A DNA stretch of 64,000 nt from Pelobacter sp. (GTDB taxonomy: Bacteria > Desulfobacterota > Desulfuromonadia > Geobacterales > Pseudopelobacteraceae): positions 1 through 64,000 of the forward strand of contig JAVBXN010000030.1 of assembly GCA_030824515.1 (NCBI GenBank), written 5' to 3'. Positions 1 to 64,000 of the stretch are shown here, piece by piece (position 1 is the stretch's first letter; every line of letters begins with the position of its first letter). A program made the translations under genes and the position numbers. The notes beneath the pieces are model-generated. The model worked only from the letters and a program-made list of their open reading frames with translations, had not been told where the DNA came from and ran no database searches.

Positions 1-98
1 ATCCACCAGCCGAAAAGGAAGGCCGTCTTCTTGTGATGAAGTTCCACGAAACGTGGGTCCTTGGCAATCTTTGCCCAATCATACTGTTTTTCTGCCAT
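1..98 (-). CDS. DUF485 membrane protein, N-terminal fragment (cut by window edge)
   Basis: Reading the minus strand from an ATG at 98 gives an open frame that runs off the left edge. It starts MAEKQYDWAKIAKDPRF and continues through a VELHHKK stretch into a hydrophobic segment, the usual opening of DUF485 (YjcH-like) proteins. A good ribosome site (AGGAG, 110-105) precedes the ATG. DUF485 proteins are small two-helix membrane proteins normally encoded just upstream of a sodium/acetate symporter of the SSS family, so such a symporter is expected outside the window. Only 32 residues are visible, so the family call rests on the N-terminus alone. Confidence 0.75.
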   Translation of the reverse strand, partial: MAEKQYDWAKIAKDPRFVELHHKKTAFLFGWW

Positions 99-709
99 TG
101 GTTACTCCTTTCTTAACGTGGTGTTTGCTGCTCACTTTTACCCGGCTACGTCACATGCTTTTTTCAACATGCTTTACTGTTTTAACCGTCCTGCGCCAGT
201 CTTTGTTATTCCTGTTAAGCTATTGTTTTATAATGAAGTAAAAACATTGTTACTACAAACTGTATTCCGCTTTTAATGCATGGTTAAAATTTAAACAATA
301 CAGCGTCACATGTCAATCAAAAAACTCATTTATAAAAAGATGGTATAAAATTAATTATAACAGTAAAAACAAAGTGTTATCCGTAAAAAATCCTTGAACT
401 AGCGTTGTGCTTCAAAATAAATCAACACCACGTTTAAAATATGTCGAATTATTTGTTGAAAAATTTGATGTGTGGTGGTTGGTGAAATTAAATGAGGACG
501 GCCATTGGCCGCCCCTGCGAGGTGCCATGTCGTGATTGTAACCGGAGTGCTGATGCAATCGCGGATTGTTTTCTTCTGTTGTGATATCAGCATGTTTATG
601 GCATATTTCCGCCTGTTTTTATCGGGTGTTGTCAGCGGACCGGTATTGGAATGCCGGCTGTGAGTTGAGGCAGGATTGTAATATATACTTAAGTTGAGTT
701 GTTGAGTAA
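99..709. other. AT-rich divergent intergenic region
   Basis: This 611-base gap separates the DUF485 gene from the histidine kinase gene. Short open frames here have no credible ribosome site or recognisable protein character. The only structure I see is a nine-base direct repeat CGTCACATG at 149-157 and 304-312, and AT-rich tracts at 280-365 that could hold promoters. I could not fix a promoter with confidence. Confidence 0.5.
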
Positions 710-2911
710 GTGGGCAAACGATATATGACTCTTTCCCAGCGCACCATACTTATAATTGTCAGCACCTTCTTCGCCCTGCTGTTTATCCTGGCGGCGACTT
801 CGGATGTTATCCTTCTCAGGAGTTTTGCTTCGCTTGAGCGTACTGTGCTGGCGGGCAATGTCCAGAAAATCAGGAACGAAATTGACGAGACTTTTGATGA
901 ATTGAACTCTTCTTCACGAGACATTGCCAATCAGTTTGCATCAACCGGAAATACTGGTTTATCCGGCAATCATATCCAGCAATTTGTTAATCACCATGTC
1001 GATGTGATCGCGATTTTATCGGCATCGGGTCGTGTGCTCTCTTCCCAGGCTGCAGATTTTCATAACCATAAGGCTGCGCAATTGTCGCGGGAGGATCTTG
1101 CCCAGCTTGCCAGGGTTCCGGCTCTGGCCTCGCGTATGCCAAGTGGAATTGTCAATGGCTTGATGCTGCTCGGGGACAAGCCGTTGCAACTGGTTATTCG
1201 ACCTGTCGCGGATGGAAAAACAATGATTCTGGTCGGCCGCTATCTGGATAAGGAAGAAATCAGGCGGGTTTCAAGGCTGACCGCGTTTCCGATCGAGCTG
1301 TTCACGTTGACTTCGGGCAACAGGGAAGCGGATGTTGTCAGTGCCCTGGCCGGGTTTGAAAACGGAGTCACCAATCCCAGCTGGGTTATCGATAACGACC
1401 GGATTGCGGGTTATTCACTGTTCAAGGATCTTTTCGGTCATCCGGTTCTGATTGCCAGAATCGTTGAACAGCGCATATTGTTTGCGCAGGGAAAGGCCGC
1501 CATAACCTATGTCATCCTGTCACTGTTTCTGGCCGGAGGTGTATTCTGCTGCGTTATGCTGTTTTTTGTCCGTGGCGCGATTTTGAAGCGAATTTTTTCA
1601 CTCAACAGAGCGGTAAGTAACCTGGGTGTGAATAGAAATGTCACCACCCGTTTGCCCATTTCCAGTGAGCAGGATGAGCTGGCGGATCTGGCCGGTACAA
1701 TCAACTCAATGCTGGATTCGCTGGAATCTTCAGAAAAAGAATTGCACGAAAGCGAGGAACGTTATCGCCTGCTCTTCGAACGTGCTCCGGACTCAATAAT
1801 CATTATCGGGCTTGAAGGCGGCGAAGCCGGCAGGATCATCTCCGCCAACAGGGCAGCTGCTGATCAGCATGGCTATAGTGTTGAAGAGTTGTGCCAGCTG
1901 GGTATATCCGATCTGAATACCGAGGAGAGCAACAGCATTGCCGGTGAGCTGGTCGGCAGGATCGCCGGTGGCGAGTGGGTGACACAGGAGGTCTGGCACT
2001 ACAAAAAAGACGGCTCAAAATTCCCGATCGAAATCCATGCCGGACTTGTAAGGATTCAGGGCCGCAATTATATTCTCGGTTTTGATCGGGACATAACCTC
2101 CCGCAAGCTGACTGAGGAGACGAACCGTATGTACCTTGACCGGATCCGCCAGTTGAACTCCGAATTGAGGAGTCAGGCAGCCGATCTTGCCGCCGCCAAC
2201 AGCGAGCTGGGGGCTTTCAATTATTCGGTTTCGCATGACATGCGCGGACCGCTGACCCGCATTTCGGGTTATTGCCAGCTTTTGCTGGATGATGAGTCGG
2301 GTATCGATTCCCAGGCCAGAACATATATTTCCCGCATTAATGATGCCGGATTGTGGCTGGGCGATATGATCGATTCCCTGCTGCTCCTGGCAAAGTTGTC
2401 TCGCGCCGAGTACACGCCCGACAGTGTAAACCTGAGTGATATTGCCGAATCGGTTGTGCAGGAGCTGCGCCTGAGCGAACCGGACAGGATGGTGCAAACC
2501 ACTATTGCTAAAGATGTCATAGCCGGTGGTGATGCTTGTCTTTTGAAGATCCTGATGACCAACCTGATCGGCAATGCCTGGAAATACAGTTCCCGTAACG
2601 CCGATGCGCTGATTGAGTTTGGAACATGCCAGACCGATTCCGTGCCGATATACTTTGTTCGGGACAACGGGGCTGGTTTTGATATGAAGCATGCGGACAA
2701 GCTTTTTAGTGTGTTCAGCCGACTCCACGACTCGTCCCAGTTCAGCGGAACCGGAATAGGGCTGGCCACGGTACAGCGCATAGTAAGCCGGCATGGCGGA
2801 CGTATCTGGGCCGAGGCCGAAACGGATCGTGGCGCCACTTTTTTCTTTACTCTGCAGCAGGATCCATCCCATTCCGATAACGGTGATAGATACGGTTGCG
2901 ATGGCTCTTGA
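710..2911 (+). CDS. Membrane sensor histidine kinase (CHASE4-like, HAMP, PAS)
   Basis: The 733-residue product has an N-terminal membrane segment (about 12-33), a periplasmic region to about 262 resembling CHASE4 sensors, a second membrane helix (263-287), a HAMP linker, a PAS domain (about 345-470), a phosphoacceptor H-box with SVSHDMRGPL (His about 509), and an ATPase domain with N-box NLIGNAWKYS, DNGAGF and GTGIGLAT motifs. It should autophosphorylate on His and pass phosphate to a response regulator. None is encoded next to it, so the partner is an orphan elsewhere. The start at 710 is GTG; an ATG five codons later at 725 is equally possible because neither has a strong ribosome site. The signal sensed cannot be read from the sequence. 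Confidence 0.85.
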   Translation: MGKRYMTLSQRTILIIVSTFFALLFILAATSDVILLRSFASLERTVLAGNVQKIRNEIDETFDELNSSSRDIANQFASTGNTGLSGNHIQQFVNHHVDVIAILSASGRVLSSQAADFHNHKAAQLSREDLAQLARVPALASRMPSGIVNGLMLLGDKPLQLVIRPVADGKTMILVGRYLDKEEIRRVSRLTAFPIELFTLTSGNREADVVSALAGFENGVTNPSWVIDNDRIAGYSLFKDLFGHPVLIARIVEQRILFAQGKAAITYVILSLFLAGGVFCCVMLFFVRGAILKRIFSLNRAVSNLGVNRNVTTRLPISSEQDELADLAGTINSMLDSLESSEKELHESEERYRLLFERAPDSIIIIGLEGGEAGRIISANRAAADQHGYSVEELCQLGISDLNTEESNSIAGELVGRIAGGEWVTQEVWHYKKDGSKFPIEIHAGLVRIQGRNYILGFDRDITSRKLTEETNRMYLDRIRQLNSELRSQAADLAAANSELGAFNYSVSHDMRGPLTRISGYCQLLLDDESGIDSQARTYISRINDAGLWLGDMIDSLLLLAKLSRAEYTPDSVNLSDIAESVVQELRLSEPDRMVQTTIAKDVIAGGDACLLKILMTNLIGNAWKYSSRNADALIEFGTCQTDSVPIYFVRDNGAGFDMKHADKLFSVFSRLHDSSQFSGTGIGLATVQRIVSRHGGRIWAEAETDRGATFFFTLQQDPSHSDNGDRYGCDGS

Positions 2912-3011
2912 CTGACTTTGTAGGTCTGTGTTACTGAAAATGCTTAAAATCAATTGGTTAGCATAAATTTGGTTTTATTTTCATATGATTCCATTTAGAT
3001 AGGAGGAAGTA

Positions 3012-4670
3012 ATGTCGAAACAGATCGAGTTGACGATAGGTGCGCTTCTGGATGACATGGCCCGGCGCTATCCCGACAACGAAGCGTTGGTGTACAACGA
3101 GCGCGGCCTGCGTTATACCTACAGGGAATTTAACGAGATTTGCCGTATTGTTGCCAAGGGGCTTATGCGGCTCGGAATTAAAAAGGGCGACAACATTTCC
3201 ATCTGGGCCTACAACGTCCCCGAATGGGTGATCCTGCAGTTTGCCTCCGCGAAAATCGGAGCGATTCTGGTCACCGTAAATACCAGTTACAAATCCGCCG
3301 AACTTGAATACATCCTCGACCAGTCCGATTCCACAACTCTTTTCATGGTCAAATCATTCAAAGACACCGACTATGTTGCCACCCTTAATACGGTGGTTCC
3401 GGAACTGGCCGATTCGAAGTCGGGCCCGTTGTCGTGTCCAAAATTGCCTTTTCTGAAACGGGTCGTGTTCATCGGTGACGGTACACCGTCAGGAATGCTC
3501 AATTTCACCGAGATTGTCGAAATGGGCAGGGATGTTCCCGATGCGGAGCTGAATGCAATCGAGGCTGGGCTGGATTGTCATGAAACCATCAACATGCAGT
3601 ACACTTCCGGAACGACCGGTTTTCCCAAGGGGGTCATGCTGACCCATTACAACCTGATCAACAACGGTTTCCAGATTGGCGAATGCATGAAGTTCACCGA
3701 AAAGGACCGACTCTGCATTCCGGTGCCGTTTTTCCACTGTTTCGGCAGCGTGCTGGCGGTGATGGCCTCCGTAAGCCATGCTACCGCAATGGTTCCGGTG
3801 GAAATATTCGACCCGCTCAAGGTGCTGCAGGCGATCGAAAAGGAGCGCTGTACCGCTGTCCACGGTGTCCCGACCATGTTCATCGCCGAACTGGAGCACC
3901 CGGACTTTGACAAATTCGACCTTACCAGCCTGAGAACCGGGATCATGGCCGGCTCCGTCTGTCCGATCGAAGTCATGAAACGGGTTGTCAGGGATATGCA
4001 CATTACCGAAATTACCAGTGTCTACGGTCAGACCGAATCTTCTCCCGGCATCACCCAGACCCGCACCGAGGATTCGATTGAACTGCGGGTGGCCACGGTT
4101 GGCCGCGCGCTTCCGGGCGCCGAAGTGAAGATCATCGACATCGAGAGCGGCGCAACCCTTCCGCCGGGCAAGCAGGGCGAGTTGTGCGCCCGCGGCTATA
4201 TGGTGATGAAGGGTTATTACAAGATGCCGGAGGAAACCTCCAAGGTGATAGACCCGGACGGTTGGTTGCATACCGGGGATCTGGCGATCATGGACGAGAA
4301 CGGCTATTGCAAGATCACCGGCCGCATCAAGCAGATGATCATTCGTGGCGGTGAGAACATCTATCCCAAGGAAATAGAGGAGTTCCTCTACACCCATCCC
4401 AAAATATCCGATGTCCAGATTTATGGCGTGCCGGACAGGAAGTACGGCGAACAGGTCATGGCCTCGATCATTCTCAAAAAGGGGCTGGAGATGGGTGAAG
4501 ACGAGGTCAGGGAGTTCTGCCGTGGCAAGATCGCCAACTACAAGATCCCCAAATACGTCAAGTTCGTCGATACTTTTCCCATGACCGCTTCCGGCAAGAT
4601 CCAGAAGTTCAAGATGCGGGACATGGCGATCAAGGAGCTGCTGTTGGAAGAGGAGTGCGAGAACGCCTGA
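3012..4670 (+). CDS. AMP-forming acyl-CoA synthetase
   Basis: This 552-residue adenylate-forming enzyme should activate a carboxylic acid with ATP and join it to CoA in the cytoplasm. Diagnostic motifs are the P-loop-like [11 protein letters not shown] (about 197-207), YGQTESSPG (about 337), the hinge segment [18 protein letters not shown] (about 436) and the catalytic lysine in ASGKIQK near 527. Length and motif spacing fit medium/long-chain fatty acid ligases (ACSF2/FadD-like) better than acetyl-CoA synthetases, which are longer. AGGAGGAAGTA precedes the ATG. The gene stands alone and ends in a strong terminator. Substrate chain length is not determined by the sequence. Confidence 0.9.
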
Positions 4671-4696
4671 CGGCTAGGCTGAATATGGATTGTCTG

Positions 4697-4730
4697 ACGC
4701 CGGAGGTGCTTACCTCCGGCGTTTTTTTTG
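4697..4730 (+). terminator. Rho-independent terminator of acyl-CoA synthetase gene
   Basis: A perfect 11-bp stem (ACGCCGGAGGT / ACCTCCGGCGT) with a 4-base loop is followed by eight T residues, 26 bases after the stop codon. Confidence 0.93.
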
Positions 4731-4750
4731 TGTAATAGTTCCGATGCTTT

Positions 4751-5332
4751 TCATGCCGTTTCCAGGCTCTTTTGGAATAAAATCCGTGCCGTCGGCATTT
4801 CTCCGCTGTCGCTTTCTTCCGAAAAGAGTATTTCGCCGGCTTGAGCTTCAAACAGCCGGACCAGTTCTCCGCGGCGAAGCAGGTATGAATGTTTGTGAGT
4901 CGCCAGCAGTTGCGGCGACTCCATAATCGTATCGAACAGAAGCAGTCCCCCCGGATTGAGCGCCTTCAGCTCTATCGGTATCAATTCCCTCAAAAGAAAA
5001 TTGAAATTCAGGATCAGGTCATAGCTTGCATTGATCTCGTAATGTTCCAGGTCTACCACCCTGAAATCAACTTCAACGCCCTCCATTCCAGCCCTGGCGG
5101 ACGCCTTTGCCAGGCCGACATCCGAAATGTCCAATCCTGTCACCCTGAACCCGTGGTGTGCCAGGAAGATGCTGTTCCTGCCCTCGCCACAGGCAATATC
5201 CAGCGCAGTCCCGCCCGGGGCGAGGAGCTTGATCCTTTCGATCTCGCGAGCAAGGAAAGGGGACGTGTGCTCTCCCAGGTAGAAACCTTCCGACTGATAG
5301 CGCAGATTCCATTTGATTCGATCTTCTTCCAA
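4751..5332 (-). CDS. Class I SAM-dependent methyltransferase (TehB-like)
   Basis: The product of about 193 residues is a small Rossmann-fold methyltransferase. It carries the SAM motif I ALDIACGEGRN (residues 43-53), a TGLDIS acidic-loop motif and a DLILNFNFLLREL motif IV region, and resembles the TehB/UbiE-like group that modifies small molecules. I chose a TTG start at 5332 because GGAGG lies four bases upstream and the protein then begins at the conserved EEDRIKWNLRY segment. The frame stays open to an ATG at 5410, but that would add a non-conserved leader and would run through the TTTGCA palindromes. It is transcribed divergently from the small-protein/MFS cassette. The substrate is unknown. 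Confidence 0.8.
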   Translation of the reverse strand: MEEDRIKWNLRYQSEGFYLGEHTSPFLAREIERIKLLAPGGTALDIACGEGRNSIFLAHHGFRVTGLDISDVGLAKASARAGMEGVEVDFRVVDLEHYEINASYDLILNFNFLLRELIPIELKALNPGGLLLFDTIMESPQLLATHKHSYLLRRGELVRLFEAQAGEILFSEESDSGEMPTARILFQKSLETA

Positions 5333-5348
5333 ACGTCCTCCAATTAGG

Positions 5349-5397
5349 TTTGCATTCTTGCAAATGTGCAAAAAAAACCGGTTTGCAATTGTGCAAA
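5349..5397. promoter_or_regulatory. Cluster of TTTGCA-N4-TGCAAA palindromes
   Basis: Two perfect palindromes with 6-base arms and 4-base spacers lie at 5349-5364 and 5382-5397. An overlapping third site with 5-base arms (TTGCA-N4-TGCAA) is at 5358-5371. The perfect sites are 33 bases apart, about three helical turns. They lie about 200-250 bases upstream of the sigma-54-type promoter at 5599 and just upstream of the divergent methyltransferase start. This is the layout expected of enhancer sites for a sigma-54 activator, or operators controlling both genes. The binding protein is unknown. Confidence 0.65.
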
Positions 5398-5506
5398 ACA
5401 TCTGCATCAATCTCTAACAGGCCGTTAACACAGAAAATATTATTATTTGCATGCGCTAATCCTGTGCTTCAGATCAGCCGGTCTTTAAGTGGGCATGGCA
5501 TTCATA

Positions 5507-5522
5507 TTTGCATGATTGCAAA
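5507..5522. promoter_or_regulatory. Additional TTTGCA-N4-TGCAAA palindrome
   Basis: A further perfect copy of the palindrome, with spacer TGAT, lies 125 bases (about 12 turns) from the copy at 5382 and about 77 bases upstream of the sigma-54 -24 element. A TTTGCA half site is also present at 5446-5451. Confidence 0.6.
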
Positions 5523-5598
5523 ACGTTGATCCGGTATTTTAAAGCACAAAGCATGTAACATACTGAAATGTTTGGGTGTTATTGCTTGTGGTTCCTGT

Positions 5599-5613
5599 TG
5601 GCACACACCGTGC
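5599..5613 (+). promoter_or_regulatory. Sigma-54 (-24/-12) promoter
   Basis: The sequence TGGCAC-N5-GTGC matches the RpoN consensus TGGCAC-N5-TTGC at nine of ten positions, with invariant GG (5600-5601) and GC (5612-5613) exactly ten bases apart. Transcription would start near 5625, leaving a leader of about 24 bases with an AGGAG ribosome site before the ATG at 5649. A TGTATACA palindrome (5614-5621) directly abuts the -12 element. Confidence 0.7.
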
Positions 5614-5648
5614 TGTATACAATGTCAGAATGGTTATATGAGGAGAAT

Positions 5649-5840
5649 ATGGGAACTTCCAGCATCTGTCCATTTTACGGCAAAAACGATGATTACTGTG
5701 ATGTCGGTTGCGGTTACATTTCGCCGCACGATGTGAACATGATAATCAGATACTGCAGCGGACGCCACATGGAATGCATCAAGTACATGGAGCTGGCCGA
5801 CCGCTTCCCCGGTGAACTTGACCATCTTGTAACAGGCTGA
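5649..5840 (+). CDS. Small cysteine-rich protein, first gene of the MFS cassette
   Basis: The 63-residue product has five cysteines (ICPFY, YCDVGCGY, YCSG, ECIK) and no signal peptide or membrane helix. The CxxxC pair with two flanking cysteines suggests metal or iron-sulfur binding, but I do not recognise a named family. The ATG at 5649 has a strong ribosome site (AGGAG, 5641-5645). An upstream in-frame ATG at 5622 is possible, but it would leave almost no leader after the sigma-54 promoter. It is the first gene of a run of five ending with an OFA-type transporter and may act as a cytoplasmic sensor or assembly partner; that role is inference. Confidence 0.65.
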   Translation: MGTSSICPFYGKNDDYCDVGCGYISPHDVNMIIRYCSGRHMECIKYMELADRFPGELDHLVTG

Positions 5841-5872
5841 TTCATACATAACATCTAAGAAAGGAGAAGACA

Positions 5873-5995
5873 ATGCTCTACAACCTGACACTCAATTTCA
5901 ATCAGTTTCACGCTGTCCTGGCACTTACGGTAACCACGTTGTTTATAGTAATTCTACTCGCAAAGGAGAAAAACGATGAGCGAAAGAGAGCTTGA
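5873..5995 (+). CDS. 40-residue single-helix membrane protein
   Basis: An ATG at 5873 preceded by AAGGAGAAGAC opens a 40-codon frame starting MLYNLTLNFNQFHAV, followed by a hydrophobic helix (about 14-30) and a charged tail (KEKNDERKRA). Its last 20 bases overlap the next gene, a sign of translational coupling. It is too short for most gene callers, but the ribosome site, helix design and overlap support it as a real membrane micropeptide of the cassette. No function is recognised. Confidence 0.6.
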   Translation: MLYNLTLNFNQFHAVLALTVTTLFIVILLAKEKNDERKRA

Positions 5996-6227
5996 ACTGC
6001 AGGCAAGACTTGAATACCTTGAGCGTCACACCTGGCGGAACAGCGCCATCTTGAGGGCTGTGGCAATGGTGGCCTTCACGGCCCTGATTGGAATCGTAGT
6101 CGCCTCTGGAGTTGTCGGTGGCGGTCGCGGCAGCCACTGGTCCGGCCCGGCCTGGAACACGATGTGGCTCTATGGCCTGTTTGCCGCTAACGCGGTATCA
6201 ATGTTCTGGACGACTCACAAGGAATAG
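5976..6227 (+). CDS. Small two-helix membrane protein
   Basis: The 83-residue product starts with a charged, probably helical cytoplasmic segment (SERELELQARLEYLERH), then has two hydrophobic helices (about 27-47 and 60-77) separated by a glycine-rich loop (GVVGGGRGSHW). AAAGGAG lies just upstream of the ATG and the start overlaps the preceding micropeptide gene. It lies 12 bases from the next gene. I do not recognise a family; it is probably a small subunit of the membrane complex encoded here. Confidence 0.65.
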   Translation: MSERELELQARLEYLERHTWRNSAILRAVAMVAFTALIGIVVASGVVGGGRGSHWSGPAWNTMWLYGLFAANAVSMFWTTHKE

Positions 6228-6239
6228 GGGGATACGAAA

Positions 6240-7289
6240 ATGCCAATGAAAATTTCCAATGCAATTCTTCTGCTGGTTGTCTGCGTAGTATGTGCAGCTT
6301 TCAGCATGCAGATTTTTGCCGGTCTCGACGAGATGATGGGTGATCAATACTGGACAGTGGACACAACCCAGGGCGATCATGGTTGGTATGCGATGGGCCT
6401 GCTGCCGCACGTAAAGAAAATGCCCAAGGATGAGGCAAAGGCGCTTAACACCGACGCCGATCCCAAAAACGATGTTGTCATTTACGCCCAGAGCGGCGAT
6501 TTTGCCGGTAAATCGGTCTATGGTATCTGTTTCGGCATTCCGCTGATCATGTATCTGATCTGGTTTGCCTTTATCATCGGATTTCCCGACAAGGTCGATC
6601 CCTATCTGCTGCCTCGCAAGATATTTACCATCGCAGTAATCATCGGTTGTTCAGTTGTAGCCAATCTTTTCCTGATGCGCATTGCCGGCGATTTCGCCCG
6701 CGATCCGATGTCCCGTATCGCCAACCTGGCCGGAAACCACGCCTCGTTGCTTTTCCACAATGCCGGGATCTGGTTTGCGATTCTCTTTTCCGCCCTCGGT
6801 ACTCACAACCATTCCTTCAATGAAGTTCAGGCGCCCGACAGTCGTCAATGGCATTCTCAAGCCAACGAGAAATTCAACTGGATGTTCTGTCTGCTGGGGG
6901 TTGTCACGGTGTTGGAAGTTGTACTTGTAAAGAACAAGCTTGCTCTGCCGGATGCCGCGGTTGACTATTCGGTCTGGATTATCTGGGTTGTGATCTTCAT
7001 GCGCATGTACGGCTTCTCTCCGAAATACTGGATCAAGCGTCCGACAGGAATTGCCATCATGGTAGTCGGAACCCTGTTGACCCTGCCGGTATTCTACATG
7101 CTGGAGCGCGTGACCGGGACTCTTGGCGCCGGCTTTGCTTCTCCGATTCTGGCCAAGGCTTTGGGAGCCGAGAATCAGAATATAGGTTTGTCGCTGATGA
7201 TTTCAATCTATCTAGTTTTCTGGATGGAGTTTGCTACCGCCATCCGTATGAACGGCCCGCTTAAAAAAGCGGTTGCCAAGCAACAATAA
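6240..7289 (+). CDS. Polytopic membrane protein of unknown family
   Basis: The 349-residue protein has about seven to eight predicted membrane helices: an N-terminal one (6-26), then a soluble loop of about 80 residues with several Trp and Asp, then a series of helices from about 98 to 340. The central stretch HASLLFHNAG followed by LGTHNHSFNE is histidine-rich and lies at helix ends, which could suit metal or heme binding, but no standard motif is complete. It is coupled upstream to the two small membrane proteins and lies 18 bases before an OFA-type carrier gene. I do not recognise the family, so a function would be guesswork. Confidence 0.7.
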   Translation: MPMKISNAILLLVVCVVCAAFSMQIFAGLDEMMGDQYWTVDTTQGDHGWYAMGLLPHVKKMPKDEAKALNTDADPKNDVVIYAQSGDFAGKSVYGICFGIPLIMYLIWFAFIIGFPDKVDPYLLPRKIFTIAVIIGCSVVANLFLMRIAGDFARDPMSRIANLAGNHASLLFHNAGIWFAILFSALGTHNHSFNEVQAPDSRQWHSQANEKFNWMFCLLGVVTVLEVVLVKNKLALPDAAVDYSVWIIWVVIFMRMYGFSPKYWIKRPTGIAIMVVGTLLTLPVFYMLERVTGTLGAGFASPILAKALGAENQNIGLSLMISIYLVFWMEFATAIRMNGPLKKAVAKQQ

Positions 7290-7307
7290 GCCAGGGGGGA
7301 AATAGAC

Positions 7308-8678
7308 ATGTCCGATATCAAGAACAGAGGTTGGCAGGTAGTCATAGCCGGCACCGGCATCAACCTGGCTTTGGGAGTACTTTACGCCTGGAGTATATTC
7401 AAAGGGGCCATCAAGGCCTCAATCGAAAAAGGTGGTCCGGGCGCTTTCCAGTGGGATATAGCTTCAATCAACGATCCCTATGCAGTTTGCTGTCTGACTT
7501 TTGCATTCGCAATGATCCTGGCAGGTAAATGCCAGGACAAGATCGGTCCGGCCAAAACCGCGTTGATCGGTGGTGTGCTGGTAGGGGCAGGATTCAGCCT
7601 GCTGGGTTTCTCGTCAAGCTATATAGCCTGGGTGGTTGGTTTCGGCATATTGGGTGGAGCCGGTTTCGGTTTCGGATATTCGGCGGCGACCCCTCCGGCC
7701 CTGAAGTGGTTCTCACCATCCAAGACCGGCCTGATTGCCGGAATCGTTGTGGGTGGATTCGGTCTGGCTCCGGTTTACATTGCACCGCTTTCATCCTGGC
7801 TTCTGGGCAAATTCGGGATCCAGTCGTCGATGCTGATTCTTGCCGCTGGTTTTGCGGTTGTGGTTTGCGGTCTGTCCTTCTTTGTTGTTAATCCTCCGGC
7901 TGGTTATGCACCGCCAGAACCTGCCAACCCCGGTCCGGTGGCCGCGCTGAATGCCGCCAAACCAAAAATCAATGCGGCTGCCAGCGAGATGCTGCGCTCC
8001 TACAAGTTCTATGTGCTCTGGCTGACCTATTTCATCGGCGCCGGCGCAGGCCTGATGGTAATCGGCAGCGTGGCCGGTCTGGCCAAAAAGAGTATGGGCC
8101 CGATGGCATTTGTGGCCGTGGCTATTATGGCGGTCGGTAACGCAGCTGGCCGTGTTGTTGCCGGGGTGTTGTCGGACAAGATCGGCCGCCGCGCAACCCT
8201 GTTTATCATGCTTTCCTTCCAGGCCGTGTTGATGTTTGCCGCTATGCCGGTGATCTCTACGAATAATGCCGTATTGCTGGTTGTTCTGGCTACGTTTATC
8301 GGTTTCAACTACGGTTCCAACCTGGCCCTGTTCCCGTCATTCTCCAAGGATTACTGGGGAGTCAAGAACTACGGCATGAACTATGGCATCCTGTTCAGTG
8401 CCTGGGGTGTGGGTGGTTTCGTAATGGGCAAGGTTTCCGAAATGTTGAACGCCCAACCGGGTGGCATGTCAAAATCATTCATGCTCTCCGGCGCGCTGCT
8501 GGCTGCCGGCGCCGCATTGACGATCTTCCTGGCCGAGCTCAAGCCGGCAACGGAAGGTCAGGAAGAACCCTCGCAATGGAAAGAGTTCTGGGCCGAATTC
8601 ATGCTGGGCGCCAAGGTTTTTGCCGGATATGAGCAGGCACAGGTTCGCATCCCGAGAGAGGCTACCGTTACAAGATAG
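7308..8678 (+). CDS. MFS carrier of the oxalate/formate antiporter (OFA) family
   Basis: The 456-residue protein has the 12-helix pattern of the major facilitator superfamily. The start GWQVVIAGTGINLALGVLYAWS and the following ICL-type segment KCQDKIGPAKTALIGG are typical of the OFA family, which moves small carboxylates such as oxalate, formate, lactate or pyruvate across the inner membrane. A matching second-half loop is SDKIGRRATLF. It is the last gene of the cassette and ends before a strong hairpin terminator. The substrate is not readable; co-transcription with four small or unknown membrane proteins is unusual for a carrier that normally acts alone. Confidence 0.85.
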   Translation: MSDIKNRGWQVVIAGTGINLALGVLYAWSIFKGAIKASIEKGGPGAFQWDIASINDPYAVCCLTFAFAMILAGKCQDKIGPAKTALIGGVLVGAGFSLLGFSSSYIAWVVGFGILGGAGFGFGYSAATPPALKWFSPSKTGLIAGIVVGGFGLAPVYIAPLSSWLLGKFGIQSSMLILAAGFAVVVCGLSFFVVNPPAGYAPPEPANPGPVAALNAAKPKINAAASEMLRSYKFYVLWLTYFIGAGAGLMVIGSVAGLAKKSMGPMAFVAVAIMAVGNAAGRVVAGVLSDKIGRRATLFIMLSFQAVLMFAAMPVISTNNAVLLVVLATFIGFNYGSNLALFPSFSKDYWGVKNYGMNYGILFSAWGVGGFVMGKVSEMLNAQPGGMSKSFMLSGALLAAGAALTIFLAELKPATEGQEEPSQWKEFWAEFMLGAKVFAGYEQAQVRIPREATVTR

Positions 8679-8779
8679 CCTGTCCGCGTGATCCGCCGGT
8701 CATCCGCCGCCGTCGGGTCTGAAGCATCGAGGTGGACATTTACCATAGCCAATCGGCACTGTTTTCTGCCAAAAACAGG

Positions 8780-8808
8780 AAAACCCCGGGGGAATCCCCG
8801 GGGTTTTC
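8780..8808. terminator. Bidirectional terminator
   Basis: The hairpin AAAACCCCGGGG / CCCCGGGGTTTT with a short loop is flanked by A/T tracts on both sides. It can end the MFS cassette on the plus strand and the DUF350 operon on the minus strand. Confidence 0.88.
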
Positions 8809-8832
8809 AATTTCTGGACTATTAAGTCAAAA

Positions 8833-9246
8833 TCAATATGTCATGCAGGCCGCATTGAGGATTCCGATTGAAATCGAGCAGAATGCCAGCAGAGTCGCGG
8901 CGGCGATATGATTGTTCTCGATCTCCCGCACCAGATCCCTGAAAACAAGCCGGACAGTGCCGAATACCGCAAACTGCACCAGCATCGCGATCACGGCCCA
9001 GATCAGCATGTCGATGAAGCCGACACTGTGGGTGATGGCACTGTAAAGCGGCAGGATGAATCCGGTCAGTGCGCCTCCGAAGCTTATGGCCGCCGAGGTC
9101 TTACCTTCGCGAATCAGCTTCAATTCGTTATAGGGTGTCATTGCGCAATAGATAATGCAGAAAACAGCCACAAAACCAAGTGACGCGCCAAAATAGCTGC
9201 AGAAGCCAAGCAGCCCCGACAGTGAATCAAGCAGTTTGCCTTGCAT
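8833..9246 (-). CDS. DUF350 membrane protein (YjfL-like)
   Basis: The 137-residue product has four predicted membrane helices and resembles DUF350 proteins, with an internal repeat of two-helix units separated by the segment YNELKLIREGKTSAAISFGG. The ATG at 9246 follows GAGGAGG, so a longer open frame reaching 9381, which overlaps the preceding gene, is not used. It is the last gene of a three-gene minus-strand operon after the ATP-grasp ligase and DUF1190 lipoprotein, the same trio as yjfL, yjfM and yjfC in E. coli (order differs). Its molecular role is unknown. Confidence 0.85.
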   Translation of the reverse strand: MQGKLLDSLSGLLGFCSYFGASLGFVAVFCIIYCAMTPYNELKLIREGKTSAAISFGGALTGFILPLYSAITHSVGFIDMLIWAVIAMLVQFAVFGTVRLVFRDLVREIENNHIAAATLLAFCSISIGILNAACMTY

Positions 9247-9281
9247 CGGAAAATCCTCCTCGATCTGAAATTTATTGATAA

Positions 9282-10409
9282 CTATTGAAACAGGTGCGGT
9301 ACAAAGCGGCTGGTATTGGTGGTAACTCGCGATAAATCTTCGCGAATGCCGATACCGGCTGGCTCGCCACCTATTACCCATGACCCGATCACCGGATAGT
9401 TTCCTTCAAAACAGGGCATCTCGGCCAATTCCTGATAGACTGTGCCATTGCCGGTATAGCTCCCGTCATATTCCGTGACCAGACCATTGCGGTGAACATT
9501 GATGTTGCTCCCCTCCCGCGACAGAAAAGGCTTGGACACGAAGTTGTCGCGGAAATGCTGCGGGTCGAAGCTTGCTTCCAGAAGGTTGGGGTGGCGAGGG
9601 TTCAGTTCCCACAGAACCGGAAGGATAGCCTTGTTACTGAGGATCATTTTCCAGGCCGGTTCTATCAGGATTATTCCGCTCTGCTCCAGATAACGTCCGA
9701 AAAACTCGCTGACGAGCCATTCCCACGGATAAAGTTTGAACATTGAATTGATGACATTGTCATTGCTGTCCACATATCTGGAACCAAGCGAGTCGAAACC
9801 GATGTCTTCGATAAAAAACTGCTCGGTCGCCAAACCTGACTGATGGGCAGTGTCACGCAGGTATTCCAGGTTTCCAAGGTCCTCTGCGGCATCCTTGACG
9901 CAGCTGAAATATAGCGTTCCGTTGATGGCGCTTTTCAGTCCATTCCAACTTTCAATCAGTTTTTCGTGAATAGAGTTGAACTGATCCGCTTCGGGAAAAC
10001 GATCCTTCAGCCAGAACCATTGTGTAACGCTGGCCTCCAGCAGCGCGGTGGGGGTGTCGGCGTTATACTCAAGCATCCTGGGAGGGGAATGTCCGTCGTA
10101 AACCAGATCAAACCTTCCCAGAATCGAGGGCTCATCGTTCTCCCAGGAACGTTCTATCAGCGGAATCGCCAGCGGCGGAATCTGCAGTTTATCGTAAAGT
10201 TTTTCGGAGATGACGTGCCCGACCGCCTCGATACAAATCTCCTGCAGTTCCGCGGTAGCAGCTTCCAGTTCATCGATTTCCGAAGCCGTGAAAGAATAAT
10301 GGGCTGTTTCATCCCAATAGACCTCGCCGTCGATGGTGTGGTAGCTCATGCCGCATGATTCCACTTTTTGCTGCCACTCAAAGCGTGGTGGCGTGACATT
10401 GCGCTGCAT
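9282..10409 (-). CDS. Glutathionylspermidine synthase-like ATP-grasp ligase (YgiC/YjfC-like)
   Basis: The 375-residue protein matches the C-terminal synthetase domain of glutathionylspermidine synthase: the acidic N-terminal segment around GEVYWDETAHYSF, the substrate/ATP-binding segment GRFDLVYDGHSPPRMLEYNAD and the C-terminal MPCFEGNYPVIGSWV part are conserved. There is no amidase domain, as in YgiC and YjfC. Such proteins are predicted ATP-dependent amide ligases joining an amine to a carboxylate, but the true substrate is unproven. The gene starts two bases after the DUF1190 lipoprotein stop, so the two are probably translationally coupled. Confidence 0.85.
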   Translation of the reverse strand: MQRNVTPPRFEWQQKVESCGMSYHTIDGEVYWDETAHYSFTASEIDELEAATAELQEICIEAVGHVISEKLYDKLQIPPLAIPLIERSWENDEPSILGRFDLVYDGHSPPRMLEYNADTPTALLEASVTQWFWLKDRFPEADQFNSIHEKLIESWNGLKSAINGTLYFSCVKDAAEDLGNLEYLRDTAHQSGLATEQFFIEDIGFDSLGSRYVDSNDNVINSMFKLYPWEWLVSEFFGRYLEQSGIILIEPAWKMILSNKAILPVLWELNPRHPNLLEASFDPQHFRDNFVSKPFLSREGSNINVHRNGLVTEYDGSYTGNGTVYQELAEMPCFEGNYPVIGSWVIGGEPAGIGIREDLSRVTTNTSRFVPHLFQ

Positions 10410-10411
10410 GG

Positions 10412-10732
10412 CTAGCCTCCCGAGGAATGGAACGAACCCAGACTCCCGAATCCGCCTCGCGAGACGCTCATGTTGCGGATGGCCCGTGAACCCTGCCCGC
10501 CGTTGAATACGGTGCCGGAGCGAAACCAGGGGCCGTAAAAATAGTGCGCGTTGGAACGGTAATGCTGACTATCCTTGCCGACTTCCTCGCATTTTTGCGG
10601 GTCGCTGTTCCAGTCATCGAGGCAGTCCTGTTTGTTCGTGTAGACGTGCCGTTCCTCTTTCTTGCTGCAGCCGGTGACTGCCAGCGTTCCGATCAGGGCG
10701 AGAGTGATGTGGAGGGTGCATCTTCGTCGCAT
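10412..10732 (-). CDS. DUF1190-like lipoprotein (YgiB/YjfM-like)
   Basis: The 106-residue product has a lipoprotein signal peptide ending in the lipobox VTGC (Cys 22), so it should be anchored to a membrane on the periplasmic side. The mature part has two more cysteines (DCLDDW, KCEEV) and ends in a glycine/serine-rich tail with SVSRGGFG, the signature ending of YgiB/DUF1190 proteins. GGAGTAAACC precedes the ATG. Its position before a YgiC-like ligase and a DUF350 protein supports the assignment. Function in E. coli relatives is also unclear. Confidence 0.8.
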   Translation of the reverse strand: MRRRCTLHITLALIGTLAVTGCSKKEERHVYTNKQDCLDDWNSDPQKCEEVGKDSQHYRSNAHYFYGPWFRSGTVFNGGQGSRAIRNMSVSRGGFGSLGSFHSSGG

Positions 10733-10821
10733 GGTTTACTCCATGGTTGTGGAATATGGCAAGCATACCAGAACATTCCGGATGTGCGGGGATGCTTTAG
10801 AAAATGTGAAACATTTGGAGT

Positions 10822-10850
10822 TTGCCCCGCAGCTTGTTTCGGTTTATAAG
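10822..10850 (+). promoter_or_regulatory. Sigma-70 promoter of NADH dehydrogenase gene
   Basis: TTGCCC and TATAAG are separated by 17 bases. The predicted start near 10857 gives a leader of about 50 bases to the ATG at 10910, which argues against translation from the GTG at 10859. Confidence 0.55.
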
Positions 10851-10909
10851 GTATATACGTGTCAAAAGCAAGTTTGTGTCTTCAGGATGGCGGGAGTGAG
10901 GGGTACGTT

Positions 10910-12169
10910 ATGCCTGGAAAACGTGTCGTTGTTATCGGTATGGGGTTTGGCGGATTGAGCGCGGCAAAGGCGCTATGCGGAAAAGGTTTTGAGCTTTGCA
11001 TGGTCGATCGCCACAATTTCCATCTTTTTCAGCCGCTCCTGTACCAGGTTGCCACGGCAGGCCTGGAGCAGGAAGCGATAGCATATCCGTTGCGCGCCAT
11101 CTCACGCAAATGGAAGGATGCCGAGTTCCTGCTTGCCGAAATCGGCTCGGTAGATCTGGAAAACAGGTGTGTTCTGACCAGCTCCGGCAAAATTGCCTAC
11201 GATTACCTGATAGTTGCTGCCGGCAGTCGCACCAATTTTTTCGGCATGCATAGTGTTGAACGTCACTCCTTCGATCTCAAACGTCTGGACCAGGCCGAAG
11301 ATCTGAGGAACCAGATTCTGCTGATGTTTGAAAAAGCCTCGCAGGAAACTGATCCAAAGCGTCGATCCGCACTGCTGACATTCGTCGTAGTTGGCGGTGG
11401 TCCGACCGGGGTGGAGTTCTCAGGGGCGTTGCGGGAGTTGATCCTGTACGTTCTTTCCAAGGACCACCCTAATATCTCCCCGGATGAAACGAGAACCATG
11501 CTGGTTGAAGCGGCTGACACACTGCTGACAGCCATGCCGTCTGATCTCAGTGAGTACGCCTGCAATAAGCTCCGTGGAATGGGCGTTGAAGTGCTGCTGA
11601 ATACCAGAGTCGTGGATGCTACTGCTGAAACGGTTGCGTTGCACGATGGCACTATAATCAACTGTCATACACTGTTCTGGTCCGCCGGTGTGGCCGCTGC
11701 CGCTTTGGCGTCCGGACTTCCGGGCGTGGAGCTGGCCGGCTCCGGCCGGGTTGTGGTGCAGACTGACCTGAGCCTGAAGGGATATCCCGAGGTCTTTGTG
11801 ATCGGGGACATGGCCAGCTTTGTTCAGGACGGCTCTCCATTGCCCATGATGGCGCCGGTGGCCAGCCAGCAGGGTCGCTATGCAGCACGTGCGATAATGT
11901 CGCGCGAATCCGGCGGGCGAATCCCTCCTTTTCGTTATCTTGACAAGGGCGCCATGGCCACAATTGGCAGAAGTTCTGCCGTGGCAATCACGAATGGCTT
12001 AAAATTCAGGGGTTATCCTGCCTGGCTGGTCTGGCTGGTTTTGCACCTGTTTTATCTGATAGGATTCCGCAACCGACTGGTCGTGATGATGAACTGGGCC
12101 CACTATTATTTTTCCCACGAACGGCAGGTGCGGCTCATTACAGCTGATAAACGCCGTTCGCAATCGTAG
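10910..12169 (+). CDS. ndh: Type II NADH dehydrogenase (NDH-2)
   Basis: The 419-residue flavoprotein should oxidise NADH and reduce quinone at the inner face of the membrane without pumping protons. It has two dinucleotide folds, VVVIGMGFGGLSAA near the N-terminus for FAD and FVVVGGGPTGVEFSG for NADH, plus the NDH-2 hallmark segments NFHLFQPLLYQVAT and VFVIGDMAS. The C-terminal hydrophobic stretch (YPAWLVWLVLHLFYLIGF) is the membrane-attachment region. The ATG at 10910 is preceded by GAGGGG; the frame extends upstream to a GTG at 10859, but that start would lie only a couple of bases after the predicted transcription start. The gene appears monocistronic. Confidence 0.88.
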   Translation: MPGKRVVVIGMGFGGLSAAKALCGKGFELCMVDRHNFHLFQPLLYQVATAGLEQEAIAYPLRAISRKWKDAEFLLAEIGSVDLENRCVLTSSGKIAYDYLIVAAGSRTNFFGMHSVERHSFDLKRLDQAEDLRNQILLMFEKASQETDPKRRSALLTFVVVGGGPTGVEFSGALRELILYVLSKDHPNISPDETRTMLVEAADTLLTAMPSDLSEYACNKLRGMGVEVLLNTRVVDATAETVALHDGTIINCHTLFWSAGVAAAALASGLPGVELAGSGRVVVQTDLSLKGYPEVFVIGDMASFVQDGSPLPMMAPVASQQGRYAARAIMSRESGGRIPPFRYLDKGAMATIGRSSAVAITNGLKFRGYPAWLVWLVLHLFYLIGFRNRLVVMMNWAHYYFSHERQVRLITADKRRSQS

Positions 12170-12223
12170 TTATCAGTATTGATTCCGGATCAGCCGAATG
12201 AAATCGGCCCGATTCTGTTAATC

Positions 12224-12253
12224 TTGACTTTTGTAGTCCAACTCTCGTACTAT
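12224..12253 (+). promoter_or_regulatory. Sigma-70 promoter of the PpiC-cytochrome operon
   Basis: TTGACT and TACTAT are separated by 18 bases, 33 bases upstream of the ATG at 12287. The ribosome site GGAG lies at 12278-12281. Confidence 0.55.
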
Positions 12254-12286
12254 TAAACGCTTAACTATCTAAAGATTGGAGAAAAT

Positions 12287-13258
12287 ATGTTCAAGAGCGT
12301 CAACCTGTTTGTAGTGCTTTTGCTGATTGCGGTTTGTGTTCCTTTGACGGTAAGGGCCGAAAGCGTAAGCAGAGTGGTTGCTGTAGTCAACGGGGTTGAC
12401 TTGTCCGAGGCTGACCTTAATCAGGAAATCAATACAATCATGCCGATGAGTCAGGCTTTCCACGGAAAAATATCGGAAGAAAAGAGGATGAAGATTCGTT
12501 CTGATGCGATGAAAGTCCTGGTTGATTACGAACTGATGGCTCAGGATGCCCGTAGCAAGGGGCTCAATATCCCTCAGGAGGTTATTGATGGGGAGATGGG
12601 TAAGCTGGTAAAGAAATTCAAATCAAAAGAGGATCTGGAGGCGGCGTATAAAGGAGCGGGTTTCACGGACAAGACCTTTTTGCGAATCATGGAGCGCAGG
12701 CTGCTGGCGGAGAAAATCCATGCCTTGGAAGTTGACGGCAAGGTTTCGGTGACTCCCGAGAAGCTAAAGAGCTACTACGATTCGAACATTTCCAAATACA
12801 ATAAACCGGAAGAGTTTAGGGCCAGCCATATTCTGATAAAAGTGGACCCATCGTCCGGCAAGGAAAAGCGCCTGTCTTTGCGCGCCAGCGCGGATGCTAT
12901 TCTGAAAAGGCTCAAGGACGGAGAGAAGTTTGAGGAAATTGCAGTCAACGAGTCGGACGACGATTCAAAAATCAAAGGCGGTGATCTGGGATATTTTCAT
13001 GCCGGCCAGACCATTCCTGAATTTAACAATGCACTCACCAAACTGAAAGTCGGCGAAACCAGCCCGGTTGTTGAATCCCTGTATGGCTTCCACATTATCA
13101 GGTTGACGGATAAACGTCCTGCCCGCCAGATTCCGTTTGATGAGGTTCAGGATAAAATCAGGAAGGATATGGTTGCAACGCAGAAAAAACAACTGCAGGA
13201 TGAATGGATGGATGGATTGCACAAAAAGGCCAAAATCATATATCCCGGAGATAAGTAA
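12287..13258 (+). CDS. Periplasmic parvulin-type peptidyl-prolyl isomerase (SurA/PpiC-like)
   Basis: The 323-residue protein has a signal peptide (about 1-24, ending VRAES), an N-terminal chaperone-like SurA_N region (30-170), and a parvulin domain (about 178-285) with FRASHILIKV, GGDLGYFHAGQ and LYGFHIIRL motifs. It should assist folding of exported proteins in the periplasm. It heads an operon that encodes three multiheme cytochromes and an NHL beta-propeller, so its clients are probably these secreted cytochromes; that is inferred from position. Confidence 0.9.
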   Translation: MFKSVNLFVVLLLIAVCVPLTVRAESVSRVVAVVNGVDLSEADLNQEINTIMPMSQAFHGKISEEKRMKIRSDAMKVLVDYELMAQDARSKGLNIPQEVIDGEMGKLVKKFKSKEDLEAAYKGAGFTDKTFLRIMERRLLAEKIHALEVDGKVSVTPEKLKSYYDSNISKYNKPEEFRASHILIKVDPSSGKEKRLSLRASADAILKRLKDGEKFEEIAVNESDDDSKIKGGDLGYFHAGQTIPEFNNALTKLKVGETSPVVESLYGFHIIRLTDKRPARQIPFDEVQDKIRKDMVATQKKQLQDEWMDGLHKKAKIIYPGDK

Positions 13259-13261
13259 CCG

Positions 13262-13984
13262 TTGAAAGCGCTTGTAGTAATTCCAACTTACAATGAAAAA
13301 GATAATGTAGTCCGGCTGTCGTCCTCTGTCCTTGATCAGCATGCGGATATCCAGATACTTTTTGTCGACGATAACTCGCCTGACGGCACCGGCAAAATCA
13401 TAGATGAGCTGGTGTCCGGCAACGAACGCATCCATGTCTTGCATCGGGCCGGAAAACTTGGCTTGGGCTCTGCATATCGTGAAGGTTTCAAGGCGGCGCT
13501 TTCAATGGGTGCTGATTATATCATTGAGATGGACGCGGACTTTTCGCATGATCCCGGTGTACTTCCCGAGTTTCTCAACGCCATGCAGACCAGCGACCTG
13601 GTGATCGGTTCGCGCTATCTAAATGGTGTGAGTGTCGTTAACTGGCCGATCAGAAGGTTGATTCTAAGTTATTTCGCTAGTGTTTATACCCGTTGGGTTA
13701 CCGGTTTGCAGCTAAGGGATTGTACCAGCGGCTTCAAATGTTTCCGCAGATCCTCGCTCGAAACCATTGATCTGGATAGTGTCAGATCAGACGGCTATTC
13801 GTTTCAAATCGAAATGAACTACCGCTGTATGGAAAAGGGATTACGCATTACGGAAATCCCGATAATCTTCATCGACCGACATGCAGGGAGTTCAAAAATG
13901 TCCCGCCGAATCGTCAGAGAAGCTGTGATAATGGTCTGGAAGCTGCGTTTGCAAACTATATTTTCATCACTGTGGAGGAAGTAA
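13262..13984 (+). CDS. Polyprenol monophosphomannose synthase-like glycosyltransferase (GT2)
   Basis: The 240-residue protein is a GT-A-fold family 2 glycosyltransferase close to dolichol-phosphate mannose synthase. It has [12 protein letters not shown] at the start, the [11 protein letters not shown] and [10 protein letters not shown] nucleotide-sugar and metal motifs, and the GSRYLNG and [10 protein letters not shown] acceptor-loop segments. No membrane helix follows the catalytic domain. Translation probably starts at TTG (13262), three bases after the isomerase stop with GGAG upstream. It would load a sugar on a lipid carrier, which could feed glycosylation of envelope proteins; the link to the cytochromes is only positional. 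Confidence 0.88.
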
Positions 13985-13991
13985 ATCGATT

Positions 13992-14177
13992 ATGTCACAC
14001 GATATCTGGTCGATTGTTCTGTTGGTTGGACTTGCTGGTTGGATCGCTTCCAGTATCATGCTGATGTTCAGAGCCTTTCCTGAAAGAGACGTTTTTAATT
14101 CCTCTGCCGGTGTTCGCTGGGGAGGCACAGCGGTTGTTTCGTTTGTCGTGTGGGTAGTTGGAATGCTCAATGCATGA
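13992..14177 (+). CDS. Small two-helix membrane protein
   Basis: The 61-residue protein has two hydrophobic helices (about 6-26 and 42-59) linked by a short polar loop containing FPERD. GGAGG lies 13 bases before the ATG, and the stop overlaps the next start as ATGA. No family is recognised. It is probably an inner-membrane accessory protein of the PpiC-cytochrome operon. Confidence 0.7.
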   Translation: MSHDIWSIVLLVGLAGWIASSIMLMFRAFPERDVFNSSAGVRWGGTAVVSFVVWVVGMLNA

Positions 14178-15256
14178 GTGATTTTGTGAAAGAAAAATCA
14201 TCAGCGTTTCGCAAGCTGCAGATAGCCATGCTTGCCTTGCTGATTGCTGTTTCCGTCAGCGGGTGCGCATCCGTAAAAATGGAGGATGCCGCCTGGCATG
14301 ACAGCCGTTTGGATATGGTGTGGCCGCAACAGCCAGAGAAGGCCCGCATCAGGCTGCTTAAAGTTATCCGTGGAGCTAAGGATGTGGTCGAGGCCCCGTC
14401 CGGTTCCATCGGCAAGATGTTGGAATTTATTGTCGGAACCAGGGAAGATTATCTGGAGTTTTTCACTCCGCAGTGCATTGCCGCGGATGGAGACGGCCTG
14501 ATCTATATTGCTGATCCATCAGCAGGCGTGGTGCATGTCTACAATCTGGCCGACAAGGAAGTCGGCTATATATTTAAAGCCGGTGACAAAAAACTTGTGC
14601 GGCCGGTTGGTGTCGCTCTTGACGGCAAAGGCCATCTGTATGTGACCGATTCCCAGCTTGGAATGGTTTTCAAGTTACGTGTGGACGGTTCTTTCATAGC
14701 GGAGTTTGATGGCAAGGGGAAACTCAAGAGTCCTGCCGGCATTGCGATAACATCCACCGGTAAGAAAATTGTTTCCGATTTGCAGGCACGTAAAATATTC
14801 GTCTTTGGCGCCGACGACTCATTGCAGCAGGAACTTCCCGGTTCTGATTTCAGCGGTGAACTGCGGATGCCGGTTTATGTGTCCGTTGACAAAAATGACA
14901 ATATCTATGTCACCGATACAATGAACTTCACTCTCAGAATGTTTGATTCATCCGGACGGTATCTTCGCAGTATCGGCCAGATCGGCGACAGTCCCGGGTC
15001 ATTTGCGCGACCCAAGGGGGTCGCCGTTGATAGTGATCTGAACATATACGTGATGGACGCGATCCTGGGCAACTTCCAGATATTCAATCAGAAAGGTCAA
15101 TTGCTGCTCTACGTCGGCCAGGAAGGTGCCTTGCCGGGTGAATTGATGCTTCCGAGCACCATTTTTATTGATAAGAATGACAGGATTTACGTTTCAGACA
15201 CGTTCAATCACAGGATACAGATATATCAGTACCTGAAAGAGGATAGAATCAAATGA
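14174..15256 (+). CDS. NHL-repeat beta-propeller lipoprotein
   Basis: The 360-residue protein begins with a signal peptide and lipobox VSGC, followed by ASVKMEDAAWHD. The mature part has about six NHL-type repeats, recognisable by recurring IYIADPSAGVV, LYVTDSQLGMV, IYVTDTMNFTLRMF, IYVMDAILGNFQIF and IYVSDTFNHRIQIY strands. It should fold as a six-bladed propeller, probably facing the periplasm or cell exterior. The ATG at 14174 overlaps the upstream stop by four bases, and its own stop overlaps the next cytochrome start by four. Such propellers often accompany secreted multiheme cytochromes in metal reducers, where a docking or capping role has been proposed. Confidence 0.85.
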   Translation: MSDFVKEKSSAFRKLQIAMLALLIAVSVSGCASVKMEDAAWHDSRLDMVWPQQPEKARIRLLKVIRGAKDVVEAPSGSIGKMLEFIVGTREDYLEFFTPQCIAADGDGLIYIADPSAGVVHVYNLADKEVGYIFKAGDKKLVRPVGVALDGKGHLYVTDSQLGMVFKLRVDGSFIAEFDGKGKLKSPAGIAITSTGKKIVSDLQARKIFVFGADDSLQQELPGSDFSGELRMPVYVSVDKNDNIYVTDTMNFTLRMFDSSGRYLRSIGQIGDSPGSFARPKGVAVDSDLNIYVMDAILGNFQIFNQKGQLLLYVGQEGALPGELMLPSTIFIDKNDRIYVSDTFNHRIQIYQYLKEDRIK

Positions 15257-16149
15257 ACCACAAATGGTTTCCTTTGTTTTGTGCCGTTTTTTTTGTATTT
15301 ATATTGGCATGGGAAGTCTGTGCCAAAGGCCCCATGGTTTCCGCGATGGGTAACAGGCATAACCTGTCGGCACAGAATACTGCTGCCGGCATAACCTATC
15401 GTGCTATCGATGATCCAGTAAACAACCCCGGCGGACAGCAGATCTGCATATTCTGCCACACTCCGCACAATTCGCAGCCGCAGGGGCCGTTGTGGAACCG
15501 TAGAGACACCTCCCAGATATTTGCCCGTTACACATCAAGTACTCTGCAGATCAAGAACCTGGCCGCGTCACAATATTCCGTAACCGGTGATTCCCTGGGG
15601 CAGCCGAACGGTTCTTCACGTCTCTGCCTGTCCTGCCATGATGGCGTCACCGGACTGGGAGATGTCCTCCGCAGCGGACAGATGGGACAAATACAGATGT
15701 TGAGCGGCAATAATAATATAACCGGTGTCGCTTCATTCCATCCCTCCACCAACAAGATGAAAGTCGGGCACCACCCGGTCTCCTTCGTATATGCGACCTC
15801 TTTTGATTATAAAACTCAACTGGGAACTATGATCGGATTGAATCCCGGTGTGTTCAAGCTTCCCGCCCAGGTTCCCAATCCGGAAATGGCTACCAAAGTC
15901 AAACTGCAGGATAGCAAGCGTGACAGCCGTGGATGGATGCAATGTACAACCTGTCATGACCCTCACCAGAACATGGGAAATGACTCCGTGACGTATCCCC
16001 CCGCATTTACACGTAAAATTACTCCTTTCTGGGTGTACAGCGGGGCGAGTGCGGTCACTGGTCACGATGCGGTCTGCACCAGTTGCCATTTGAACCTGCT
16101 TGCGCCATACAATGTCGGTGGCTCAAATCCTCCATGGCCATATCCATAA
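15253..16149 (+). CDS. Secreted four-heme c-type cytochrome
   Basis: The 298-residue protein has a signal peptide (about 1-24, ending EVCAKG) and four CXXCH motifs: CIFCH, CLSCH, CTTCH and CTSCH. The first is embedded in CIFCHTPHNSQ, a segment typical of extracellular cytochromes of Geobacter-type bacteria. Additional His residues (HNLS near the mature N-terminus, GHHPVS, GHDAV) could supply distal ligands. Long heme-free stretches separate the sites, so it is not a compact c3 or c7 protein. It is translationally coupled to the NHL lipoprotein gene. It may be a surface or filament-type cytochrome; that is inference. Confidence 0.88.
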   Translation: MNHKWFPLFCAVFFVFILAWEVCAKGPMVSAMGNRHNLSAQNTAAGITYRAIDDPVNNPGGQQICIFCHTPHNSQPQGPLWNRRDTSQIFARYTSSTLQIKNLAASQYSVTGDSLGQPNGSSRLCLSCHDGVTGLGDVLRSGQMGQIQMLSGNNNITGVASFHPSTNKMKVGHHPVSFVYATSFDYKTQLGTMIGLNPGVFKLPAQVPNPEMATKVKLQDSKRDSRGWMQCTTCHDPHQNMGNDSVTYPPAFTRKITPFWVYSGASAVTGHDAVCTSCHLNLLAPYNVGGSNPPWPYP

Positions 16150-16172
16150 ACAATACCTGGAAGGTATCATCA

Positions 16173-17246
16173 ATGGTTACACGAATTTTGTCAGTCCATC
16201 TCTGTTTGATTCTTCTTTTTTGGGCCGTGGTTGCCGATTCCGCGACCAACGCGCCTCCCCATCTTGACAGGAACTACCTTCCCTATGGCTGCGGCAGTTG
16301 CCATGTGGGCATGGAATTCAAGTATGGCGGAGGGGCCAACCGTTGTCTGCTCTGTCACGGGAAGCTGACCCAGGATTCTGCCGGCTGGATGAAGGACAGG
16401 CAGCCGGTTGCGGACATCTCCAAGGATTTTGGTAAAAACTACCGGCATCCCGTGTTTGACAAGCCAGGTATTCACGACTCAAAAGAGACCTTGCCCGAGG
16501 TTAATCCTTCAGCTCCCAGGCATGCGGATTGCGTCGATTGCCACAACCCGCACCAGGTATCTTCGGAAACCCCCTTCAGTGGGATCAAGGGTAAGAAAAT
16601 GGGCAATTTTTATGCTCAGATAACCAAAGAATACGAACTCTGCTATCTGTGCCATGCCGATAGCGCCAACCTGCCGCTCAATGCAACCAACAAGCGGATT
16701 GAATTTTCGACTTCCAACCAGTCTTTTCACCCGGTGGAGGGCGAAGGGAAAAACCTGGCGGTTATAAGTCTGATGCGTCCTTACAAGGAAAGGAAAAGTT
16801 CGCCGAGCGATATTTCGGTAATCAAATGCGCGGACTGTCATGGAAGTGACGATCCGAACGCGCCGCGAGGGCCGCACGGATCGAAATATCAGTGGTTGCT
16901 AGTGGATAACTACTCCACCGGTGACAATCTGGTTGAAAGCAGCTTCACATATGAACTCTGTTATCGTTGCCACAAGCGTTCCAGTATCCTGGCCAATGAA
17001 AGCTTCCCTCAGCATTCGCGCCATATCGCCGGCGAGCGAAACTTCAAGGGAGGTGGCACATCCTGCCATACCTGCCACTCTTCGCACGGGAGCGTGGAGA
17101 ACCGTTATCTGATCAAATTCAACCGTGCCTATGTTTCCGAGAGTTCAAGCGGAAAACTGAAGTTCGTTGAAAAGGGCACTTATACTTTTCATGGTGAATG
17201 CTGGCTCTCCTGTCATGGTGTTGACCACAACCCCAAGACCTACTGA
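16173..17246 (+). CDS. Secreted cytochrome with seven CXXCH and one CX3CH motif
   Basis: The 357-residue protein starts at ATG 16173 (GGAAGG upstream) with a signal peptide ending near VVADSA. It has seven CXXCH motifs (CGSCH, CLLCH, CVDCH, CYLCH, CADCH, CYRCH, CHTCH) and an eighth, non-standard CWLSCH (CX3CH) near the C-terminus. CVDCHNPHQ and CHTCHSSHG are typical of doubled-CXXCH cytochromes. An upstream in-frame ATG at 16083 would overlap the previous gene and place residues before the signal peptide, so it was not used. It should carry electrons in the periplasm or at the outer surface as part of the four-gene redox set here. Confidence 0.88.
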   Translation: MVTRILSVHLCLILLFWAVVADSATNAPPHLDRNYLPYGCGSCHVGMEFKYGGGANRCLLCHGKLTQDSAGWMKDRQPVADISKDFGKNYRHPVFDKPGIHDSKETLPEVNPSAPRHADCVDCHNPHQVSSETPFSGIKGKKMGNFYAQITKEYELCYLCHADSANLPLNATNKRIEFSTSNQSFHPVEGEGKNLAVISLMRPYKERKSSPSDISVIKCADCHGSDDPNAPRGPHGSKYQWLLVDNYSTGDNLVESSFTYELCYRCHKRSSILANESFPQHSRHIAGERNFKGGGTSCHTCHSSHGSVENRYLIKFNRAYVSESSSGKLKFVEKGTYTFHGECWLSCHGVDHNPKTY

Positions 17247-17263
17247 GAGGTTTCCGATTTAAT

Positions 17264-17695
17264 ATGTACGCTTTGATATTTATTGGAGCAATGCTTTCAA
17301 GTCTGATGATCCTGGGTGGAACCGGCGTTGCCGGCGATAAGGCCGCCCGCGCAAAATTCGGGGCGAGTCCGCATACTGACAATGGCGATTGTACGATCTG
17401 TCATGCATATCCGGCGGAGACATTGCGGGGTTGGTTTGTTCTGGGTTCCACCAAAAGGAAGTTGAAGGATGGGCCTACTGAGGTTTGCCTGAAATGTCAT
17501 GGTTCCGGTTTCGGTCACGCTATCGGCAAAAAAACGGCTGTGAACCATGACGACCTGCCTCTGGATGAAAAAGGTGAAATTACCTGCGCAATAACATGCC
17601 ATGAGATGCATGTCAGGCCAGAGGACCAGAAACAGAAATATTACCATCTGCGAATGCCGTTTGATTCGCTCTGTGTCTCCTGTCACGATAAATAG
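17264..17695 (+). CDS. Small secreted cytochrome with three CXXCH and one CX3CH motif
   Basis: The 143-residue protein has a signal peptide (about 1-23, ending GVAGDK) and motifs CTICH, CLKCH, CAITCH (CX3CH) and CVSCH. Like the preceding gene it therefore pairs normal sites with a three-residue spacer. It is the last gene of the operon, 17 bases after the preceding gene, and is followed by a hairpin terminator. The small size and acidic/basic pattern fit a periplasmic electron shuttle. Confidence 0.85.
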   Translation: MYALIFIGAMLSSLMILGGTGVAGDKAARAKFGASPHTDNGDCTICHAYPAETLRGWFVLGSTKRKLKDGPTEVCLKCHGSGFGHAIGKKTAVNHDDLPLDEKGEITCAITCHEMHVRPEDQKQKYYHLRMPFDSLCVSCHDK

Positions 17696-17739
17696 AATGA
17701 TACATGCGAACATTTTGAAACAATCCTGTTAATAGGTTG

Positions 17740-17766
17740 CCACTGGTGTGAAGCCAGTGGTTTTTA
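17740..17766 (+). terminator. Rho-independent terminator of the cytochrome operon
   Basis: A perfect 7-bp stem (CCACTGG / CCAGTGG) with a 7-base loop is followed by five T residues. It separates the cytochrome operon from the secretion operon. Confidence 0.85.
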
Positions 17767-17806
17767 TATTTTATTATATTGGTATCTATGGTATTTAATC
17801 AGGCTT

Positions 17807-19015
17807 ATGGCGCTATATACCTGCAAACTCGGAGCATCGGACGGTAAAATACTCTACAGGGAATTTGAGGCTGCGGAGAGTTCTGTACTGCGGAAAAGCC
17901 TTGAGGATCAGGGTTTTTTTGTTTTTGAAGTAAAAAAGAAGCCTTTTCAATTTCTTTTTGACAAGGGCATCAAGCGCCGCAAGATTGATAACAAAGCCCT
18001 GCTGACGTTCAATCAGGAGATGCTGGTGCTGATCAAGTCCGGCATTCCGATAATGCAGGTGCTGGACGCTATTTTGGACAGGCACGATTCCGGAAAGCTT
18101 TCCGAAGTTTTGCAGCAGGTGCGTGAAGATGTAAAGGGTGGCGCCGCCCTGTCGGTCGCGATGGAAAAACATGGCCGTGCTTTTCCATACCTCTATGTGG
18201 CATCGATCAAGGCGGGTGAACGTACCGGTGACCTGCCACGCACCATTCGCCGATATATTCAATATCTGAAGCGAGTGGGCGACATCCGCAAGAAGGTGAT
18301 AGCTGCTCTTTTTTACCCGTCGATTCTGGTGTTCTTTGCGGCCATGGCCATAACCCTGCTTCTGGTTTATGTAGTTCCGACTTTCAGCCAGGTCTATACC
18401 GATTCCGGATCACAGCTTCCGGCCCTGACACAGCTGTTGATCACTTTCACTTCCCTGTTAAGGCGGTTTTTCATCGTTGGTCTGGTTGTGGTTTTCGGTT
18501 TGATCGCGGTTTTTAAAAAATGGATCAATACCGAGGCAGGGCGTTATGCCGTTGACCGTTTCAAGCTGACCATGCCGGTTATCGGTGATGTGTTTACAAA
18601 GTATTCCGTGGCCAGCTTTGCCAGAACCCTGGCAACTGTATTGGGGAGCGGCATCCCGATCATCGAGTCTCTGAGGATGTCGATCGGCACCCTCAATAAT
18701 GTTTATATGGAAAAACGTCTGTTTGAGGCCGTCCGCTATGTTGAGGAGGGGGGGCGGCTTTCCGCGGCGCTTGAGAAAATCAATATTATGCCTCCCCTGG
18801 CATTACGAATGCTGGGCGTCGGCGAAACAACCGGATCCCTGGAAGATATGCTGATCGATATTTCGGACTATTTGGAAGACGAGCTGGAAGAACGGCTGCA
18901 CATGCTGACCACGGCGATTGAACCCGCGATAATGCTTATCATGGGGGTTGTGATTGGTGTAATCATATTAGCTATGTACCTTCCGATTTTCAAGATTGCC
19001 GGTACGGTGGGATAG
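17807..19015 (+). CDS. gspF: Type II secretion inner-membrane platform protein GspF
   Basis: The 402-residue protein has the duplicated GspF/PilC fold: two related domains (about 70-190 and 272-394), each carrying the conserved helical unit with FNQEMLVLIKSGIPIMQVLDA and FARTLATVLGSGIPIIESL. Membrane helices lie near 168-190, 215-235 and 375-398. The extreme N-terminus (about 1-65) is the usual short extension. It forms the inner-membrane core on which the GspE ATPase works to drive pseudopilus growth. It opens the secretion operon. Confidence 0.92.
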   Translation: MALYTCKLGASDGKILYREFEAAESSVLRKSLEDQGFFVFEVKKKPFQFLFDKGIKRRKIDNKALLTFNQEMLVLIKSGIPIMQVLDAILDRHDSGKLSEVLQQVREDVKGGAALSVAMEKHGRAFPYLYVASIKAGERTGDLPRTIRRYIQYLKRVGDIRKKVIAALFYPSILVFFAAMAITLLLVYVVPTFSQVYTDSGSQLPALTQLLITFTSLLRRFFIVGLVVVFGLIAVFKKWINTEAGRYAVDRFKLTMPVIGDVFTKYSVASFARTLATVLGSGIPIIESLRMSIGTLNNVYMEKRLFEAVRYVEEGGRLSAALEKINIMPPLALRMLGVGETTGSLEDMLIDISDYLEDELEERLHMLTTAIEPAIMLIMGVVIGVIILAMYLPIFKIAGTVG

Positions 19016-19022
19016 GGTGGCG

Positions 19023-20741
19023 ATGCAGCCTTTCAGGCGTAAAAACATAGGGCAGATTCTGATTGACCGTGGCAGTCTGACTTCCGAACAGCTGGCTGTC
19101 ATTGTTGATAAGTTGGGCACTACCCGTCTGCGGTTCGGTGAAATTGCCGTTCACGAGGGTTTCGTATCGGAAGAGGATATTGCCCAGGCGCTGTCCGAGC
19201 AATTTAACCTGCAGTACATCGATCTGCGCAGCTTCAAAATGGATGAAGAACTGCTCAATTCGCTGCCTCCGGATGCGATCTATCGCTACCGCTTCGTGCC
19301 GCTGGAGCTGACACCGCATGCCATCGTAGTTGCCGTCAGCGACCCTACCGATGTGGTCAAGCTCGACGAACTGGAGCTGATGCTGGATCGTCAGGTTCAG
19401 ATCCGGATCGCCTCGGAATCTTCGATAGCCGGAGTAATCAAGGCCGGTGAGGGAACTCGACGAGTGTTGCGGGAAGTCTCGGAAGACTTCATGCTGCAGC
19501 TGGTCAAGGAGACCGACCGGGGTGAAGAGGTCTTGTCGGTCGAATCCATATCTGATGACACCAGCCCGATAATCAAGTTGATCAACACCACCATTCTTGA
19601 CGCGCTGAACCGCAGGGCCAGTGATATTCATATCGAAACCGGTCACGATGGCGTTGACATCAAGTACCGTATCGACGGAGTGCTCTATAAGGCCAACGAA
19701 ACGATCGACCAGCACTTCCAGTCGCCGATCATATCCAGGCTCAAGGTCATGAGCGAGCTCGACATATCCGAACGGCGCGTTCCACAGGACGGTCGTTTCA
19801 AAATTCGTTTCGGAGAAAAATCGATTGATTTCCGCGTTTCGATCATGCCCAGCTCCCTGGGTGAGGATGCCGTCATTCGAATACTCGACAAGGAGAGTAT
19901 CGCCAGTGACCTGAAAGGATTGACGCTGGAGAACCTGGGCGTCAGCGAGAGAGAGATCAAGCGTCTGCGCAAAAAGATCCGTGAACCGTACGGTATGGTT
20001 CTGGTGACCGGCCCGACCGGATCAGGCAAAACAACTACCCTGTATGCCGCGCTGACTGAAATTCATACCGGAGAAGACAAGATCATAACCATTGAAGATC
20101 CGGTCGAATACATGCTGCGCGGCGTGCTGCAGATACCGGTCAATGAAAAGAAGGGGCTGACTTTTGCCAAGGGACTGCGCTCGATTCTTCGTCATGACCC
20201 GGACAAGATCATGGTCGGCGAAATACGCGATTCCGAGACCGCGCAGATTGCGGTTCAGTCCGCGCTGACCGGGCATCTGGTGTTTACCACCGTGCATGCC
20301 AATAACGTTTTCGATGTTATCGGTCGTTTTATCCATATGGGTATAGACCCCTACAACTTTGTCTCCTGCCTCAACTGTGTCTTGGCACAGCGCCTGATCC
20401 GCAGGGTCTGCGTGGCCTGCCGTCGACCGGTGCAGTACTCCGATGAGGAGTTGATAGAAGGAGGGGTTGATCCGGAGAAATTCCGCGGAAAAACGCTCTA
20501 CGAGTCAAAGGGGTGCGACGAGTGCCATGGCACCGGCTATCGCGGGCGTGTGGCTATTGTCGAGCTTTTGGAGTTGAACGACCAGATCCGCGACCTGATC
20601 ATTGCCAAGGTGCCGGCAACCCAGCTCAAACAGGCCGCGCGCGATGCCGGCGTGATGTTCCTGAGGGATTCGGCGGAAGAAAAGTTTGCTGCCGGTATAA
20701 CAACGCTCAAGGAGATTAATCGCGTCACTTTTGTAGAGTGA
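19023..20741 (+). CDS. gspE: Type II secretion ATPase GspE
   Basis: The 572-residue cytoplasmic ATPase has an N-terminal MshEN/N1E domain (1-150), an N2E domain, and a RecA-like core with Walker A GPTGSGKTTTLYAAL (about 335), Walker B and His-box LRHDPDKIMVGEIRDSE, and a tetracysteine zinc subdomain (CVACRRP and CDECHGTG). It powers assembly of the pseudopilus. I place the start at ATG 19023, eight bases after the gspF stop; a longer frame from 18996 would overlap gspF. In-frame features are all intact. Confidence 0.92.
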   Translation: MQPFRRKNIGQILIDRGSLTSEQLAVIVDKLGTTRLRFGEIAVHEGFVSEEDIAQALSEQFNLQYIDLRSFKMDEELLNSLPPDAIYRYRFVPLELTPHAIVVAVSDPTDVVKLDELELMLDRQVQIRIASESSIAGVIKAGEGTRRVLREVSEDFMLQLVKETDRGEEVLSVESISDDTSPIIKLINTTILDALNRRASDIHIETGHDGVDIKYRIDGVLYKANETIDQHFQSPIISRLKVMSELDISERRVPQDGRFKIRFGEKSIDFRVSIMPSSLGEDAVIRILDKESIASDLKGLTLENLGVSEREIKRLRKKIREPYGMVLVTGPTGSGKTTTLYAALTEIHTGEDKIITIEDPVEYMLRGVLQIPVNEKKGLTFAKGLRSILRHDPDKIMVGEIRDSETAQIAVQSALTGHLVFTTVHANNVFDVIGRFIHMGIDPYNFVSCLNCVLAQRLIRRVCVACRRPVQYSDEELIEGGVDPEKFRGKTLYESKGCDECHGTGYRGRVAIVELLELNDQIRDLIIAKVPATQLKQAARDAGVMFLRDSAEEKFAAGITTLKEINRVTFVE

Positions 20742-20757
20742 CGGGAACGGATTTTTA

Positions 20758-21684
20758 ATGTTGTTTTCCCAGTCTTCGATAGGAATGGAAATCAGGCCCA
20801 ACGGCGTGACATGTGCGATGGTGGGTGGTACTCAAGCTGCTCCCCGTATCGAGCGGCTCGCCTGTGCCACATTCCCGGAAAATACGGTTCGGGTCTCACT
20901 GAAGGAACAGAACATACTCGAACCGGAAGTTTTTGTTGAACGGGTCAAGTCAGCCCACAACCTGATTCTGGCTCGCACTGGCAAAGTCTCGGTCTCCTTG
21001 CCTGATTCCGTGGGAAGAATGCTTCTGATTGATCTTGAAGGCAGGTTCAAGAGCCGTGCGGAAGGACTCGACCTCATTCGCTGGAAACTGAAAAAAAGCA
21101 TACCTTTTGATCTTGCCGATACCCATCTGGATTATCAGAAACTGGCTGTTCGCGAGAATGGTGAAATGTCGCTGCTGGTTGCCTTGATATCTAAAACTGT
21201 AGTCTCCCAGTATGAGGAGCTGCTTGCGGAAGCGGGACTGATTCCGGCCCGGATAGATTTTAATTCATTCAACCTCTGCAGGGTCTTTGATCGGCAACTG
21301 TCAATTGACGGTGACGGCATCATGGTTTCATTCTATGGCAGTACGCTGGGTATTATCGCTTTTACTCAGGGAGTTCCAGAGTTCATACGTGTAAAGGATC
21401 TTTTCGGCACAATTGCCACGGATAGTCGTGTATTTATGGAAATAAACAGTTCCCTGATGGTATGCAAAAATCGTTTTCCGGACCGTCAGCCTCGCGTGGT
21501 TTTTTGTCTGGCTGCTCCCGATGTGATGGCAGACTTCAGGGAAATGGTGGAGGAGGCAACCGGGACCGCTGCCATACCGCTGGAAACAAAGGGTGTGGTA
21601 ATCCCCGGCAACGCGGCTCCGGGTGACCAGGCGACATTGTTTGCTTATACCGCTGCCATCGGTGCGGCAATGAGGATCCTCTGA
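20758..21684 (+). CDS. PilM/GspL-like cytoplasmic actin-fold protein
   Basis: The 308-residue protein starts with the actin-like SIGMEIRPNGVTCAMV strand and carries KVSVSLPDSVGRM and IRWKLKKSIPFD segments as in PilM and the cytoplasmic part of GspL. It lacks a membrane helix, so it is PilM-like rather than a full GspL. It should recruit the GspE ATPase to the membrane platform through the next gene product. The stop and the next ATG overlap by one base (TGATG). Confidence 0.8.
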   Translation: MLFSQSSIGMEIRPNGVTCAMVGGTQAAPRIERLACATFPENTVRVSLKEQNILEPEVFVERVKSAHNLILARTGKVSVSLPDSVGRMLLIDLEGRFKSRAEGLDLIRWKLKKSIPFDLADTHLDYQKLAVRENGEMSLLVALISKTVVSQYEELLAEAGLIPARIDFNSFNLCRVFDRQLSIDGDGIMVSFYGSTLGIIAFTQGVPEFIRVKDLFGTIATDSRVFMEINSSLMVCKNRFPDRQPRVVFCLAAPDVMADFREMVEEATGTAAIPLETKGVVIPGNAAPGDQATLFAYTAAIGAAMRIL

Positions 21685-22220
21685 TGCGTTTCAGCATTAA
21701 CCTTGCTACCAGGAACTACGTTGACAAACGTCTGCTTAACCAGGTCTGTTTTGGTTCGATTGCACTTCTGGTCGTGTTGTCGGGATGGAATATTACCAGG
21801 GCATCCTGGAATCTGGGTGAACAACGACAGCTCGATGCAGAGATTCAAACGCTTGAAGGGCGATTCAACAGCAAGCCTGGTGACGTTTCCGACAAGGATT
21901 TTGCTCAGCAGCAGGCCCATATTCGCTTTTTTAATGACATTATTGACCGGAAAGGGAAGGACTGGCTCAAGTTGCTTGACCAGATTGAAAGTGTTACACC
22001 GGAAGGAATTTCACTGGCTACCATTGCTCCGGGTAAGAAAAAGGATGAGTTGAGTCTGGATGGTCGCGCCAGATCTTTTGCTGCTGTGCGCCAGTACCTT
22101 GAAAAGCTCGAGGAATCCAGCGTGTTTACCGATGTCATGCTTCTGTCTCACCAGGAACTGATAACCGGCGACAAGGGGCGAGGCGTGCAATTCAGAATCT
22201 CGTGCAAGGTACGCTACTGA
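21684..22220 (+). CDS. PilN-like platform protein
   Basis: The 178-residue bitopic protein opens with the PilN signature INLATRNYVDKR, which binds PilM, followed by one membrane helix (about 22-44), a short coiled coil and a periplasmic ferredoxin-like domain (about 95-178). It would be the periplasmic half of GspL split into two genes. It overlaps its neighbours by one base on both sides. Confidence 0.82.
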   Translation: MRFSINLATRNYVDKRLLNQVCFGSIALLVVLSGWNITRASWNLGEQRQLDAEIQTLEGRFNSKPGDVSDKDFAQQQAHIRFFNDIIDRKGKDWLKLLDQIESVTPEGISLATIAPGKKKDELSLDGRARSFAAVRQYLEKLEESSVFTDVMLLSHQELITGDKGRGVQFRISCKVRY

Positions 22221-22765
22221 TGAACCAGATCGTGATGGAAATATTACGCCAGAAAAAAGTTGCTCTTATAATTATTCTGGTGCTGATTTTGCTAAATGCC
22301 GCGCTCATTGTACTGATAAACTACTATCAGTCATCAGCTCTGGCCACAGCACAGAGCCGATGGAGCGAGTTGAGGAGAAGAGCGGCAACCGTCGGTCAGG
22401 CTGATTCGACTGCATTGTACCGGCAGGGGGTGAGCGACCTGGAAAAACTGAAGACAAGAATTCCGGCTAAACGAGAGTTTGCGCGTGTGCTGAGCGATAT
22501 TCTGGAAAGTGCGGCCGGTAGTGGCGTTTCCACCAGGTCAATCAGCTATAAGCCATTGGTAATAAAGGACGAAGGGCTGATCTCATACCAACTGAATTTC
22601 TCCGTTTCCGGCGGGTATGCCGCGATCAAGAGCTATCTCTCCGATCTCCAGAAAAATCCCGAGTTGATTGTTGTTGATGATATTGCGTTCTCAAACAATG
22701 ATCCCCTGGTTGAAAACGTGGAGATGGATTTGCGCATAACGGTTTATCTTCAGGGGGGGGCATGA
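22220..22765 (+). CDS. PilO/GspM-like platform protein
   Basis: The 181-residue protein has a membrane helix (about 14-36), a coiled coil and a periplasmic ferredoxin-like domain, the PilO/GspM plan. I start it at ATG 22220 (TGATG overlap with pilN-like), because the frame from 22202 would add residues within the previous gene. It should pair with the PilN-like protein in the inner-membrane platform. Confidence 0.8.
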   Translation: MNQIVMEILRQKKVALIIILVLILLNAALIVLINYYQSSALATAQSRWSELRRRAATVGQADSTALYRQGVSDLEKLKTRIPAKREFARVLSDILESAAGSGVSTRSISYKPLVIKDEGLISYQLNFSVSGGYAAIKSYLSDLQKNPELIVVDDIAFSNNDPLVENVEMDLRITVYLQGGA

Positions 22766-23370
22766 ATCGTCAACGCCTGATACTGTTTGTCCTGGTGATT
22801 GTATTTGTTTGCGCTGTCATCTGGAGTTATAGCGCGATTCCACGCCTCAAAACCGTTGCCGAGCCCAAAAAGTCCACTGTTCAACAGGCTAAAGCTATTG
22901 TTGTCAAGCCAAAAACCGCAGCTGATGAAGCTGTAAACAGCCGCATTTTGAAAATCGGACTTTTGGAACAGGAACGGACAGGCTTCAAAGGCTATCGTCG
23001 CAATATTTTCAAACCGGTTTTTGACGATGAACTGAAACTGCTTAAACAGAAGGCAGTAGCGGTCAAACCACCGGCCCTGCCGCCACCGCCGATTCAACCA
23101 GCCGTGGCGGCGGTACCGGCTGTTGCCAAGCCGGAAGCCGCGCCGCTGGCGCGCTTCACTTTTCTGGGTTTTCTAAAAAAAGATGCCCAAAGGACAATCT
23201 TCCTGGCCAAGGACAAAGAGATCATCCTGGTAAAAAAAGGTGATAAAATCGCCGGGCGCTACGAGGCCTCGTCGATCACAGATCAGGCGCTGACGCTGCT
23301 TGTGGCCGATTCAGGCGATGAAATAGTCATTCCGCTGATAGAGAACAGGCCACTTGGTTCTGCCAAGTAA
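22762..23370 (+). CDS. GspC/PilP-like connector protein
   Basis: The 202-residue protein has an N-terminal membrane helix (about 7-25), a basic Ala/Pro-rich linker with PALPPPPIQP (about 110-118) and a C-terminal homology-region-type domain (about 130-202) with FTFLGFLKKDAQRTIFLA. Such a protein spans the periplasm and connects the inner-membrane platform to the secretin. It overlaps the previous gene by four bases. Confidence 0.78.
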   Translation: MNRQRLILFVLVIVFVCAVIWSYSAIPRLKTVAEPKKSTVQQAKAIVVKPKTAADEAVNSRILKIGLLEQERTGFKGYRRNIFKPVFDDELKLLKQKAVAVKPPALPPPPIQPAVAAVPAVAKPEAAPLARFTFLGFLKKDAQRTIFLAKDKEIILVKKGDKIAGRYEASSITDQALTLLVADSGDEIVIPLIENRPLGSAK

Positions 23371-23404
23371 CAATTACTTACAATACGTCAAGGAGACGCT
23401 ACGA

Positions 23405-26011
23405 ATGCGCTACCTGAACCTTACCATATCCATTCTGCTTCTGGCCGCGATTTCGCTGCTTTCAGGCTGTTCCGCCGGCACCAAGGCCTTCAGCAAAGGT
23501 GCAGAGTTTGAAACGGCAGGAAAATTCGAAGAGGCCATGTACAGCTATGCCGAGGCATTTCGCAACGATCCGACCATGAATGAATACAGATTGCGTTTTC
23601 TGAAGGTCAGGGAAAAAGCGGCCGATCAGCGTTTCAAACAGGGCATCGCTTTTGCGGAAAAAGGGAATTACATAGATGCATTAACTGAATATCAGGCTGC
23701 CTATGGCATAGATCCCAGCCAGGGACGCTTCAAACAGAAGATCGATGCAGTCACGCTGCTAAAGGATGCTCAGGTTGCATTTGTCGAGGGGCGTGATTTC
23801 GAAAAGTCCAACAAGCTTAAAGACGCCTATCGCCTCTACAGCCGTGCCCTGGAGTTGTCTCCCAAAAACAGCGAGTATCAGGAAGCTCTTTTACGTGTTA
23901 CCGGAATGCGAAAGAGCAAGCTTGAAGGAAAAGAACTCAGTCTGAAATCGTCCAAGCCGATCACTCTTAAATTCAAAGACGCAAAAATGAAGGACGTGTT
24001 TAACATATTGACCCAGCTTTCCGGTATCAATTTTATCTTTGATGAAGGGGTCAAGGATACTCCGGTGTCGATATATCTTGAAAACGCTTCATTTCAGCAG
24101 GCGTTCGACCTGTTGACCAATATGAACAAGCTCGACAAAAAGATTCTCAACGAAACCACTGTGCTCGTCTATCCCAGAACTCCTGACAAGATCAAGCAGT
24201 ACGAGGATATGGTGCTGCGCACGTTCCATCTTAATTACATGGATGCAAAGAAGGCGATCAACCTGATCCGCACAATGATTCAGGTGAAAAAAGCCTATGT
24301 AAACGAGGATTCAAACTCGATTGTCGTGCGTGACAGCGCTGACATAGTGGCGGTAGTCGAGAAGATTCTGGATGCCAACGACATGCCGGAGGCCGAAGTC
24401 GTTCTGGACGTGGAAGTCATAGAGATGAGCGACAAGAACGCACAGAATGTCGGTCTGCTGCTTAGTAACTACAATGTGCAGCTGGGAGCGTTTTCACCAA
24501 CCAACTCGAAACTGATGGCCACGACTCTCACTTCGGCAACGACGACATCGTCATCCACGTCCACTACAACCGACACGAGCGCAACGATCGATAACCTGTT
24601 GCGAGTGTTCACTCTGAAGGGTTACGGAGGGTTTGTTACCGTTCCCAATGCAACCTATAACCTGGGCAAGACCCTGGCCAAGGGTGAGGTCCTCTCCAAT
24701 CCCAAAATCAGGGTAAAGAACAAGGAAAAATCCAAGTTCAACGTTGGTACCAGGGTGCCGATTACCACCACCACGCTTAACGGTACCCTGTCACAGGTCA
24801 ACGTGCAGTATGTGGATGTGGGGGTCAAGGTCAATGCCGAACCAACCATCCAGCTTAATAACGAAATAACGATCAAGCTGTCGCTTGAAGTCAGTTCGAT
24901 ACTTACAAAAGAGAAAATCGGCGATGCCAGCAGTTTGACAACCGTCGTGACGATCGGCACCCGTAATGTTGAAACTGTTCTCACGCTGAAGGACGGTGAG
25001 ACCAGTATTATCGGCGGCCTGATCCAGAACACCAGCAACAACGACAAGACCAAAATCTTCCTGCTGGGTGACATTCCGCTGATCGGTCCGCTGCTGTCCA
25101 ACTCCAATACATCCAAGGACAAGACCGAACTTCTGCTTGCCATAACTCCGCGTCTGGTTCGCGGCGTGTCAGTGCCTGCTCCGGGTCTGGCTTCTTTCGT
25201 TTCCGGCAAGGAAGACGATCCTTCGCTTGTTCGTCCGATGGCCTCATTTGATCTGGAAGCGGTGTTCGAAGACGCATCCAAGCCAAAAACCCAGCCCAAA
25301 GCGGCTGATAAAAAGACTGCCGTGCCGGCTGCCAAAACTGCTCCAGCCACACCTGCAACAGCAACCAAGCCTGCTGCGGCTCCGCCGGCAACCGTTCCGG
25401 CCGCAGCTCCTGCTGTTCCTGGTGCAAAAACAGAATCCGCGACTCCGGCTGCTTCTCCGGCTGCTGCCAAGACGGCTGACGGCGCAGTTCCGGCGCCAGT
25501 CCAAACGCCTGTTCCTGCGGCTGCTCCGGCAGTGCCGATAACCGGCGTCGCCCCTGCCCAGGCAACCGTTCCTGCACCTGCCGCTCCGGCGCCGGCGCAG
25601 CGTGCCCTGCTGCAGATTGCGGCGCCATCTTCGTCAACCATTGGCCAGCAGTTCGGAGTCGATATCAAGGTGACCGGTGTCACCGATCTGGCCAATGCCA
25701 CTATGGTGCTTACCTATGATCCGATCTTCGTTGAGTTTGTCTCGATGACGGAAGGCCCGTTTCTGAAAAAGGATGGCAAGCCAACCACCTTCAGCAGCAA
25801 GGCTGATGCGGCAGGCGGTGCAGTATCCGTCAGCCTGTTGCGTGTGTCCGGCAGTGGTGGAGTTTCGGGCGGAGGGGTGATGGCGACGGCCATGTTCAGA
25901 GCCAAAAATCAGGGACCGGCCAGTTTTGCTTTCAGGAATGTGGCGTTCAGTACGGCAAATGGCGCGGCGCAGAATATCCTGCCATTCAGCACGGCGGTCG
26001 ATGTACGGTAA
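23405..26011 (+). CDS. gspD: Secretin (GspD/PilQ-type) lipoprotein fused to a C-terminal cohesin domain
   Basis: The 868-residue protein has a lipoprotein signal (lipobox LSGC, Cys 22), TPR-like helices (25-165), an N0/STN domain around ITLKFKDAKMKDVFNI, an N1 domain around FHLNYMDAKKAINLIR, and a secretin core (about 400-590) with VLSNPKIRVKNKEKS and GDIPLIGPLLSN. An Ala/Pro-rich linker (627-731) then leads to a cohesin-like beta-sandwich (732-868) with QFGVDIKVTGVTDLANATMV and LTYDPIFVEFVSM. It should form the outer-membrane channel; whether the cohesin faces outward depends on secretin topology. ATG 23405 follows AAGGAGACG. The fusion is unusual for a secretin. Confidence 0.9.
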   Translation: MRYLNLTISILLLAAISLLSGCSAGTKAFSKGAEFETAGKFEEAMYSYAEAFRNDPTMNEYRLRFLKVREKAADQRFKQGIAFAEKGNYIDALTEYQAAYGIDPSQGRFKQKIDAVTLLKDAQVAFVEGRDFEKSNKLKDAYRLYSRALELSPKNSEYQEALLRVTGMRKSKLEGKELSLKSSKPITLKFKDAKMKDVFNILTQLSGINFIFDEGVKDTPVSIYLENASFQQAFDLLTNMNKLDKKILNETTVLVYPRTPDKIKQYEDMVLRTFHLNYMDAKKAINLIRTMIQVKKAYVNEDSNSIVVRDSADIVAVVEKILDANDMPEAEVVLDVEVIEMSDKNAQNVGLLLSNYNVQLGAFSPTNSKLMATTLTSATTTSSSTSTTTDTSATIDNLLRVFTLKGYGGFVTVPNATYNLGKTLAKGEVLSNPKIRVKNKEKSKFNVGTRVPITTTTLNGTLSQVNVQYVDVGVKVNAEPTIQLNNEITIKLSLEVSSILTKEKIGDASSLTTVVTIGTRNVETVLTLKDGETSIIGGLIQNTSNNDKTKIFLLGDIPLIGPLLSNSNTSKDKTELLLAITPRLVRGVSVPAPGLASFVSGKEDDPSLVRPMASFDLEAVFEDASKPKTQPKAADKKTAVPAAKTAPATPATATKPAAAPPATVPAAAPAVPGAKTESATPAASPAAAKTADGAVPAPVQTPVPAAAPAVPITGVAPAQATVPAPAAPAPAQRALLQIAAPSSSTIGQQFGVDIKVTGVTDLANATMVLTYDPIFVEFVSMTEGPFLKKDGKPTTFSSKADAAGGAVSVSLLRVSGSGGVSGGGVMATAMFRAKNQGPASFAFRNVAFSTANGAAQNILPFSTAVDVR

Positions 26012-26019
26012 GTTTCTTT

Positions 26020-26739
26020 ATGAGTTACCGTTCCGTTATGACAAAGCTGAAAACGCCCGTTCTGAACCAAAACGGCTTTACCTTTTTAATGGCTATCTTC
26101 ATGGTTATGATCATCGGAATACTGTCGGCCCAAACCGGCAAATCCTGGTCGATGATAATGAAACGCGAACGCGAAAAGGAATTGATCTTTCGCGGCAGCC
26201 AGATCAAGGAAGCGATCGAAAACTGGTACAATCCGAAATATTCGGTTCTGGGCGTAAAGTGGCAGGGACTGCCTCGTCCTCTGATGGAGCTGAAGGATCT
26301 GCTCAAGAACCCATATACCCTGGAGGCGCTGCACTATCTGCCCCATAGCTATAGTACCAAGCTGGACGGCAAAAACTCAAAATGTGCCCCTGACTGTGCC
26401 GAATACAAAGTTACCCAGGATCCCATCACCGGCAAGGAGTGGACCGTAATCAGGGGGACAGTGGCCGCTGACGGAACGGTCACACCCAACCCGGGTGGCG
26501 GCATCATCGGAGTTGCCAGCAAGAGTAATGATACTCCGCTCAGAACCGACTTCAAGGACACTGCTCTCGAAAACATGGTGGTTACCGGCGACAAGTTCAA
26601 GGATCCTGATCCCATGAAAGCGGCTGCAGAGCCCAAGGATGGTGGTGCTAAGACCACCAGATACAGTGACTGGAAATTTGTGGCCGATCCGAAAAATGAT
26701 CACGCAAAAATTTACCGGGCTTATCACGAAGCCTGGTAA
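26020..26739 (+). CDS. Minor pseudopilin lacking Glu5 (GspK-like)
   Basis: The 239-residue protein has a type IV prepilin-like signal: a polar leader, a Gly cleavage point and the helix FTFLMAIFMVMIIGIL. Position +5 after the cleavage point is Met rather than the usual Glu, as in the tip pseudopilin GspK. The soluble part has two Cys close together (KCAPDCAEYK) and the C-terminus is YHEAW. ATG 26020 or ATG 26038 could start it. It probably caps the pseudopilus. Confidence 0.75.
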   Translation: MSYRSVMTKLKTPVLNQNGFTFLMAIFMVMIIGILSAQTGKSWSMIMKREREKELIFRGSQIKEAIENWYNPKYSVLGVKWQGLPRPLMELKDLLKNPYTLEALHYLPHSYSTKLDGKNSKCAPDCAEYKVTQDPITGKEWTVIRGTVAADGTVTPNPGGGIIGVASKSNDTPLRTDFKDTALENMVVTGDKFKDPDPMKAAAEPKDGGAKTTRYSDWKFVADPKNDHAKIYRAYHEAW

Positions 26740-26795
26740 TCGAAGTGTTGGCACATATATCCTGCGGCTGGACGGAATGAAATGAAGGTACTTTC

Positions 26796-27281
26796 TTGAA
26801 ACTGTTGAGAACCCGCATCGGGGTTTCCCTGCTCGAACTGGTAGTAGCGATAACTATTCTCGGAATTCTTGCGGCCGGCGTTATGCCGATGATCCGAAAT
26901 ACTGCGCTAAGATCCAAGGAAATTGAACTGCGCAGGAATCTTCGCATCATCCGCATTGCGATTGATGACTATAAGAAGACTTATGACAAGATGCCTGATG
27001 GACCGTTGAAGACCGGCAGCGGTTATCCGGAAACGCTTCAGGAACTGGTGGACGGTCATGATTTCGGGGATGTAAAAACCGGCAAGGTAAAATTTCTGCG
27101 GCGGAAGATACTAAACCCGCTGGATCCGAAGAGTTTCGAAGACGAAAAACAGTGGGGCTGGGAGCTGCGCTCCTACAAGGATAAACCGGAAACGACAGAT
27201 TGGGGCGGAGAGGATGTTTTTGATGTCTATGCACCGCAGGATGGAACCGCCATGGATGGTACTAAATATAATGAATGGTAA
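26796..27281 (+). CDS. Pseudopilin (GspG/H-like)
   Basis: The 161-residue protein has a prepilin signal with cleavage before VSLLELVVAITILGIL, including Glu5. The C-terminal domain ends in KYNEW, as in GspG-type pseudopilins. A TTG start at 26796 with GAAGG upstream gives a short basic leader (MKLLRTRIG). It lies between the GspK-like and GspG-like genes and is probably a minor pseudopilin. Confidence 0.8.
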   Translation: MKLLRTRIGVSLLELVVAITILGILAAGVMPMIRNTALRSKEIELRRNLRIIRIAIDDYKKTYDKMPDGPLKTGSGYPETLQELVDGHDFGDVKTGKVKFLRRKILNPLDPKSFEDEKQWGWELRSYKDKPETTDWGGEDVFDVYAPQDGTAMDGTKYNEW

Positions 27282-27762
27282 ACCGGCGATCAATCACGCG
27301 GTAAATCCTGCCACGGCACGCACGTGCCTCTTGCGCCGCTCCCGGCGCGGCTTCACGCTGGTGGAACTGATGATAGTCGTCTCGATCATCGGTATTCTGG
27401 CAGCGATTGCCGTGCCCAATTATCAATGGAGCATCATCAAGGCCCGGGAAGCGGTGCTGCGGGAGACCCTGTACAATTTCCGGACCACGCTGGACCAGTA
27501 TTATGCAGATCAGGGCAAATACCCAGATACAATTGACGACCTGAAGCAGAAACAGTACATGCGCGATATTCCCAAGGACCCGTTCACCAACAGCAACACC
27601 ACCTGGGAAACGGTTGAACCACCGCCACAGACTACACCTTCCGGCTCGGATGGATCGTCCTCTTCCACAACCGGCGGAACCGATATCGGTAAGGTCTATG
27701 ATGTCAAGAGCGGCTCGGACAAGATCAGCCCCTCGACCAACACACCCTATAAAGAATGGTAG
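27271..27762 (+). CDS. gspG: Major pseudopilin GspG (OxpG-like)
   Basis: The product has the classical prepilin signal RRGFTLVELMIVVSIIGIL followed by the alpha1 helix and the GspG-type region YYADQGKYPDTIDDL. The C-terminal tail holds a Ser/Thr/Gly linker and ends KEW. The start is uncertain: ATG 27271 (11-base overlap with the previous gene) or ATG 27256; both give a leader of about 25-30 residues. In Geobacter sulfurreducens a pseudopilin of an atypical type II system (OxpG) is needed for secretion of a multicopper protein and for insoluble Fe(III) reduction; this gene set looks equivalent. Confidence 0.85.
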   Translation: MNGKPAINHAVNPATARTCLLRRSRRGFTLVELMIVVSIIGILAAIAVPNYQWSIIKAREAVLRETLYNFRTTLDQYYADQGKYPDTIDDLKQKQYMRDIPKDPFTNSNTTWETVEPPPQTTPSGSDGSSSSTTGGTDIGKVYDVKSGSDKISPSTNTPYKEW

Positions 27763-27766
27763 CAGT

Positions 27767-28459
27767 ATGATTCAGTTGCATAACGTATCAATGGCATATC
27801 AGCAGGATGCCTCTGCTCTCGACAACATCAATCTGAAGATCGGCAAAGGGGAGTTCGTCTTTCTGACCGGTCCCTCCGGCGCCGGCAAAACCACGCTGCT
27901 AAGGCTTTTGTACGGCGCTCTCTCGCCCAGTCGCGGCCAAGTGCTGATAGATGGCCAGAATGTCTCCCGCCTGCCTGCTTCCCAGATTCCTTATCTGCGC
28001 CGTTCGGTCGGTGTAGTTTTCCAGGATTTCAAACTGCTGCAGAATCGCACGGTCTTTGAAAACGTTGCCATTACTCTGGAAGTGCTGGGGTGGGGCCGGG
28101 CGGATATTGGCAAGAAGGTGATGCACATTCTCAAACAGATGGGCATTGAATCAAAGTTCAACCTGATCACGCAACGTCTTTCCGGCGGTGAACAGCAGCG
28201 TGTCGCCCTGGCCAGGGCGCTGGTCAATGATCCCAAGATCCTTCTGGCGGATGAACCGACCGGCAATCTGGATGATGCCAACAAGAATCAGATCCTCTCT
28301 ATTTTCAGGGAGGCAAACGTGCGCGGCACGACAGTTGTCGTTGCAACCCATGACCGTCGCCTGATCGAGCAGTCTCACAAACGTATTGTAATGCTGAATA
28401 AAGGGGAAATAGTTGAACAGATGGAAAAAGAAAAAAACAGAGACGATCAAGCCATTTAA
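27767..28459 (+). CDS. ftsE: Cell-division ABC transporter ATPase FtsE
   Basis: The 230-residue ABC ATPase has Walker A GPSGAGKTTLLRLLYG, the signature LSGGEQQRVALARALV, Walker B ILLADEPTGNLD and a switch His in VATHDRR. The sequence around DNINLKIGKGEFVFLTG is typical of FtsE. With FtsX it controls peptidoglycan hydrolysis at the septum through EnvC-type activators. ATG 27767 begins four bases after the pseudopilin stop; a frame open from 27614 is only read-through of the upstream gene. Confidence 0.92.
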   Translation: MIQLHNVSMAYQQDASALDNINLKIGKGEFVFLTGPSGAGKTTLLRLLYGALSPSRGQVLIDGQNVSRLPASQIPYLRRSVGVVFQDFKLLQNRTVFENVAITLEVLGWGRADIGKKVMHILKQMGIESKFNLITQRLSGGEQQRVALARALVNDPKILLADEPTGNLDDANKNQILSIFREANVRGTTVVVATHDRRLIEQSHKRIVMLNKGEIVEQMEKEKNRDDQAI

Positions 28460-29381
28460 ACGTCCTACGCTGGCCGGGGACGGATTTGGCGGCAGGATCG
28501 GATATTTTGTCACGCGGGCTGTTACCAACATTCGCCAGAATGTTTTTGTCAATGTTGTCACCATAGGAACAATCACGCTGGCACTGTTGATTGTGTCGCT
28601 TTTCCTGCTGGTTTTTGTGAATCTGGAGAGCGCCGCTGAAAATTGGAGCGAGCGGGTACAGGTAACGGTTTATTTTGATAAGGAGTTGACTTCTCCCGAG
28701 CAGAACGCGTTACGCGGCAAGATACTGGCGCTGCCAGGCGCCCGGAGTGTCGCCTATGTTTCCAGGGACGAGGCCCTGAAACGTTTCAAAAGCCGGCTGC
28801 GCGGTCAGGAAACCGTTCTGGAAGGGGTCAGACCCGAAGTGCTTCCGACCTCTTTCGAAATATCTCTTAAGCGTGCAAATCGTGATACCCTGGGCGTCGA
28901 GAGTTTTGTATCCGCCTTGAAACGCATTCCGGGCATCACGGAAGTTCAGTACGGCGAAGAATGGGTGCGCCGTTTCAATTCGTTCCTCAACTTCGCACGT
29001 CTGCTGGGCGGTCTCCTGGGGGGCTTTCTGGTCGTTGCTGTGATATTCATAGTTTCCAATACGATCAAGCTGACCATCTATGCCCGTCGTGACGAGCTTG
29101 AAGTCATGTCGCTGGTCGGCGCCACCAGCTTTTTTATAAAAGCCCCATTTCTGCTGGAGGGTTTGATGCAGGGCATGGCCGGCTCCATAATCTCAATCGC
29201 ACTGCTGTTCGGTTTGTATGAGGGCTTTTTGCATAACGCTGGCAGCTTTCTGACCTTCAACCCGGTGACCTCCGGTCTCGGTTTCCTCCCGCTGGAATAC
29301 ATCGGCGGAATATTTCTCGCCGGCGCTCTCCTCGGTTTCATCGGCAGCCTGACCTCGTTGAAACGTTTTATCAATGTCTGA
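28413..29381 (+). CDS. ftsX: Cell-division protein FtsX
   Basis: The 322-residue membrane protein has a cytoplasmic N-terminus, four helices (first about 46-67, the others after 215), and a periplasmic domain between the first two (about 70-215), the FtsX topology. Conserved segments include RDELEVMSLVGATSFFIKAPF and LEGLMQG. Translation probably starts at TTG 28413 after AGGGGAAATAG and overlaps ftsE by 47 bases. It transmits ATP hydrolysis by FtsE to the periplasmic EnvC-like activator encoded next. Confidence 0.92.
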   Translation: MNRWKKKKTETIKPFKRPTLAGDGFGGRIGYFVTRAVTNIRQNVFVNVVTIGTITLALLIVSLFLLVFVNLESAAENWSERVQVTVYFDKELTSPEQNALRGKILALPGARSVAYVSRDEALKRFKSRLRGQETVLEGVRPEVLPTSFEISLKRANRDTLGVESFVSALKRIPGITEVQYGEEWVRRFNSFLNFARLLGGLLGGFLVVAVIFIVSNTIKLTIYARRDELEVMSLVGATSFFIKAPFLLEGLMQGMAGSIISIALLFGLYEGFLHNAGSFLTFNPVTSGLGFLPLEYIGGIFLAGALLGFIGSLTSLKRFINV

Positions 29382-29384
29382 CCG

Positions 29385-30569
29385 ATGAATCAGCTGACAT
29401 TACTACTCATATTTATTGTTTCCACGGCGTCCCTGTGCTATGCCCAGAACCCCAAGGACGAACTGAGCGGGGTAAAGCGTGAGATAAAGGTCAAAAAGCA
29501 GTTGATTACCAAGACCCGCAAGGTTGAAGCGGTGATATCGACCGAGCTCCAGGAGATCAATCGCAACCTGGTCCAGAAAGAGTCGGACCTGGGGCGTCTC
29601 AACAATGACCTGCGAGGCGTGGAAAGCAGCCTCGGACGCATTGGCGGGGATATCGGCAAGGTTACGGCCGAGGCAAGCCTGAAGCGCGTCGAGATTGAAC
29701 GGCGGCTGACCTCGCTGTACAAAGCCGGCGAGCTGGGCGCATTGCGCATGTTTTTTTCGGCGGAATCTTTTCCGCAGATAGCCGAGAATATTCGCTATAT
29801 GCGTTCGATTCTTGATAATGACAAACGGATATTCGTGGAGTACAATCAGAAAATTGAAGAGCTGAAAAAGCTGAAATCGGATCTTGAACGTGATGCGTTG
29901 AAAAAAGAACGTATCATGACCGGCATTGAGCAGAAAAAACGTGAAATCGAACAGGACAAACGGAAAAAATCGGATTATCTGGTTAAGGTGCGACAGGATC
30001 GCAAGAGTTATGAGGCTTCGCTGAAGGAGTTGCAGGCGAACGCTTCGCGTCTGCAGTCGATGATGGAGCGGCTTGATGCGTTGAGCCGTCGTAAATTGTC
30101 ATCCCGCCACGAAAAGCCCGGCAGCAAACTGAAACCGCTGGCAGAATTGCCGCCAGTTCCAGATCGGGGTTTTTCTTCCCAGAAAGGTCGCATGTCACTT
30201 CCGGTCAGGGGCGCGATACTTGAATCGTTCGGCAAGCACAAACATCCGGAGTTCAATTCGTATACCTTCAGCAAGGGGTTGTCCATTTCGGCCGGTTCCG
30301 GCGCGGACATCAAGGCCATATACGAAGGCAGCGTCATATTTGCCGATTATTTCAAGGGCTTTGGCAATATGATCATCGTGGATCATGGCGGGGGGTATTT
30401 CAGTCTCTATGCCCATGCATCGCGTCTTACAAAAAAAGTCGGCGCCAACGTTTCTCGTAACGAAACGATCGCAAGCGTCGGCGATGTTGATTCAACCAAA
30501 GGCCCGATTCTTTATTTTGAAATACGCCATCAGGGCAAGCCGGTTGACCCGGCCGGCTGGGTTCGCTGA
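29385..30569 (+). CDS. envC: EnvC-like murein hydrolase activator with degenerate LytM domain
   Basis: The 394-residue protein has a signal peptide (ending CYAQN), a long coiled coil (about 25-235) and a C-terminal M23/LytM domain (about 265-394). The zinc-binding residues of active M23 enzymes are not kept: the position of the metal His in the HxGxD-type motif is FSKGLSI, and the last LHFEI motif reads LYFEI. It is therefore likely an activator of amidases rather than an enzyme, as for EnvC. It begins four bases after ftsX, matching the known FtsEX-EnvC partnership. Confidence 0.87.
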   Translation: MNQLTLLLIFIVSTASLCYAQNPKDELSGVKREIKVKKQLITKTRKVEAVISTELQEINRNLVQKESDLGRLNNDLRGVESSLGRIGGDIGKVTAEASLKRVEIERRLTSLYKAGELGALRMFFSAESFPQIAENIRYMRSILDNDKRIFVEYNQKIEELKKLKSDLERDALKKERIMTGIEQKKREIEQDKRKKSDYLVKVRQDRKSYEASLKELQANASRLQSMMERLDALSRRKLSSRHEKPGSKLKPLAELPPVPDRGFSSQKGRMSLPVRGAILESFGKHKHPEFNSYTFSKGLSISAGSGADIKAIYEGSVIFADYFKGFGNMIIVDHGGGYFSLYAHASRLTKKVGANVSRNETIASVGDVDSTKGPILYFEIRHQGKPVDPAGWVR

Positions 30570-30608
30570 CAATAGATTAGAAACATACACATACGCGGAG
30601 GAAGTAAA

Positions 30609-31991
30609 ATGAGAGCACCTGGAAGTAAAAAAACTAAAGTGATCGCCGGTTTTGCAATGATAGTGGCTGTGCTGGTGGCGTTTATCGCCATCAGTTCACA
30701 ACGGCACTGTTCGGCTGAGGGCAAGGGCAGCGATTACGAGTCGATCGAACTCTTTACAGATGTGATGGCGATTGTCAAAAAGAGCTATGTCGAAGAGGTC
30801 GATACTAAGAAACTGATCTATGGCGCGATCAACGGCATGCTGGCGTCGCTTGATCCGCACAGTTCGTTCATGCCTCCCGATACCTACAAGGAAATGAAGA
30901 TCGACACCAAGGGCGCATTTGGCGGCCTGGGAATTGAAATATCAATCAAGGACGGAGTGCTTACCGTAATCTCCCCGATCGAGGACACGCCTGCGTTCAA
31001 GGCCGGCATCAAGTCGGGCGACCAGATTCTGAAAATTGACGAAAAGTTCACCAAGGATCTGAATATCAACGATGCGGTCAAGCGCATGCGCGGGTTGAAG
31101 GGTACAAAAGTCGTCCTGACGATCATGCGTGACGGTTTTGACAAGCCCAAAGAGTTCCCTCTGGAGCGCGACATCATCCAGGTCAAAAGTGTCCGCTCGG
31201 CCCTGATGGATGGTGGATACGGTTATGTACGTATCGCCCAGTTCCAGGAAAAGACCGACGAGGACCTGGGAAAAGCGCTCAAAGTATTGAAAGAGCAGAA
31301 CAAGGGCGAGCTGAAAGGTCTGGTTCTCGATATGCGCAACGATCCGGGTGGGCTTTTGGACCAGGCCGTCAGGGTAGCCGACCATTTCGTTCCCGACGGG
31401 CAGATGATCGTCTACACCGAAGGGCGTGAAAAAGATTCAAAGATGCAGTTTACCGCCAAAAAAGGTGGCAAGGAGCCGGCCTATCCGATCGTTGTGCTGA
31501 TCAACGGCGGCAGCGCCAGCGCCTCCGAAATCGTTGCCGGCGCGCTGCAGGACCATAAACGGGCCATCGTCATGGGAACCCAGAGTTTTGGCAAGGGCTC
31601 GGTTCAAACCATCATTCCGCTTTCCGACGATTCCGGATTGCGGCTGACCACCGCCCGCTATTTTACTCCCAAGGGACGTTCTATCCAAGCCAAGGGCATT
31701 ACTCCGGACATCGTTGTCGAAAGGGTTGAACTTCCCAAGGAGTCCGCCGCCAAAAAAGACGGCATGCATCTGCGCGAGAAAGACCTGGAGAATCATTTCG
31801 AAACGGAAGTCAAGCCTGGAACTACTGGTGATGTGAAAAAAGAAGAAAAGAAGGATGAGAAAAAAGAAGAGAAAAAAGACGAGCGCACCCAGCGTCTCGA
31901 GGAGAATTTGAAAAACGATTATCAGGCTATGCGTGCTCTCGACCTGCTCAAGGGGTGGGAACTGATCAAATCGATGGGCAGTGACAAGTAG
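30609..31991 (+). CDS. Carboxy-terminal processing protease (S41 family)
   Basis: The 460-residue exported protease has an N-terminal signal anchor (about 14-32), a PDZ domain (about 95-180, around GGLGIEISIKDGVL) and an S41 catalytic domain with Ser in NGGSASASEIVAGALQD and Lys in GTQSFGKGSVQT. The C-terminus holds a Lys/Glu-rich insert (about 400-425, repeats of KKEEK/KKDEK) not needed for catalysis. It lies in the envC-ctp-deacetylase order common in proteobacteria. GGAGGAAGTAAA precedes the ATG. Confidence 0.92.
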   Translation: MRAPGSKKTKVIAGFAMIVAVLVAFIAISSQRHCSAEGKGSDYESIELFTDVMAIVKKSYVEEVDTKKLIYGAINGMLASLDPHSSFMPPDTYKEMKIDTKGAFGGLGIEISIKDGVLTVISPIEDTPAFKAGIKSGDQILKIDEKFTKDLNINDAVKRMRGLKGTKVVLTIMRDGFDKPKEFPLERDIIQVKSVRSALMDGGYGYVRIAQFQEKTDEDLGKALKVLKEQNKGELKGLVLDMRNDPGGLLDQAVRVADHFVPDGQMIVYTEGREKDSKMQFTAKKGGKEPAYPIVVLINGGSASASEIVAGALQDHKRAIVMGTQSFGKGSVQTIIPLSDDSGLRLTTARYFTPKGRSIQAKGITPDIVVERVELPKESAAKKDGMHLREKDLENHFETEVKPGTTGDVKKEEKKDEKKEEKKDERTQRLEENLKNDYQAMRALDLLKGWELIKSMGSDK

Positions 31992-32016
31992 AGCCGGGTC
32001 ATTGCGGGGTATCATT

Positions 32017-33393
32017 ATGAAATCGCTGAATATGTTTGTTGTCGCTCTGCTGCTCTGCACTCTGGTCGGTGCGGTTGAAGCCAATGCGGCCGCGAAAATC
32101 ACCATTACGCAGACCGCTGAAGGAGTGTATTCGGTCTCGGTTGCCAATGTTGCAAAGGCTTCGGCGCTGGATTTCACTATTACGTATGATGCCGGGGTGT
32201 TGAGTAACCCGGTGATTTCCAATGGTCAGTTTGCCAGCAAATTCGGCGCAATGCATATACCGCACAATGATGCAACACGCGGAACGTTAAGGGTGATTTA
32301 TCTTGTAACCGCCAAGGATGTCTTTTTCGAAGGAGCTGGATTACTTGCCACGGTCACATTTTCCAAGACCGGAACCGTGTCACCTAAACTGCCCGGTCTG
32401 AAATCCGAATTGATCTCTGATGCCGGCTCACAGATAGCGGTTGAGTCAGTAGTCACTCCGCTGGCCGGGACTACCGTTGAGACTGTCGCAGGTGGAAGTA
32501 GTGATAACAACACCAATAACAATAACAATACCGATAATTCGGTCATCCGGAATTCAGGCAGTATGGGCGGTTTGCCAAGTGTGCCCGCCACGACTACAGG
32601 CACAACTTCCGGTGCGACAACCGGCGCTGTCGCCTATCAAAACCCGATTTCCGGGGCTGTCCAGGATAACAGCTCCCAGGGTCCGGACAGCAAAAAGGAA
32701 TCTTCCCAAGAGCCGCTCCATCAGCAGGAGCAGTCGGGAGGGGCATCAGTACAGGATGCCGTTGCTTCTGTCTCTGCGGATACTGCAAGGAAACCGGTCC
32801 CTAAAAAAATGTCGGAATCCTCTCCCGATAATCTGCAGTCGCTTGAAAGCGTTGCGGAGCGGTTTCGGGTTTACAAGGGGACCCGTACATTGAAAGGGTT
32901 TTCGGAACTGTTTGAAGTCGCCAGTTACAAGGCTGCCGGTGTTGAACAGACCCCTGCAATCGCCGTGTCGGACGGGAAAAAAATGATCACGGTCAGGGTC
33001 ACACTCCCGGCCGGCTCGGCCGTGCCCGGTTTTTCGCTGAAAGGGGCCAACCTGAAGGGACTGAGGAGCTTGTCCGACAGGTTGATGGAACTGGACGCGC
33101 TGCCCCAGAAAGGCAAGTTGGATGTGCGCATGGCGATAGAGATTCAAAAAGCAGTCGCGGAAATCCCTCTGGTCGTGGTCCCACCGGTTTCGGGTGGAAT
33201 TGTGGGCCTGTCCGATCAGGATTTGGAAAAACTGCTTGCAAAAGCCGATGCCCGCAACAAAGCCCTCATTTACGACCTGAATGCTGATGGAAAACAGGAT
33301 TATCTGGATGACTACATTCTGGTTGCCCACTGGTTGCTGAAACAACAGGTCGAAAAGAAAGCGCCGGCCGCAAAAACTGTCTCTCCCCGCTGA
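32017..33393 (+). CDS. Secreted protein with N-terminal cohesin-like and C-terminal dockerin-like domains
   Basis: The 458-residue protein has a signal peptide (about 1-24), a cohesin-like beta-sandwich (about 26-150; DFTITYDAGVLSNPVI, GLLATVTF), an Asn/Ser/Thr-rich linker (about 160-260) and, near the C-terminus, one EF-hand-type dockerin repeat DLNADGKQDYLDDY (419-432) followed by a basic tail. The ATG at 32017 follows GGGG; a longer frame overlaps ctp. Cohesins bind dockerins in cellulosomes, and the secretin encoded upstream in this operon also ends in a cohesin domain, so this protein may bind the secretin or bridge it to other proteins. Only one dockerin repeat is clear, where two are usual. 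Confidence 0.75.
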   Translation: MKSLNMFVVALLLCTLVGAVEANAAAKITITQTAEGVYSVSVANVAKASALDFTITYDAGVLSNPVISNGQFASKFGAMHIPHNDATRGTLRVIYLVTAKDVFFEGAGLLATVTFSKTGTVSPKLPGLKSELISDAGSQIAVESVVTPLAGTTVETVAGGSSDNNTNNNNNTDNSVIRNSGSMGGLPSVPATTTGTTSGATTGAVAYQNPISGAVQDNSSQGPDSKKESSQEPLHQQEQSGGASVQDAVASVSADTARKPVPKKMSESSPDNLQSLESVAERFRVYKGTRTLKGFSELFEVASYKAAGVEQTPAIAVSDGKKMITVRVTLPAGSAVPGFSLKGANLKGLRSLSDRLMELDALPQKGKLDVRMAIEIQKAVAEIPLVVVPPVSGGIVGLSDQDLEKLLAKADARNKALIYDLNADGKQDYLDDYILVAHWLLKQQVEKKAPAAKTVSPR

Positions 33394-33395
33394 TT

Positions 33396-34373
33396 GTGGC
33401 AAAATCCAACAAAAACAGGTTCACCCAAAAGAAATCCGGTTCCAGTATCGCTACTTTGGTGATACTGGCGCTGGTCTTGATGGCGGCCGGCGGTTTCTGG
33501 CTCTTCTCAAGCTCCAGGATAGCGGTTCCCAAGCCGGAGAGCCGCGCTTTAACGCCAACGGAGACCGCTGCCCCGGTGTCGCCATTCATTAATGCCACCG
33601 CCGTCCCTGCGCCCCGGGTGGATAAACCGGCACACAAGGCTCCCGGTGTCTATCCTGAAACCACTGCGCCGCTGGAAGAGGCAGAGCCCCGTCAACAGCC
33701 AGCTGACGGGCCGGCGCTTCTGGCAATAGTCATCGATGATATGGGCAGCAGCATGTCTGAAGCGCGATCCCTGGCGGCGATCGGAGTGCCGCTGACGTTT
33801 TCGGTTATTCCTGGATTGCCGCGTTATCGTGAGGTTGCTTCCTTTGCCGCATCCTCAGGCATCGAAACGATGATACACATACCGATGCAGTCCAAGGAGT
33901 GGCCGGGCAGGCGCCTGGAGTCGAACGGCCTGCTGGTGTCGATGGGGGATGGTGAACTGAGGGAGCGGGTAGCCGGCTATATGCGCGATCTTCCCGGTGC
34001 GGTCGGAGCCAATAATCACACCGGGTCCGAATTTACCGAACATGCCGATAAAATGCGGAGTGTTCTGGATACTCTGAAGGAGAAGGGGCTGTTTTTCGTT
34101 GACAGCGTGACGACTCCGCAAACCGTCGGTATACGGCTGGCGCGTGAGGTTGGTATGAAATCTGGACGCAGGAACGTGTTTCTGGACAACGAACTGGAGC
34201 GTGGCTATATTCTGGGGCAACTAAGCCAGGCGGTCAGGCAGGCGAAAAAAAACGGCGCCGCCATCGCTATCTGTCACCCGCACAAGGCAACGATTTCCGC
34301 GCTTGTTTCGGCGTTGCCCGGACTGGCGAATCAGGGCGTGACGCTGACCACGGCTTCAAAACTTGTCAGGTGA
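33396..34373 (+). CDS. Divergent polysaccharide deacetylase (YibQ-like)
   Basis: The 325-residue protein has an N-terminal membrane anchor (about 15-37), a Pro/Ala/Thr linker and a NodB-like domain (about 108-325) with AIVIDDMGSS, GIETMIHIPMQ and GVGANNHTGS-type segments typical of the divergent polysaccharide deacetylase family, often next to envC and ctp. The family keeps part of the metal site (Asp, His) but activity on peptidoglycan is unproven. GTG start at 33396, two bases after the cohesin/dockerin gene stop. Its 3' end overlaps the convergent ParA-like gene by eight bases. Confidence 0.85.
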   Translation: MAKSNKNRFTQKKSGSSIATLVILALVLMAAGGFWLFSSSRIAVPKPESRALTPTETAAPVSPFINATAVPAPRVDKPAHKAPGVYPETTAPLEEAEPRQQPADGPALLAIVIDDMGSSMSEARSLAAIGVPLTFSVIPGLPRYREVASFAASSGIETMIHIPMQSKEWPGRRLESNGLLVSMGDGELRERVAGYMRDLPGAVGANNHTGSEFTEHADKMRSVLDTLKEKGLFFVDSVTTPQTVGIRLAREVGMKSGRRNVFLDNELERGYILGQLSQAVRQAKKNGAAIAICHPHKATISALVSALPGLANQGVTLTTASKLVR

Positions 34374-35766
34374 TTTCCAACTCTCTGGATATACTCTGTT
34401 GAACCTTCTGGATTATCTTGTAGTAATCTTCATGCAGAACCGCTTCCGGATTGGCCGGATCGACCGGATAGACCGATAGCCAGCCACCCTGGCGCAACTT
34501 CCCTTCAAAACCCGACAAGGCCTCATTCAGCAGCAGGTACAGCTTGTCATGCACCCCATCGAACTCACCCGAGTCAAATCCCGGCATTTCAATGTTTTTC
34601 TGGAGCAGCTGCTCTCCGCCCATGCTGAACTGGCGGTAATCGAGCCGATTCTCGGAACCTTCCATGCGTGGCGCCAGCAGCGACACCGCTCTTCCGGCGT
34701 TGTTGGCAACAGCCATTCTGGCGGCGGTGTAGGCATCGGAACGGTTGGTCAGGCCGTAGAGTGTGGAACAGAGCATGTCGCTGACGCAGTCGCCATGCAG
34801 AAAACCGCGCGCGGCGCGATCGGATGTTTCGAAGTAGAAACTGCGTCCCTCCGGCTTTTCCGTAAGAAGTGAGCCGCATATATGACAGCGCTCGGCCAGC
34901 CCTTCCAGTCGCGCCAGATAAGATTCTTTTTTGCGGGATTCCTTTTCAAGCAACCATTTGTGATACAGGCAGGATCTGGTTTCCTCTGTCGTATCAAAAC
35001 TCCTTAAAATATCACGGGATATCTCCAGGAACTGGCTGTGAACCTCGGTGCCGCGGGCGTGGGTCAAAATCGGATAGATCTTGCCGTCCGGATTGGTGTT
35101 GAGGCTTTCCACCTTGGGGCTCTTTGAAATGTAGGAATCAAGGCAGCGATATCCGCGATTGACGGCGAAGGCGCGCAAAAGGGTCTTTTGGTCCTTGAAG
35201 ATACCTTCGAACTTGATGCGTGAGTCGATCAGGCAGGGGAGCAGGGCCAGAGATTTCTTGTCGATGCCGCGCTGGTCGAACAGGGCAAAGATGTTCTTGC
35301 AGTTCTCCAGGCTGGGCATGTCCTTGACCGGAATCAGCACCCTGTCGGCGGCATACAGGGCATTCTGGGTCAGGATGTTCAGGTCGGGACGGGTGTCGAT
35401 GATGACTATCCCGGACAGTCCCGATTCGGCCAGCATCCTTGTCAGCGTCATCGGCCCCTTGAAACGCTCGTGAATATCAGCCAGTTCGGTCGAGGAGGGG
35501 ATGTATCCGACGCCGTATTGTCCTACCTGAACAACTTCCCGTGCGGGTGCGCCCATCAGCAGCGCATGTACGTCGGCGGATTCGTCCTGGGCTTTTCTTA
35601 TCTCGAACATTTTGTCGATCGTGAAGTGGTTGTCGAAGGAGAGGATCGTAACCGGCATGTCTTCACGCATGGCCTTCAGATAAATAGCCAGGTTGGTGGC
35701 AAGTGTGGTCTTGCCCACACCGCCTTTCTCCGAAGAAATGGTTATGGTATATGGGTATGAATGCAT
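34366..35766 (-). CDS. ParA/MinD-like ATPase with C-terminal extension containing a CXXC knuckle
   Basis: The 466-residue protein starts with the deviant Walker A SSEKGGVGKTTLATNLA and has IVIIDTRPDLNILTQNAL (Walker B-like) and VLIPVKDMPSLENC, placing it in the ParA/MinD superfamily. The C-terminal part (about 265-466) carries CHICGSLL followed by a later Cys (HGDCVSDMLC), a possible metal-binding knuckle, and is not recognised. There is no partner parB gene nearby. I chose ATG 35766; a TTG nine codons upstream (35793) is possible. Its role may be positioning of an envelope complex rather than DNA partition; this is speculation. Confidence 0.8.
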   Translation of the reverse strand: MHSYPYTITISSEKGGVGKTTLATNLAIYLKAMREDMPVTILSFDNHFTIDKMFEIRKAQDESADVHALLMGAPAREVVQVGQYGVGYIPSSTELADIHERFKGPMTLTRMLAESGLSGIVIIDTRPDLNILTQNALYAADRVLIPVKDMPSLENCKNIFALFDQRGIDKKSLALLPCLIDSRIKFEGIFKDQKTLLRAFAVNRGYRCLDSYISKSPKVESLNTNPDGKIYPILTHARGTEVHSQFLEISRDILRSFDTTEETRSCLYHKWLLEKESRKKESYLARLEGLAERCHICGSLLTEKPEGRSFYFETSDRAARGFLHGDCVSDMLCSTLYGLTNRSDAYTAARMAVANNAGRAVSLLAPRMEGSENRLDYRQFSMGGEQLLQKNIEMPGFDSGEFDGVHDKLYLLLNEALSGFEGKLRQGGWLSVYPVDPANPEAVLHEDYYKIIQKVQQSISRELEIT

Positions 35767-35933
35767 GGTAAGTACCGCCGTATATGTTGTCAAATTGTGT
35801 ATTTTTTCGCAGGGAAGCAGATACTAGTCAATTTACGGTAACCGGTCAACCGTTTGATGTCGTCAGGCTTGCCCAGCTTATGGATAATGTCTGTACCCTA
35901 TTGTGAAAAGTCGTTCTAATGAGCTTTTTTAGC

Positions 35934-35961
35934 TTGACATATGCCCTTTTTATCTTAGTAT
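35934..35961 (+). promoter_or_regulatory. Sigma-70 promoter of the hydrogenase operon
   Basis: A perfect -35 TTGACA (35934-35939) and TAGTAT (35956-35961) are 16 bases apart. The predicted start is near 35968, about 50 bases before the first gene. Confidence 0.65.
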
Positions 35962-35968
35962 CCAGTGA

Positions 35969-35976
35969 TGTATACA
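35969..35976. promoter_or_regulatory. TGTATACA palindrome at predicted transcription start of hydrogenase operon
   Basis: The eight-base palindrome lies directly at the predicted +1 of the hydrogenase operon, a repressor-like position. It matches the TNGTNNNACNA-type core of FadR-class GntR regulators. The same octamer is present at citrate synthase (45362) and at the sigma-54 cassette (5614). Confidence 0.45.
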
Positions 35977-36019
35977 GATTAATACGTAATCCGCAGATGA
36001 CTTTCAAGGATGAAAGGAT

Positions 36020-36541
36020 ATGGATCGTATGTCAGAGATTTCAGAGTCTCGCGCCTCCCTCCAGGAAACCATGACTTTCCTTGGCGCCATCGCCAGCGGT
36101 CTTGAAGAGGCCATCGGTGAATCGGCAAACAGTATTTCCTACCTGGCCGGCAAACGTCTCGGTACGCGTCTTTCAGAAGGCATTGAAAAAACCGATGATG
36201 TTGAACAGGCTCTCTGTTCAGTCCGCAAAGTCCTGCTTGACAATGGCTGCCTCTGGCATTTCGAGGCCTTCAAAACCCATGATCGTCCCGAGATGGTCAT
36301 GTCTGCCGATGACGGACAGGATATCAACCTGGTTTTCCGCGACTGCATGATCCGCCAGACACTCTTCAAATTTGGTCACCATCAGAAGGGTTCCCTCTGC
36401 AACATGATGTTCGGTTTTTTTTCCGGGGCGCTTCAGAACGTGATGGGGCACGACTCCACCCTCGAAATCCTGCACGCCGGCGAAAACGCCTGTTACAAGC
36501 GGTTGGTAATCCATTCAGCTGCCGTAAAGGAGGTCCTGTGA
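36020..36541 (+). CDS. V4R-like small-molecule-binding protein, hydrogenase operon
   Basis: The 173-residue protein has a helical N-terminal part and a C-terminal alpha/beta region with conserved Cys-containing segments VFRDCMIRQ, GSLCNMMFGFFSGALQ and NACYKRLVI. This pattern resembles the V4R (4-vinyl reductase) domain, which binds small ligands and sometimes metal or iron-sulfur. A paralogue is encoded in the same operon after the ferredoxin gene. ATG 36020 is used; ATG 36029 is an alternative. The stop overlaps the hydrogenase small-subunit GTG start. Function is not established; a sensor or assembly role is inferred from context. Confidence 0.6.
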   Translation: MDRMSEISESRASLQETMTFLGAIASGLEEAIGESANSISYLAGKRLGTRLSEGIEKTDDVEQALCSVRKVLLDNGCLWHFEAFKTHDRPEMVMSADDGQDINLVFRDCMIRQTLFKFGHHQKGSLCNMMFGFFSGALQNVMGHDSTLEILHAGENACYKRLVIHSAAVKEVL

Positions 36542-37491
36542 GTTCCGTACCTGTCAATATCGAATGGTTAAGCGACTGTTCCGGCTGTCATATCGCCATC
36601 ATCGACCTGCACGAGAAACTGTTGGCCGTTCTGAACGAGATCAGCATCCAGCGTTGCCCGGTGCTGACCGATGTCAAGGATTATCCCCATGCGACCCTGG
36701 GGCTTATTTCCGGCGCAATCCGTTCGGAGCATGACCGTCATGCGGCCGAGGAGATGCGCAAGAGCTGCGATGTGGTGATCGCCTGGGGGTCCTGCGCGGT
36801 CTACGGCGGTATTGCCGGCGCAGGCAACGTGCATACCTGCGCGGATATCTTCGACTCCGTCTATGTCAACAACAAGACTACCATCACCACGGCCTGTCCT
36901 CACAGTGACAAGATATCCAACCTTGAAGCGAGTGTTACTCCGCTGGATAATGCCATAGATGTTGACCTCTATCTCCCCGGCTGCCCACCCCATTCCGCCT
37001 TTGTTTTCGATGCGCTGCTGGCCATCCTGGAGGGACGTTCGCCCAGGACCGCAACCGGCGAGTCGGTTTGTGCCAGGTGCAAGCGCCGCATGGAGAAAAC
37101 CGAGGTTGATCGCATCAAGAAAAACTCCGAAGGCGTTCCTGATCGCGAGCAATGCCTGCTGAGCCAGGGCTATCTCTGTATGGGGTCGGTAACCCTTGAC
37201 CGCTGCATGGCTCCCTGCCCGCAGAACGGCGTCACCTGTACCGGTTGCGCCGGTGCCACCATGCAGGTACTGGCCGAACCAAACCGTGATATCCGCACCG
37301 AAATCGCCGAGAGGATGTCCCGTTTGACCAAAATACCCAGGGAGGCAATTGTCAGGGAGATCGAAAAGACCTCCAAGACACATTACTCCTATACCATGTC
37401 ATCCCCGATGATCGGAGAGAAGCCGACTTTCCTGATCCAGAAGTGGACCGATGAGGAAAGGAACGACTATGAACAAGACCATAACTATTGA
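36538..37491 (+). CDS. [NiFe] hydrogenase small subunit (MvhG/group 3-like)
   Basis: The 317-residue iron-sulfur subunit has the proximal-cluster cysteines in SDCSGCHIA, WGSCAVYGG and LPGCPPH, and a C-terminal set (VCARC, QCLL, LCMG, RCMAPCP, TCTGCAG) like MvhG/FrhG. There is no twin-arginine signal, so the enzyme should be cytoplasmic. It starts at GTG 36538 with AAAGGAGGTCCT upstream. It overlaps the large-subunit gene by 23 bases. Confidence 0.88.
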   Translation: MSSVPVNIEWLSDCSGCHIAIIDLHEKLLAVLNEISIQRCPVLTDVKDYPHATLGLISGAIRSEHDRHAAEEMRKSCDVVIAWGSCAVYGGIAGAGNVHTCADIFDSVYVNNKTTITTACPHSDKISNLEASVTPLDNAIDVDLYLPGCPPHSAFVFDALLAILEGRSPRTATGESVCARCKRRMEKTEVDRIKKNSEGVPDREQCLLSQGYLCMGSVTLDRCMAPCPQNGVTCTGCAGATMQVLAEPNRDIRTEIAERMSRLTKIPREAIVREIEKTSKTHYSYTMSSPMIGEKPTFLIQKWTDEERNDYEQDHNY

Positions 37492-38896
37492 TCCCGTCAC
37501 CCGTATTGAGGGACACGCCAAGGTCTTCATCAATCTTACCGGTGAAGGGCAGTTGGAGTCCGCCGGCCTGGTGGTGAACGAACTGCGCGGTTTTGAACGC
37601 ATCCTGACCGGCATGGACGCCGACCGGATGCCGCTTATCACGGCCCGTATCTGCGGGGTCTGTCCTACCGCCCACCATCTGGCCGCCAGCAACGCACTGG
37701 ACAATGCCGCCGGGGTTACCTCGCCTCCGGCTGCGCAGTTGCTGCGCGAGCTGATGTACATGGGGCACCTGATCCATTCCCACTGCCTTTCGGTATTCGT
37801 TCTGCAGGGGCCGGACCTGGTGCTTGGACTTGACGCCGATCCTGCCATCCGCAATGTGGTCGGCGTGGTGCAGGCGGTGCCGGAAATTGCAAAAAAAGCG
37901 CTGCAATGCCGTTCCATCGGCCAGAAAATCAATGAAATAGTCGGCGGCAGGGGAACCCACCCGGTCACTTCGGTTGCCGGTGGAATCGCCTTTGTACTGG
38001 ATAGTGACAATGAGCGCCAGTTGAGAGAGATGACCGACGAGGCGCTTGCACTGTCGCTGGAACTGTTGCCGGTAGTCAAGCAGCTTCTGTTAAAGCAGAT
38101 CGAATTGCATCCTGCGATGTTATCCGAATGGGTAGTGCCGGCCTGGAGCGCCGGGACGGTGCAACCGGACGGAACAATTGATTTTTTGAACGGGGAAATC
38201 CGGGCGGTGGATATGGCCGGGAATACCGTTCTCCAGTTCCCGACCCGTGATTATGACCAGTACCTGTCCGAGTCGGTTCTGGACTGGTCATACATGAAGC
38301 AGGTCGCGATCCTTAAGGATGATCAGCGCCATGACTACCGGGTCGGTCCGCTGGCGCGTTTTAATGCCACTGATCGCTATGGGACTCCAGAGGCGGATCG
38401 TGAACGTGAGGAATTTATCCGGACGGTTGGGCGTCCCTGTCATGCAAACGTGATGCAGGCCTATGTCCGCTTGATCGAACTGGTCTACTTTGCTGAGCGG
38501 GCACGCAAGATACTGGCGATGCCGGAGATCCATGGAGAAACGCGCATACCGGTCAAGTTCCCCGGTGGTCGCGGAGTGGGGCATGTGGAGGCGGCGCGGG
38601 GCACCCTGATCCATGACTATGAAATTGATGAAAACGGGATCGTAAGGTCCGCCAACCTGATCGTGGCTACCCAACAGAACTATGCCCTGATCAACAAGAC
38701 CATCGCCCAGGCGGCAACCTCGCATGTGATCAACCGCCCGGATGATCAGGCGCTGCTCAACGCGGTGGAATTCGGCATCCGCTGTTACGACCCCTGTCTT
38801 TCCTGCGCCACCCACGCCTTGGGCGGCATGCCGCTGGAAATAGCGATCACCCGGGGCAATGCCGCTCCGCGGGCCATCAGGAGAAATGTGATATGA
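37469..38896 (+). CDS. [NiFe] hydrogenase large subunit (MvhA/group 3-like)
   Basis: The 475-residue subunit carries both nickel-binding motifs: RICGVCPTAHH (about 60-70) and DPCLSCATH (about 440-448). About 27 residues follow the second motif, the tail that a maturation protease removes; such a protease gene is in the operon. The N-terminus ITIDPVTRIEGHAKVFI is typical of F420-non-reducing/group 3 enzymes. ATG 37469 follows AGGAACGAC. It should oxidise or produce H2 in the cytoplasm, with electrons passing to the ferredoxin encoded next or another partner. Confidence 0.9.
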   Translation: MNKTITIDPVTRIEGHAKVFINLTGEGQLESAGLVVNELRGFERILTGMDADRMPLITARICGVCPTAHHLAASNALDNAAGVTSPPAAQLLRELMYMGHLIHSHCLSVFVLQGPDLVLGLDADPAIRNVVGVVQAVPEIAKKALQCRSIGQKINEIVGGRGTHPVTSVAGGIAFVLDSDNERQLREMTDEALALSLELLPVVKQLLLKQIELHPAMLSEWVVPAWSAGTVQPDGTIDFLNGEIRAVDMAGNTVLQFPTRDYDQYLSESVLDWSYMKQVAILKDDQRHDYRVGPLARFNATDRYGTPEADREREEFIRTVGRPCHANVMQAYVRLIELVYFAERARKILAMPEIHGETRIPVKFPGGRGVGHVEAARGTLIHDYEIDENGIVRSANLIVATQQNYALINKTIAQAATSHVINRPDDQALLNAVEFGIRCYDPCLSCATHALGGMPLEIAITRGNAAPRAIRRNVI

Positions 38897-39147
38897 AACT
38901 TGAAATCTCCGTCCATGAACAGGCCTGCCGCGGCTGCCAGATGTGTGTTGATGTCTGCCCGACCAAGGTTTTCGAGTTTGACGAAGAGAAACGGCTCTGT
39001 GTCGTCAAGCATGAAGACGATTGTATCGCCTGCCTGAGCTGCGCTTATATCTGCCCCTCCGGTGCGATTACCCATACCGGCTACCATGTTGTCAAAAACT
39101 TTTACCGTGATCTGGCTTTCTGCAACAAGATGGAGAAGTTCATATGA
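38893..39147 (+). CDS. 2[4Fe-4S] ferredoxin, hydrogenase-linked
   Basis: The 84-residue protein has two CxxCxxCxxxC motifs, CRGCQMCVDVCP and CIACLSCAYICP, each binding a [4Fe-4S] cluster. It overlaps the large-subunit gene by four bases and the next start by four bases. It probably carries electrons between the hydrogenase and a soluble or membrane partner. Confidence 0.9.
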   Translation: MKLEISVHEQACRGCQMCVDVCPTKVFEFDEEKRLCVVKHEDDCIACLSCAYICPSGAITHTGYHVVKNFYRDLAFCNKMEKFI

Positions 39148-39605
39148 ATACCCTTAACGCAGCCGATGTCACCCTTGAGGATCACACCACGGCGCTTAAC
39201 GAAGTCTCTTTCCTGATGGATATCTTTGCCGCCACGATCGACAATATCATGGGAGGGGCTACGGCACCGGTCGGCAGGATCGCGGGACGTGAGATGGCCC
39301 GGAAACTCCCGATCAATCTCGACAATCCGGCTCTCGAAGATGTTATTGAGGTGCTCTCTGCCAGGATGAAGGGCGGTTTTGCCTTTTCTCTGGAAGGTTC
39401 CGGGGCAGATAGAGAACTGGTCTTTGATCGCTGTGCGCTGCGGGATGTTTGTGCGCTTCGCGGACTTCAGACCGGCACTGCGCTCTGTCATCTTTTTCAT
39501 TCATATTTTGACGGGATTGTGAACGAATTGATCTGTCGTCCGGTAAAGACCGAGATTACCTCTTGCGATGGTCCTCAATGCCGTTTGAAAATCAGAGTCC
39601 AGTAG
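39144..39605 (+). CDS. Second V4R-like protein of the hydrogenase operon
   Basis: The 153-residue protein is a paralogue of the first gene of the operon: the spacing of LVFDRCALRDVC, GTALCHLFHSYFDGIV and CDGPQCRLKI matches the segments seen there. Like its partner it has a helical N-terminus and a V4R-like Cys-bearing C-terminus. The ATG overlaps the ferredoxin stop. Having two such proteins in a hydrogenase operon is unusual; they may form a heterodimer, bind a small molecule or aid assembly. Confidence 0.6.
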   Translation: MNTLNAADVTLEDHTTALNEVSFLMDIFAATIDNIMGGATAPVGRIAGREMARKLPINLDNPALEDVIEVLSARMKGGFAFSLEGSGADRELVFDRCALRDVCALRGLQTGTALCHLFHSYFDGIVNELICRPVKTEITSCDGPQCRLKIRVQ

Positions 39606-40093
39606 CTGGCAGGCTGGTTGAAGGAACGCTGATCGTCTGCATCGGCAACGATCTGGTTGCGGATGATGCCGCCGGACATGAAATATATCTGCGTTTACTA
39701 AATCGGGAGCTTCCGGCAGCGGTCAGGCTGGAATATGCCGCAGTTGGCGGAATTGCCCTGCTGGACCGACTGACCGGACTGGAGTCAGCAATGATCGTAG
39801 TGGATGCGGTGCAGTTCGGTTCACCCCCGGGAACGGTTCACTGTCTCAACTGGGATGAACTGCCGGACCTGGGGGTGGGCGCCATGTCCGGCCATGATAT
39901 CGGATTGAGGGAAACGGTTGCAATCGGGAGACTGCTCTATCCGGAAAAACTGCCGGAACGCATTATGCTGGTTGGAGTCGAAGGGCGCTGTTTCAACCGG
40001 ACCAGGGATGCGATGACGCCGGAGACGGCCGCCGCGCTGGATGATGCCGTACATTTGATCAGGAATCTGCTCATGCATCAGGGGGAACCATAA
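39578..40093 (+). CDS. Hydrogenase maturation endopeptidase (HyaD/HycI family)
   Basis: The product of about 171 residues has the M52 family motifs VCIGNDLVADDAAGHEI, IVVDAVQFG and MSGHDIGL, with the acidic and His residues that grip nickel. It should clip the C-terminal tail of the large subunit once nickel is inserted. ATG 39578 is preferred; TTG 39563 is an upstream alternative. It overlaps the second V4R-like gene by 28 bases. Confidence 0.88.
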   Translation: MPFENQSPVAGRLVEGTLIVCIGNDLVADDAAGHEIYLRLLNRELPAAVRLEYAAVGGIALLDRLTGLESAMIVVDAVQFGSPPGTVHCLNWDELPDLGVGAMSGHDIGLRETVAIGRLLYPEKLPERIMLVGVEGRCFNRTRDAMTPETAAALDDAVHLIRNLLMHQGEP

Positions 40094-40094
40094 T

Positions 40095-41702
40095 ATGAAT
40101 ATTACAGCCTCACCAGCCGAAATTGCCAAGCCGATGACCGCCTACGAGGAAATTCAACGCCTGGCTGAAGCGATGATGAACGGTGAACTGGGGGCGCGTG
40201 GCAATTGCGACGCATACCAGGGTGCCGACTCCGAGTTGATCGCCTTGGTGAACCGGATGCTTGATACGCTGATTGCGCCCCTGCATCTGGCGGCGGATTC
40301 CATTGCCGAGATCGCCCACGGCCGGATTCCTCCTTTTGTGATTGATGAATACAAGGGCGAGTACAATGATATCAAGCGCAACCTGAATTCACTTCTGGCT
40401 ACCCTCTACGGCATGCATCACGAAACCCAGCATCTGATCGGCAACATCCAGGAAGGACGTTTACGTACACGAGGAAACGACTGGGATTTCGAGGGCATCT
40501 GGCGCGATCTGATCTGCGGTGTCAACGGCACGCTAGATGCGGTTATCGATCCGGTCAGCGAAGCCAGCGCCGTATTGGGACGCCTAGCCGCCTATGACCT
40601 GGGCGCGCGTATGCAGGGCAAGTATCGCGGTGAACATGCGGTTATCAAGAAGGCGATGAACACGACCGCCGAATCGCTCCATTCGGCGATTTCCCAGGTT
40701 TCCGAAACCGTCGATCTGGTGTCGGATGTCGGCAGCCGTATCACCCAGAGCAGCGAGATAGTCTCGAAAGGGGCGCTGGAACAGGGGCTGCAGTTGTCGG
40801 AGACCTCTGCCAACATGCTGCGCATATCTGAAAGCTCGACCAAGAGTGCCCAGAGCACTGTTGATGCCAGGCGTAGCGCGCAATCCGCCAGCGATTCGAT
40901 CACAAAGGCAAAAGACGCGATGAGCCGCATGCTGGACGCAATGAGCGAAATTCGTGGCTCTGCCGATAATACTGCAAACATAATCCAGGAGATTGATGCG
41001 ATCGCAAAGGAGACCGACTCGCTCTCCTCGGGTGCTTCGGCCAAGGCGGTAAGGATGCGCACGTCCGCCGGAGGTTTCGGTGTGGTGGCGTCGGAAATAA
41101 GAAGGCTTTCGCTGCAGTGCAAAGACGTCGTCAGCCGGCTTGAGGTTTTCAGCGCACGGATAGATCCGATTATCTCTACGCTTGAACCGGCCGAGGCTGA
41201 ACAGCTGAAAAATGATTTCCAGTATCTGATCGAGGATCTGGACAATGTTGCGATGATGTCGAACCTGCTGGGTGTGAATGCCGCCATTGAAGCGGCTCAT
41301 GTGGAAGGGGCCGGAAACGATTTTAAAATTGTCACCGAAGATATCCAGGTCCTGGCAAAGCGCTCCACGGATGCTGCCAGGCGGACCGAAGTACTGATTC
41401 AATCTTCGGTCAAACTCGCCAGAAACGGGGAACTGCTCTCCAGGGAAATTGATTCTAACCTTGTCGGGGCGGTTGAAGGCGCGCGTACGATCGGCCTGCT
41501 AACTGACGAGATCTCCCGCGCCAGCCTTGAACAGGCCAATGGTCTCAATCAGATCAGCCAGGCCGTGGAACAGCTCAATGCCGTGACCAACCAGAACACC
41601 GAAAGCGCGGTGGAGTCTTCCGACGCCGCCAAAAATCTTGCACGTCAGGTGAAAAAATTGAGTGCGACCGTCAACAAGTTTCAACTTGGAGCCCAGGTTT
41701 AG
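40095..41702 (+). CDS. Soluble chemoreceptor-like protein with HAMP-type repeats and two signalling-tip segments
   Basis: The 535-residue protein has no membrane helix. The N-terminal third has HAMP-like helices (about 20-180, with NRMLDTLIAPLHLAADSI and IKRNLNSLLATL). The rest is a methyl-accepting-type coiled coil. Two segments resemble the conserved receptor tip: a degraded one, EIDAIAKETDSLSSG to GGFGVVASEIRRLS (about 296-340), and a better one, NLLGVNAAIEAAHVEGAG to DFKIVTEDIQVLAKRS (about 387-425). It starts one base after the protease stop, so it belongs to the hydrogenase operon and ends at a terminator. It could signal hydrogenase state to a Che-like pathway; that is inference. Confidence 0.75.
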   Translation: MNITASPAEIAKPMTAYEEIQRLAEAMMNGELGARGNCDAYQGADSELIALVNRMLDTLIAPLHLAADSIAEIAHGRIPPFVIDEYKGEYNDIKRNLNSLLATLYGMHHETQHLIGNIQEGRLRTRGNDWDFEGIWRDLICGVNGTLDAVIDPVSEASAVLGRLAAYDLGARMQGKYRGEHAVIKKAMNTTAESLHSAISQVSETVDLVSDVGSRITQSSEIVSKGALEQGLQLSETSANMLRISESSTKSAQSTVDARRSAQSASDSITKAKDAMSRMLDAMSEIRGSADNTANIIQEIDAIAKETDSLSSGASAKAVRMRTSAGGFGVVASEIRRLSLQCKDVVSRLEVFSARIDPIISTLEPAEAEQLKNDFQYLIEDLDNVAMMSNLLGVNAAIEAAHVEGAGNDFKIVTEDIQVLAKRSTDAARRTEVLIQSSVKLARNGELLSREIDSNLVGAVEGARTIGLLTDEISRASLEQANGLNQISQAVEQLNAVTNQNTESAVESSDAAKNLARQVKKLSATVNKFQLGAQV

Positions 41703-41733
41703 CGGGTTTTTTGCTGCAAGCTTTTCAAAAAAT

Positions 41734-41763
41734 GGCGGCCTCTCAACTGGGGCCGTTTTTTTG
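41734..41763 (+). terminator. Rho-independent terminator of hydrogenase operon
   Basis: A GGCGGCCTC / GGGGCCG stem is followed by seven T residues, about 30 bases after the chemoreceptor-like gene stop. Confidence 0.82.
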
Positions 41764-41852
41764 TCTGTATCAACGGCTTGCATTTTGTCCGTTAAGAGAT
41801 AGTATGCATCACGATGGTCAAAGCGGTCATTATTTAAGAGGGGGGCAGGCAA

Positions 41853-42983
41853 ATGGGATTGTGGGACAAACTCAAGGGCGAACTGATAGATATCATCCAG
41901 TGGCTGGACGATACCAATGACACCATGGTCTATCGCTTTGAACGTTATGGCAACGAGATCAAGTACAACGCCAAGCTGGTTGTGCGTGAAGGGCAGATGG
42001 CGGCCTTCATAAACGAGGGGCAGCTGGCTGATGTGTTCAAACCGGGCACTTACACCCTTGAAACCAGGAACCTGCCGGTGCTGGCAACCCTGCAGGGTTG
42101 GAAATACGGTTTTGAGAGCCCTTTCAAGGCAGAGGTGTATTTCTGCAGCACGCGTCAGTTTACCAATCTCAAGTGGGGCACACCCGGACCCTGTACGATG
42201 CGCGACCCGGAGTTCGGGGCGGTGCGGGTGACCGCCTTTGGCCTGTATTCGCTCAAGATCAAGGAGCCGGCAACTTTCATCAGGGAGATCGTCGGCACGG
42301 AAGGGAATTTCAGTACCGACTCGATCGAGGACAATCTGCGCGGCAAGATCGGTACGCGGATAAAAGAGGTTATGCCGGATTCCGGTATCTCCGTTATCGA
42401 CCTGGAAAGCAAGGTCGTGCAGTTGGGTGAGACGCTGAAAGCCCTGATAGCGCCGGCCTTTGAGGCCTTCGGGCTGGAGCTGGCGGAAGTACAGGTACAG
42501 GATATCGGGCTGCCGGAAGAAGTTGAACGGGCTATCGACAAGGCCGGAGCAATCAGGGCCTTGGGCAGCATGCAGACCTATACGCAATACGAGACCGCCA
42601 GTGCTATTCGCGATGCGGCCAGCAATCCGGGCGGGCTGGCCGCGGCCGGAGTCGGCGTCGGGATGGGGTTGGGCATGGGGGGGCAGATGGCCGGAGCAAT
42701 GGGCGGTCTGTTCAACGCGCAGGGGCAACCGCAGACTACTCAGGGTGGCGATGCGACGCCACCTCCGCTGCCTCCGAAGGTGCAGCTCTATGTGGCAATC
42801 AATGGACAGCAATCCGGCCCATTCGAAATGCCGGCGATACAGCAGATGGTTCTGTCGGGGCAGGTCACCCGAGAAACGCTGGTCTGGAAACAGGGGATGT
42901 CTTCCTGGGCGGCAGCCGGACAACAGCAGGATCTGGATGTGTTGTTTGCCGCGGTTCCACCGCCGTTGCCGCCTGCAGCGTAG
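41853..42983 (+). CDS. SPFH-domain protein with C-terminal GYF_2 (DUF4339) domain
   Basis: The 376-residue protein has an SPFH/band-7-type domain (about 1-235; virion-core/YdjI-like) with TRQFTNLKWGTPGPC, then a Gly/Ala/Met-rich segment (about 265-290), a Pro-rich linker (ATPPPLPPK) and a GYF_2 domain (about 310-360; QQSGPFEMPAIQQM, LVWKQGMSSW). It has no membrane helix. It is paired with a zinc-ribbon membrane protein three bases downstream, a common partnership for this SPFH type. It may form a membrane-proximal scaffold. GAGGGGGG precedes the ATG. Confidence 0.82.
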   Translation: MGLWDKLKGELIDIIQWLDDTNDTMVYRFERYGNEIKYNAKLVVREGQMAAFINEGQLADVFKPGTYTLETRNLPVLATLQGWKYGFESPFKAEVYFCSTRQFTNLKWGTPGPCTMRDPEFGAVRVTAFGLYSLKIKEPATFIREIVGTEGNFSTDSIEDNLRGKIGTRIKEVMPDSGISVIDLESKVVQLGETLKALIAPAFEAFGLELAEVQVQDIGLPEEVERAIDKAGAIRALGSMQTYTQYETASAIRDAASNPGGLAAAGVGVGMGLGMGGQMAGAMGGLFNAQGQPQTTQGGDATPPPLPPKVQLYVAINGQQSGPFEMPAIQQMVLSGQVTRETLVWKQGMSSWAAAGQQQDLDVLFAAVPPPLPPAA

Positions 42984-42986
42984 AGT

Positions 42987-44081
42987 ATGGCCGGCAAGTT
43001 TTCCGCCAATTCTTTTCCCTGCGGTTCCTGCGGGGCCAGGCTTGAGTATTCTCCGGAATCATCGTTACTGAAGTGCCCATACTGCGGTCAGGAGAGCATG
43101 ATTCCTGATTCGTCCGCTGCCGTGCCGGAGCTTGATTTTCACCAGTACTTTGCCCGCGCCACCGAGCAGGGGGAGTCGCTCGAAAAACAGACCGTCACCT
43201 GTTCCGCCTGCAGTGCGGTTGCGGTTGTCGAATCAGACGTCTCCTTGAGTAGTTGCCCCTTCTGCGGGTCGCTGCTGACCGCGCGGGCAAAAGCCGGCCG
43301 TCTTGTCAGGCCGGGCGCAATCCTCCCCTTTAAAATTAACCGTAACAGGGCTGCGGAACTTTTCCGCAGCTGGCTTTCGGGCCTCTGGTTCGCTCCGGGT
43401 GGGCTGAAGCGCAACTCGACCACGTCCGGTGCGATCAAGGGAATTTATCTCCCGTACTGGACCTATGATGTGCGTGTGACTACCTGGTATGAAGGCGAGC
43501 GGGGTGAGGATTACCAGGAAGCCGGACTTCAGGCAGAACAGGGTGGCAGGGGCAATGACACTGCCGGCGGCCGTCGTGTGACACGCACAAGCTGGCACAG
43601 TTCCGGCGGGTGTGTTGTCAATACTTTTGATGATGTGCTGGTACCGGCCGGCTGCTCGTTGCCGCCCGAAGCCGTTGCAATGCTGGAACCCTGGGATCTG
43701 AAGAGCCTTGTGCCGTACAGTGACGAGTACATGAGCGGCTTCCAGTCCGAGGCTTACCAACTTGATATGGGCGAGGGGTTCGAGCGCGCCAGGGCGTTGA
43801 TTGAAAGGGGGGTCCGCAGTTCGGTCGAACGGCATATCGGCGGCCAGCACCAGCGGATCAATGCCATGCGCAGCCAGTATGATGATATCACCTTCAAGCA
43901 CGTGCTGCTGCCGGTCTGGATCAGCGCCTACCGCTATCGCAACCGCACTTTCCGCTTCATAGTCAATGCCCGCACCGGACAGGTGCTTGGCGAACGGCCC
44001 TGGTCGGTCTTTAGGATTGCAATCGCGCTGATCGGAATGTTATTGGTGCTGCTGCTGATTGCTATTCTGATTAAACAATAA
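42987..44081 (+). CDS. Membrane protein with two N-terminal zinc ribbons
   Basis: The 364-residue protein starts with two zinc ribbons, CGSCGARLEY/CPYCGQE and CSACSAVAV/CPFCGSLL. A central domain follows (IYLPYWTYDVRVTTWYEGERG, HVLLPVWISAYRYRNRTF), then one C-terminal helix (about 341-361). It is the usual partner of the SPFH/YdjI-like protein encoded three bases upstream. The zinc ribbons resemble those of helicases but no helicase is present. Function is not known. Confidence 0.75.
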   Translation: MAGKFSANSFPCGSCGARLEYSPESSLLKCPYCGQESMIPDSSAAVPELDFHQYFARATEQGESLEKQTVTCSACSAVAVVESDVSLSSCPFCGSLLTARAKAGRLVRPGAILPFKINRNRAAELFRSWLSGLWFAPGGLKRNSTTSGAIKGIYLPYWTYDVRVTTWYEGERGEDYQEAGLQAEQGGRGNDTAGGRRVTRTSWHSSGGCVVNTFDDVLVPAGCSLPPEAVAMLEPWDLKSLVPYSDEYMSGFQSEAYQLDMGEGFERARALIERGVRSSVERHIGGQHQRINAMRSQYDDITFKHVLLPVWISAYRYRNRTFRFIVNARTGQVLGERPWSVFRIAIALIGMLLVLLLIAILIKQ

Positions 44082-44103
44082 ATTCATTCACAGGAGTGTC
44101 CAC

Positions 44104-45300
44104 ATGCGACTTACCCCAGCCACCGAACTCGAATACCGATGTAAAAAACTGCAGGACTACATGATTACCGATGGTCTGGATGCGGTTATCGTCGTCCAGA
44201 ACGCAGATCTCTTCTATTTTACCGGCACGGTCCAGAGCGGCAATCTGTACGTTCCGGCGCAGGGACAGCCGATCTTCATGGTACGCAAGGACGCCGGCCG
44301 GGCGCGCATGGAGTCGGGGTTGAAGGAGGTGATCCCGTTCGGATCGATGAAAGAGATTCCGGGAATCCTGTTGCAGTACGGTTATCCGGAACCCAAGCGA
44401 ATCGGCCTGGAGTTGGATGTGTTGCCGGTGAATTTTTATGAACGGTACAAAAAGGTCTATCCCAACGCCGAATTTATGGATGCGACCCCACTGATTCGAA
44501 AAGTCAGGATGATAAAGTCGCATTATGAAATACATCTTATGCAGGATTCCGCCGACCAGAACGACCGTGTCTACCGGCGCGCCAAGGAAATCATCCGTGT
44601 CGGTGCAACCGATCTCGAGATAGCCGCGGAACTGGAATATACCGCTCGCAAGGATGGGCACCAGGGGTTGGTACGCATGCGCGGGTTTAACTCCGAATTA
44701 TTTTATGCCCAGATATTTTCGGGAGTCGATAGCGCTGTGCCGGCCTATCCCGACACCCCGCTGGGAGGACTCGGACTTAATCCCTCCTTTGGACAGAGCG
44801 CCGGACTCAAGCGGATCGAACCCAATGAAGCTGTTCTGATAGATTTTGCAGGTTGTGTGGATGGTTACCTGAGTGACCAGACGCGTGTATTTGCAGTCGG
44901 AAAGATATCTGACCGTTTGCTGCGCGGGTATGCCGACATGCTTGAAGTACAGAGCAAAATGGCGGAGATTGCGGTGCCGGGCGCGACCTGGGGAGCTGTT
45001 TACGATCAATGCCTGGCGCTGGCTGTAGAAATGGGTTATGCCGACAGTTTCATGGGAATACAGGGTTCCCAGGTTTCTTTCATCGGTCATGGACTGGGAG
45101 TTGAAATAGATGAGTATCCTTTTATTGCACGCGGCTTCAATAACATGGCTCTGGAAGTCGGAATGGCGTTCGCTTTTGAGCCAAAATTGGTGTTTCCGGG
45201 GGAGGGCGCGATAGGTATTGAAAATACATTTTACCTTAGTAATGAGGGGCTTAAGCGGCTTACGCACTCCAGTGACGAACTTGTGCTTCTGGCTGTATGA
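44104..45300 (+). CDS. M24-family Xaa-Pro peptidase
   Basis: The 398-residue protein has the creatinase-like N-terminal domain (1-130) and the pita-bread peptidase fold (about 155-395). Candidate metal ligands are Asp in LIDFAGCVDGYLSDQTR, His in SFIGHGLGVEIDEYP, and Glu in FAFEPK and GIENTFY. It would remove N-terminal residues before proline in cytoplasmic peptides. GGAGTGTCCAC precedes the ATG. It is followed by the citrate synthase promoter. Confidence 0.87.
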   Translation: MRLTPATELEYRCKKLQDYMITDGLDAVIVVQNADLFYFTGTVQSGNLYVPAQGQPIFMVRKDAGRARMESGLKEVIPFGSMKEIPGILLQYGYPEPKRIGLELDVLPVNFYERYKKVYPNAEFMDATPLIRKVRMIKSHYEIHLMQDSADQNDRVYRRAKEIIRVGATDLEIAAELEYTARKDGHQGLVRMRGFNSELFYAQIFSGVDSAVPAYPDTPLGGLGLNPSFGQSAGLKRIEPNEAVLIDFAGCVDGYLSDQTRVFAVGKISDRLLRGYADMLEVQSKMAEIAVPGATWGAVYDQCLALAVEMGYADSFMGIQGSQVSFIGHGLGVEIDEYPFIARGFNNMALEVGMAFAFEPKLVFPGEGAIGIENTFYLSNEGLKRLTHSSDELVLLAV

Positions 45301-45318
45301 CAACATGAAAATTTTTTG

Positions 45319-45347
45319 TTGCATTTTTTAAATGTTGCCAGTATAAC
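45319..45347 (+). promoter_or_regulatory. Sigma-70 promoter of citrate synthase gene
   Basis: TTGCAT (45319-45324) and TATAAC (45342-45347) are separated by 17 bases; transcription would start near 45354. Confidence 0.6.
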
Positions 45348-45361
45348 TGCATCAGGTGATT

Positions 45362-45369
45362 TGTATACA
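45362..45369. promoter_or_regulatory. TGTATACA palindrome downstream of the citrate synthase start
   Basis: The octamer, in the context TTGTATACAGTATCC, lies about 8-15 bases after the predicted start of transcription, suited to a repressor. The same octamer sits at the predicted start of the hydrogenase operon. Confidence 0.45.
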
Positions 45370-45494
45370 GTATCCTAAAAAGATTTTCCCGCTTGTTTTC
45401 ACGCTTAACCGGCAGTTGTTTATTTCATGTTGTTGTCCAGTCTTATCCGTCGTTAAACCCAGTGCAGTCCACACCACGAAAGGAGAGTACCCAA

Positions 45495-46817
45495 ATGGCA
45501 TTGAAAGACACGCTCAAACAGAAGATTGAGGAACATCGCCCACGTATCACCAAGCTCACCAAAGAGTTCGGCAAAGTCAAGATCGATGAAGTTACCATCG
45601 ACCAGTGTATCGGCGGAGCCCGCGACATCCGTTCGCTCGTAACAGACATCTCCTATCTTGACCCACAGGAAGGCATCCGCTTCCGCGGCAAGACTATCCC
45701 AGAGACATTTGCCGCACTGCCCAAGGCAGCCGGTTCTAATTATCCGACGGTTGAGTCTTTCTGGTACTTCCTGCTGACAGGCGATGTTCCTACCCAACCT
45801 CAGGTTGATGAAGTCGTCGCCGAGTGGAAAGTTCGTCAGGCTGTTCCGCAGTACGTTTTTGACGCAGTCAGCGCCCTGCCGATCGAGAGCCACCCGATGG
45901 TAATGCTCTCCGTTGGTATTCTTGCAATGCAGAAAGACTCCAAGTTTGCCGCGTTCTACAACTCCGGTAAATTCAACAAGATGGTTGCCTGGGAATCCGT
46001 TTACGAAGATGCTTGCGATATCGTTGCACGTATCCCAATCCTGTCGGCATTCATCTACAACCTCAAGTATCGTGGCAACAAGCAGATCGCCATCGACCCC
46101 AGCCTCGACATGGGCGCCAACTTTGCCCACATGATCGGCCAGAGCGAAGAGTACAAAGATGTTGCACGTATGTACTTCATCCTGCACTCCGACCACGAGT
46201 CCGGAAACGTTTCCGCACATACTACTCACCTGGTTCACTCAGCTCTTTCCGATCCTTACTATGCATACTCCGCAGGTCTGAACGGCCTTGCCGGTCCTCT
46301 GCATGGTCTTGCAAATCAGGAAGTTCTCGACTGGACGATGAAATTCCAGGAGAAATACTGCAAAGGCGTGGAGCCTACCAAAGAGCTGATCAAAAACGCT
46401 CTGTGGGATACACTCAACGCCGGTCAGGTTATCCCGGGTTACGGCCATGCCGTTCTCCGCAAAACCGACCCACGTTACATGGCACAGCGCGAGTTCTGCC
46501 AGAACACTCCGGGCCTGAAAGACGATCCACTGTTCAAGGTCGTTTCCATGATCTTTGAAGTTGCTCCTGGCGTTCTTACAGAGCACGGCAAAACCAAAAA
46601 CCCATGGCCTAACGTTGACGCACAGTCCGGCGTTATCCAGTACTACTTCGGTCTGACCGAGTGGGACTTCTACACCGTACTGTTCGGCGTAGGGCGTGCA
46701 CTGGGTTGCATGGCCAACATCACTTGGGACCGCGGCCTCGGCTATGCAATCGAGCGTCCGAAGTCCGTTACTACTGCAATGCTTGAGAAGTGGGCTGCAG
46801 AAGGTGGCCGTAACTAG
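45495..46817 (+). CDS. gltA: Citrate synthase, eukaryote-like (Geobacteraceae type)
   Basis: The 440-residue enzyme condenses acetyl-CoA and oxaloacetate, the first step of the TCA cycle used for acetate oxidation. The catalytic His segments are GLAGPLHGLANQE (about 268) and PGYGHAVLRKTDPR (about 315), and the enzyme keeps the long N-terminal part of mitochondrial-type synthases, as described for Geobacter. ATG 45495 follows AGGAGAG; the frame upstream is not coding. Codon choice is more T/A-ending (GTT, GCA, CCA, CGT) than in neighbours, as expected for a very highly expressed gene. It is monocistronic with its own terminator. Confidence 0.93.
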   Translation: MALKDTLKQKIEEHRPRITKLTKEFGKVKIDEVTIDQCIGGARDIRSLVTDISYLDPQEGIRFRGKTIPETFAALPKAAGSNYPTVESFWYFLLTGDVPTQPQVDEVVAEWKVRQAVPQYVFDAVSALPIESHPMVMLSVGILAMQKDSKFAAFYNSGKFNKMVAWESVYEDACDIVARIPILSAFIYNLKYRGNKQIAIDPSLDMGANFAHMIGQSEEYKDVARMYFILHSDHESGNVSAHTTHLVHSALSDPYYAYSAGLNGLAGPLHGLANQEVLDWTMKFQEKYCKGVEPTKELIKNALWDTLNAGQVIPGYGHAVLRKTDPRYMAQREFCQNTPGLKDDPLFKVVSMIFEVAPGVLTEHGKTKNPWPNVDAQSGVIQYYFGLTEWDFYTVLFGVGRALGCMANITWDRGLGYAIERPKSVTTAMLEKWAAEGGRN

Positions 46818-46853
46818 TCTCATTACAATTAACATTTATATGAATTGCGCTTA

Positions 46854-46888
46854 CGGGGATGCAGAAATGCATCCCCGTTTTTTTATAT
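46854..46888 (+). terminator. Rho-independent terminator of citrate synthase gene
   Basis: A perfect 11-bp stem (ACGGGGATGCA / TGCATCCCCGT) with a GAAA tetraloop is followed by seven T residues. Confidence 0.93.
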
Positions 46889-46895
46889 TATCACT

Positions 46896-46923
46896 TGCAA
46901 AAAAAAATAGGTGCTGTATAAAG
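46896..46923 (+). promoter_or_regulatory. Sigma-70 promoter of superoxide reductase gene
   Basis: TTGCAA (46896-46901) and TATAAA (46918-46923) are separated by 16 bases, directly after the citrate synthase terminator. Confidence 0.6.
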
Positions 46924-46935
46924 GACTATATCAGT

Positions 46936-46952
46936 CGCATTTGAAATGCGAT
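46936..46952. promoter_or_regulatory. Perfect palindrome TCGCATTT-G-AAATGCGA
   Basis: A 17-base palindrome with 8-base arms lies just after the predicted start of the superoxide reductase transcript. It could be a repressor operator, or a small hairpin in the leader. It does not match the PerR or Fur box patterns I know. Confidence 0.55.
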
Positions 46953-46980
46953 GAACTTAATTAATAAAGGAGAAAACATC

Positions 46981-47355
46981 ATGCCGAAGCTTCTTGAAGT
47001 CTACAAATGTGAACTGTGCGGTAATATTGTCGAGGTGATTCATGCCGGTGGTGGGGATCTGGTCTGCTGCGGTCAGGAAATGAAACTGATGACTGAAAAT
47101 ACCGTTGATGCGGCCAAGGAAAAGCATGTGCCGGTAATCGAGGTTGGCGATGGTTTCGTTAAAGTCACGGTCGGTTCCGTGCCTCATCCTATGGAGGAAA
47201 AACACTTTATCGAATGGATCGAACTGATTGCCGATGGGAAAGCTTACCGCCAGTTTCTTAAGCCGGGCGAGGTTGCAACCGCTACATTCAACATCACCGC
47301 ATCGAGCCTGACTGCACGTGAGTACTGCAATCTGCATGGTTTGTGGGCCGCATAG
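46981..47355 (+). CDS. dfx: Superoxide reductase (desulfoferrodoxin)
   Basis: The 124-residue cytoplasmic protein has an N-terminal desulforedoxin-like rubredoxin site (CELCG and VCCG cysteines) and the catalytic centre II, with His in [19 protein letters not shown] and the C-terminal CNLHGLW (Cys and His ligands). It reduces superoxide to peroxide without making oxygen, a standard defence in anaerobes. It starts at ATG 46981 after AAGGAGAAAAC; the frame open from 46951 has no start with a comparable site. Confidence 0.93.
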
Positions 47356-47384
47356 ATCCTTTCGAGCTATAAAGAACGATGCTG

Positions 47385-47415
47385 CTGCGGGATTCCGGTG
47401 AACGGAGTCCCGCAG
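47385..47415 (+). terminator. Hairpin after superoxide reductase gene
   Basis: A long stem (CTGCGGGATTCCG / CGGAGTCCCGCAG, one mismatch pair) lies 30 bases after the stop codon. It lacks a strong T tract, so it may be a weak or Rho-assisted terminator. Confidence 0.5.
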
Positions 47416-47468
47416 TTGTATGCAGAACGGCTTTACACCCACCCGCCTCTCATGTATCATCCACGCCA

Positions 47469-48620
47469 ATGAAACGTATTCTCGGCTTTTACATAGTTCG
47501 CGAAATAGCATCGCTCTTCATGCTTGGTATTACGGTATTCACACTGATACTGCTGATGGGGCGGCTGATCAAACTCACCGAATTGGTCGTTTCCCGTGGC
47601 GTTCCTTTTGTGGATGTCGCCAGAATGATTATCTATCTGATGCCATCCTTCCTGGTGTTCACCATTCCGATGGCTTTTCTGCTGGCCGTGCTGCTGGCGT
47701 TCGGAAGGCTTTCCGCCGACAATGAGATCACAATCATCAAGGCCAGCGGCGTGAGCCTGGTTCAGATCATGCCTCCGGTGCTGTTCTGTGCCCTGTTTGC
47801 GGCTCTGCTGGCATTGTCCGCCAGCATGGTTGGCGTGCCGTGGGGCAACAGTGCTTTCAAGGAGCTGAGCATCAAGGTGCTGAAACAGAATGCTGCGGCC
47901 ACGATACGTGAAAAAGTGTTCTGGGATGAAATCCCCGGCGTGATTCTTTATACGGACCAATATGACGATCAGAAGCAGATTCTGAAAGGGATTGTCATTC
48001 ACGATGGCCGTAACCAGGAACGACCGATGACGATATTTGCCCGACAGGGGGCCCTCACCGGCGGAGCGGGACGCCAGGCGCTGAGATTGTCGCTGGTTGA
48101 CGGAAGTATTCATGCGGCCGGCAAGGAGGGCGAGTACCGTCTGGTCAGTTTTGCCGAGTATATCATGTCGGTAGGAGGAGAGGGCACCGCCGCAGGTGTG
48201 ACTCGTAACGAACTTGATATGGATGTCGCCGAGTTGAAACGCCAGATCGGCGATCCTGCCACGGCTCAACGAACCCGTTTGAAAATGCTGTCGGAGCTTC
48301 ACAGCCGCTTCGCCTTTCCATTCGCATCGCTGGTATTCGCCTTCATTGCCGTGCCTCTGGGAATCCAGAACCGCCGTTCCGGAAAATCGGCCGGGTTTTC
48401 GGTCAGTATCGGCATACTCCTGGCCTATTACCTGATGCTTTCATTGGTAAGGACGCTGGCTGAAAAGGGGAGCATTCCACCCGCGATTGCATTGTGGCTG
48501 CCCAACATGGTTTTCATGGGTGTCGGCTGGTATTTGCTGCGTCTGGCGTCGCTCGAACGGAGCATTCCATTCCCATCGCTTACGGATATCGTTGGTTTCC
48601 TGAAAGGGAAGGCTCGTTGA
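47469..48620 (+). CDS. lptF: Lipopolysaccharide export permease LptF
   Basis: The 383-residue protein has six membrane helices (three N-terminal, three C-terminal) around a periplasmic beta-jellyroll, the LptF/LptG plan. The N-terminus MKRILGFYIVREIASLF and the helix region LVVSRGVPFVDVARMIIYLMP fit the family. ATG 47469 is used, since the frame open from 47379 covers the upstream hairpin. With LptG and the ATPase LptB it extracts LPS from the inner membrane. It lies one base before lptG. Confidence 0.88.
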   Translation: MKRILGFYIVREIASLFMLGITVFTLILLMGRLIKLTELVVSRGVPFVDVARMIIYLMPSFLVFTIPMAFLLAVLLAFGRLSADNEITIIKASGVSLVQIMPPVLFCALFAALLALSASMVGVPWGNSAFKELSIKVLKQNAAATIREKVFWDEIPGVILYTDQYDDQKQILKGIVIHDGRNQERPMTIFARQGALTGGAGRQALRLSLVDGSIHAAGKEGEYRLVSFAEYIMSVGGEGTAAGVTRNELDMDVAELKRQIGDPATAQRTRLKMLSELHSRFAFPFASLVFAFIAVPLGIQNRRSGKSAGFSVSIGILLAYYLMLSLVRTLAEKGSIPPAIALWLPNMVFMGVGWYLLRLASLERSIPFPSLTDIVGFLKGKAR

Positions 48621-48621
48621 C

Positions 48622-49701
48622 ATGTCGATCCTGAATCGTTATATAGCCTTAACATGGCTGCGCCTGTTTGCCCTCTGTCTTGGCAGTTTCGTAGCCATTT
48701 ATCTGGTCCTGGACATGATGGACAAAATCCCGCGCTATCTTCGTGCAGGTGGTGCAACTGGCGATATTGCCGCTTTCTTTATCAATAAACTGCCGGAAAT
48801 GGTTGGGCAGACCGCTGCTTTTTCAACACTTATGGCGACACTCCTGACACTGGGCATGCTGTCGCGCAGTTCGGAGATAACGGCGATGCGGAGTTGCGGT
48901 GTCAGCCTGCTGCGTATTTCGCTGCCGATGCTGATGCTGGGTTTTTGGGTAAGTATTCTGTTGCTTGTCAATGCCGAGATGCTTGTTCCGAAGAGTTACG
49001 AACGGATGGATTATATCGAACGGGTCAGGATCAAGAAGCAGGGTGTCAACGCAGTCTTCAAGCTTAACAATATCTGGTTCAGGAATGATTCGATGATACT
49101 CCAGGCCCGTGCCTTCGATCCCCAAAAACGAATGCTCAAAGGGGTCACGGTCTGGACGATGGATGGTTCCCTGACTCCGGTGAGCCGGATTGATGCCGAT
49201 CTGGCTGAATTCAAGGACGGTCACTGGACCCTCAGGCAGTTGCAAGTCAAGGATTTCAGCGTCGGTACAGGGTACCGGGCTACCGCAGTTCCAAGCATGG
49301 AAGTTGCACTCAGTCTCAAGGTCGATGATCTCAAGGTGCTGGATAACAATGCCGACAACCTGAGTTTCCGCAAGCTCCGCGAATACGCGGAAAATCTTCA
49401 GCGCGGTGGCTACCAGGCCTTTCGCTACATGACCATGATGCATTCCAAAATATCATCGCCGTTTGCGGCTTTTGTGATGGTTGTCCTGGGAATTCCGTTT
49501 GCAATGCGCAACAGTCGCTCGGGCGGAGTTGCCCTGGGGATCGGAGCCAGTGTTGGAATCGGTTTCGCTTATTTTGTTATCAATGCGATGCTTCTGTCAT
49601 ATGGTCGCAGCGGTGTTCTGCCGGCTGTGGTAGCGGCCTGGGGAGCTAATGTCATATTCTGCCTGGCGGGTACCTGGCTGGCCATGACGGTAAAGCGCTG
49701 A
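48622..49701 (+). CDS. lptG: Lipopolysaccharide export permease LptG
   Basis: The 359-residue protein has the same six-helix plus jellyroll plan as its neighbour, with SILNRYIALTWLRLF at the N-terminus and the C-terminal helix pair after KISSPFAAFVMVVLGIPFAM, both typical of LptG. It pairs with LptF to form the transmembrane part of the LPS exporter, so the organism makes LPS. The two genes are one transcriptional unit. Confidence 0.9.
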   Translation: MSILNRYIALTWLRLFALCLGSFVAIYLVLDMMDKIPRYLRAGGATGDIAAFFINKLPEMVGQTAAFSTLMATLLTLGMLSRSSEITAMRSCGVSLLRISLPMLMLGFWVSILLLVNAEMLVPKSYERMDYIERVRIKKQGVNAVFKLNNIWFRNDSMILQARAFDPQKRMLKGVTVWTMDGSLTPVSRIDADLAEFKDGHWTLRQLQVKDFSVGTGYRATAVPSMEVALSLKVDDLKVLDNNADNLSFRKLREYAENLQRGGYQAFRYMTMMHSKISSPFAAFVMVVLGIPFAMRNSRSGGVALGIGASVGIGFAYFVINAMLLSYGRSGVLPAVVAAWGANVIFCLAGTWLAMTVKR

Positions 49702-49719
49702 TCGATAAGGAGATTAAAC

Positions 49720-50661
49720 ATGATGTCACGCAATCTTATAATTCTTCTTCTGTTTCTGACATGCCTTACTATCGCTTCAACAACAGGCGCAGCCGAGCGT
49801 CCGCAACGCGTAAAGAAGCAGGCGGCTGTTCCCTCCGTGACCGCACCGACTCCAGCGCTCAATCCGGCCGCACCAACAATACTCAGCATAATCCCTGCCC
49901 AGTCGGAACCGGGCAGCAAAGTTACCATCTTCGGGAGCGGTTTTGGCGAACAGTCGTCGGTTTATCTGGGAAGTACCGAAATCCCGGCAAAGGTGACTGA
50001 TGGCAAACAGCTGGAATTTCACCTTCCACAGCTTGAGGCGGGTTTGTATGCGCTGTACGTAAAACGTAGCGACGGCATCGCCGGCAGGGTCTATAATTTT
50101 ACCGTTCAGGCGCTTCGTCCGGTGCTGCTGTCGATTGTTCCGGAAAGCGTCAGCGCCTGCGCTCAAGGTGGAGAGCGCGAGGTGGCTGCTAATGGAAAAA
50201 ACTTCAGCGAAACATCTTCACTTTTGTTTGACGGAGCCGTGATCAACAGCCGTTTCGTTTCACCGGAACAGTTGGTATTCACCGCGCCGGCTGCTTCAAG
50301 CGGCATTCATCAGATCACGGTAAAAAACGATCCTGAAACCGGTTCTCTGCCGAGAACCCTGATGATTGAAAGCAAACCTGAAATCAGCCAGGTTACGATC
50401 GGAAACGAGTTTGTCAATTATTATGAATTGAATATCCATGGCAGGAACTTTCAACAAGGCTCTGCGATCTACGTCGATGGCCAGAGAATAGGAAACAAGG
50501 GAGGGCAGGAAATGATCGAGAGGGAAAAACTTATCTTCATAGATTGTACCAGGCTGGTATATCAGCGTTATCCCTATACATCGTCCAATAAAGACTTTCG
50601 TGTTCAGGTGATTAATCCGGGAGACGAGGGAAGCCAGGTCGTTAATGTGACCGCGCCGTGA
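49720..50661 (+). CDS. Secreted IPT/TIG-domain protein
   Basis: The 313-residue protein has a signal peptide (about 1-24, ending TTGAAE), a Pro/Ala linker and two or three IPT/TIG-like beta-sandwich domains: PTILSIIPAQSEPGSKVTIF (about 47-130), a second around SIVPESVSACAQGGEREV (about 140-215), and a third (about 222-313). TIG domains bind proteins or sugars on cell surfaces. AAGGAGATTAAAC precedes the ATG, 18 bases after lptG, so it may be cotranscribed with the LPS export genes. No exact function is recognised. Confidence 0.78.
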   Translation: MMSRNLIILLLFLTCLTIASTTGAAERPQRVKKQAAVPSVTAPTPALNPAAPTILSIIPAQSEPGSKVTIFGSGFGEQSSVYLGSTEIPAKVTDGKQLEFHLPQLEAGLYALYVKRSDGIAGRVYNFTVQALRPVLLSIVPESVSACAQGGEREVAANGKNFSETSSLLFDGAVINSRFVSPEQLVFTAPAASSGIHQITVKNDPETGSLPRTLMIESKPEISQVTIGNEFVNYYELNIHGRNFQQGSAIYVDGQRIGNKGGQEMIEREKLIFIDCTRLVYQRYPYTSSNKDFRVQVINPGDEGSQVVNVTAP

Positions 50662-51057
50662 CCTTTCAAGGCATAGCATGTGCTCATTATGGTACATGCA
50701 GTGCGATAAACACGAGTCCTTTGTTCTGAAAAAAATGGTCTGATTTACACATGTCAGCTATTAACGTAACCCGCTATCCACATCTAAACAGAAATCCAAC
50801 CGGTTCCAACACCCGCTTTTGTATCTGCACTTATCAACTCCCAGCAACTCGCTTTCATTCTCCTTGCAAACAATTATGATAGACAGGTTTTGAGATACCG
50901 GATTTCCGGAGTTAGTCCAAATTTAATTTTCAGGTCTGATTATGCCGTCGGTTACTGGTCATAGGGTTCTGCGCCGGAGCAAGTACTCGTTTAGTACCAG
51001 TGTAATAGAAACAAGTGAGGCCGGAATTACAGCCTCACTTGTCTAGTTAAACCTGGA
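50662..51057. other. Convergent intergenic region
   Basis: This 396-base gap lies between the TIG-domain gene and the convergent giant cytochrome gene. It has an inverted repeat GCATGT-N12-ACATGC (50676-50699) without a T tract, a generally AT-rich composition and the cytochrome hairpin near its right end. No coding potential or RNA gene was seen. Confidence 0.6.
51011..51042 (-). terminator. Terminator of giant cytochrome gene
   Basis: A perfect 11-bp stem (ACAAGTGAGGC / GCCTCACTTGT) with a 10-base loop lies just after the stop codon on the minus strand and is followed by a short T-rich stretch. Confidence 0.75.
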
Positions 51058-54000
51058 TTACCAAGTGGATTTTGTATTCCACAACTGGCTGGACGGGTAA
51101 GTGGTAGAAGACCAGGCGCCTCCGGCAGTTGAAGAATCATGACAGACGCGGGTTGCGAAAGTGTAACCCGTAGTTGCTGTTCCACCTGTGGCGGTACGCT
51201 TGGTGCCGAAGAACCATGGGCCGGAGTTACTGACGCGAGTGTTGCCTGAAGCAACAGCGAGATAACGTGCTCCGCCGCCAGGGAAACGGCCGGCGCCCAT
51301 GCCGCAGGCTGTTGGACCGCGGTTCTGGTTGCCAGTATTTGCCGAGCCGGTGTTGGCGGAAATAGAACCGCCGGTTGCAAGATTGGAGCGGTGTTTCCAA
51401 TCGAGGCAGTTGGTTACCAGCAGGCGCGGCAGGTTCGACGTATGCGGCGAGTGACACTTGGAACAGGTATAGGCATGAACGTTATTGTTGACGTTCAACC
51501 CGCCGGCGGTGGTGGATGCCCAGCCCTCGACGGAATTGTGTACCCTGGTCATGTTTTTCCAGGTTGTGCTGGATGCGGCGCCGGTGTTTACATTGATATT
51601 GGCCTGTACATGGCAGCCGGTTGCCCCTGCGCCGGTTGCGGATGAGAGACAGAGTCCGCCGAACTGGGCAGCCGTGTATCCCTGGGTATTGGTCGCACCT
51701 GCGGTAGGCAGGGTGAATGTCCAGCTGGGTGAAGCGCCCCCTGCTCCACTGGCCGTCGGAGCACTGAGTGAACCGCCGCCGGTGTTGTTGGTAACCGTGG
51801 CGCCAAAGGTATTCTGGTCGATACGGTAGCGCGGTATGCTGGCGGTAGCAATGGTGGCGATACCTTCACCACCGCCACGCGTCAGAGTTGTTGACGCTGG
51901 AGGAGCATCCTCGCGGTACGGAGATGTCATCCAGTTGCCCTTCAGAAGCGGTACGCCATACTGGTTGGCGGTAACCTTGGTCGTGTCGCTGGTTACACCA
52001 TGCGGATCGTGGCATTGTGTACAGACACCGTTGATCTGGTTGCCACCGGTCCGGCCGGCTACCAGCGCGGTTGCCAGTGTGGTTGAAGCGCCGAAATGAC
52101 CACCCTTGTTAAGCGATGAGCCGGCCAGGTTCTTGACCGGATAACGTTTCTGAGCGCTGTTCTTGGCTTTCACTGTCGTGCTGCCGGAACTGAAGTTCCC
52201 GAATCTGGGAGTGTCAAAGTAGTTCTCAATGCGCTGGGTGGAGCCATAGGTGCCGAAATAGCCCCACGGAGCTGAATATGTTGTGCCACCAACAGCTTTG
52301 GTGGCATCTCCGGCATTTTTGGTGTTGTGGCAGTCAAAACAGAGAGCTGCTCCGGCTGTATGCTTGTTCTTGTCTGGCGCTGCTGCGTTGCCGCCGGAAT
52401 AGGGGCGGTAACTTACGGAATAGCCGCCCTGGCCCGCAGTGACATCCTTCAGGATACCGCCGGTGGTGGTGGCGGGGGTGTAGCTGGTGACAGTGCCCTC
52501 AACCGATGAACCGTGTGAGTTGTGGCAGTCGAAACAGGCAATGACAACAGCACCGCTGGTATTGGTCCAGAACTCGTCGGTAGTGGCGGCTGCCGTGGGC
52601 ACGTCGGCCTTGTTGTGAGTATAGCCACGCTGGTTGAGGTCTGGCCTGCCATGAGCTGAAAGCGCCTTGGTGAGCGCATTCTTCTTGTTGGAACCATACA
52701 TGTTTACCTGGGACTGGTTGGTTGCGGTAAACACAGTCGCGCCAAAAGTTGCCGGAAGCCATGTCACCGTGGCGGCATTTGTGTAACGGGCATCAATGCT
52801 GCTCTTGGTGGAGTCCCAGGCAAAAGCATTTGGAGCTTTTCCGTCGTTGAAGTAGTTTCTGGCTGTTACGTTCAGTGTGCCGGCTACGTAAGATGTATTG
52901 GTCGAGTTGTGGCAGCTCAGGCAGTGCAGGTTGAGCTTGTTGATGGATGCACGTGTATTGAGCGACGCTGTGTAGGAGATGAAGCTGGTGCCGCGCACGC
53001 CGTTGGCGCCGTAAACGACCAGGTTGACAGCGCCGCCGGGCGAACCCTTGTGATAGGAAGTCATGACACCGCCGGAGTCTGCTTCCATGTGGCACTGATA
53101 GCAATGGGCGTTGGTCAGCGGAGTCCCCTGGACATGGTGGGAATTGCCGCTGAGGTTGCCGTTGTTGAACTGGACGACGGCCGCGGCACGAGGTCCCTGT
53201 GTCTGGCTATGGCAGGCGAAGCAGGTTGCCGGATAAGTTGCCAGCGAACCGGCATTGCCCCAGGTCGGACCGGTGGAGGCGGTGGATACATGGCAGACGA
53301 TGCTGAAGCAGTTCTTGGAGCCGTTGTCATACTGGGCTGAGGCGCCGACTATGCCGGTGTTGAAAATAACGTCGATCATACCGTCAACATGTTTTTCCGT
53401 TCCGGAACCGGCGCCATTGTGACAGGTGCTGCAGGCGATGCCGTAGGTGGTTATATGTTTTGCATGGCTCATGGTCGGATTGGCGGTCTGGTCGTTGTGG
53501 CAGCTGCCGCAGCCGAGCGGACCGGCGGAGCCCCACTGGATCGTCTTGAAGGCGCCCTTGCCGTCGCTGTGGCAGTAGACCATGCTGCATGATCCGTAGG
53601 AAGAACTCGGAGCCAGTGCATTGGTGCCGCCGCTGTGCCCGGCGCTGCCGACAGCGGGAGTGTATATTGCGTTGATGCCGGCCCGGGCCGAAGTGTAGAA
53701 ATCCCACTCGACGCTGCCGTTGACATGGTAATTGTTTTCGATGACGCCGTGGCAGGTGTCGCAGGACAGTGCCAGACCGGAGGCCGAGGCGTGCTTGATG
53801 TGGGAGCCGAGAGTCGGCGGCGTGACCGCGGAAACACCGTGGCAGGAACCGCAGCTCGCTTCGCCGCTGCCCAGTTCCCAGTTTGGCTGTGTATTCATCG
53901 AGTTGCCCAGCGGAGTGCCGCCGCCGTGGCAGTAGAGGTTAGTGCAGGTGTTCTGTTTGGTCTCGTCGTTGGTCCGTCTGACGGTGGTGCCGACACTGGT

Positions 54001-57000
54001 TGAAACATAGACGTTGTTGGTAAGGGTCGAGTAGCCCCAGAAAGTGCCGCCTGAAACACGGCCGGCATAGGCATTGAATCCCATCTCCATAGCGTTGCTC
54101 GGCATGGTGCTGGTGTAGTTGTTGTGGCACACGGCGCAGTCGCCGCCGATGTTGGGATTAAGCAGGTGCGCATTGTGGGCCCCGACCTGTTCGGGACGCA
54201 TCGCGTTCAATGCCGGAACGGTCAGGCCGGCCATGTCGATCGGCGGTCTGCCATGGCAGGTGTTGCAGCTGTCAACCGTGCCGTTCACATGCAGCGAGGC
54301 ATTGCTGAAGCCGTCACCGGCTGTATTAACATGCTTGTGGCATTCGATGCAGCTTGTCGCAGTCTTCAGGTAGTGGTTGTAGCCGGGGCCAGGAGCCGAA
54401 GGGGGATAACCGTGGCAGCGGGAGCAGTCATTGTTCGCATTGCCGTTCAGATAGGGCACATTCCATACCGGAGTGGTTGGAACAGCCAGTGCGCCGCCGT
54501 CTTCCAGCACTGCGGCGTAGGCGCCTTTGCCGGTGTTGGAATCCATGCCGGCGCCATGGCACCAGGTATTGTTGCATTCGCGGCCGGCGTTATAACTGGG
54601 CAGGCTGGAATAGCCGGACAGGACGCCCCTGGAGGCAATGGCGCCGAACTGTATCTCGCTGGGCAGAGCGTTGTCGATATGGCCAGGCGAATAGGGACCG
54701 GCCGGTTTCATGTGGCATTCGCCGCAGTCCAGCGGACTGGAATAGGCGTAAGGGGCATTCTTGATATGCAGCGTGTGTGCTCCGACCTGTGGATCGGTGT
54801 TTGATGTCGTGCTGGCCGGGCCTCCAGTGCCGTAGAATGTGGCACTGCTGCTGGAACCATGGCATTTGTCGCAGAGCGGCAGGACCGAGGCTGCTGCCCA
54901 GGTGATACTCTGGCGGCCGTGGCAGTCGCTGTTGGAACAGGATCCGAAACCGCCCGTTCCGGGAGTCTTGTATGCGCCCTTGGAGTAGACCGTGTTGGAG
55001 CCCAGGCCGCTGAAGTCGAAGTCGATCCGGCCGTTGGCATGGTTCAGCGGGTTGGCGTCGCCACCGCTCCCGTGGCAGATGCGGCAGTCGAAGCTGGTGT
55101 TGGCATCGCTGACATGCTGGGGATGGCCGGCAGTGGTATTGGGGTTGCCGGGATGACAGTTGTTGCAGCTGGTGCTGCCACCCCAGCCGGGATTGTCGTA
55201 GAAGGTCGGGCCGGCCGTGCCGTTGGCTGATTGCACGTTGCTGTGGCAGTAGAGGTTGCTGCATGATCCATAGCTGCCGGATGGCGCCGGGGCACCGGTA
55301 TTGCCGCTGTTTACGCCCTTGTAGGTCGCGATGCCGCTGATCTGCGACAGATTCCACTCCACGATACCGTTGGTGTGTGAAACATTGGTGGAATAGTTTG
55401 AATATGTTGCGTGGCACTTGACGCAGGCGATCCCGTTGTTGCCGATCGTAGTGCCGGTGTGCTTGATGTGGCTGCCGCTCTGCGGCGGGTTCGTGCCGGT
55501 CGCGTCGTGGCAGGTTCCGCAACCCTTCTGTTCCGCGCCGATCCATGAAGGGGTCGAGTTGGAACCGCCGCTGCCGGGCCAGCCATGGCAATAGACACTG
55601 CAGTTAGTAGTGTTGGCTGCCTGCAGGAGAGTGGTTCCCGGTCCGGCCGACCAATGGTACTGCGTGTTCAGAGTGTTGCTGCCGGTAAACTGACCGGATT
55701 CGATACTGCCGTTGAAGCCCGGGAAGTTTGCGGCGCTGATGCTGAAGCCCATCTCCAGATTCGTGTTCCCGGTTGGCGTCGGGCTGCCGGAATGGTTGGA
55801 GTTGTTGTGGCAGGTCAGGCAGTTCATATGCAGGTTGTGTTTGCCATGGGCGCCGGCATTTGTAGCAAACGGATAGAGCGCATTTGTGGCCGGACTTGCC
55901 ATGGTGGCTGCCGACACCGGAGGATTGCCGTGGCACTCGTCACACGAAGCGCCGACCCCCTCTCCCTTGAAGCCCTTGTTGTGCGGGTGGCACCTGATGC
56001 AGTCGGCGCTGTTGTTGTGCTCCTTCCAGGCCACTTTGCTGGCGCTGTACTGGTGGAACCTGGTCTTGTGGTGGCAGACGGAGCAGACATTGGTGGAGTG
56101 TGTCTCGCTCTTGGTGTCGTTTCCGAACACGCCGGTCGTGACTGTGCTGGCGGCTGACACGGTGGAGAAAATGACCGGCCGGTTACCCTGAGGGGTGGTG
56201 ATCACATCCCTGACCTGCTTGATGTTGCTGCCTTCGGGGGAATGGCAGGTTTCGCAGTTGTAGTTTACCCCCCAGCTTCCGAATCTCTGGGTGCCCAGCT
56301 GCAGGCTGCTGTGAAGCATTGTCCCGAAGTCGTTGACAGTGACTATTACCGGCGCGGCCGTATCGGCGGAAGGGTGTCCGGCGGCGCTGGCCCTGATCGT
56401 GAATGAGTTGGTCGAATTCTGGGGCGCGCCGGCCTTGGCGGTGATAGTGAGCGTGGTTGATGCGCCGCCACCGTTGGCCGCAAGATTGATGGTGTTTGTA
56501 CCCAGTACGGAAGGGGTCGTGAAATCGGTGCTGTTTTCCGTGCCGACCAGGGAAAGCGTGAAAGTCGTGCCGGAACAGGCTCCGGTATCGTTGTTGCTCA
56601 GGCCCACGGTCAACTGAACCGGTTGACCCGGCTTTACGAAAGAAGTCACCGGATTCACCGATATGGATGGGGCCGTGTTGCAGACGGTTGGAACCGCCGC
56701 CATGGCCGAGCTCTTCGTTCCGGGACTGGTATTGCCGACTGTATCCTTGGCGCAGACGCGGTAGGAGTAGCTCTGGCCGACGGAGCCGCTGTCCAGGATA
56801 GCCAGTGCGCTTCCCTGGTAAACGAGCGTGCCGGAGGAACAGTTGACCGGGGCCGGAGCGTTGACGTTTCCGCGTACCACGGTGTAGGCCTGTGTGCCGT
56901 GCAGGCCGCTTGAGTCGTTGGCCGATGTCCAGTTAAGCTGGATGGTTCCTTCAGCGGCTCCGCTGGATGCCGTAAGGACCGGGTCGCCGGGTGCCTGGCC

Positions 57001-59577
57001 GTCAAGGGTGACGGTGGCGCTGCTGCTGTCGTTGATCACAACCCCGTTCTGGGTCCTGGAATGGGAAATTGACGTGACCAGGGCGGTTGTGCTGTAAACC
57101 GCCGCGATGTTTGCCTTGGGGGTGATGCGGACGTAACATTCCCTGGTGGCGGCAGTTGCTTCCAGCCCGGCAGTGCTGACCCTCCAGTCGTCACCGGATG
57201 TGGGTGCGGTCAATGAACCGTAAACCGTGCCGGAAATGCGATCCACGATCTCCACCCTGGCTATCTTGGCGGAAATGCCGGCCGGCAGCAGTGCCACAGA
57301 TACGGTTGAGATGCTGTCGTTGGAGCCTCCGTTTATGTTGAGGCCGAAAGCATCGATATTGGTTGCGGAACCACCCGATGGAAGCGGAACGCTGGCAGGT
57401 TCCGACGAGCCGTTGGTGACGGTGGTGGTTGCTACAACGGTCAGTTTTGCGGAATAGGCATCGGTGTTGTTCCCGGGTGTAACTCCTCCCAGCCCGGTTA
57501 CCGTGCCGTTGAGAACGGATCCGGTGGTGGGAGCGGCCGTGATGTCGTACGTGAGCAGATAGCGCTTGAAGGTGGCGCCCACGACTTCGTTGACGTTTAT
57601 CGTGGCACTGTTGCCGCTCAGTGCGGAACTTCCCAGCAGCGTGTCGTTGCCGTCCAACGCTCCGACCGTGCCTTTGTCCGCGTATAGTTTGACCAGCGCA
57701 ACATTGCTGTTGTTTGTCGCAGAGTTGCCGGTGATGGTAATGCTGGTTACGGTCTGGTTTCCCGAAACGGCGGCCAATGTGAAGCTGTTGACCACGTTAT
57801 CTGTCGACGAAGCGGTGACGTTACCGTCGGCAATTGCCGAACCGTTGCCGATGTTGACGTTGGTGTTGACGCCGGCCGTCTCCTGCATGGCCAGTTGCGT
57901 GGCGTCGGCCCCGCCCAGTCCCACACCCATGCCGGACGCGCTTACGCCGATGCGCACACCCAGCCGGGAACCGGACGGCACATTGGTGAAGGTCTGTCCG
58001 GCGAGAGTCAGCGTTCTCAGCACGGTGGTCGTGCCGGAACTGTTGACCGTGGATGTGACCGGTGAATTTACGCGGGTTCCGTCCGGTTTAACATAGAACA
58101 GCTGGACAGCGAACTGCCCGGTGCCCCTGGTCCTGAACTTGAGTGATACACCTTTGACGGTGATCATGTTGTTGGGATAGCCGGATATGCCGTTGAAATA
58201 GAGCGTGATAAAATTGGGATTGGCTTCGCTGGAACGGTTGGTCCTGCCTGAGACGCTGGTGCAGGTATGGCTGGGGAAATTCAGCAGGCCGACCAGATTG
58301 GTTCCGATCGGATTGGTAACGCTGGTTGTGATGCAGGGAGAGTCGGTAACCGACTCTCCACCGCTTTCCGGCAGAAGCAGCGATGTGCCGCTATCCCAGT
58401 CGGTGGCGTAGTTCTTGTTGACTGCACTTCCCACGGAATTGATGGTCGGCAGGCTGGATGAGGTGCTGGTGACGGTGGATACGGAAAGGCCGTTGGTTAC
58501 GGTGAAGTAGCTGTTGTTCTGGATGCGTGAACCGATGGTAGTCAGGGTTGTCGCGTTGCCGTCAATGGTGAATACCACGAAGTAGTGCTGAGGTGTAGCA
58601 TCCAGCGTCTGTGGTACGGCCAGCGTGTAAGGGGTTCCGGTTGCCTGGCTGAAGTTGTAGGGGCCGCCGATATTGGTGTCGCTGACAGAGTCGAAGGCGT
58701 CATTGTCGTTGGCATCCTTGTAAATGTAGAAGGTTGCGTCGTTCAGGACCGTATTGCTGCCGATCTTGTCCAGCTTGCCGCCGGTCCACTGCGTGGCTGC
58801 GTTGGAGTACAGGTGGAACTGCAGCATGGCCACATTCTGTTCTCCCTGCAGAACAGAGGTCAGGCCGCCGCCGTTATAGTCGTTCAGGTTGGTTACGGTT
58901 ACGGTGTTGGCCGCGGTGTTGGCTTCGGTAACTTTCAGGAAGGAATAGTTGGTGGAACTGCCCCAGTACAGGCGTGCGGATGAGTTGGTGCTGGTCATTC
59001 TGGCGGAGATGACAACCTTGAGACGATGGCCGGCAACGACCGGCGTGGCTGCCGTACCGGCAAAAGTAAGCTGTTTGGCCGATGCTGCAAAGGAGTGGGC
59101 TTCGTCCTCTCCGGTGGTGGACCAGATCAACACGCCGTTGCCGGCCGTGCCGGCCGGGTTATAGTCGTAAATTTCCGCTTTCCAGTAAATCGGATTGGAG
59201 GTGCCGTTGAAATCGCGGGTTCCGATGGTGAGTTCCGGTGCCGAAACGGTCTGGGAGGTGGCGTACGCCGGACCATAGACGCTGGTCAGTACCTGCCAGT
59301 TGGTATTGGAGGCTGCGGATACATAGCGCGAAGTGTTGTAGGTACCGGTGGCCATGGCGATCTTGCCGCCACGGGTAGGGGTGGTCTGGGTGCTTCCATC
59401 CACGCCGACGTTCACTGCTGCTGCCGTCGTAAAATAGTAGGTACTGGTGGCCGAATCCGAGATCAGCGGTCCGATCACCCCCTGGTACAGGAACCCACCC
59501 AAAAGCAGCATGAATACCAAACCGATTCTGGTCCTGAAACTCATGCCATCGAATTTTTTAGCGAGAATCTTTCCCAT
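51058..59577 (-). CDS. Giant secreted multiheme cytochrome (about 2,839 residues, up to 34 heme motifs)
   Basis: The protein starts at ATG 59577 (AGGAGG upstream) with a short basic segment and a signal/anchor helix (about 17-40). The first 1,100 or so residues carry no heme site and are Ser/Thr-rich beta-sandwich domains, including a fibronectin-III-like one (LTASSGAAEGTIQLNWTSA). The remaining part has 26 CXXCH motifs, six CxxxxCH motifs (CSNLYCH, CSNSDCH, CNNTWCH, CTNLYCH, CSMVYCH, CFSIVCH), one CX3CH (CSVYCH) and one possible CX11CH. Most CxxxxCH sites alternate with CXXCH sites in repeated modules, the domain first defined in Geobacter sulfurreducens. It is probably a cell-surface or secreted electron conduit. 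It follows a 14-motif cytochrome gene with a 93-base gap, so both may form one operon. Confidence 0.88.
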   Translation of the reverse strand: MGKILAKKFDGMSFRTRIGLVFMLLLGGFLYQGVIGPLISDSATSTYYFTTAAAVNVGVDGSTQTTPTRGGKIAMATGTYNTSRYVSAASNTNWQVLTSVYGPAYATSQTVSAPELTIGTRDFNGTSNPIYWKAEIYDYNPAGTAGNGVLIWSTTGEDEAHSFAASAKQLTFAGTAATPVVAGHRLKVVISARMTSTNSSARLYWGSSTNYSFLKVTEANTAANTVTVTNLNDYNGGGLTSVLQGEQNVAMLQFHLYSNAATQWTGGKLDKIGSNTVLNDATFYIYKDANDNDAFDSVSDTNIGGPYNFSQATGTPYTLAVPQTLDATPQHYFVVFTIDGNATTLTTIGSRIQNNSYFTVTNGLSVSTVTSTSSSLPTINSVGSAVNKNYATDWDSGTSLLLPESGGESVTDSPCITTSVTNPIGTNLVGLLNFPSHTCTSVSGRTNRSSEANPNFITLYFNGISGYPNNMITVKGVSLKFRTRGTGQFAVQLFYVKPDGTRVNSPVTSTVNSSGTTTVLRTLTLAGQTFTNVPSGSRLGVRIGVSASGMGVGLGGADATQLAMQETAGVNTNVNIGNGSAIADGNVTASSTDNVVNSFTLAAVSGNQTVTSITITGNSATNNSNVALVKLYADKGTVGALDGNDTLLGSSALSGNSATINVNEVVGATFKRYLLTYDITAAPTTGSVLNGTVTGLGGVTPGNNTDAYSAKLTVVATTTVTNGSSEPASVPLPSGGSATNIDAFGLNINGGSNDSISTVSVALLPAGISAKIARVEIVDRISGTVYGSLTAPTSGDDWRVSTAGLEATAATRECYVRITPKANIAAVYSTTALVTSISHSRTQNGVVINDSSSATVTLDGQAPGDPVLTASSGAAEGTIQLNWTSANDSSGLHGTQAYTVVRGNVNAPAPVNCSSGTLVYQGSALAILDSGSVGQSYSYRVCAKDTVGNTSPGTKSSAMAAVPTVCNTAPSISVNPVTSFVKPGQPVQLTVGLSNNDTGACSGTTFTLSLVGTENSTDFTTPSVLGTNTINLAANGGGASTTLTITAKAGAPQNSTNSFTIRASAAGHPSADTAAPVIVTVNDFGTMLHSSLQLGTQRFGSWGVNYNCETCHSPEGSNIKQVRDVITTPQGNRPVIFSTVSAASTVTTGVFGNDTKSETHSTNVCSVCHHKTRFHQYSASKVAWKEHNNSADCIRCHPHNKGFKGEGVGASCDECHGNPPVSAATMASPATNALYPFATNAGAHGKHNLHMNCLTCHNNSNHSGSPTPTGNTNLEMGFSISAANFPGFNGSIESGQFTGSNTLNTQYHWSAGPGTTLLQAANTTNCSVYCHGWPGSGGSNSTPSWIGAEQKGCGTCHDATGTNPPQSGSHIKHTGTTIGNNGIACVKCHATYSNYSTNVSHTNGIVEWNLSQISGIATYKGVNSGNTGAPAPSGSYGSCSNLYCHSNVQSANGTAGPTFYDNPGWGGSTSCNNCHPGNPNTTAGHPQHVSDANTSFDCRICHGSGGDANPLNHANGRIDFDFSGLGSNTVYSKGAYKTPGTGGFGSCSNSDCHGRQSITWAAASVLPLCDKCHGSSSSATFYGTGGPASTTSNTDPQVGAHTLHIKNAPYAYSSPLDCGECHMKPAGPYSPGHIDNALPSEIQFGAIASRGVLSGYSSLPSYNAGRECNNTWCHGAGMDSNTGKGAYAAVLEDGGALAVPTTPVWNVPYLNGNANNDCSRCHGYPPSAPGPGYNHYLKTATSCIECHKHVNTAGDGFSNASLHVNGTVDSCNTCHGRPPIDMAGLTVPALNAMRPEQVGAHNAHLLNPNIGGDCAVCHNNYTSTMPSNAMEMGFNAYAGRVSGGTFWGYSTLTNNVYVSTSVGTTVRRTNDETKQNTCTNLYCHGGGTPLGNSMNTQPNWELGSGEASCGSCHGVSAVTPPTLGSHIKHASASGLALSCDTCHGVIENNYHVNGSVEWDFYTSARAGINAIYTPAVGSAGHSGGTNALAPSSSYGSCSMVYCHSDGKGAFKTIQWGSAGPLGCGSCHNDQTANPTMSHAKHITTYGIACSTCHNGAGSGTEKHVDGMIDVIFNTGIVGASAQYDNGSKNCFSIVCHVSTASTGPTWGNAGSLATYPATCFACHSQTQGPRAAAVVQFNNGNLSGNSHHVQGTPLTNAHCYQCHMEADSGGVMTSYHKGSPGGAVNLVVYGANGVRGTSFISYTASLNTRASINKLNLHCLSCHNSTNTSYVAGTLNVTARNYFNDGKAPNAFAWDSTKSSIDARYTNAATVTWLPATFGATVFTATNQSQVNMYGSNKKNALTKALSAHGRPDLNQRGYTHNKADVPTAAATTDEFWTNTSGAVVIACFDCHNSHGSSVEGTVTSYTPATTTGGILKDVTAGQGGYSVSYRPYSGGNAAAPDKNKHTAGAALCFDCHNTKNAGDATKAVGGTTYSAPWGYFGTYGSTQRIENYFDTPRFGNFSSGSTTVKAKNSAQKRYPVKNLAGSSLNKGGHFGASTTLATALVAGRTGGNQINGVCTQCHDPHGVTSDTTKVTANQYGVPLLKGNWMTSPYREDAPPASTTLTRGGGEGIATIATASIPRYRIDQNTFGATVTNNTGGGSLSAPTASGAGGASPSWTFTLPTAGATNTQGYTAAQFGGLCLSSATGAGATGCHVQANINVNTGAASSTTWKNMTRVHNSVEGWASTTAGGLNVNNNVHAYTCSKCHSPHTSNLPRLLVTNCLDWKHRSNLATGGSISANTGSANTGNQNRGPTACGMGAGRFPGGGARYLAVASGNTRVSNSGPWFFGTKRTATGGTATTGYTFATRVCHDSSTAGGAWSSTTYPSSQLWNTKSTW
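53300..56100 (-). repeat. Repeated CxxxxCH...CXXCH heme modules
   Basis: Within the giant cytochrome gene, modules of about 300-400 bases recur. Each encodes a conserved unit: a GS(C)xxxxCH site, a Trp-Gly or Pro-rich spacer, a CXXCH site, then SHxxH and another CXXCH site. Near-identical DNA such as TGTGGCAGTAGA followed by GCATGATCC recurs at about 53571 and 55242, which points to internal duplication. Confidence 0.7.
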
Positions 59578-59670
59578 GATGGTGATTCCTCCTGAACTGT
59601 ATATATCCATGACTTCAATTCCGCTCCCCGGAAACCATCAGTCCGGGAGAGGTGACACCTGCCGCGCAGG

Positions 59671-61488
59671 TTACATTTCCTTGTGACAGCTGATGCAACT
59701 TGTTGTTCCGTTGTTGTCACTCCACTTTACACTCCTGCCGTTGTGGCAGGCAACGTTGGAACAGGTCCTGGTGCTGCTGTTCCACATGGTTGCGGTGTTC
59801 AGCGCCGACTTGGCAGAATCGTTTGCGCCGGCAACCTTGTAGCCGGCATTTCTTTTCCAGATGCTGCTGTAGGTGGAGATAACGAAACTGTTCGGCCTTA
59901 GCTGGGCTTTCGAAATTACGTTAACCGGCTTGAAGCTGATATCGATGGTGCCGTTGGAATGTTTTGATTTGTCTGCAATCGAACCGGGATTGCCGGTCAG
60001 GGCTCCGAACGGGTTACCGCTGAAATGGCAGGTTACGCAGACCGTGTTGTTGTCGTTTCTGGCGCTGGTGACGGTCGTATAGTGGCAGATGTTGCAGCCG
60101 ATAGTGGTTGCGGTCGTTGATTTGCCATGACTGGCGGTGCTGTAATTGCCTGCTGTTGCCAGGCCGCCGGGGCGTTTGTAGATGCGTTTGTAGTGGATGC
60201 CGACGGCATGTCCACCCTGGGCGCCCTGGCCGAGTGCGTTGGCATTGTAGTGGGCGGGGCTGCCGGGGATCGTCGAATTCGGCGAGTTGCCGTGGCAGTT
60301 TGCGCATCTGTCACCGGTGAAGGCGCCGCCGTACCAGTCGGGAGTTACCGCGTAAATCCTGCCGCTGGTGGTGTTGGCAAAGCCGTTGCTGTGGCAGTAA
60401 ACGTTCCGGCAGGTGACGCTGACACCGGGAGTGCCGGTAGTGCCGCTGTTGACCGTGCCGGAAACTCCCGAGGCGGTTATGGCGACACTGTTCTTGCTGC
60501 GCAGCCTGCCGACTCCGGCCACGGGGCGCAGGTCGATCAGTACCGGACCGTTGACATGGTTAACATTGGTCGTGGGATGGCAGTTGGAACAGCCGAAGTC
60601 ATGTTCGCCGGCGGTGGAACGGTTGGCAGTGTAGTTGTACATGGTCGGGACCAGGCTGTTGCTGATGTGGCTGGAATGGGAACCGCTGGCCATCAGCTTT
60701 GCAAGTGTATGGCAGCCGAAGCAGTTTATCGGAGTGGAGGTTCCCCAGGTCGGGGTGGTGGTATTGAAGTGACAGCCGACGTTGGAACAACTGCCGAATA
60801 CGTTGGTCTGGCTCGGCAGATAGTCGTTGAGCGGGCCGCTGTAGGTTCCTCCACCTGTCAGGCTGATTTTGAGGTTTCTCTTGCCGGCGCTGGTAGCGTG
60901 CTGAAAGGTTGCGTAGCTTGAATGGCACTTCTGGCAGTTGTTGATTCCTGGATAATACAGGTCGTGCCTGGCATGGCTGCCGGCAGCTCCGGTTGAGCCA
61001 CCGGCTGGCGGTGCGCCATGGCACTTGTTGCAGTCATTTGGCAGGGTGAATACGGCGCTGCCCCAGCTTGGCGTTGTGCCCTCAAAATGGCAGTTCACGT
61101 TGGAGCAGGTCCCCATGACCGGAGCCGAGGTCTGGTTGAAAAATACACCTTTGCTGTAGGTGGCGCCTCCCGCTTTGGGCGAGTTGTTGATGTTGGCCAC
61201 CATTTCGATGATGCCGTTTCTGTGCCTGGATAGGTAGTCGCCGGTATCGGCGCCGTTGCCGTGGCAGATCGTGCAGTTCGAGGTGGTTGCGCCATTTCCC
61301 AGATGGGTCCGGTGATTTCCCTGAAAACCACCGGTCGCGATGCTGCGGCTGGCAGCGTCCAGCGGACGGTAATCAACCGGACCGGAAGTGCCGTGGCAAC
61401 CGTTGCACTGCATCTCGGCTAGACAGACATTGGAGTAAAACAGGAGCGTAAACAGAGCGGCAGCTGTTATTGCCATTGATCGTTTCAT
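59671..61488 (-). CDS. Secreted multiheme cytochrome with 14 heme motifs
   Basis: The 605-residue protein has a signal peptide (about 1-25, ending NVCLAE) and 14 heme motifs: ten CXXCH (first CNGCH, last CISCH four residues from the end) and four CxxxxCH (CSNVNCH, CSNVGCH, CRNVYCH, CSNVACH). It has no Ig-like domains and is nearly all heme module, the same CxxxxCH/CXXCH unit as in the giant cytochrome just downstream. I start at ATG 61488 (GGGG upstream); a GTG at 61500 is possible. It may pass electrons to or with the giant cytochrome. Confidence 0.87.
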   Translation of the reverse strand: MKRSMAITAAALFTLLFYSNVCLAEMQCNGCHGTSGPVDYRPLDAASRSIATGGFQGNHRTHLGNGATTSNCTICHGNGADTGDYLSRHRNGIIEMVANINNSPKAGGATYSKGVFFNQTSAPVMGTCSNVNCHFEGTTPSWGSAVFTLPNDCNKCHGAPPAGGSTGAAGSHARHDLYYPGINNCQKCHSSYATFQHATSAGKRNLKISLTGGGTYSGPLNDYLPSQTNVFGSCSNVGCHFNTTTPTWGTSTPINCFGCHTLAKLMASGSHSSHISNSLVPTMYNYTANRSTAGEHDFGCSNCHPTTNVNHVNGPVLIDLRPVAGVGRLRSKNSVAITASGVSGTVNSGTTGTPGVSVTCRNVYCHSNGFANTTSGRIYAVTPDWYGGAFTGDRCANCHGNSPNSTIPGSPAHYNANALGQGAQGGHAVGIHYKRIYKRPGGLATAGNYSTASHGKSTTATTIGCNICHYTTVTSARNDNNTVCVTCHFSGNPFGALTGNPGSIADKSKHSNGTIDISFKPVNVISKAQLRPNSFVISTYSSIWKRNAGYKVAGANDSAKSALNTATMWNSSTRTCSNVACHNGRSVKWSDNNGTTSCISCHKEM

Positions 61489-61571
61489 GTTGAACCCCAC
61501 CTGTATGCTTGAGTACGCTAATATGCCGGCTTTAATTGTGTGGGAAATATCTAACCGACTGAAAATGCAAG

Positions 61572-61600
61572 ATAATAATTTTAATGAGAACGTTGCACAA
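61572..61600 (-). promoter_or_regulatory. Possible sigma-70 promoter of the two-cytochrome operon
   Basis: On the minus strand TTGTGC and TATTAT are separated by 17 bases, with transcription starting near 61565, about 77 bases before the ATG at 61488. The -35 match is weak. Confidence 0.4.
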
Positions 61601-61743
61601 AGCGAACCAATATAAGATAAAACCTCCTGGTAACCTTAGTGTCAAATCTGTCCTGGTACTGATTTCGATCGTGTTTATTGCGATTTTAGTGGATAACGGC
61701 TTTTTCAGGATAAAGTGTTCAGCTTGGCGCCTGCGATTTAACG

Positions 61744-61777
61744 GCAAAAAAACGGGAGGCACAAGGCCCCCCGTTTT
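61744..61777 (-). terminator. Terminator of Ig-repeat protein gene
   Basis: On the minus strand AAAACGGG(G)GGCC and GGC(C)TCCCGTTTT form a stem with one mismatch, followed by a run of T residues. Confidence 0.8.
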
Positions 61778-61823
61778 GTAGAAAATCTATGGATGAAATT
61801 TGTTTTGCTTATGAGTTAACTAT

Positions 61824-64000
61824 CTAATGAATTGATGAAGCGCCATAGCTGCTGAAGTACCTCACCATGATGTTGAATCCCTGAGTTGTGTAGGCGCCAT
61901 TGCTGTCCGTCACTTTCACCGTAACCGAGTATGTTCCCGTGCTTGAAGGGGTCCAGGTGATCAGGCCGGTGCTCGAATCAATTGTCATGCCGAACGGTTT
62001 CTTGATCAGTTCATACTTCAACACATCATTATCCGGGTCCGTGGCTTTTACCGCATATGTGTATGAAACGTTTCTGTAGGCCGATGTGTCCGGAGCAGAG
62101 GTGATTTCCGGAGGATTGTTGATGGTGGTTCCCGGAGCAGAAACCGTGCATATATAACCTTGTGTGGATTTCCCGCCCTTGTTGTCGACAACTTCAACCG
62201 TAATATAGGCTATGCCGGTCTGTGACTGGACCGGAATCCAGCTGATCATTCCAGTATACAGATCGATGCTCACGCCGGTTGGTGCGGATTTGAGCCTGTA
62301 ATACAGCTGGTCATCGTTTGAGTCGCTGGCGTTGACATCATAATTGTAGAGGATTCCGACGGTTGCATTTCTGACAGGGGTGGAGATGATCTTGGGCGAA
62401 CTGTTTGATGGTCGTGAGAGAACAGTTACCTTAAAGCTCTGTGTTGTCGAGAGTCCCGTTGTGTCGGACACTTTAACCGTTACGTAATATGTGCCTTTAT
62501 CCGATGGTCTCCAGTAAATCAATCCTGTCGTTTCATTGATGGTCATCCCCGATGGTTTTGTGGTCAAGGCGTAGCTTAGTTTATCGTTGTTCGGGTCGGA
62601 CGCGGCCAGCGCGTAATAGTAGTAGCCATCATCATAAGCCTCTGTTACCGGCGATGATGTTATCACCGGTGCCTGCAGCGCGGGAGCGTTGTTGACTGTC
62701 AGTGTGAAACTCCGGCTGGCGGACAGGTTCCCAGGATCGCTGACGGTAACGGTGACTGCATAGGTTCCGGCAATGCTGCTGTTCCAGTTGATAAGTCCGG
62801 TGCTACTGATGCTCATTCCGGATGGGTTGCCGCTCAGCGAATAGGTGAGGAGCTGATTCTCCGGATCGTTTGCTGCAACCTGATAGCTGAAGCCGGTTGG
62901 TGCGGGTATTGCTGCGTCTGGGATGGCCGCTATCATGGGGGGCTGGTTGGGGGCCGGACCAACCGTGATGCTGACAGATGCTGTGGCATTTGCGTAGTTG
63001 ACCGTGTCGGCCGGCGTGAAGTTAGTGGAAAGAACCCTGACGCCGGTTGTGTTCAGCACAGTGCCGGCCGCCGGTATGTAGACAAATGTGCCCGGTACGT
63101 TGGCACTGGCGTTAAGTTGTGATGTGGAGAGGATCGTTCCGAAGTCAACCGCAGTCGGCGTTGGCCAGTTAATAGCTGGAACTGCCTTGTTGACAGTGAT
63201 CGATACGCTTGCGGAGGCACTGTTATATGTAGTCGTATCATTTGGTGTGAAGACCAGCGTCAGTGTTTGCGAGCCGGCATTCAGAGTCGTACCGGCCGCC
63301 GGAGTGTAGGCGAAGGTACCGGGAACATTGGCGGTGGCATTAAGCTGTGTGGCGGAAAGGGCGGTCCCATAGCTGATCGCCGCCGGAACCGGCCAGGTGA
63401 TGACCGGATTCTGGCGGTTGTTGACGGTGATGCTGACTGTTGCTGTGGCAATATTGTAATTGTCTGCATCGGATGGTGTGAAGGCAACCGCAAGGATCTC
63501 GTTTCCGGCTGTGTTCATGACCGTGCCGGCCGCTGGTACGTAGGTGAATGTTCCCGGCATGTTGGCGGTGGCATTCAGCTGGGTAGAAGTCAGCGCTGTA
63601 CCGAGATAAACCGGAGCCGGAGTTGCCCAGCTGACGGTCGGAGTGGCCTTGGAAATTACCAGGCTGCCGGTTACGCTGCCGCTGTAGTTGCTATCGCTGA
63701 TGGTGGCAACAACCGCATAGGTTCCGGCAGCGGTTGGTGCGACTGTGCTGCCGTTGTAGGTAACGCTGACGGTCAGGCCTGACGGCGTAGTTGTAGCTGT
63801 TACTGTTTTGGCGCTGCCGTCATAGGTCTGGCTAAGGTTACTCAGTGCTACTGTTGCAGCTGCCTTGTTGACGGTGATCGAAACGCTGGCGCTGGCGCTG
63901 TTGTAGGCCGTTGTATCGGTCGGCGTGAAAACCAGCGAAAGGGTTTGTGTACCGGCATTCAGCACGCTGCCCGCTGCCGGGGTGTAGGTGAAACTGCCCG
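61824..64000 (-). CDS. Ig-repeat surface protein, C-terminal part (runs off the window)
   Basis: The frame is open from the right edge, so only the C-terminal 725 residues are seen. Four copies of a bacterial Ig-like module of about 78 residues (ALSATQLNATANVPGTF and TYNSASASVSITVNKA as landmarks) are present, one preceded by an MBG/YDG-type domain around SQTYDGSAKTVTATT. Then come four cadherin/dystroglycan-like (putative Ig, He_PIG-like) domains with the recurring motif KPSGMTINETTGLIYWRP. The C-terminus is plain (SSYGASSIH), with no LPXTG, PEP-CTERM or autotransporter domain. It is likely a secreted or surface adhesin/scaffold. Upstream sequence may hold more repeats or hemes. Confidence 0.8.
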   Translation of the reverse strand, partial: GSFTYTPAAGSVLNAGTQTLSLVFTPTDTTAYNSASASVSITVNKAAATVALSNLSQTYDGSAKTVTATTTPSGLTVSVTYNGSTVAPTAAGTYAVVATISDSNYSGSVTGSLVISKATPTVSWATPAPVYLGTALTSTQLNATANMPGTFTYVPAAGTVMNTAGNEILAVAFTPSDADNYNIATATVSITVNNRQNPVITWPVPAAISYGTALSATQLNATANVPGTFAYTPAAGTTLNAGSQTLTLVFTPNDTTTYNSASASVSITVNKAVPAINWPTPTAVDFGTILSTSQLNASANVPGTFVYIPAAGTVLNTTGVRVLSTNFTPADTVNYANATASVSITVGPAPNQPPMIAAIPDAAIPAPTGFSYQVAANDPENQLLTYSLSGNPSGMSISSTGLINWNSSIAGTYAVTVTVSDPGNLSASRSFTLTVNNAPALQAPVITSSPVTEAYDDGYYYYALAASDPNNDKLSYALTTKPSGMTINETTGLIYWRPSDKGTYYVTVKVSDTTGLSTTQSFKVTVLSRPSNSSPKIISTPVRNATVGILYNYDVNASDSNDDQLYYRLKSAPTGVSIDLYTGMISWIPVQSQTGIAYITVEVVDNKGGKSTQGYICTVSAPGTTINNPPEITSAPDTSAYRNVSYTYAVKATDPDNDVLKYELIKKPFGMTIDSSTGLITWTPSSTGTYSVTVKVTDSNGAYTTQGFNIMVRYFSSYGASSIH
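62990..64000 (-). repeat. Tandem Ig-module repeats (about 235 bases each)
   Basis: The region encodes consecutive modules with recurring TQLNA(T/S)ANVPGTF and SVSITVNKA peptides at a period of about 78 codons, one interrupted by the MBG-type domain. Similar DNA such as GTGATCGATACGCTTGCG and GTGATCGAAACGCTGGCG (63197 and 63873) shows recent duplication. Confidence 0.75.

Follow-up and report, generated by a model that had tools for sequence, protein, structure and literature searches.

A stretch of 64,000 nucleotides of Pelobacter sp. DNA (the window) contains a cluster of TTTGCA-N4-TGCAAA palindromes and a sigma-54 promoter element in front of a membrane-transport operon, and the presence of this site cluster is confirmed, as is its conservation in Geobacter and related bacteria. 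With high probability, judging from sequence comparison, the candidate activator of these sites is an NtrC-family response regulator encoded elsewhere in the genome (G000:C2:105069-106457) together with an adjacent sensor kinase. This regulator-kinase pair probably switches on the uptake of acetate-like acids.

The control region

The intergenic gap at 5333-5648 is bordered by a TehB-like methyltransferase gene on the minus strand and by a plus-strand operon, and is best explained as the control region of that operon, which would be sigma-54-dependent and comprises s63, a 40-aa peptide, s83, p349 and an SfMCT-type transporter. The features are as follows.

4751-5332, minus strand: divergent TehB-like methyltransferase gene, with a TTG start at 5332 behind GGAGG
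5349-5364, unstranded: putative upstream activating site 1, TTTGCATTCTTGCAAA, perfect TTTGCA-N4-TGCAAA with 0 mismatches
5357-5372, unstranded: overlapping site, CTTGCAAATGTGCAAA, 1 mismatch
5382-5397, unstranded: putative upstream activating site 2, TTTGCAATTGTGCAAA, perfect TTTGCA-N4-TGCAAA with 0 mismatches
5446-5451, plus strand: unpaired TTTGCA half site, for which no evidence of function was found
5507-5522, unstranded: putative upstream activating site 3, TTTGCATGATTGCAAA, perfect TTTGCA-N4-TGCAAA with 0 mismatches, nearest to the promoter
5599-5614, plus strand: -24/-12 sigma-54 promoter element, TGGCACACACCGTGCT, with GG at 5600-5601, GC at 5612-5613 and 10 nt between them
5649-5840, plus strand: s63, 63-aa cysteine-rich protein, first gene of the operon
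5873-5995, plus strand: 40-aa peptide with one predicted hydrophobic segment; a similar short frame occurs in relatives (L072)
5976-6227, plus strand: s83, 83-aa conserved small membrane protein
6240-7289, plus strand: p349, 349-aa conserved integral membrane protein with multiple helices
7308-8678, plus strand: MFS transporter of the SfMCT (L-lactate/monocarboxylate) type (NCBIfam NF049980, PDB 6g9x)

The preliminary description of this DNA had reported three perfect palindromes at 5349, 5382 and 5507, an overlapping fourth site and a half site, and a rescan reproduced all of them exactly. The spacings of 33 and 125 bp between sites and the distances of 77-250 bp to the promoter were likewise accurate. 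Spacing near whole helical turns holds for the 33 and 125 bp of the window and does not hold as a conserved rule, the spacings in relatives being variable (23, 29-33, 38-39 and 100-165 bp are among them); helical phasing as such a rule was rejected, periodicity over the distinct spacings not being significant.

A sigma-54 promoter is recognized here by GG and GC placed 10 nt apart in a TGGCAC-N5-TTGC context, and 5599-5614 shows this spacing in a closely similar context. The previously noted match to nine of the ten consensus positions was confirmed in score and position, and transcription is predicted to start at about 5625; the presence of GTGC instead of TTGC at -12 counts against the explanation favoured here. 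The centre of site 3 lies 84 bp before the element. In the genus the element keeps its place about 50 bp ahead of the ATG, and in the window and its closest relatives the centre of the nearest site precedes the element by 81-94 bp. An IHF site in the interval from the last activating site to the promoter was also considered and was dropped, the enrichment being weak (14 of 44 regions against 6.4 expected).

That the palindrome might be common at random across the genome is contradicted by its count. The 4.65-Mb genome contains three perfect matches, against one for the reversed pattern, and since all three fall within this control region, the sites are more than a chance occurrence. Allowing one mismatch gives 11 matches compared with five for the reversed pattern; those located elsewhere are single and mostly inside long open frames, not in promoter clusters, and a search among these one-mismatch sites revealed no second promoter-linked target in this genome.

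Conservation of the sites in relatives

The palindrome is present in 51 of 58 relatives, often two to six times, and the reversed control pattern is rare. A scan with p349 gave 80 named loci from Geobacter, Geomonas, Geotalea, Citrifermentans, Trichlorobacter, Oryzomonas, Pelotalea and uncultured relatives, and 76 regions, including that of the window, were analysed, each covering at most 500 bp ahead of s63. Conservation of the sites in front of orthologous cassettes is borne out by 123 perfect sites in these regions against none for the reversed pattern, with a -24/-12 element following downstream; 66 of the 76 contain two or more sites when one mismatch is allowed. The spacer is exactly four nucleotides, no perfect site with a spacer of 0-3 or 5-10 being present, and relaxed TTGCA/TGCAA matches have a spacer of four in 155 cases and of three in one. 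The overlapping one-mismatch site at 5357-5372 is retained in some close relatives. A strong -24/-12 element lies within 250 bp of 39 of 51 site clusters from relatives, compared with 3% of random positions.

These observations bear on the proposal that the palindromes are operators of a factor unrelated to sigma-54, either a repressor or a regulator of the methyltransferase, or else chance repeats, which we regard as very improbable. Site 1 lies just 17 bp upstream of the start codon of the methyltransferase gene, where it would overlap that gene's promoter; however, families without a methyltransferase gene at this place retain the same sites, no -24/-12 element faces the gene in the window (best score 14.9 versus 19.2), and site clusters accompany -24/-12 elements at many unrelated genes, while chance repetition fails on both the genome-wide count and the conservation in cassette upstream regions. 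For the first two of these reasons, the additional proposal of control over the divergent methyltransferase is not supported, and the gene was discarded as a conserved target.

Further occurrences were recorded in relatives. In L049, L065, L067 and L060, site pairs with a weaker -24/-12-like element are found close to a conserved gene of roughly 145 aa (MDTRTIDEAIDKYVHERM...), which is a possible further target. Single sites with -24/-12-like elements also precede related short frames of about 56 aa (...FLKGFGVLFG...) in L062 and L070.

The candidate activator

About 38 proteins with a Sigma54_activat match are encoded in the window genome. The candidate activator (equivalent to L090:8070-9461) is the single clear ortholog of a regulator that, in many Geobacterales, is encoded beside the cassette in the order kinase, response regulator, sites, promoter, s63, s83 and p349; it is 73% identical to the L061 neighbour, the next paralog reaching 42%. 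In the window genome its gene lies directly behind that of its kinase and far from the operon, a lack of linkage that counts against the explanation favoured here. The protein contains REC, Sigma54_activat and Fis-type HTH (HTH_8) domains and a GAFTGA loop, which place it in the NtrC family of enhancer-binding proteins (bEBPs), and its recognition helix, NMATIYRKIKKY, is conserved among the regulator orthologs and different in paralogs.

Regulator and sites occur together well beyond the immediate relatives. An even sample of 195 genomes from the class includes 150 with the regulator; perfect sites are found in 137 of these compared with 13 of the 45 others (Fisher p of about 4e-16, computed without correction for relatedness). 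Among the 58 relatives, a site is present in 44 of 45 regulator-bearing genomes versus seven of the 13 others. The arrangement of kinase, regulator, sites, promoter and cassette also extends to other families of the class; outside the order of the window genome, about 16 of 27 genomes with listed site places have a site within 1.2 kb of the regulator. For 14 cassette loci, almost none of which has a linked regulator, the genome was searched as well; every genome contains an ortholog, which in three is partial or interrupted.

A perfect site is absent from 13 regulator-bearing genomes of the class, and 13 others have a perfect site and no detected regulator, four of them with two or more sites. 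Three of the 58 relatives (G019, G026 and G033) have several sites and no detected regulator. In G026 only 76 bp of contig remain after p349, and in its relative G029 the regulator sits at just this place, so that an assembly gap is the likely reason for the absence; G019 is devoid of both p349 and the regulator. Because many of the genomes are draft or metagenome assemblies, absences of regulator or sites are uncertain. In two relatives (G045, L157:6606-7938; G037, L171:about 7000-8028) s83-p349 was seen without an s63 gene, no regulator ortholog was detected, and the genomes contain one palindrome and none, respectively, a pattern that would be expected if regulator, sites and s63 had been lost together.

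A different enhancer-binding protein, or several, might occupy the sites, the linked regulator being merely a neighbour. This is rather unlikely: the abundance of Sigma54_activat proteins, the few genomes that keep sites without a detected ortholog and the precedent of LuxO and SypG, which are known to share sites (PMC10162802), speak for it, but they are set against linkage in many families of two orders, class-wide co-occurrence and the conserved recognition helix. The original proposal that an enhancer-binding activator on the palindromes drives the sigma-54 promoter of the membrane cassette is thus supported by conserved, non-random sites and by a named candidate, the linked NtrC-family regulator.

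The nearest published activating site that was found is that of LuxO from Vibrio, TTGCAWWWTGCAA, which consists of inverted TTGCA/TGCAA half sites and occurs in pairs upstream of sigma-54 promoters (PMC10162802). The inverted half sites are shared, but the LuxO spacer is three nucleotides while a spacer of four rules here, and the regulator falls below the LuxO equivalog cut-off (NCBIfam NF041946; 355.8 versus 800 bits). The best-scoring NCBIfam models for the regulator and the kinase core are AtoC and AtoS. The AtoS-AtoC system of Escherichia coli resembles the new pair in combining a histidine kinase with an NtrC-type sigma-54 activator in short-chain acid metabolism; in contrast, it is Cache-free, and the equivalog cut-offs are far from reached by either the regulator (NF008469; 456 versus 714 bits) or the kinase (253 versus 646). 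Since both proteins score so far below them, the pair appears to work like AtoSC but is not AtoSC. The AtoC site, a 40-bp inverted pair of GCTATGCAGAAATTTGCACA-like 20-mers (PMC3118216), is also unlike TTTGCA-N4-TGCAAA, and the targets of the new pair are transporters.

The sensor kinase and its likely signal

The kinase (L090, about 6111-8069) is a periplasmic double-Cache histidine kinase (dCache_2/sCache_2), and both Cache modules align with the solved sensor domains 4k08, 4exo/2qhk and 5g4y. The sensor PscD (5g4y/5g4z) holds its ligands glycolate, acetate, propionate and pyruvate with Tyr90, His103, Tyr143 and Lys156 (PMC5062169). In pairwise HMMER alignments, these four pocket residues (Tyr/His/Tyr/Lys) and Trp145 are retained in both Cache modules. 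As read from these alignments, the kinase has the four binding residues by which a C2/C3-carboxylate Cache sensor is recognized here, and it may sense a C2/C3 carboxylate such as acetate. PscD and Adeh_3718, whose sCache sensors have the same pocket residues, are single-Cache chemoreceptors, whereas the protein described here is a double-Cache histidine kinase.

The activator assignment could be right and the signal be something other than a C2/C3 carboxylate, for instance a different acid or a cue from metals or redox state. The five near-invariant cysteine positions of s63 could sense metal or redox state, PscD Trp92 aligns with a phenylalanine in the second Cache module, and the residues flanking the pocket set ligand size in such sensors (PMC5062169). 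All four carboxylate-binding residues are nevertheless retained in both modules and the targets belong to lactate and acetate transporter families, so that such a different signal seems unlikely, if not negligibly so, and a C2/C3 carboxylate is the preferred signal.

The operon and transporter targets in relatives

The MFS protein of the window scores 403.5 bits against NCBIfam NF049980 (cut-off 320), which places it among the SfMCT-type L-lactate transporters, and matches PDB 6g9x with an E value of 7.5e-48. It is like SfMCT by these matches and differs from it in being part of an operon with s63, s83, p349 and a sigma-54 promoter. In relatives, other promoters of the same type precede stand-alone SfMCT genes, acetate transporters of the AceTr (GPR1/FUN34/YaaH) type and an alpha/beta hydrolase. 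Against the AceTr model (NCBIfam NF038013, cut-off 50 bits), relatives score 142 (L081) and 224 bits (L194), and a protein with an N-terminal s63 domain scores 75 bits (L189). The s63 domain is free-standing in Geobacterales, as in the window, and fused to the N-terminus of AceTr-type proteins in other Desulfuromonadia (L186-L202); this fusion ties the first gene of the operon to acetate uptake. Taken together, a class-wide two-component sigma-54 regulon for C2/C3 carboxylates would be the best reading of these sequences.

The s63 sequence follows the pattern CPFYGxxDDxCDVGCGYISxHDVxMIIxYC...C, whose five cysteine positions are kept in nearly all copies, and has no match in Pfam or NCBIfam. 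For s83, no known family was matched. Identity of p349 is 72-99% over the lineage and every locus found belongs to Geobacterales; comparison with Pfam, NCBIfam, PDB and AceTr gave no convincing relation, and two AlphaFold runs reached a mean pLDDT of 46 and 48, values that do not permit a fold search. That s63 is a new metal- or redox-responsive regulatory subunit for carboxylate uptake and that s83 and p349 form a new carboxylate transporter family is a speculative combination that we consider improbable.

Beyond the operon, a glutathionylspermidine-synthase-like gene (9282-10409) adjoins a DUF350 gene (8833-9381) on the minus strand. On the other side, a strong terminator-like hairpin followed by T8 (4696-4723) separates the AMP-binding synthetase gene from the methyltransferase gene, the two being convergent.

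Proposed mechanism and significance

In the model as a whole, to which we attach considerable confidence, the Cache kinase would sense a C2/C3 carboxylate, for example acetate, in the periplasm and phosphorylate the partner NtrC-family regulator, which would then assemble on the TTTGCA-N4-TGCAAA sites. DNA looping would bring the regulator to the sigma-54 RNA polymerase at 5599-5614, where its GAFTGA-bearing ATPase domain would open the promoter and allow transcription of the uptake operon from about 5625. As a result, short-monocarboxylate uptake would be turned on.

No published description of the motif, the regulator or the cassette was found in the literature searched, a scope outside which most subscription journals fall, and the motif is not printed in the main text of the Geobacter RpoN paper or of two D. 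vulgaris papers. CrbS/R is a two-component system for acetate utilization (PMC5715377; PMC5436829), but CrbS senses through an SLC5 symporter domain and the system targets acs, whereas here a Cache kinase is combined with a sigma-54 activator and transporters are the targets.

Geobacter-type metal reducers feed mainly on acetate and related acids. In the literature consulted, acetate transport in G. sulfurreducens is assigned to the AplA-D sodium/solute symporters (PMC7894505). The present analysis connects one sensor-regulator pair across the class with a specific DNA site, with a sigma-54 promoter and with acid transporters other than AplA-D. With pair, site, promoter and targets linked, the switch and its signal are therefore directly testable. 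Membership of the operon also gives s63, s83 and p349, none of which matches a known family, an initial functional setting, and should their tentative assignment prove true, food-acid uptake in these metal reducers would be under double control, by a carboxylate sensor and by a metal or redox sensor. What makes the system interesting is that regulator, site, likely signal and targets can all be named at once in a group of ecological importance, and that the operon includes three orphan proteins.
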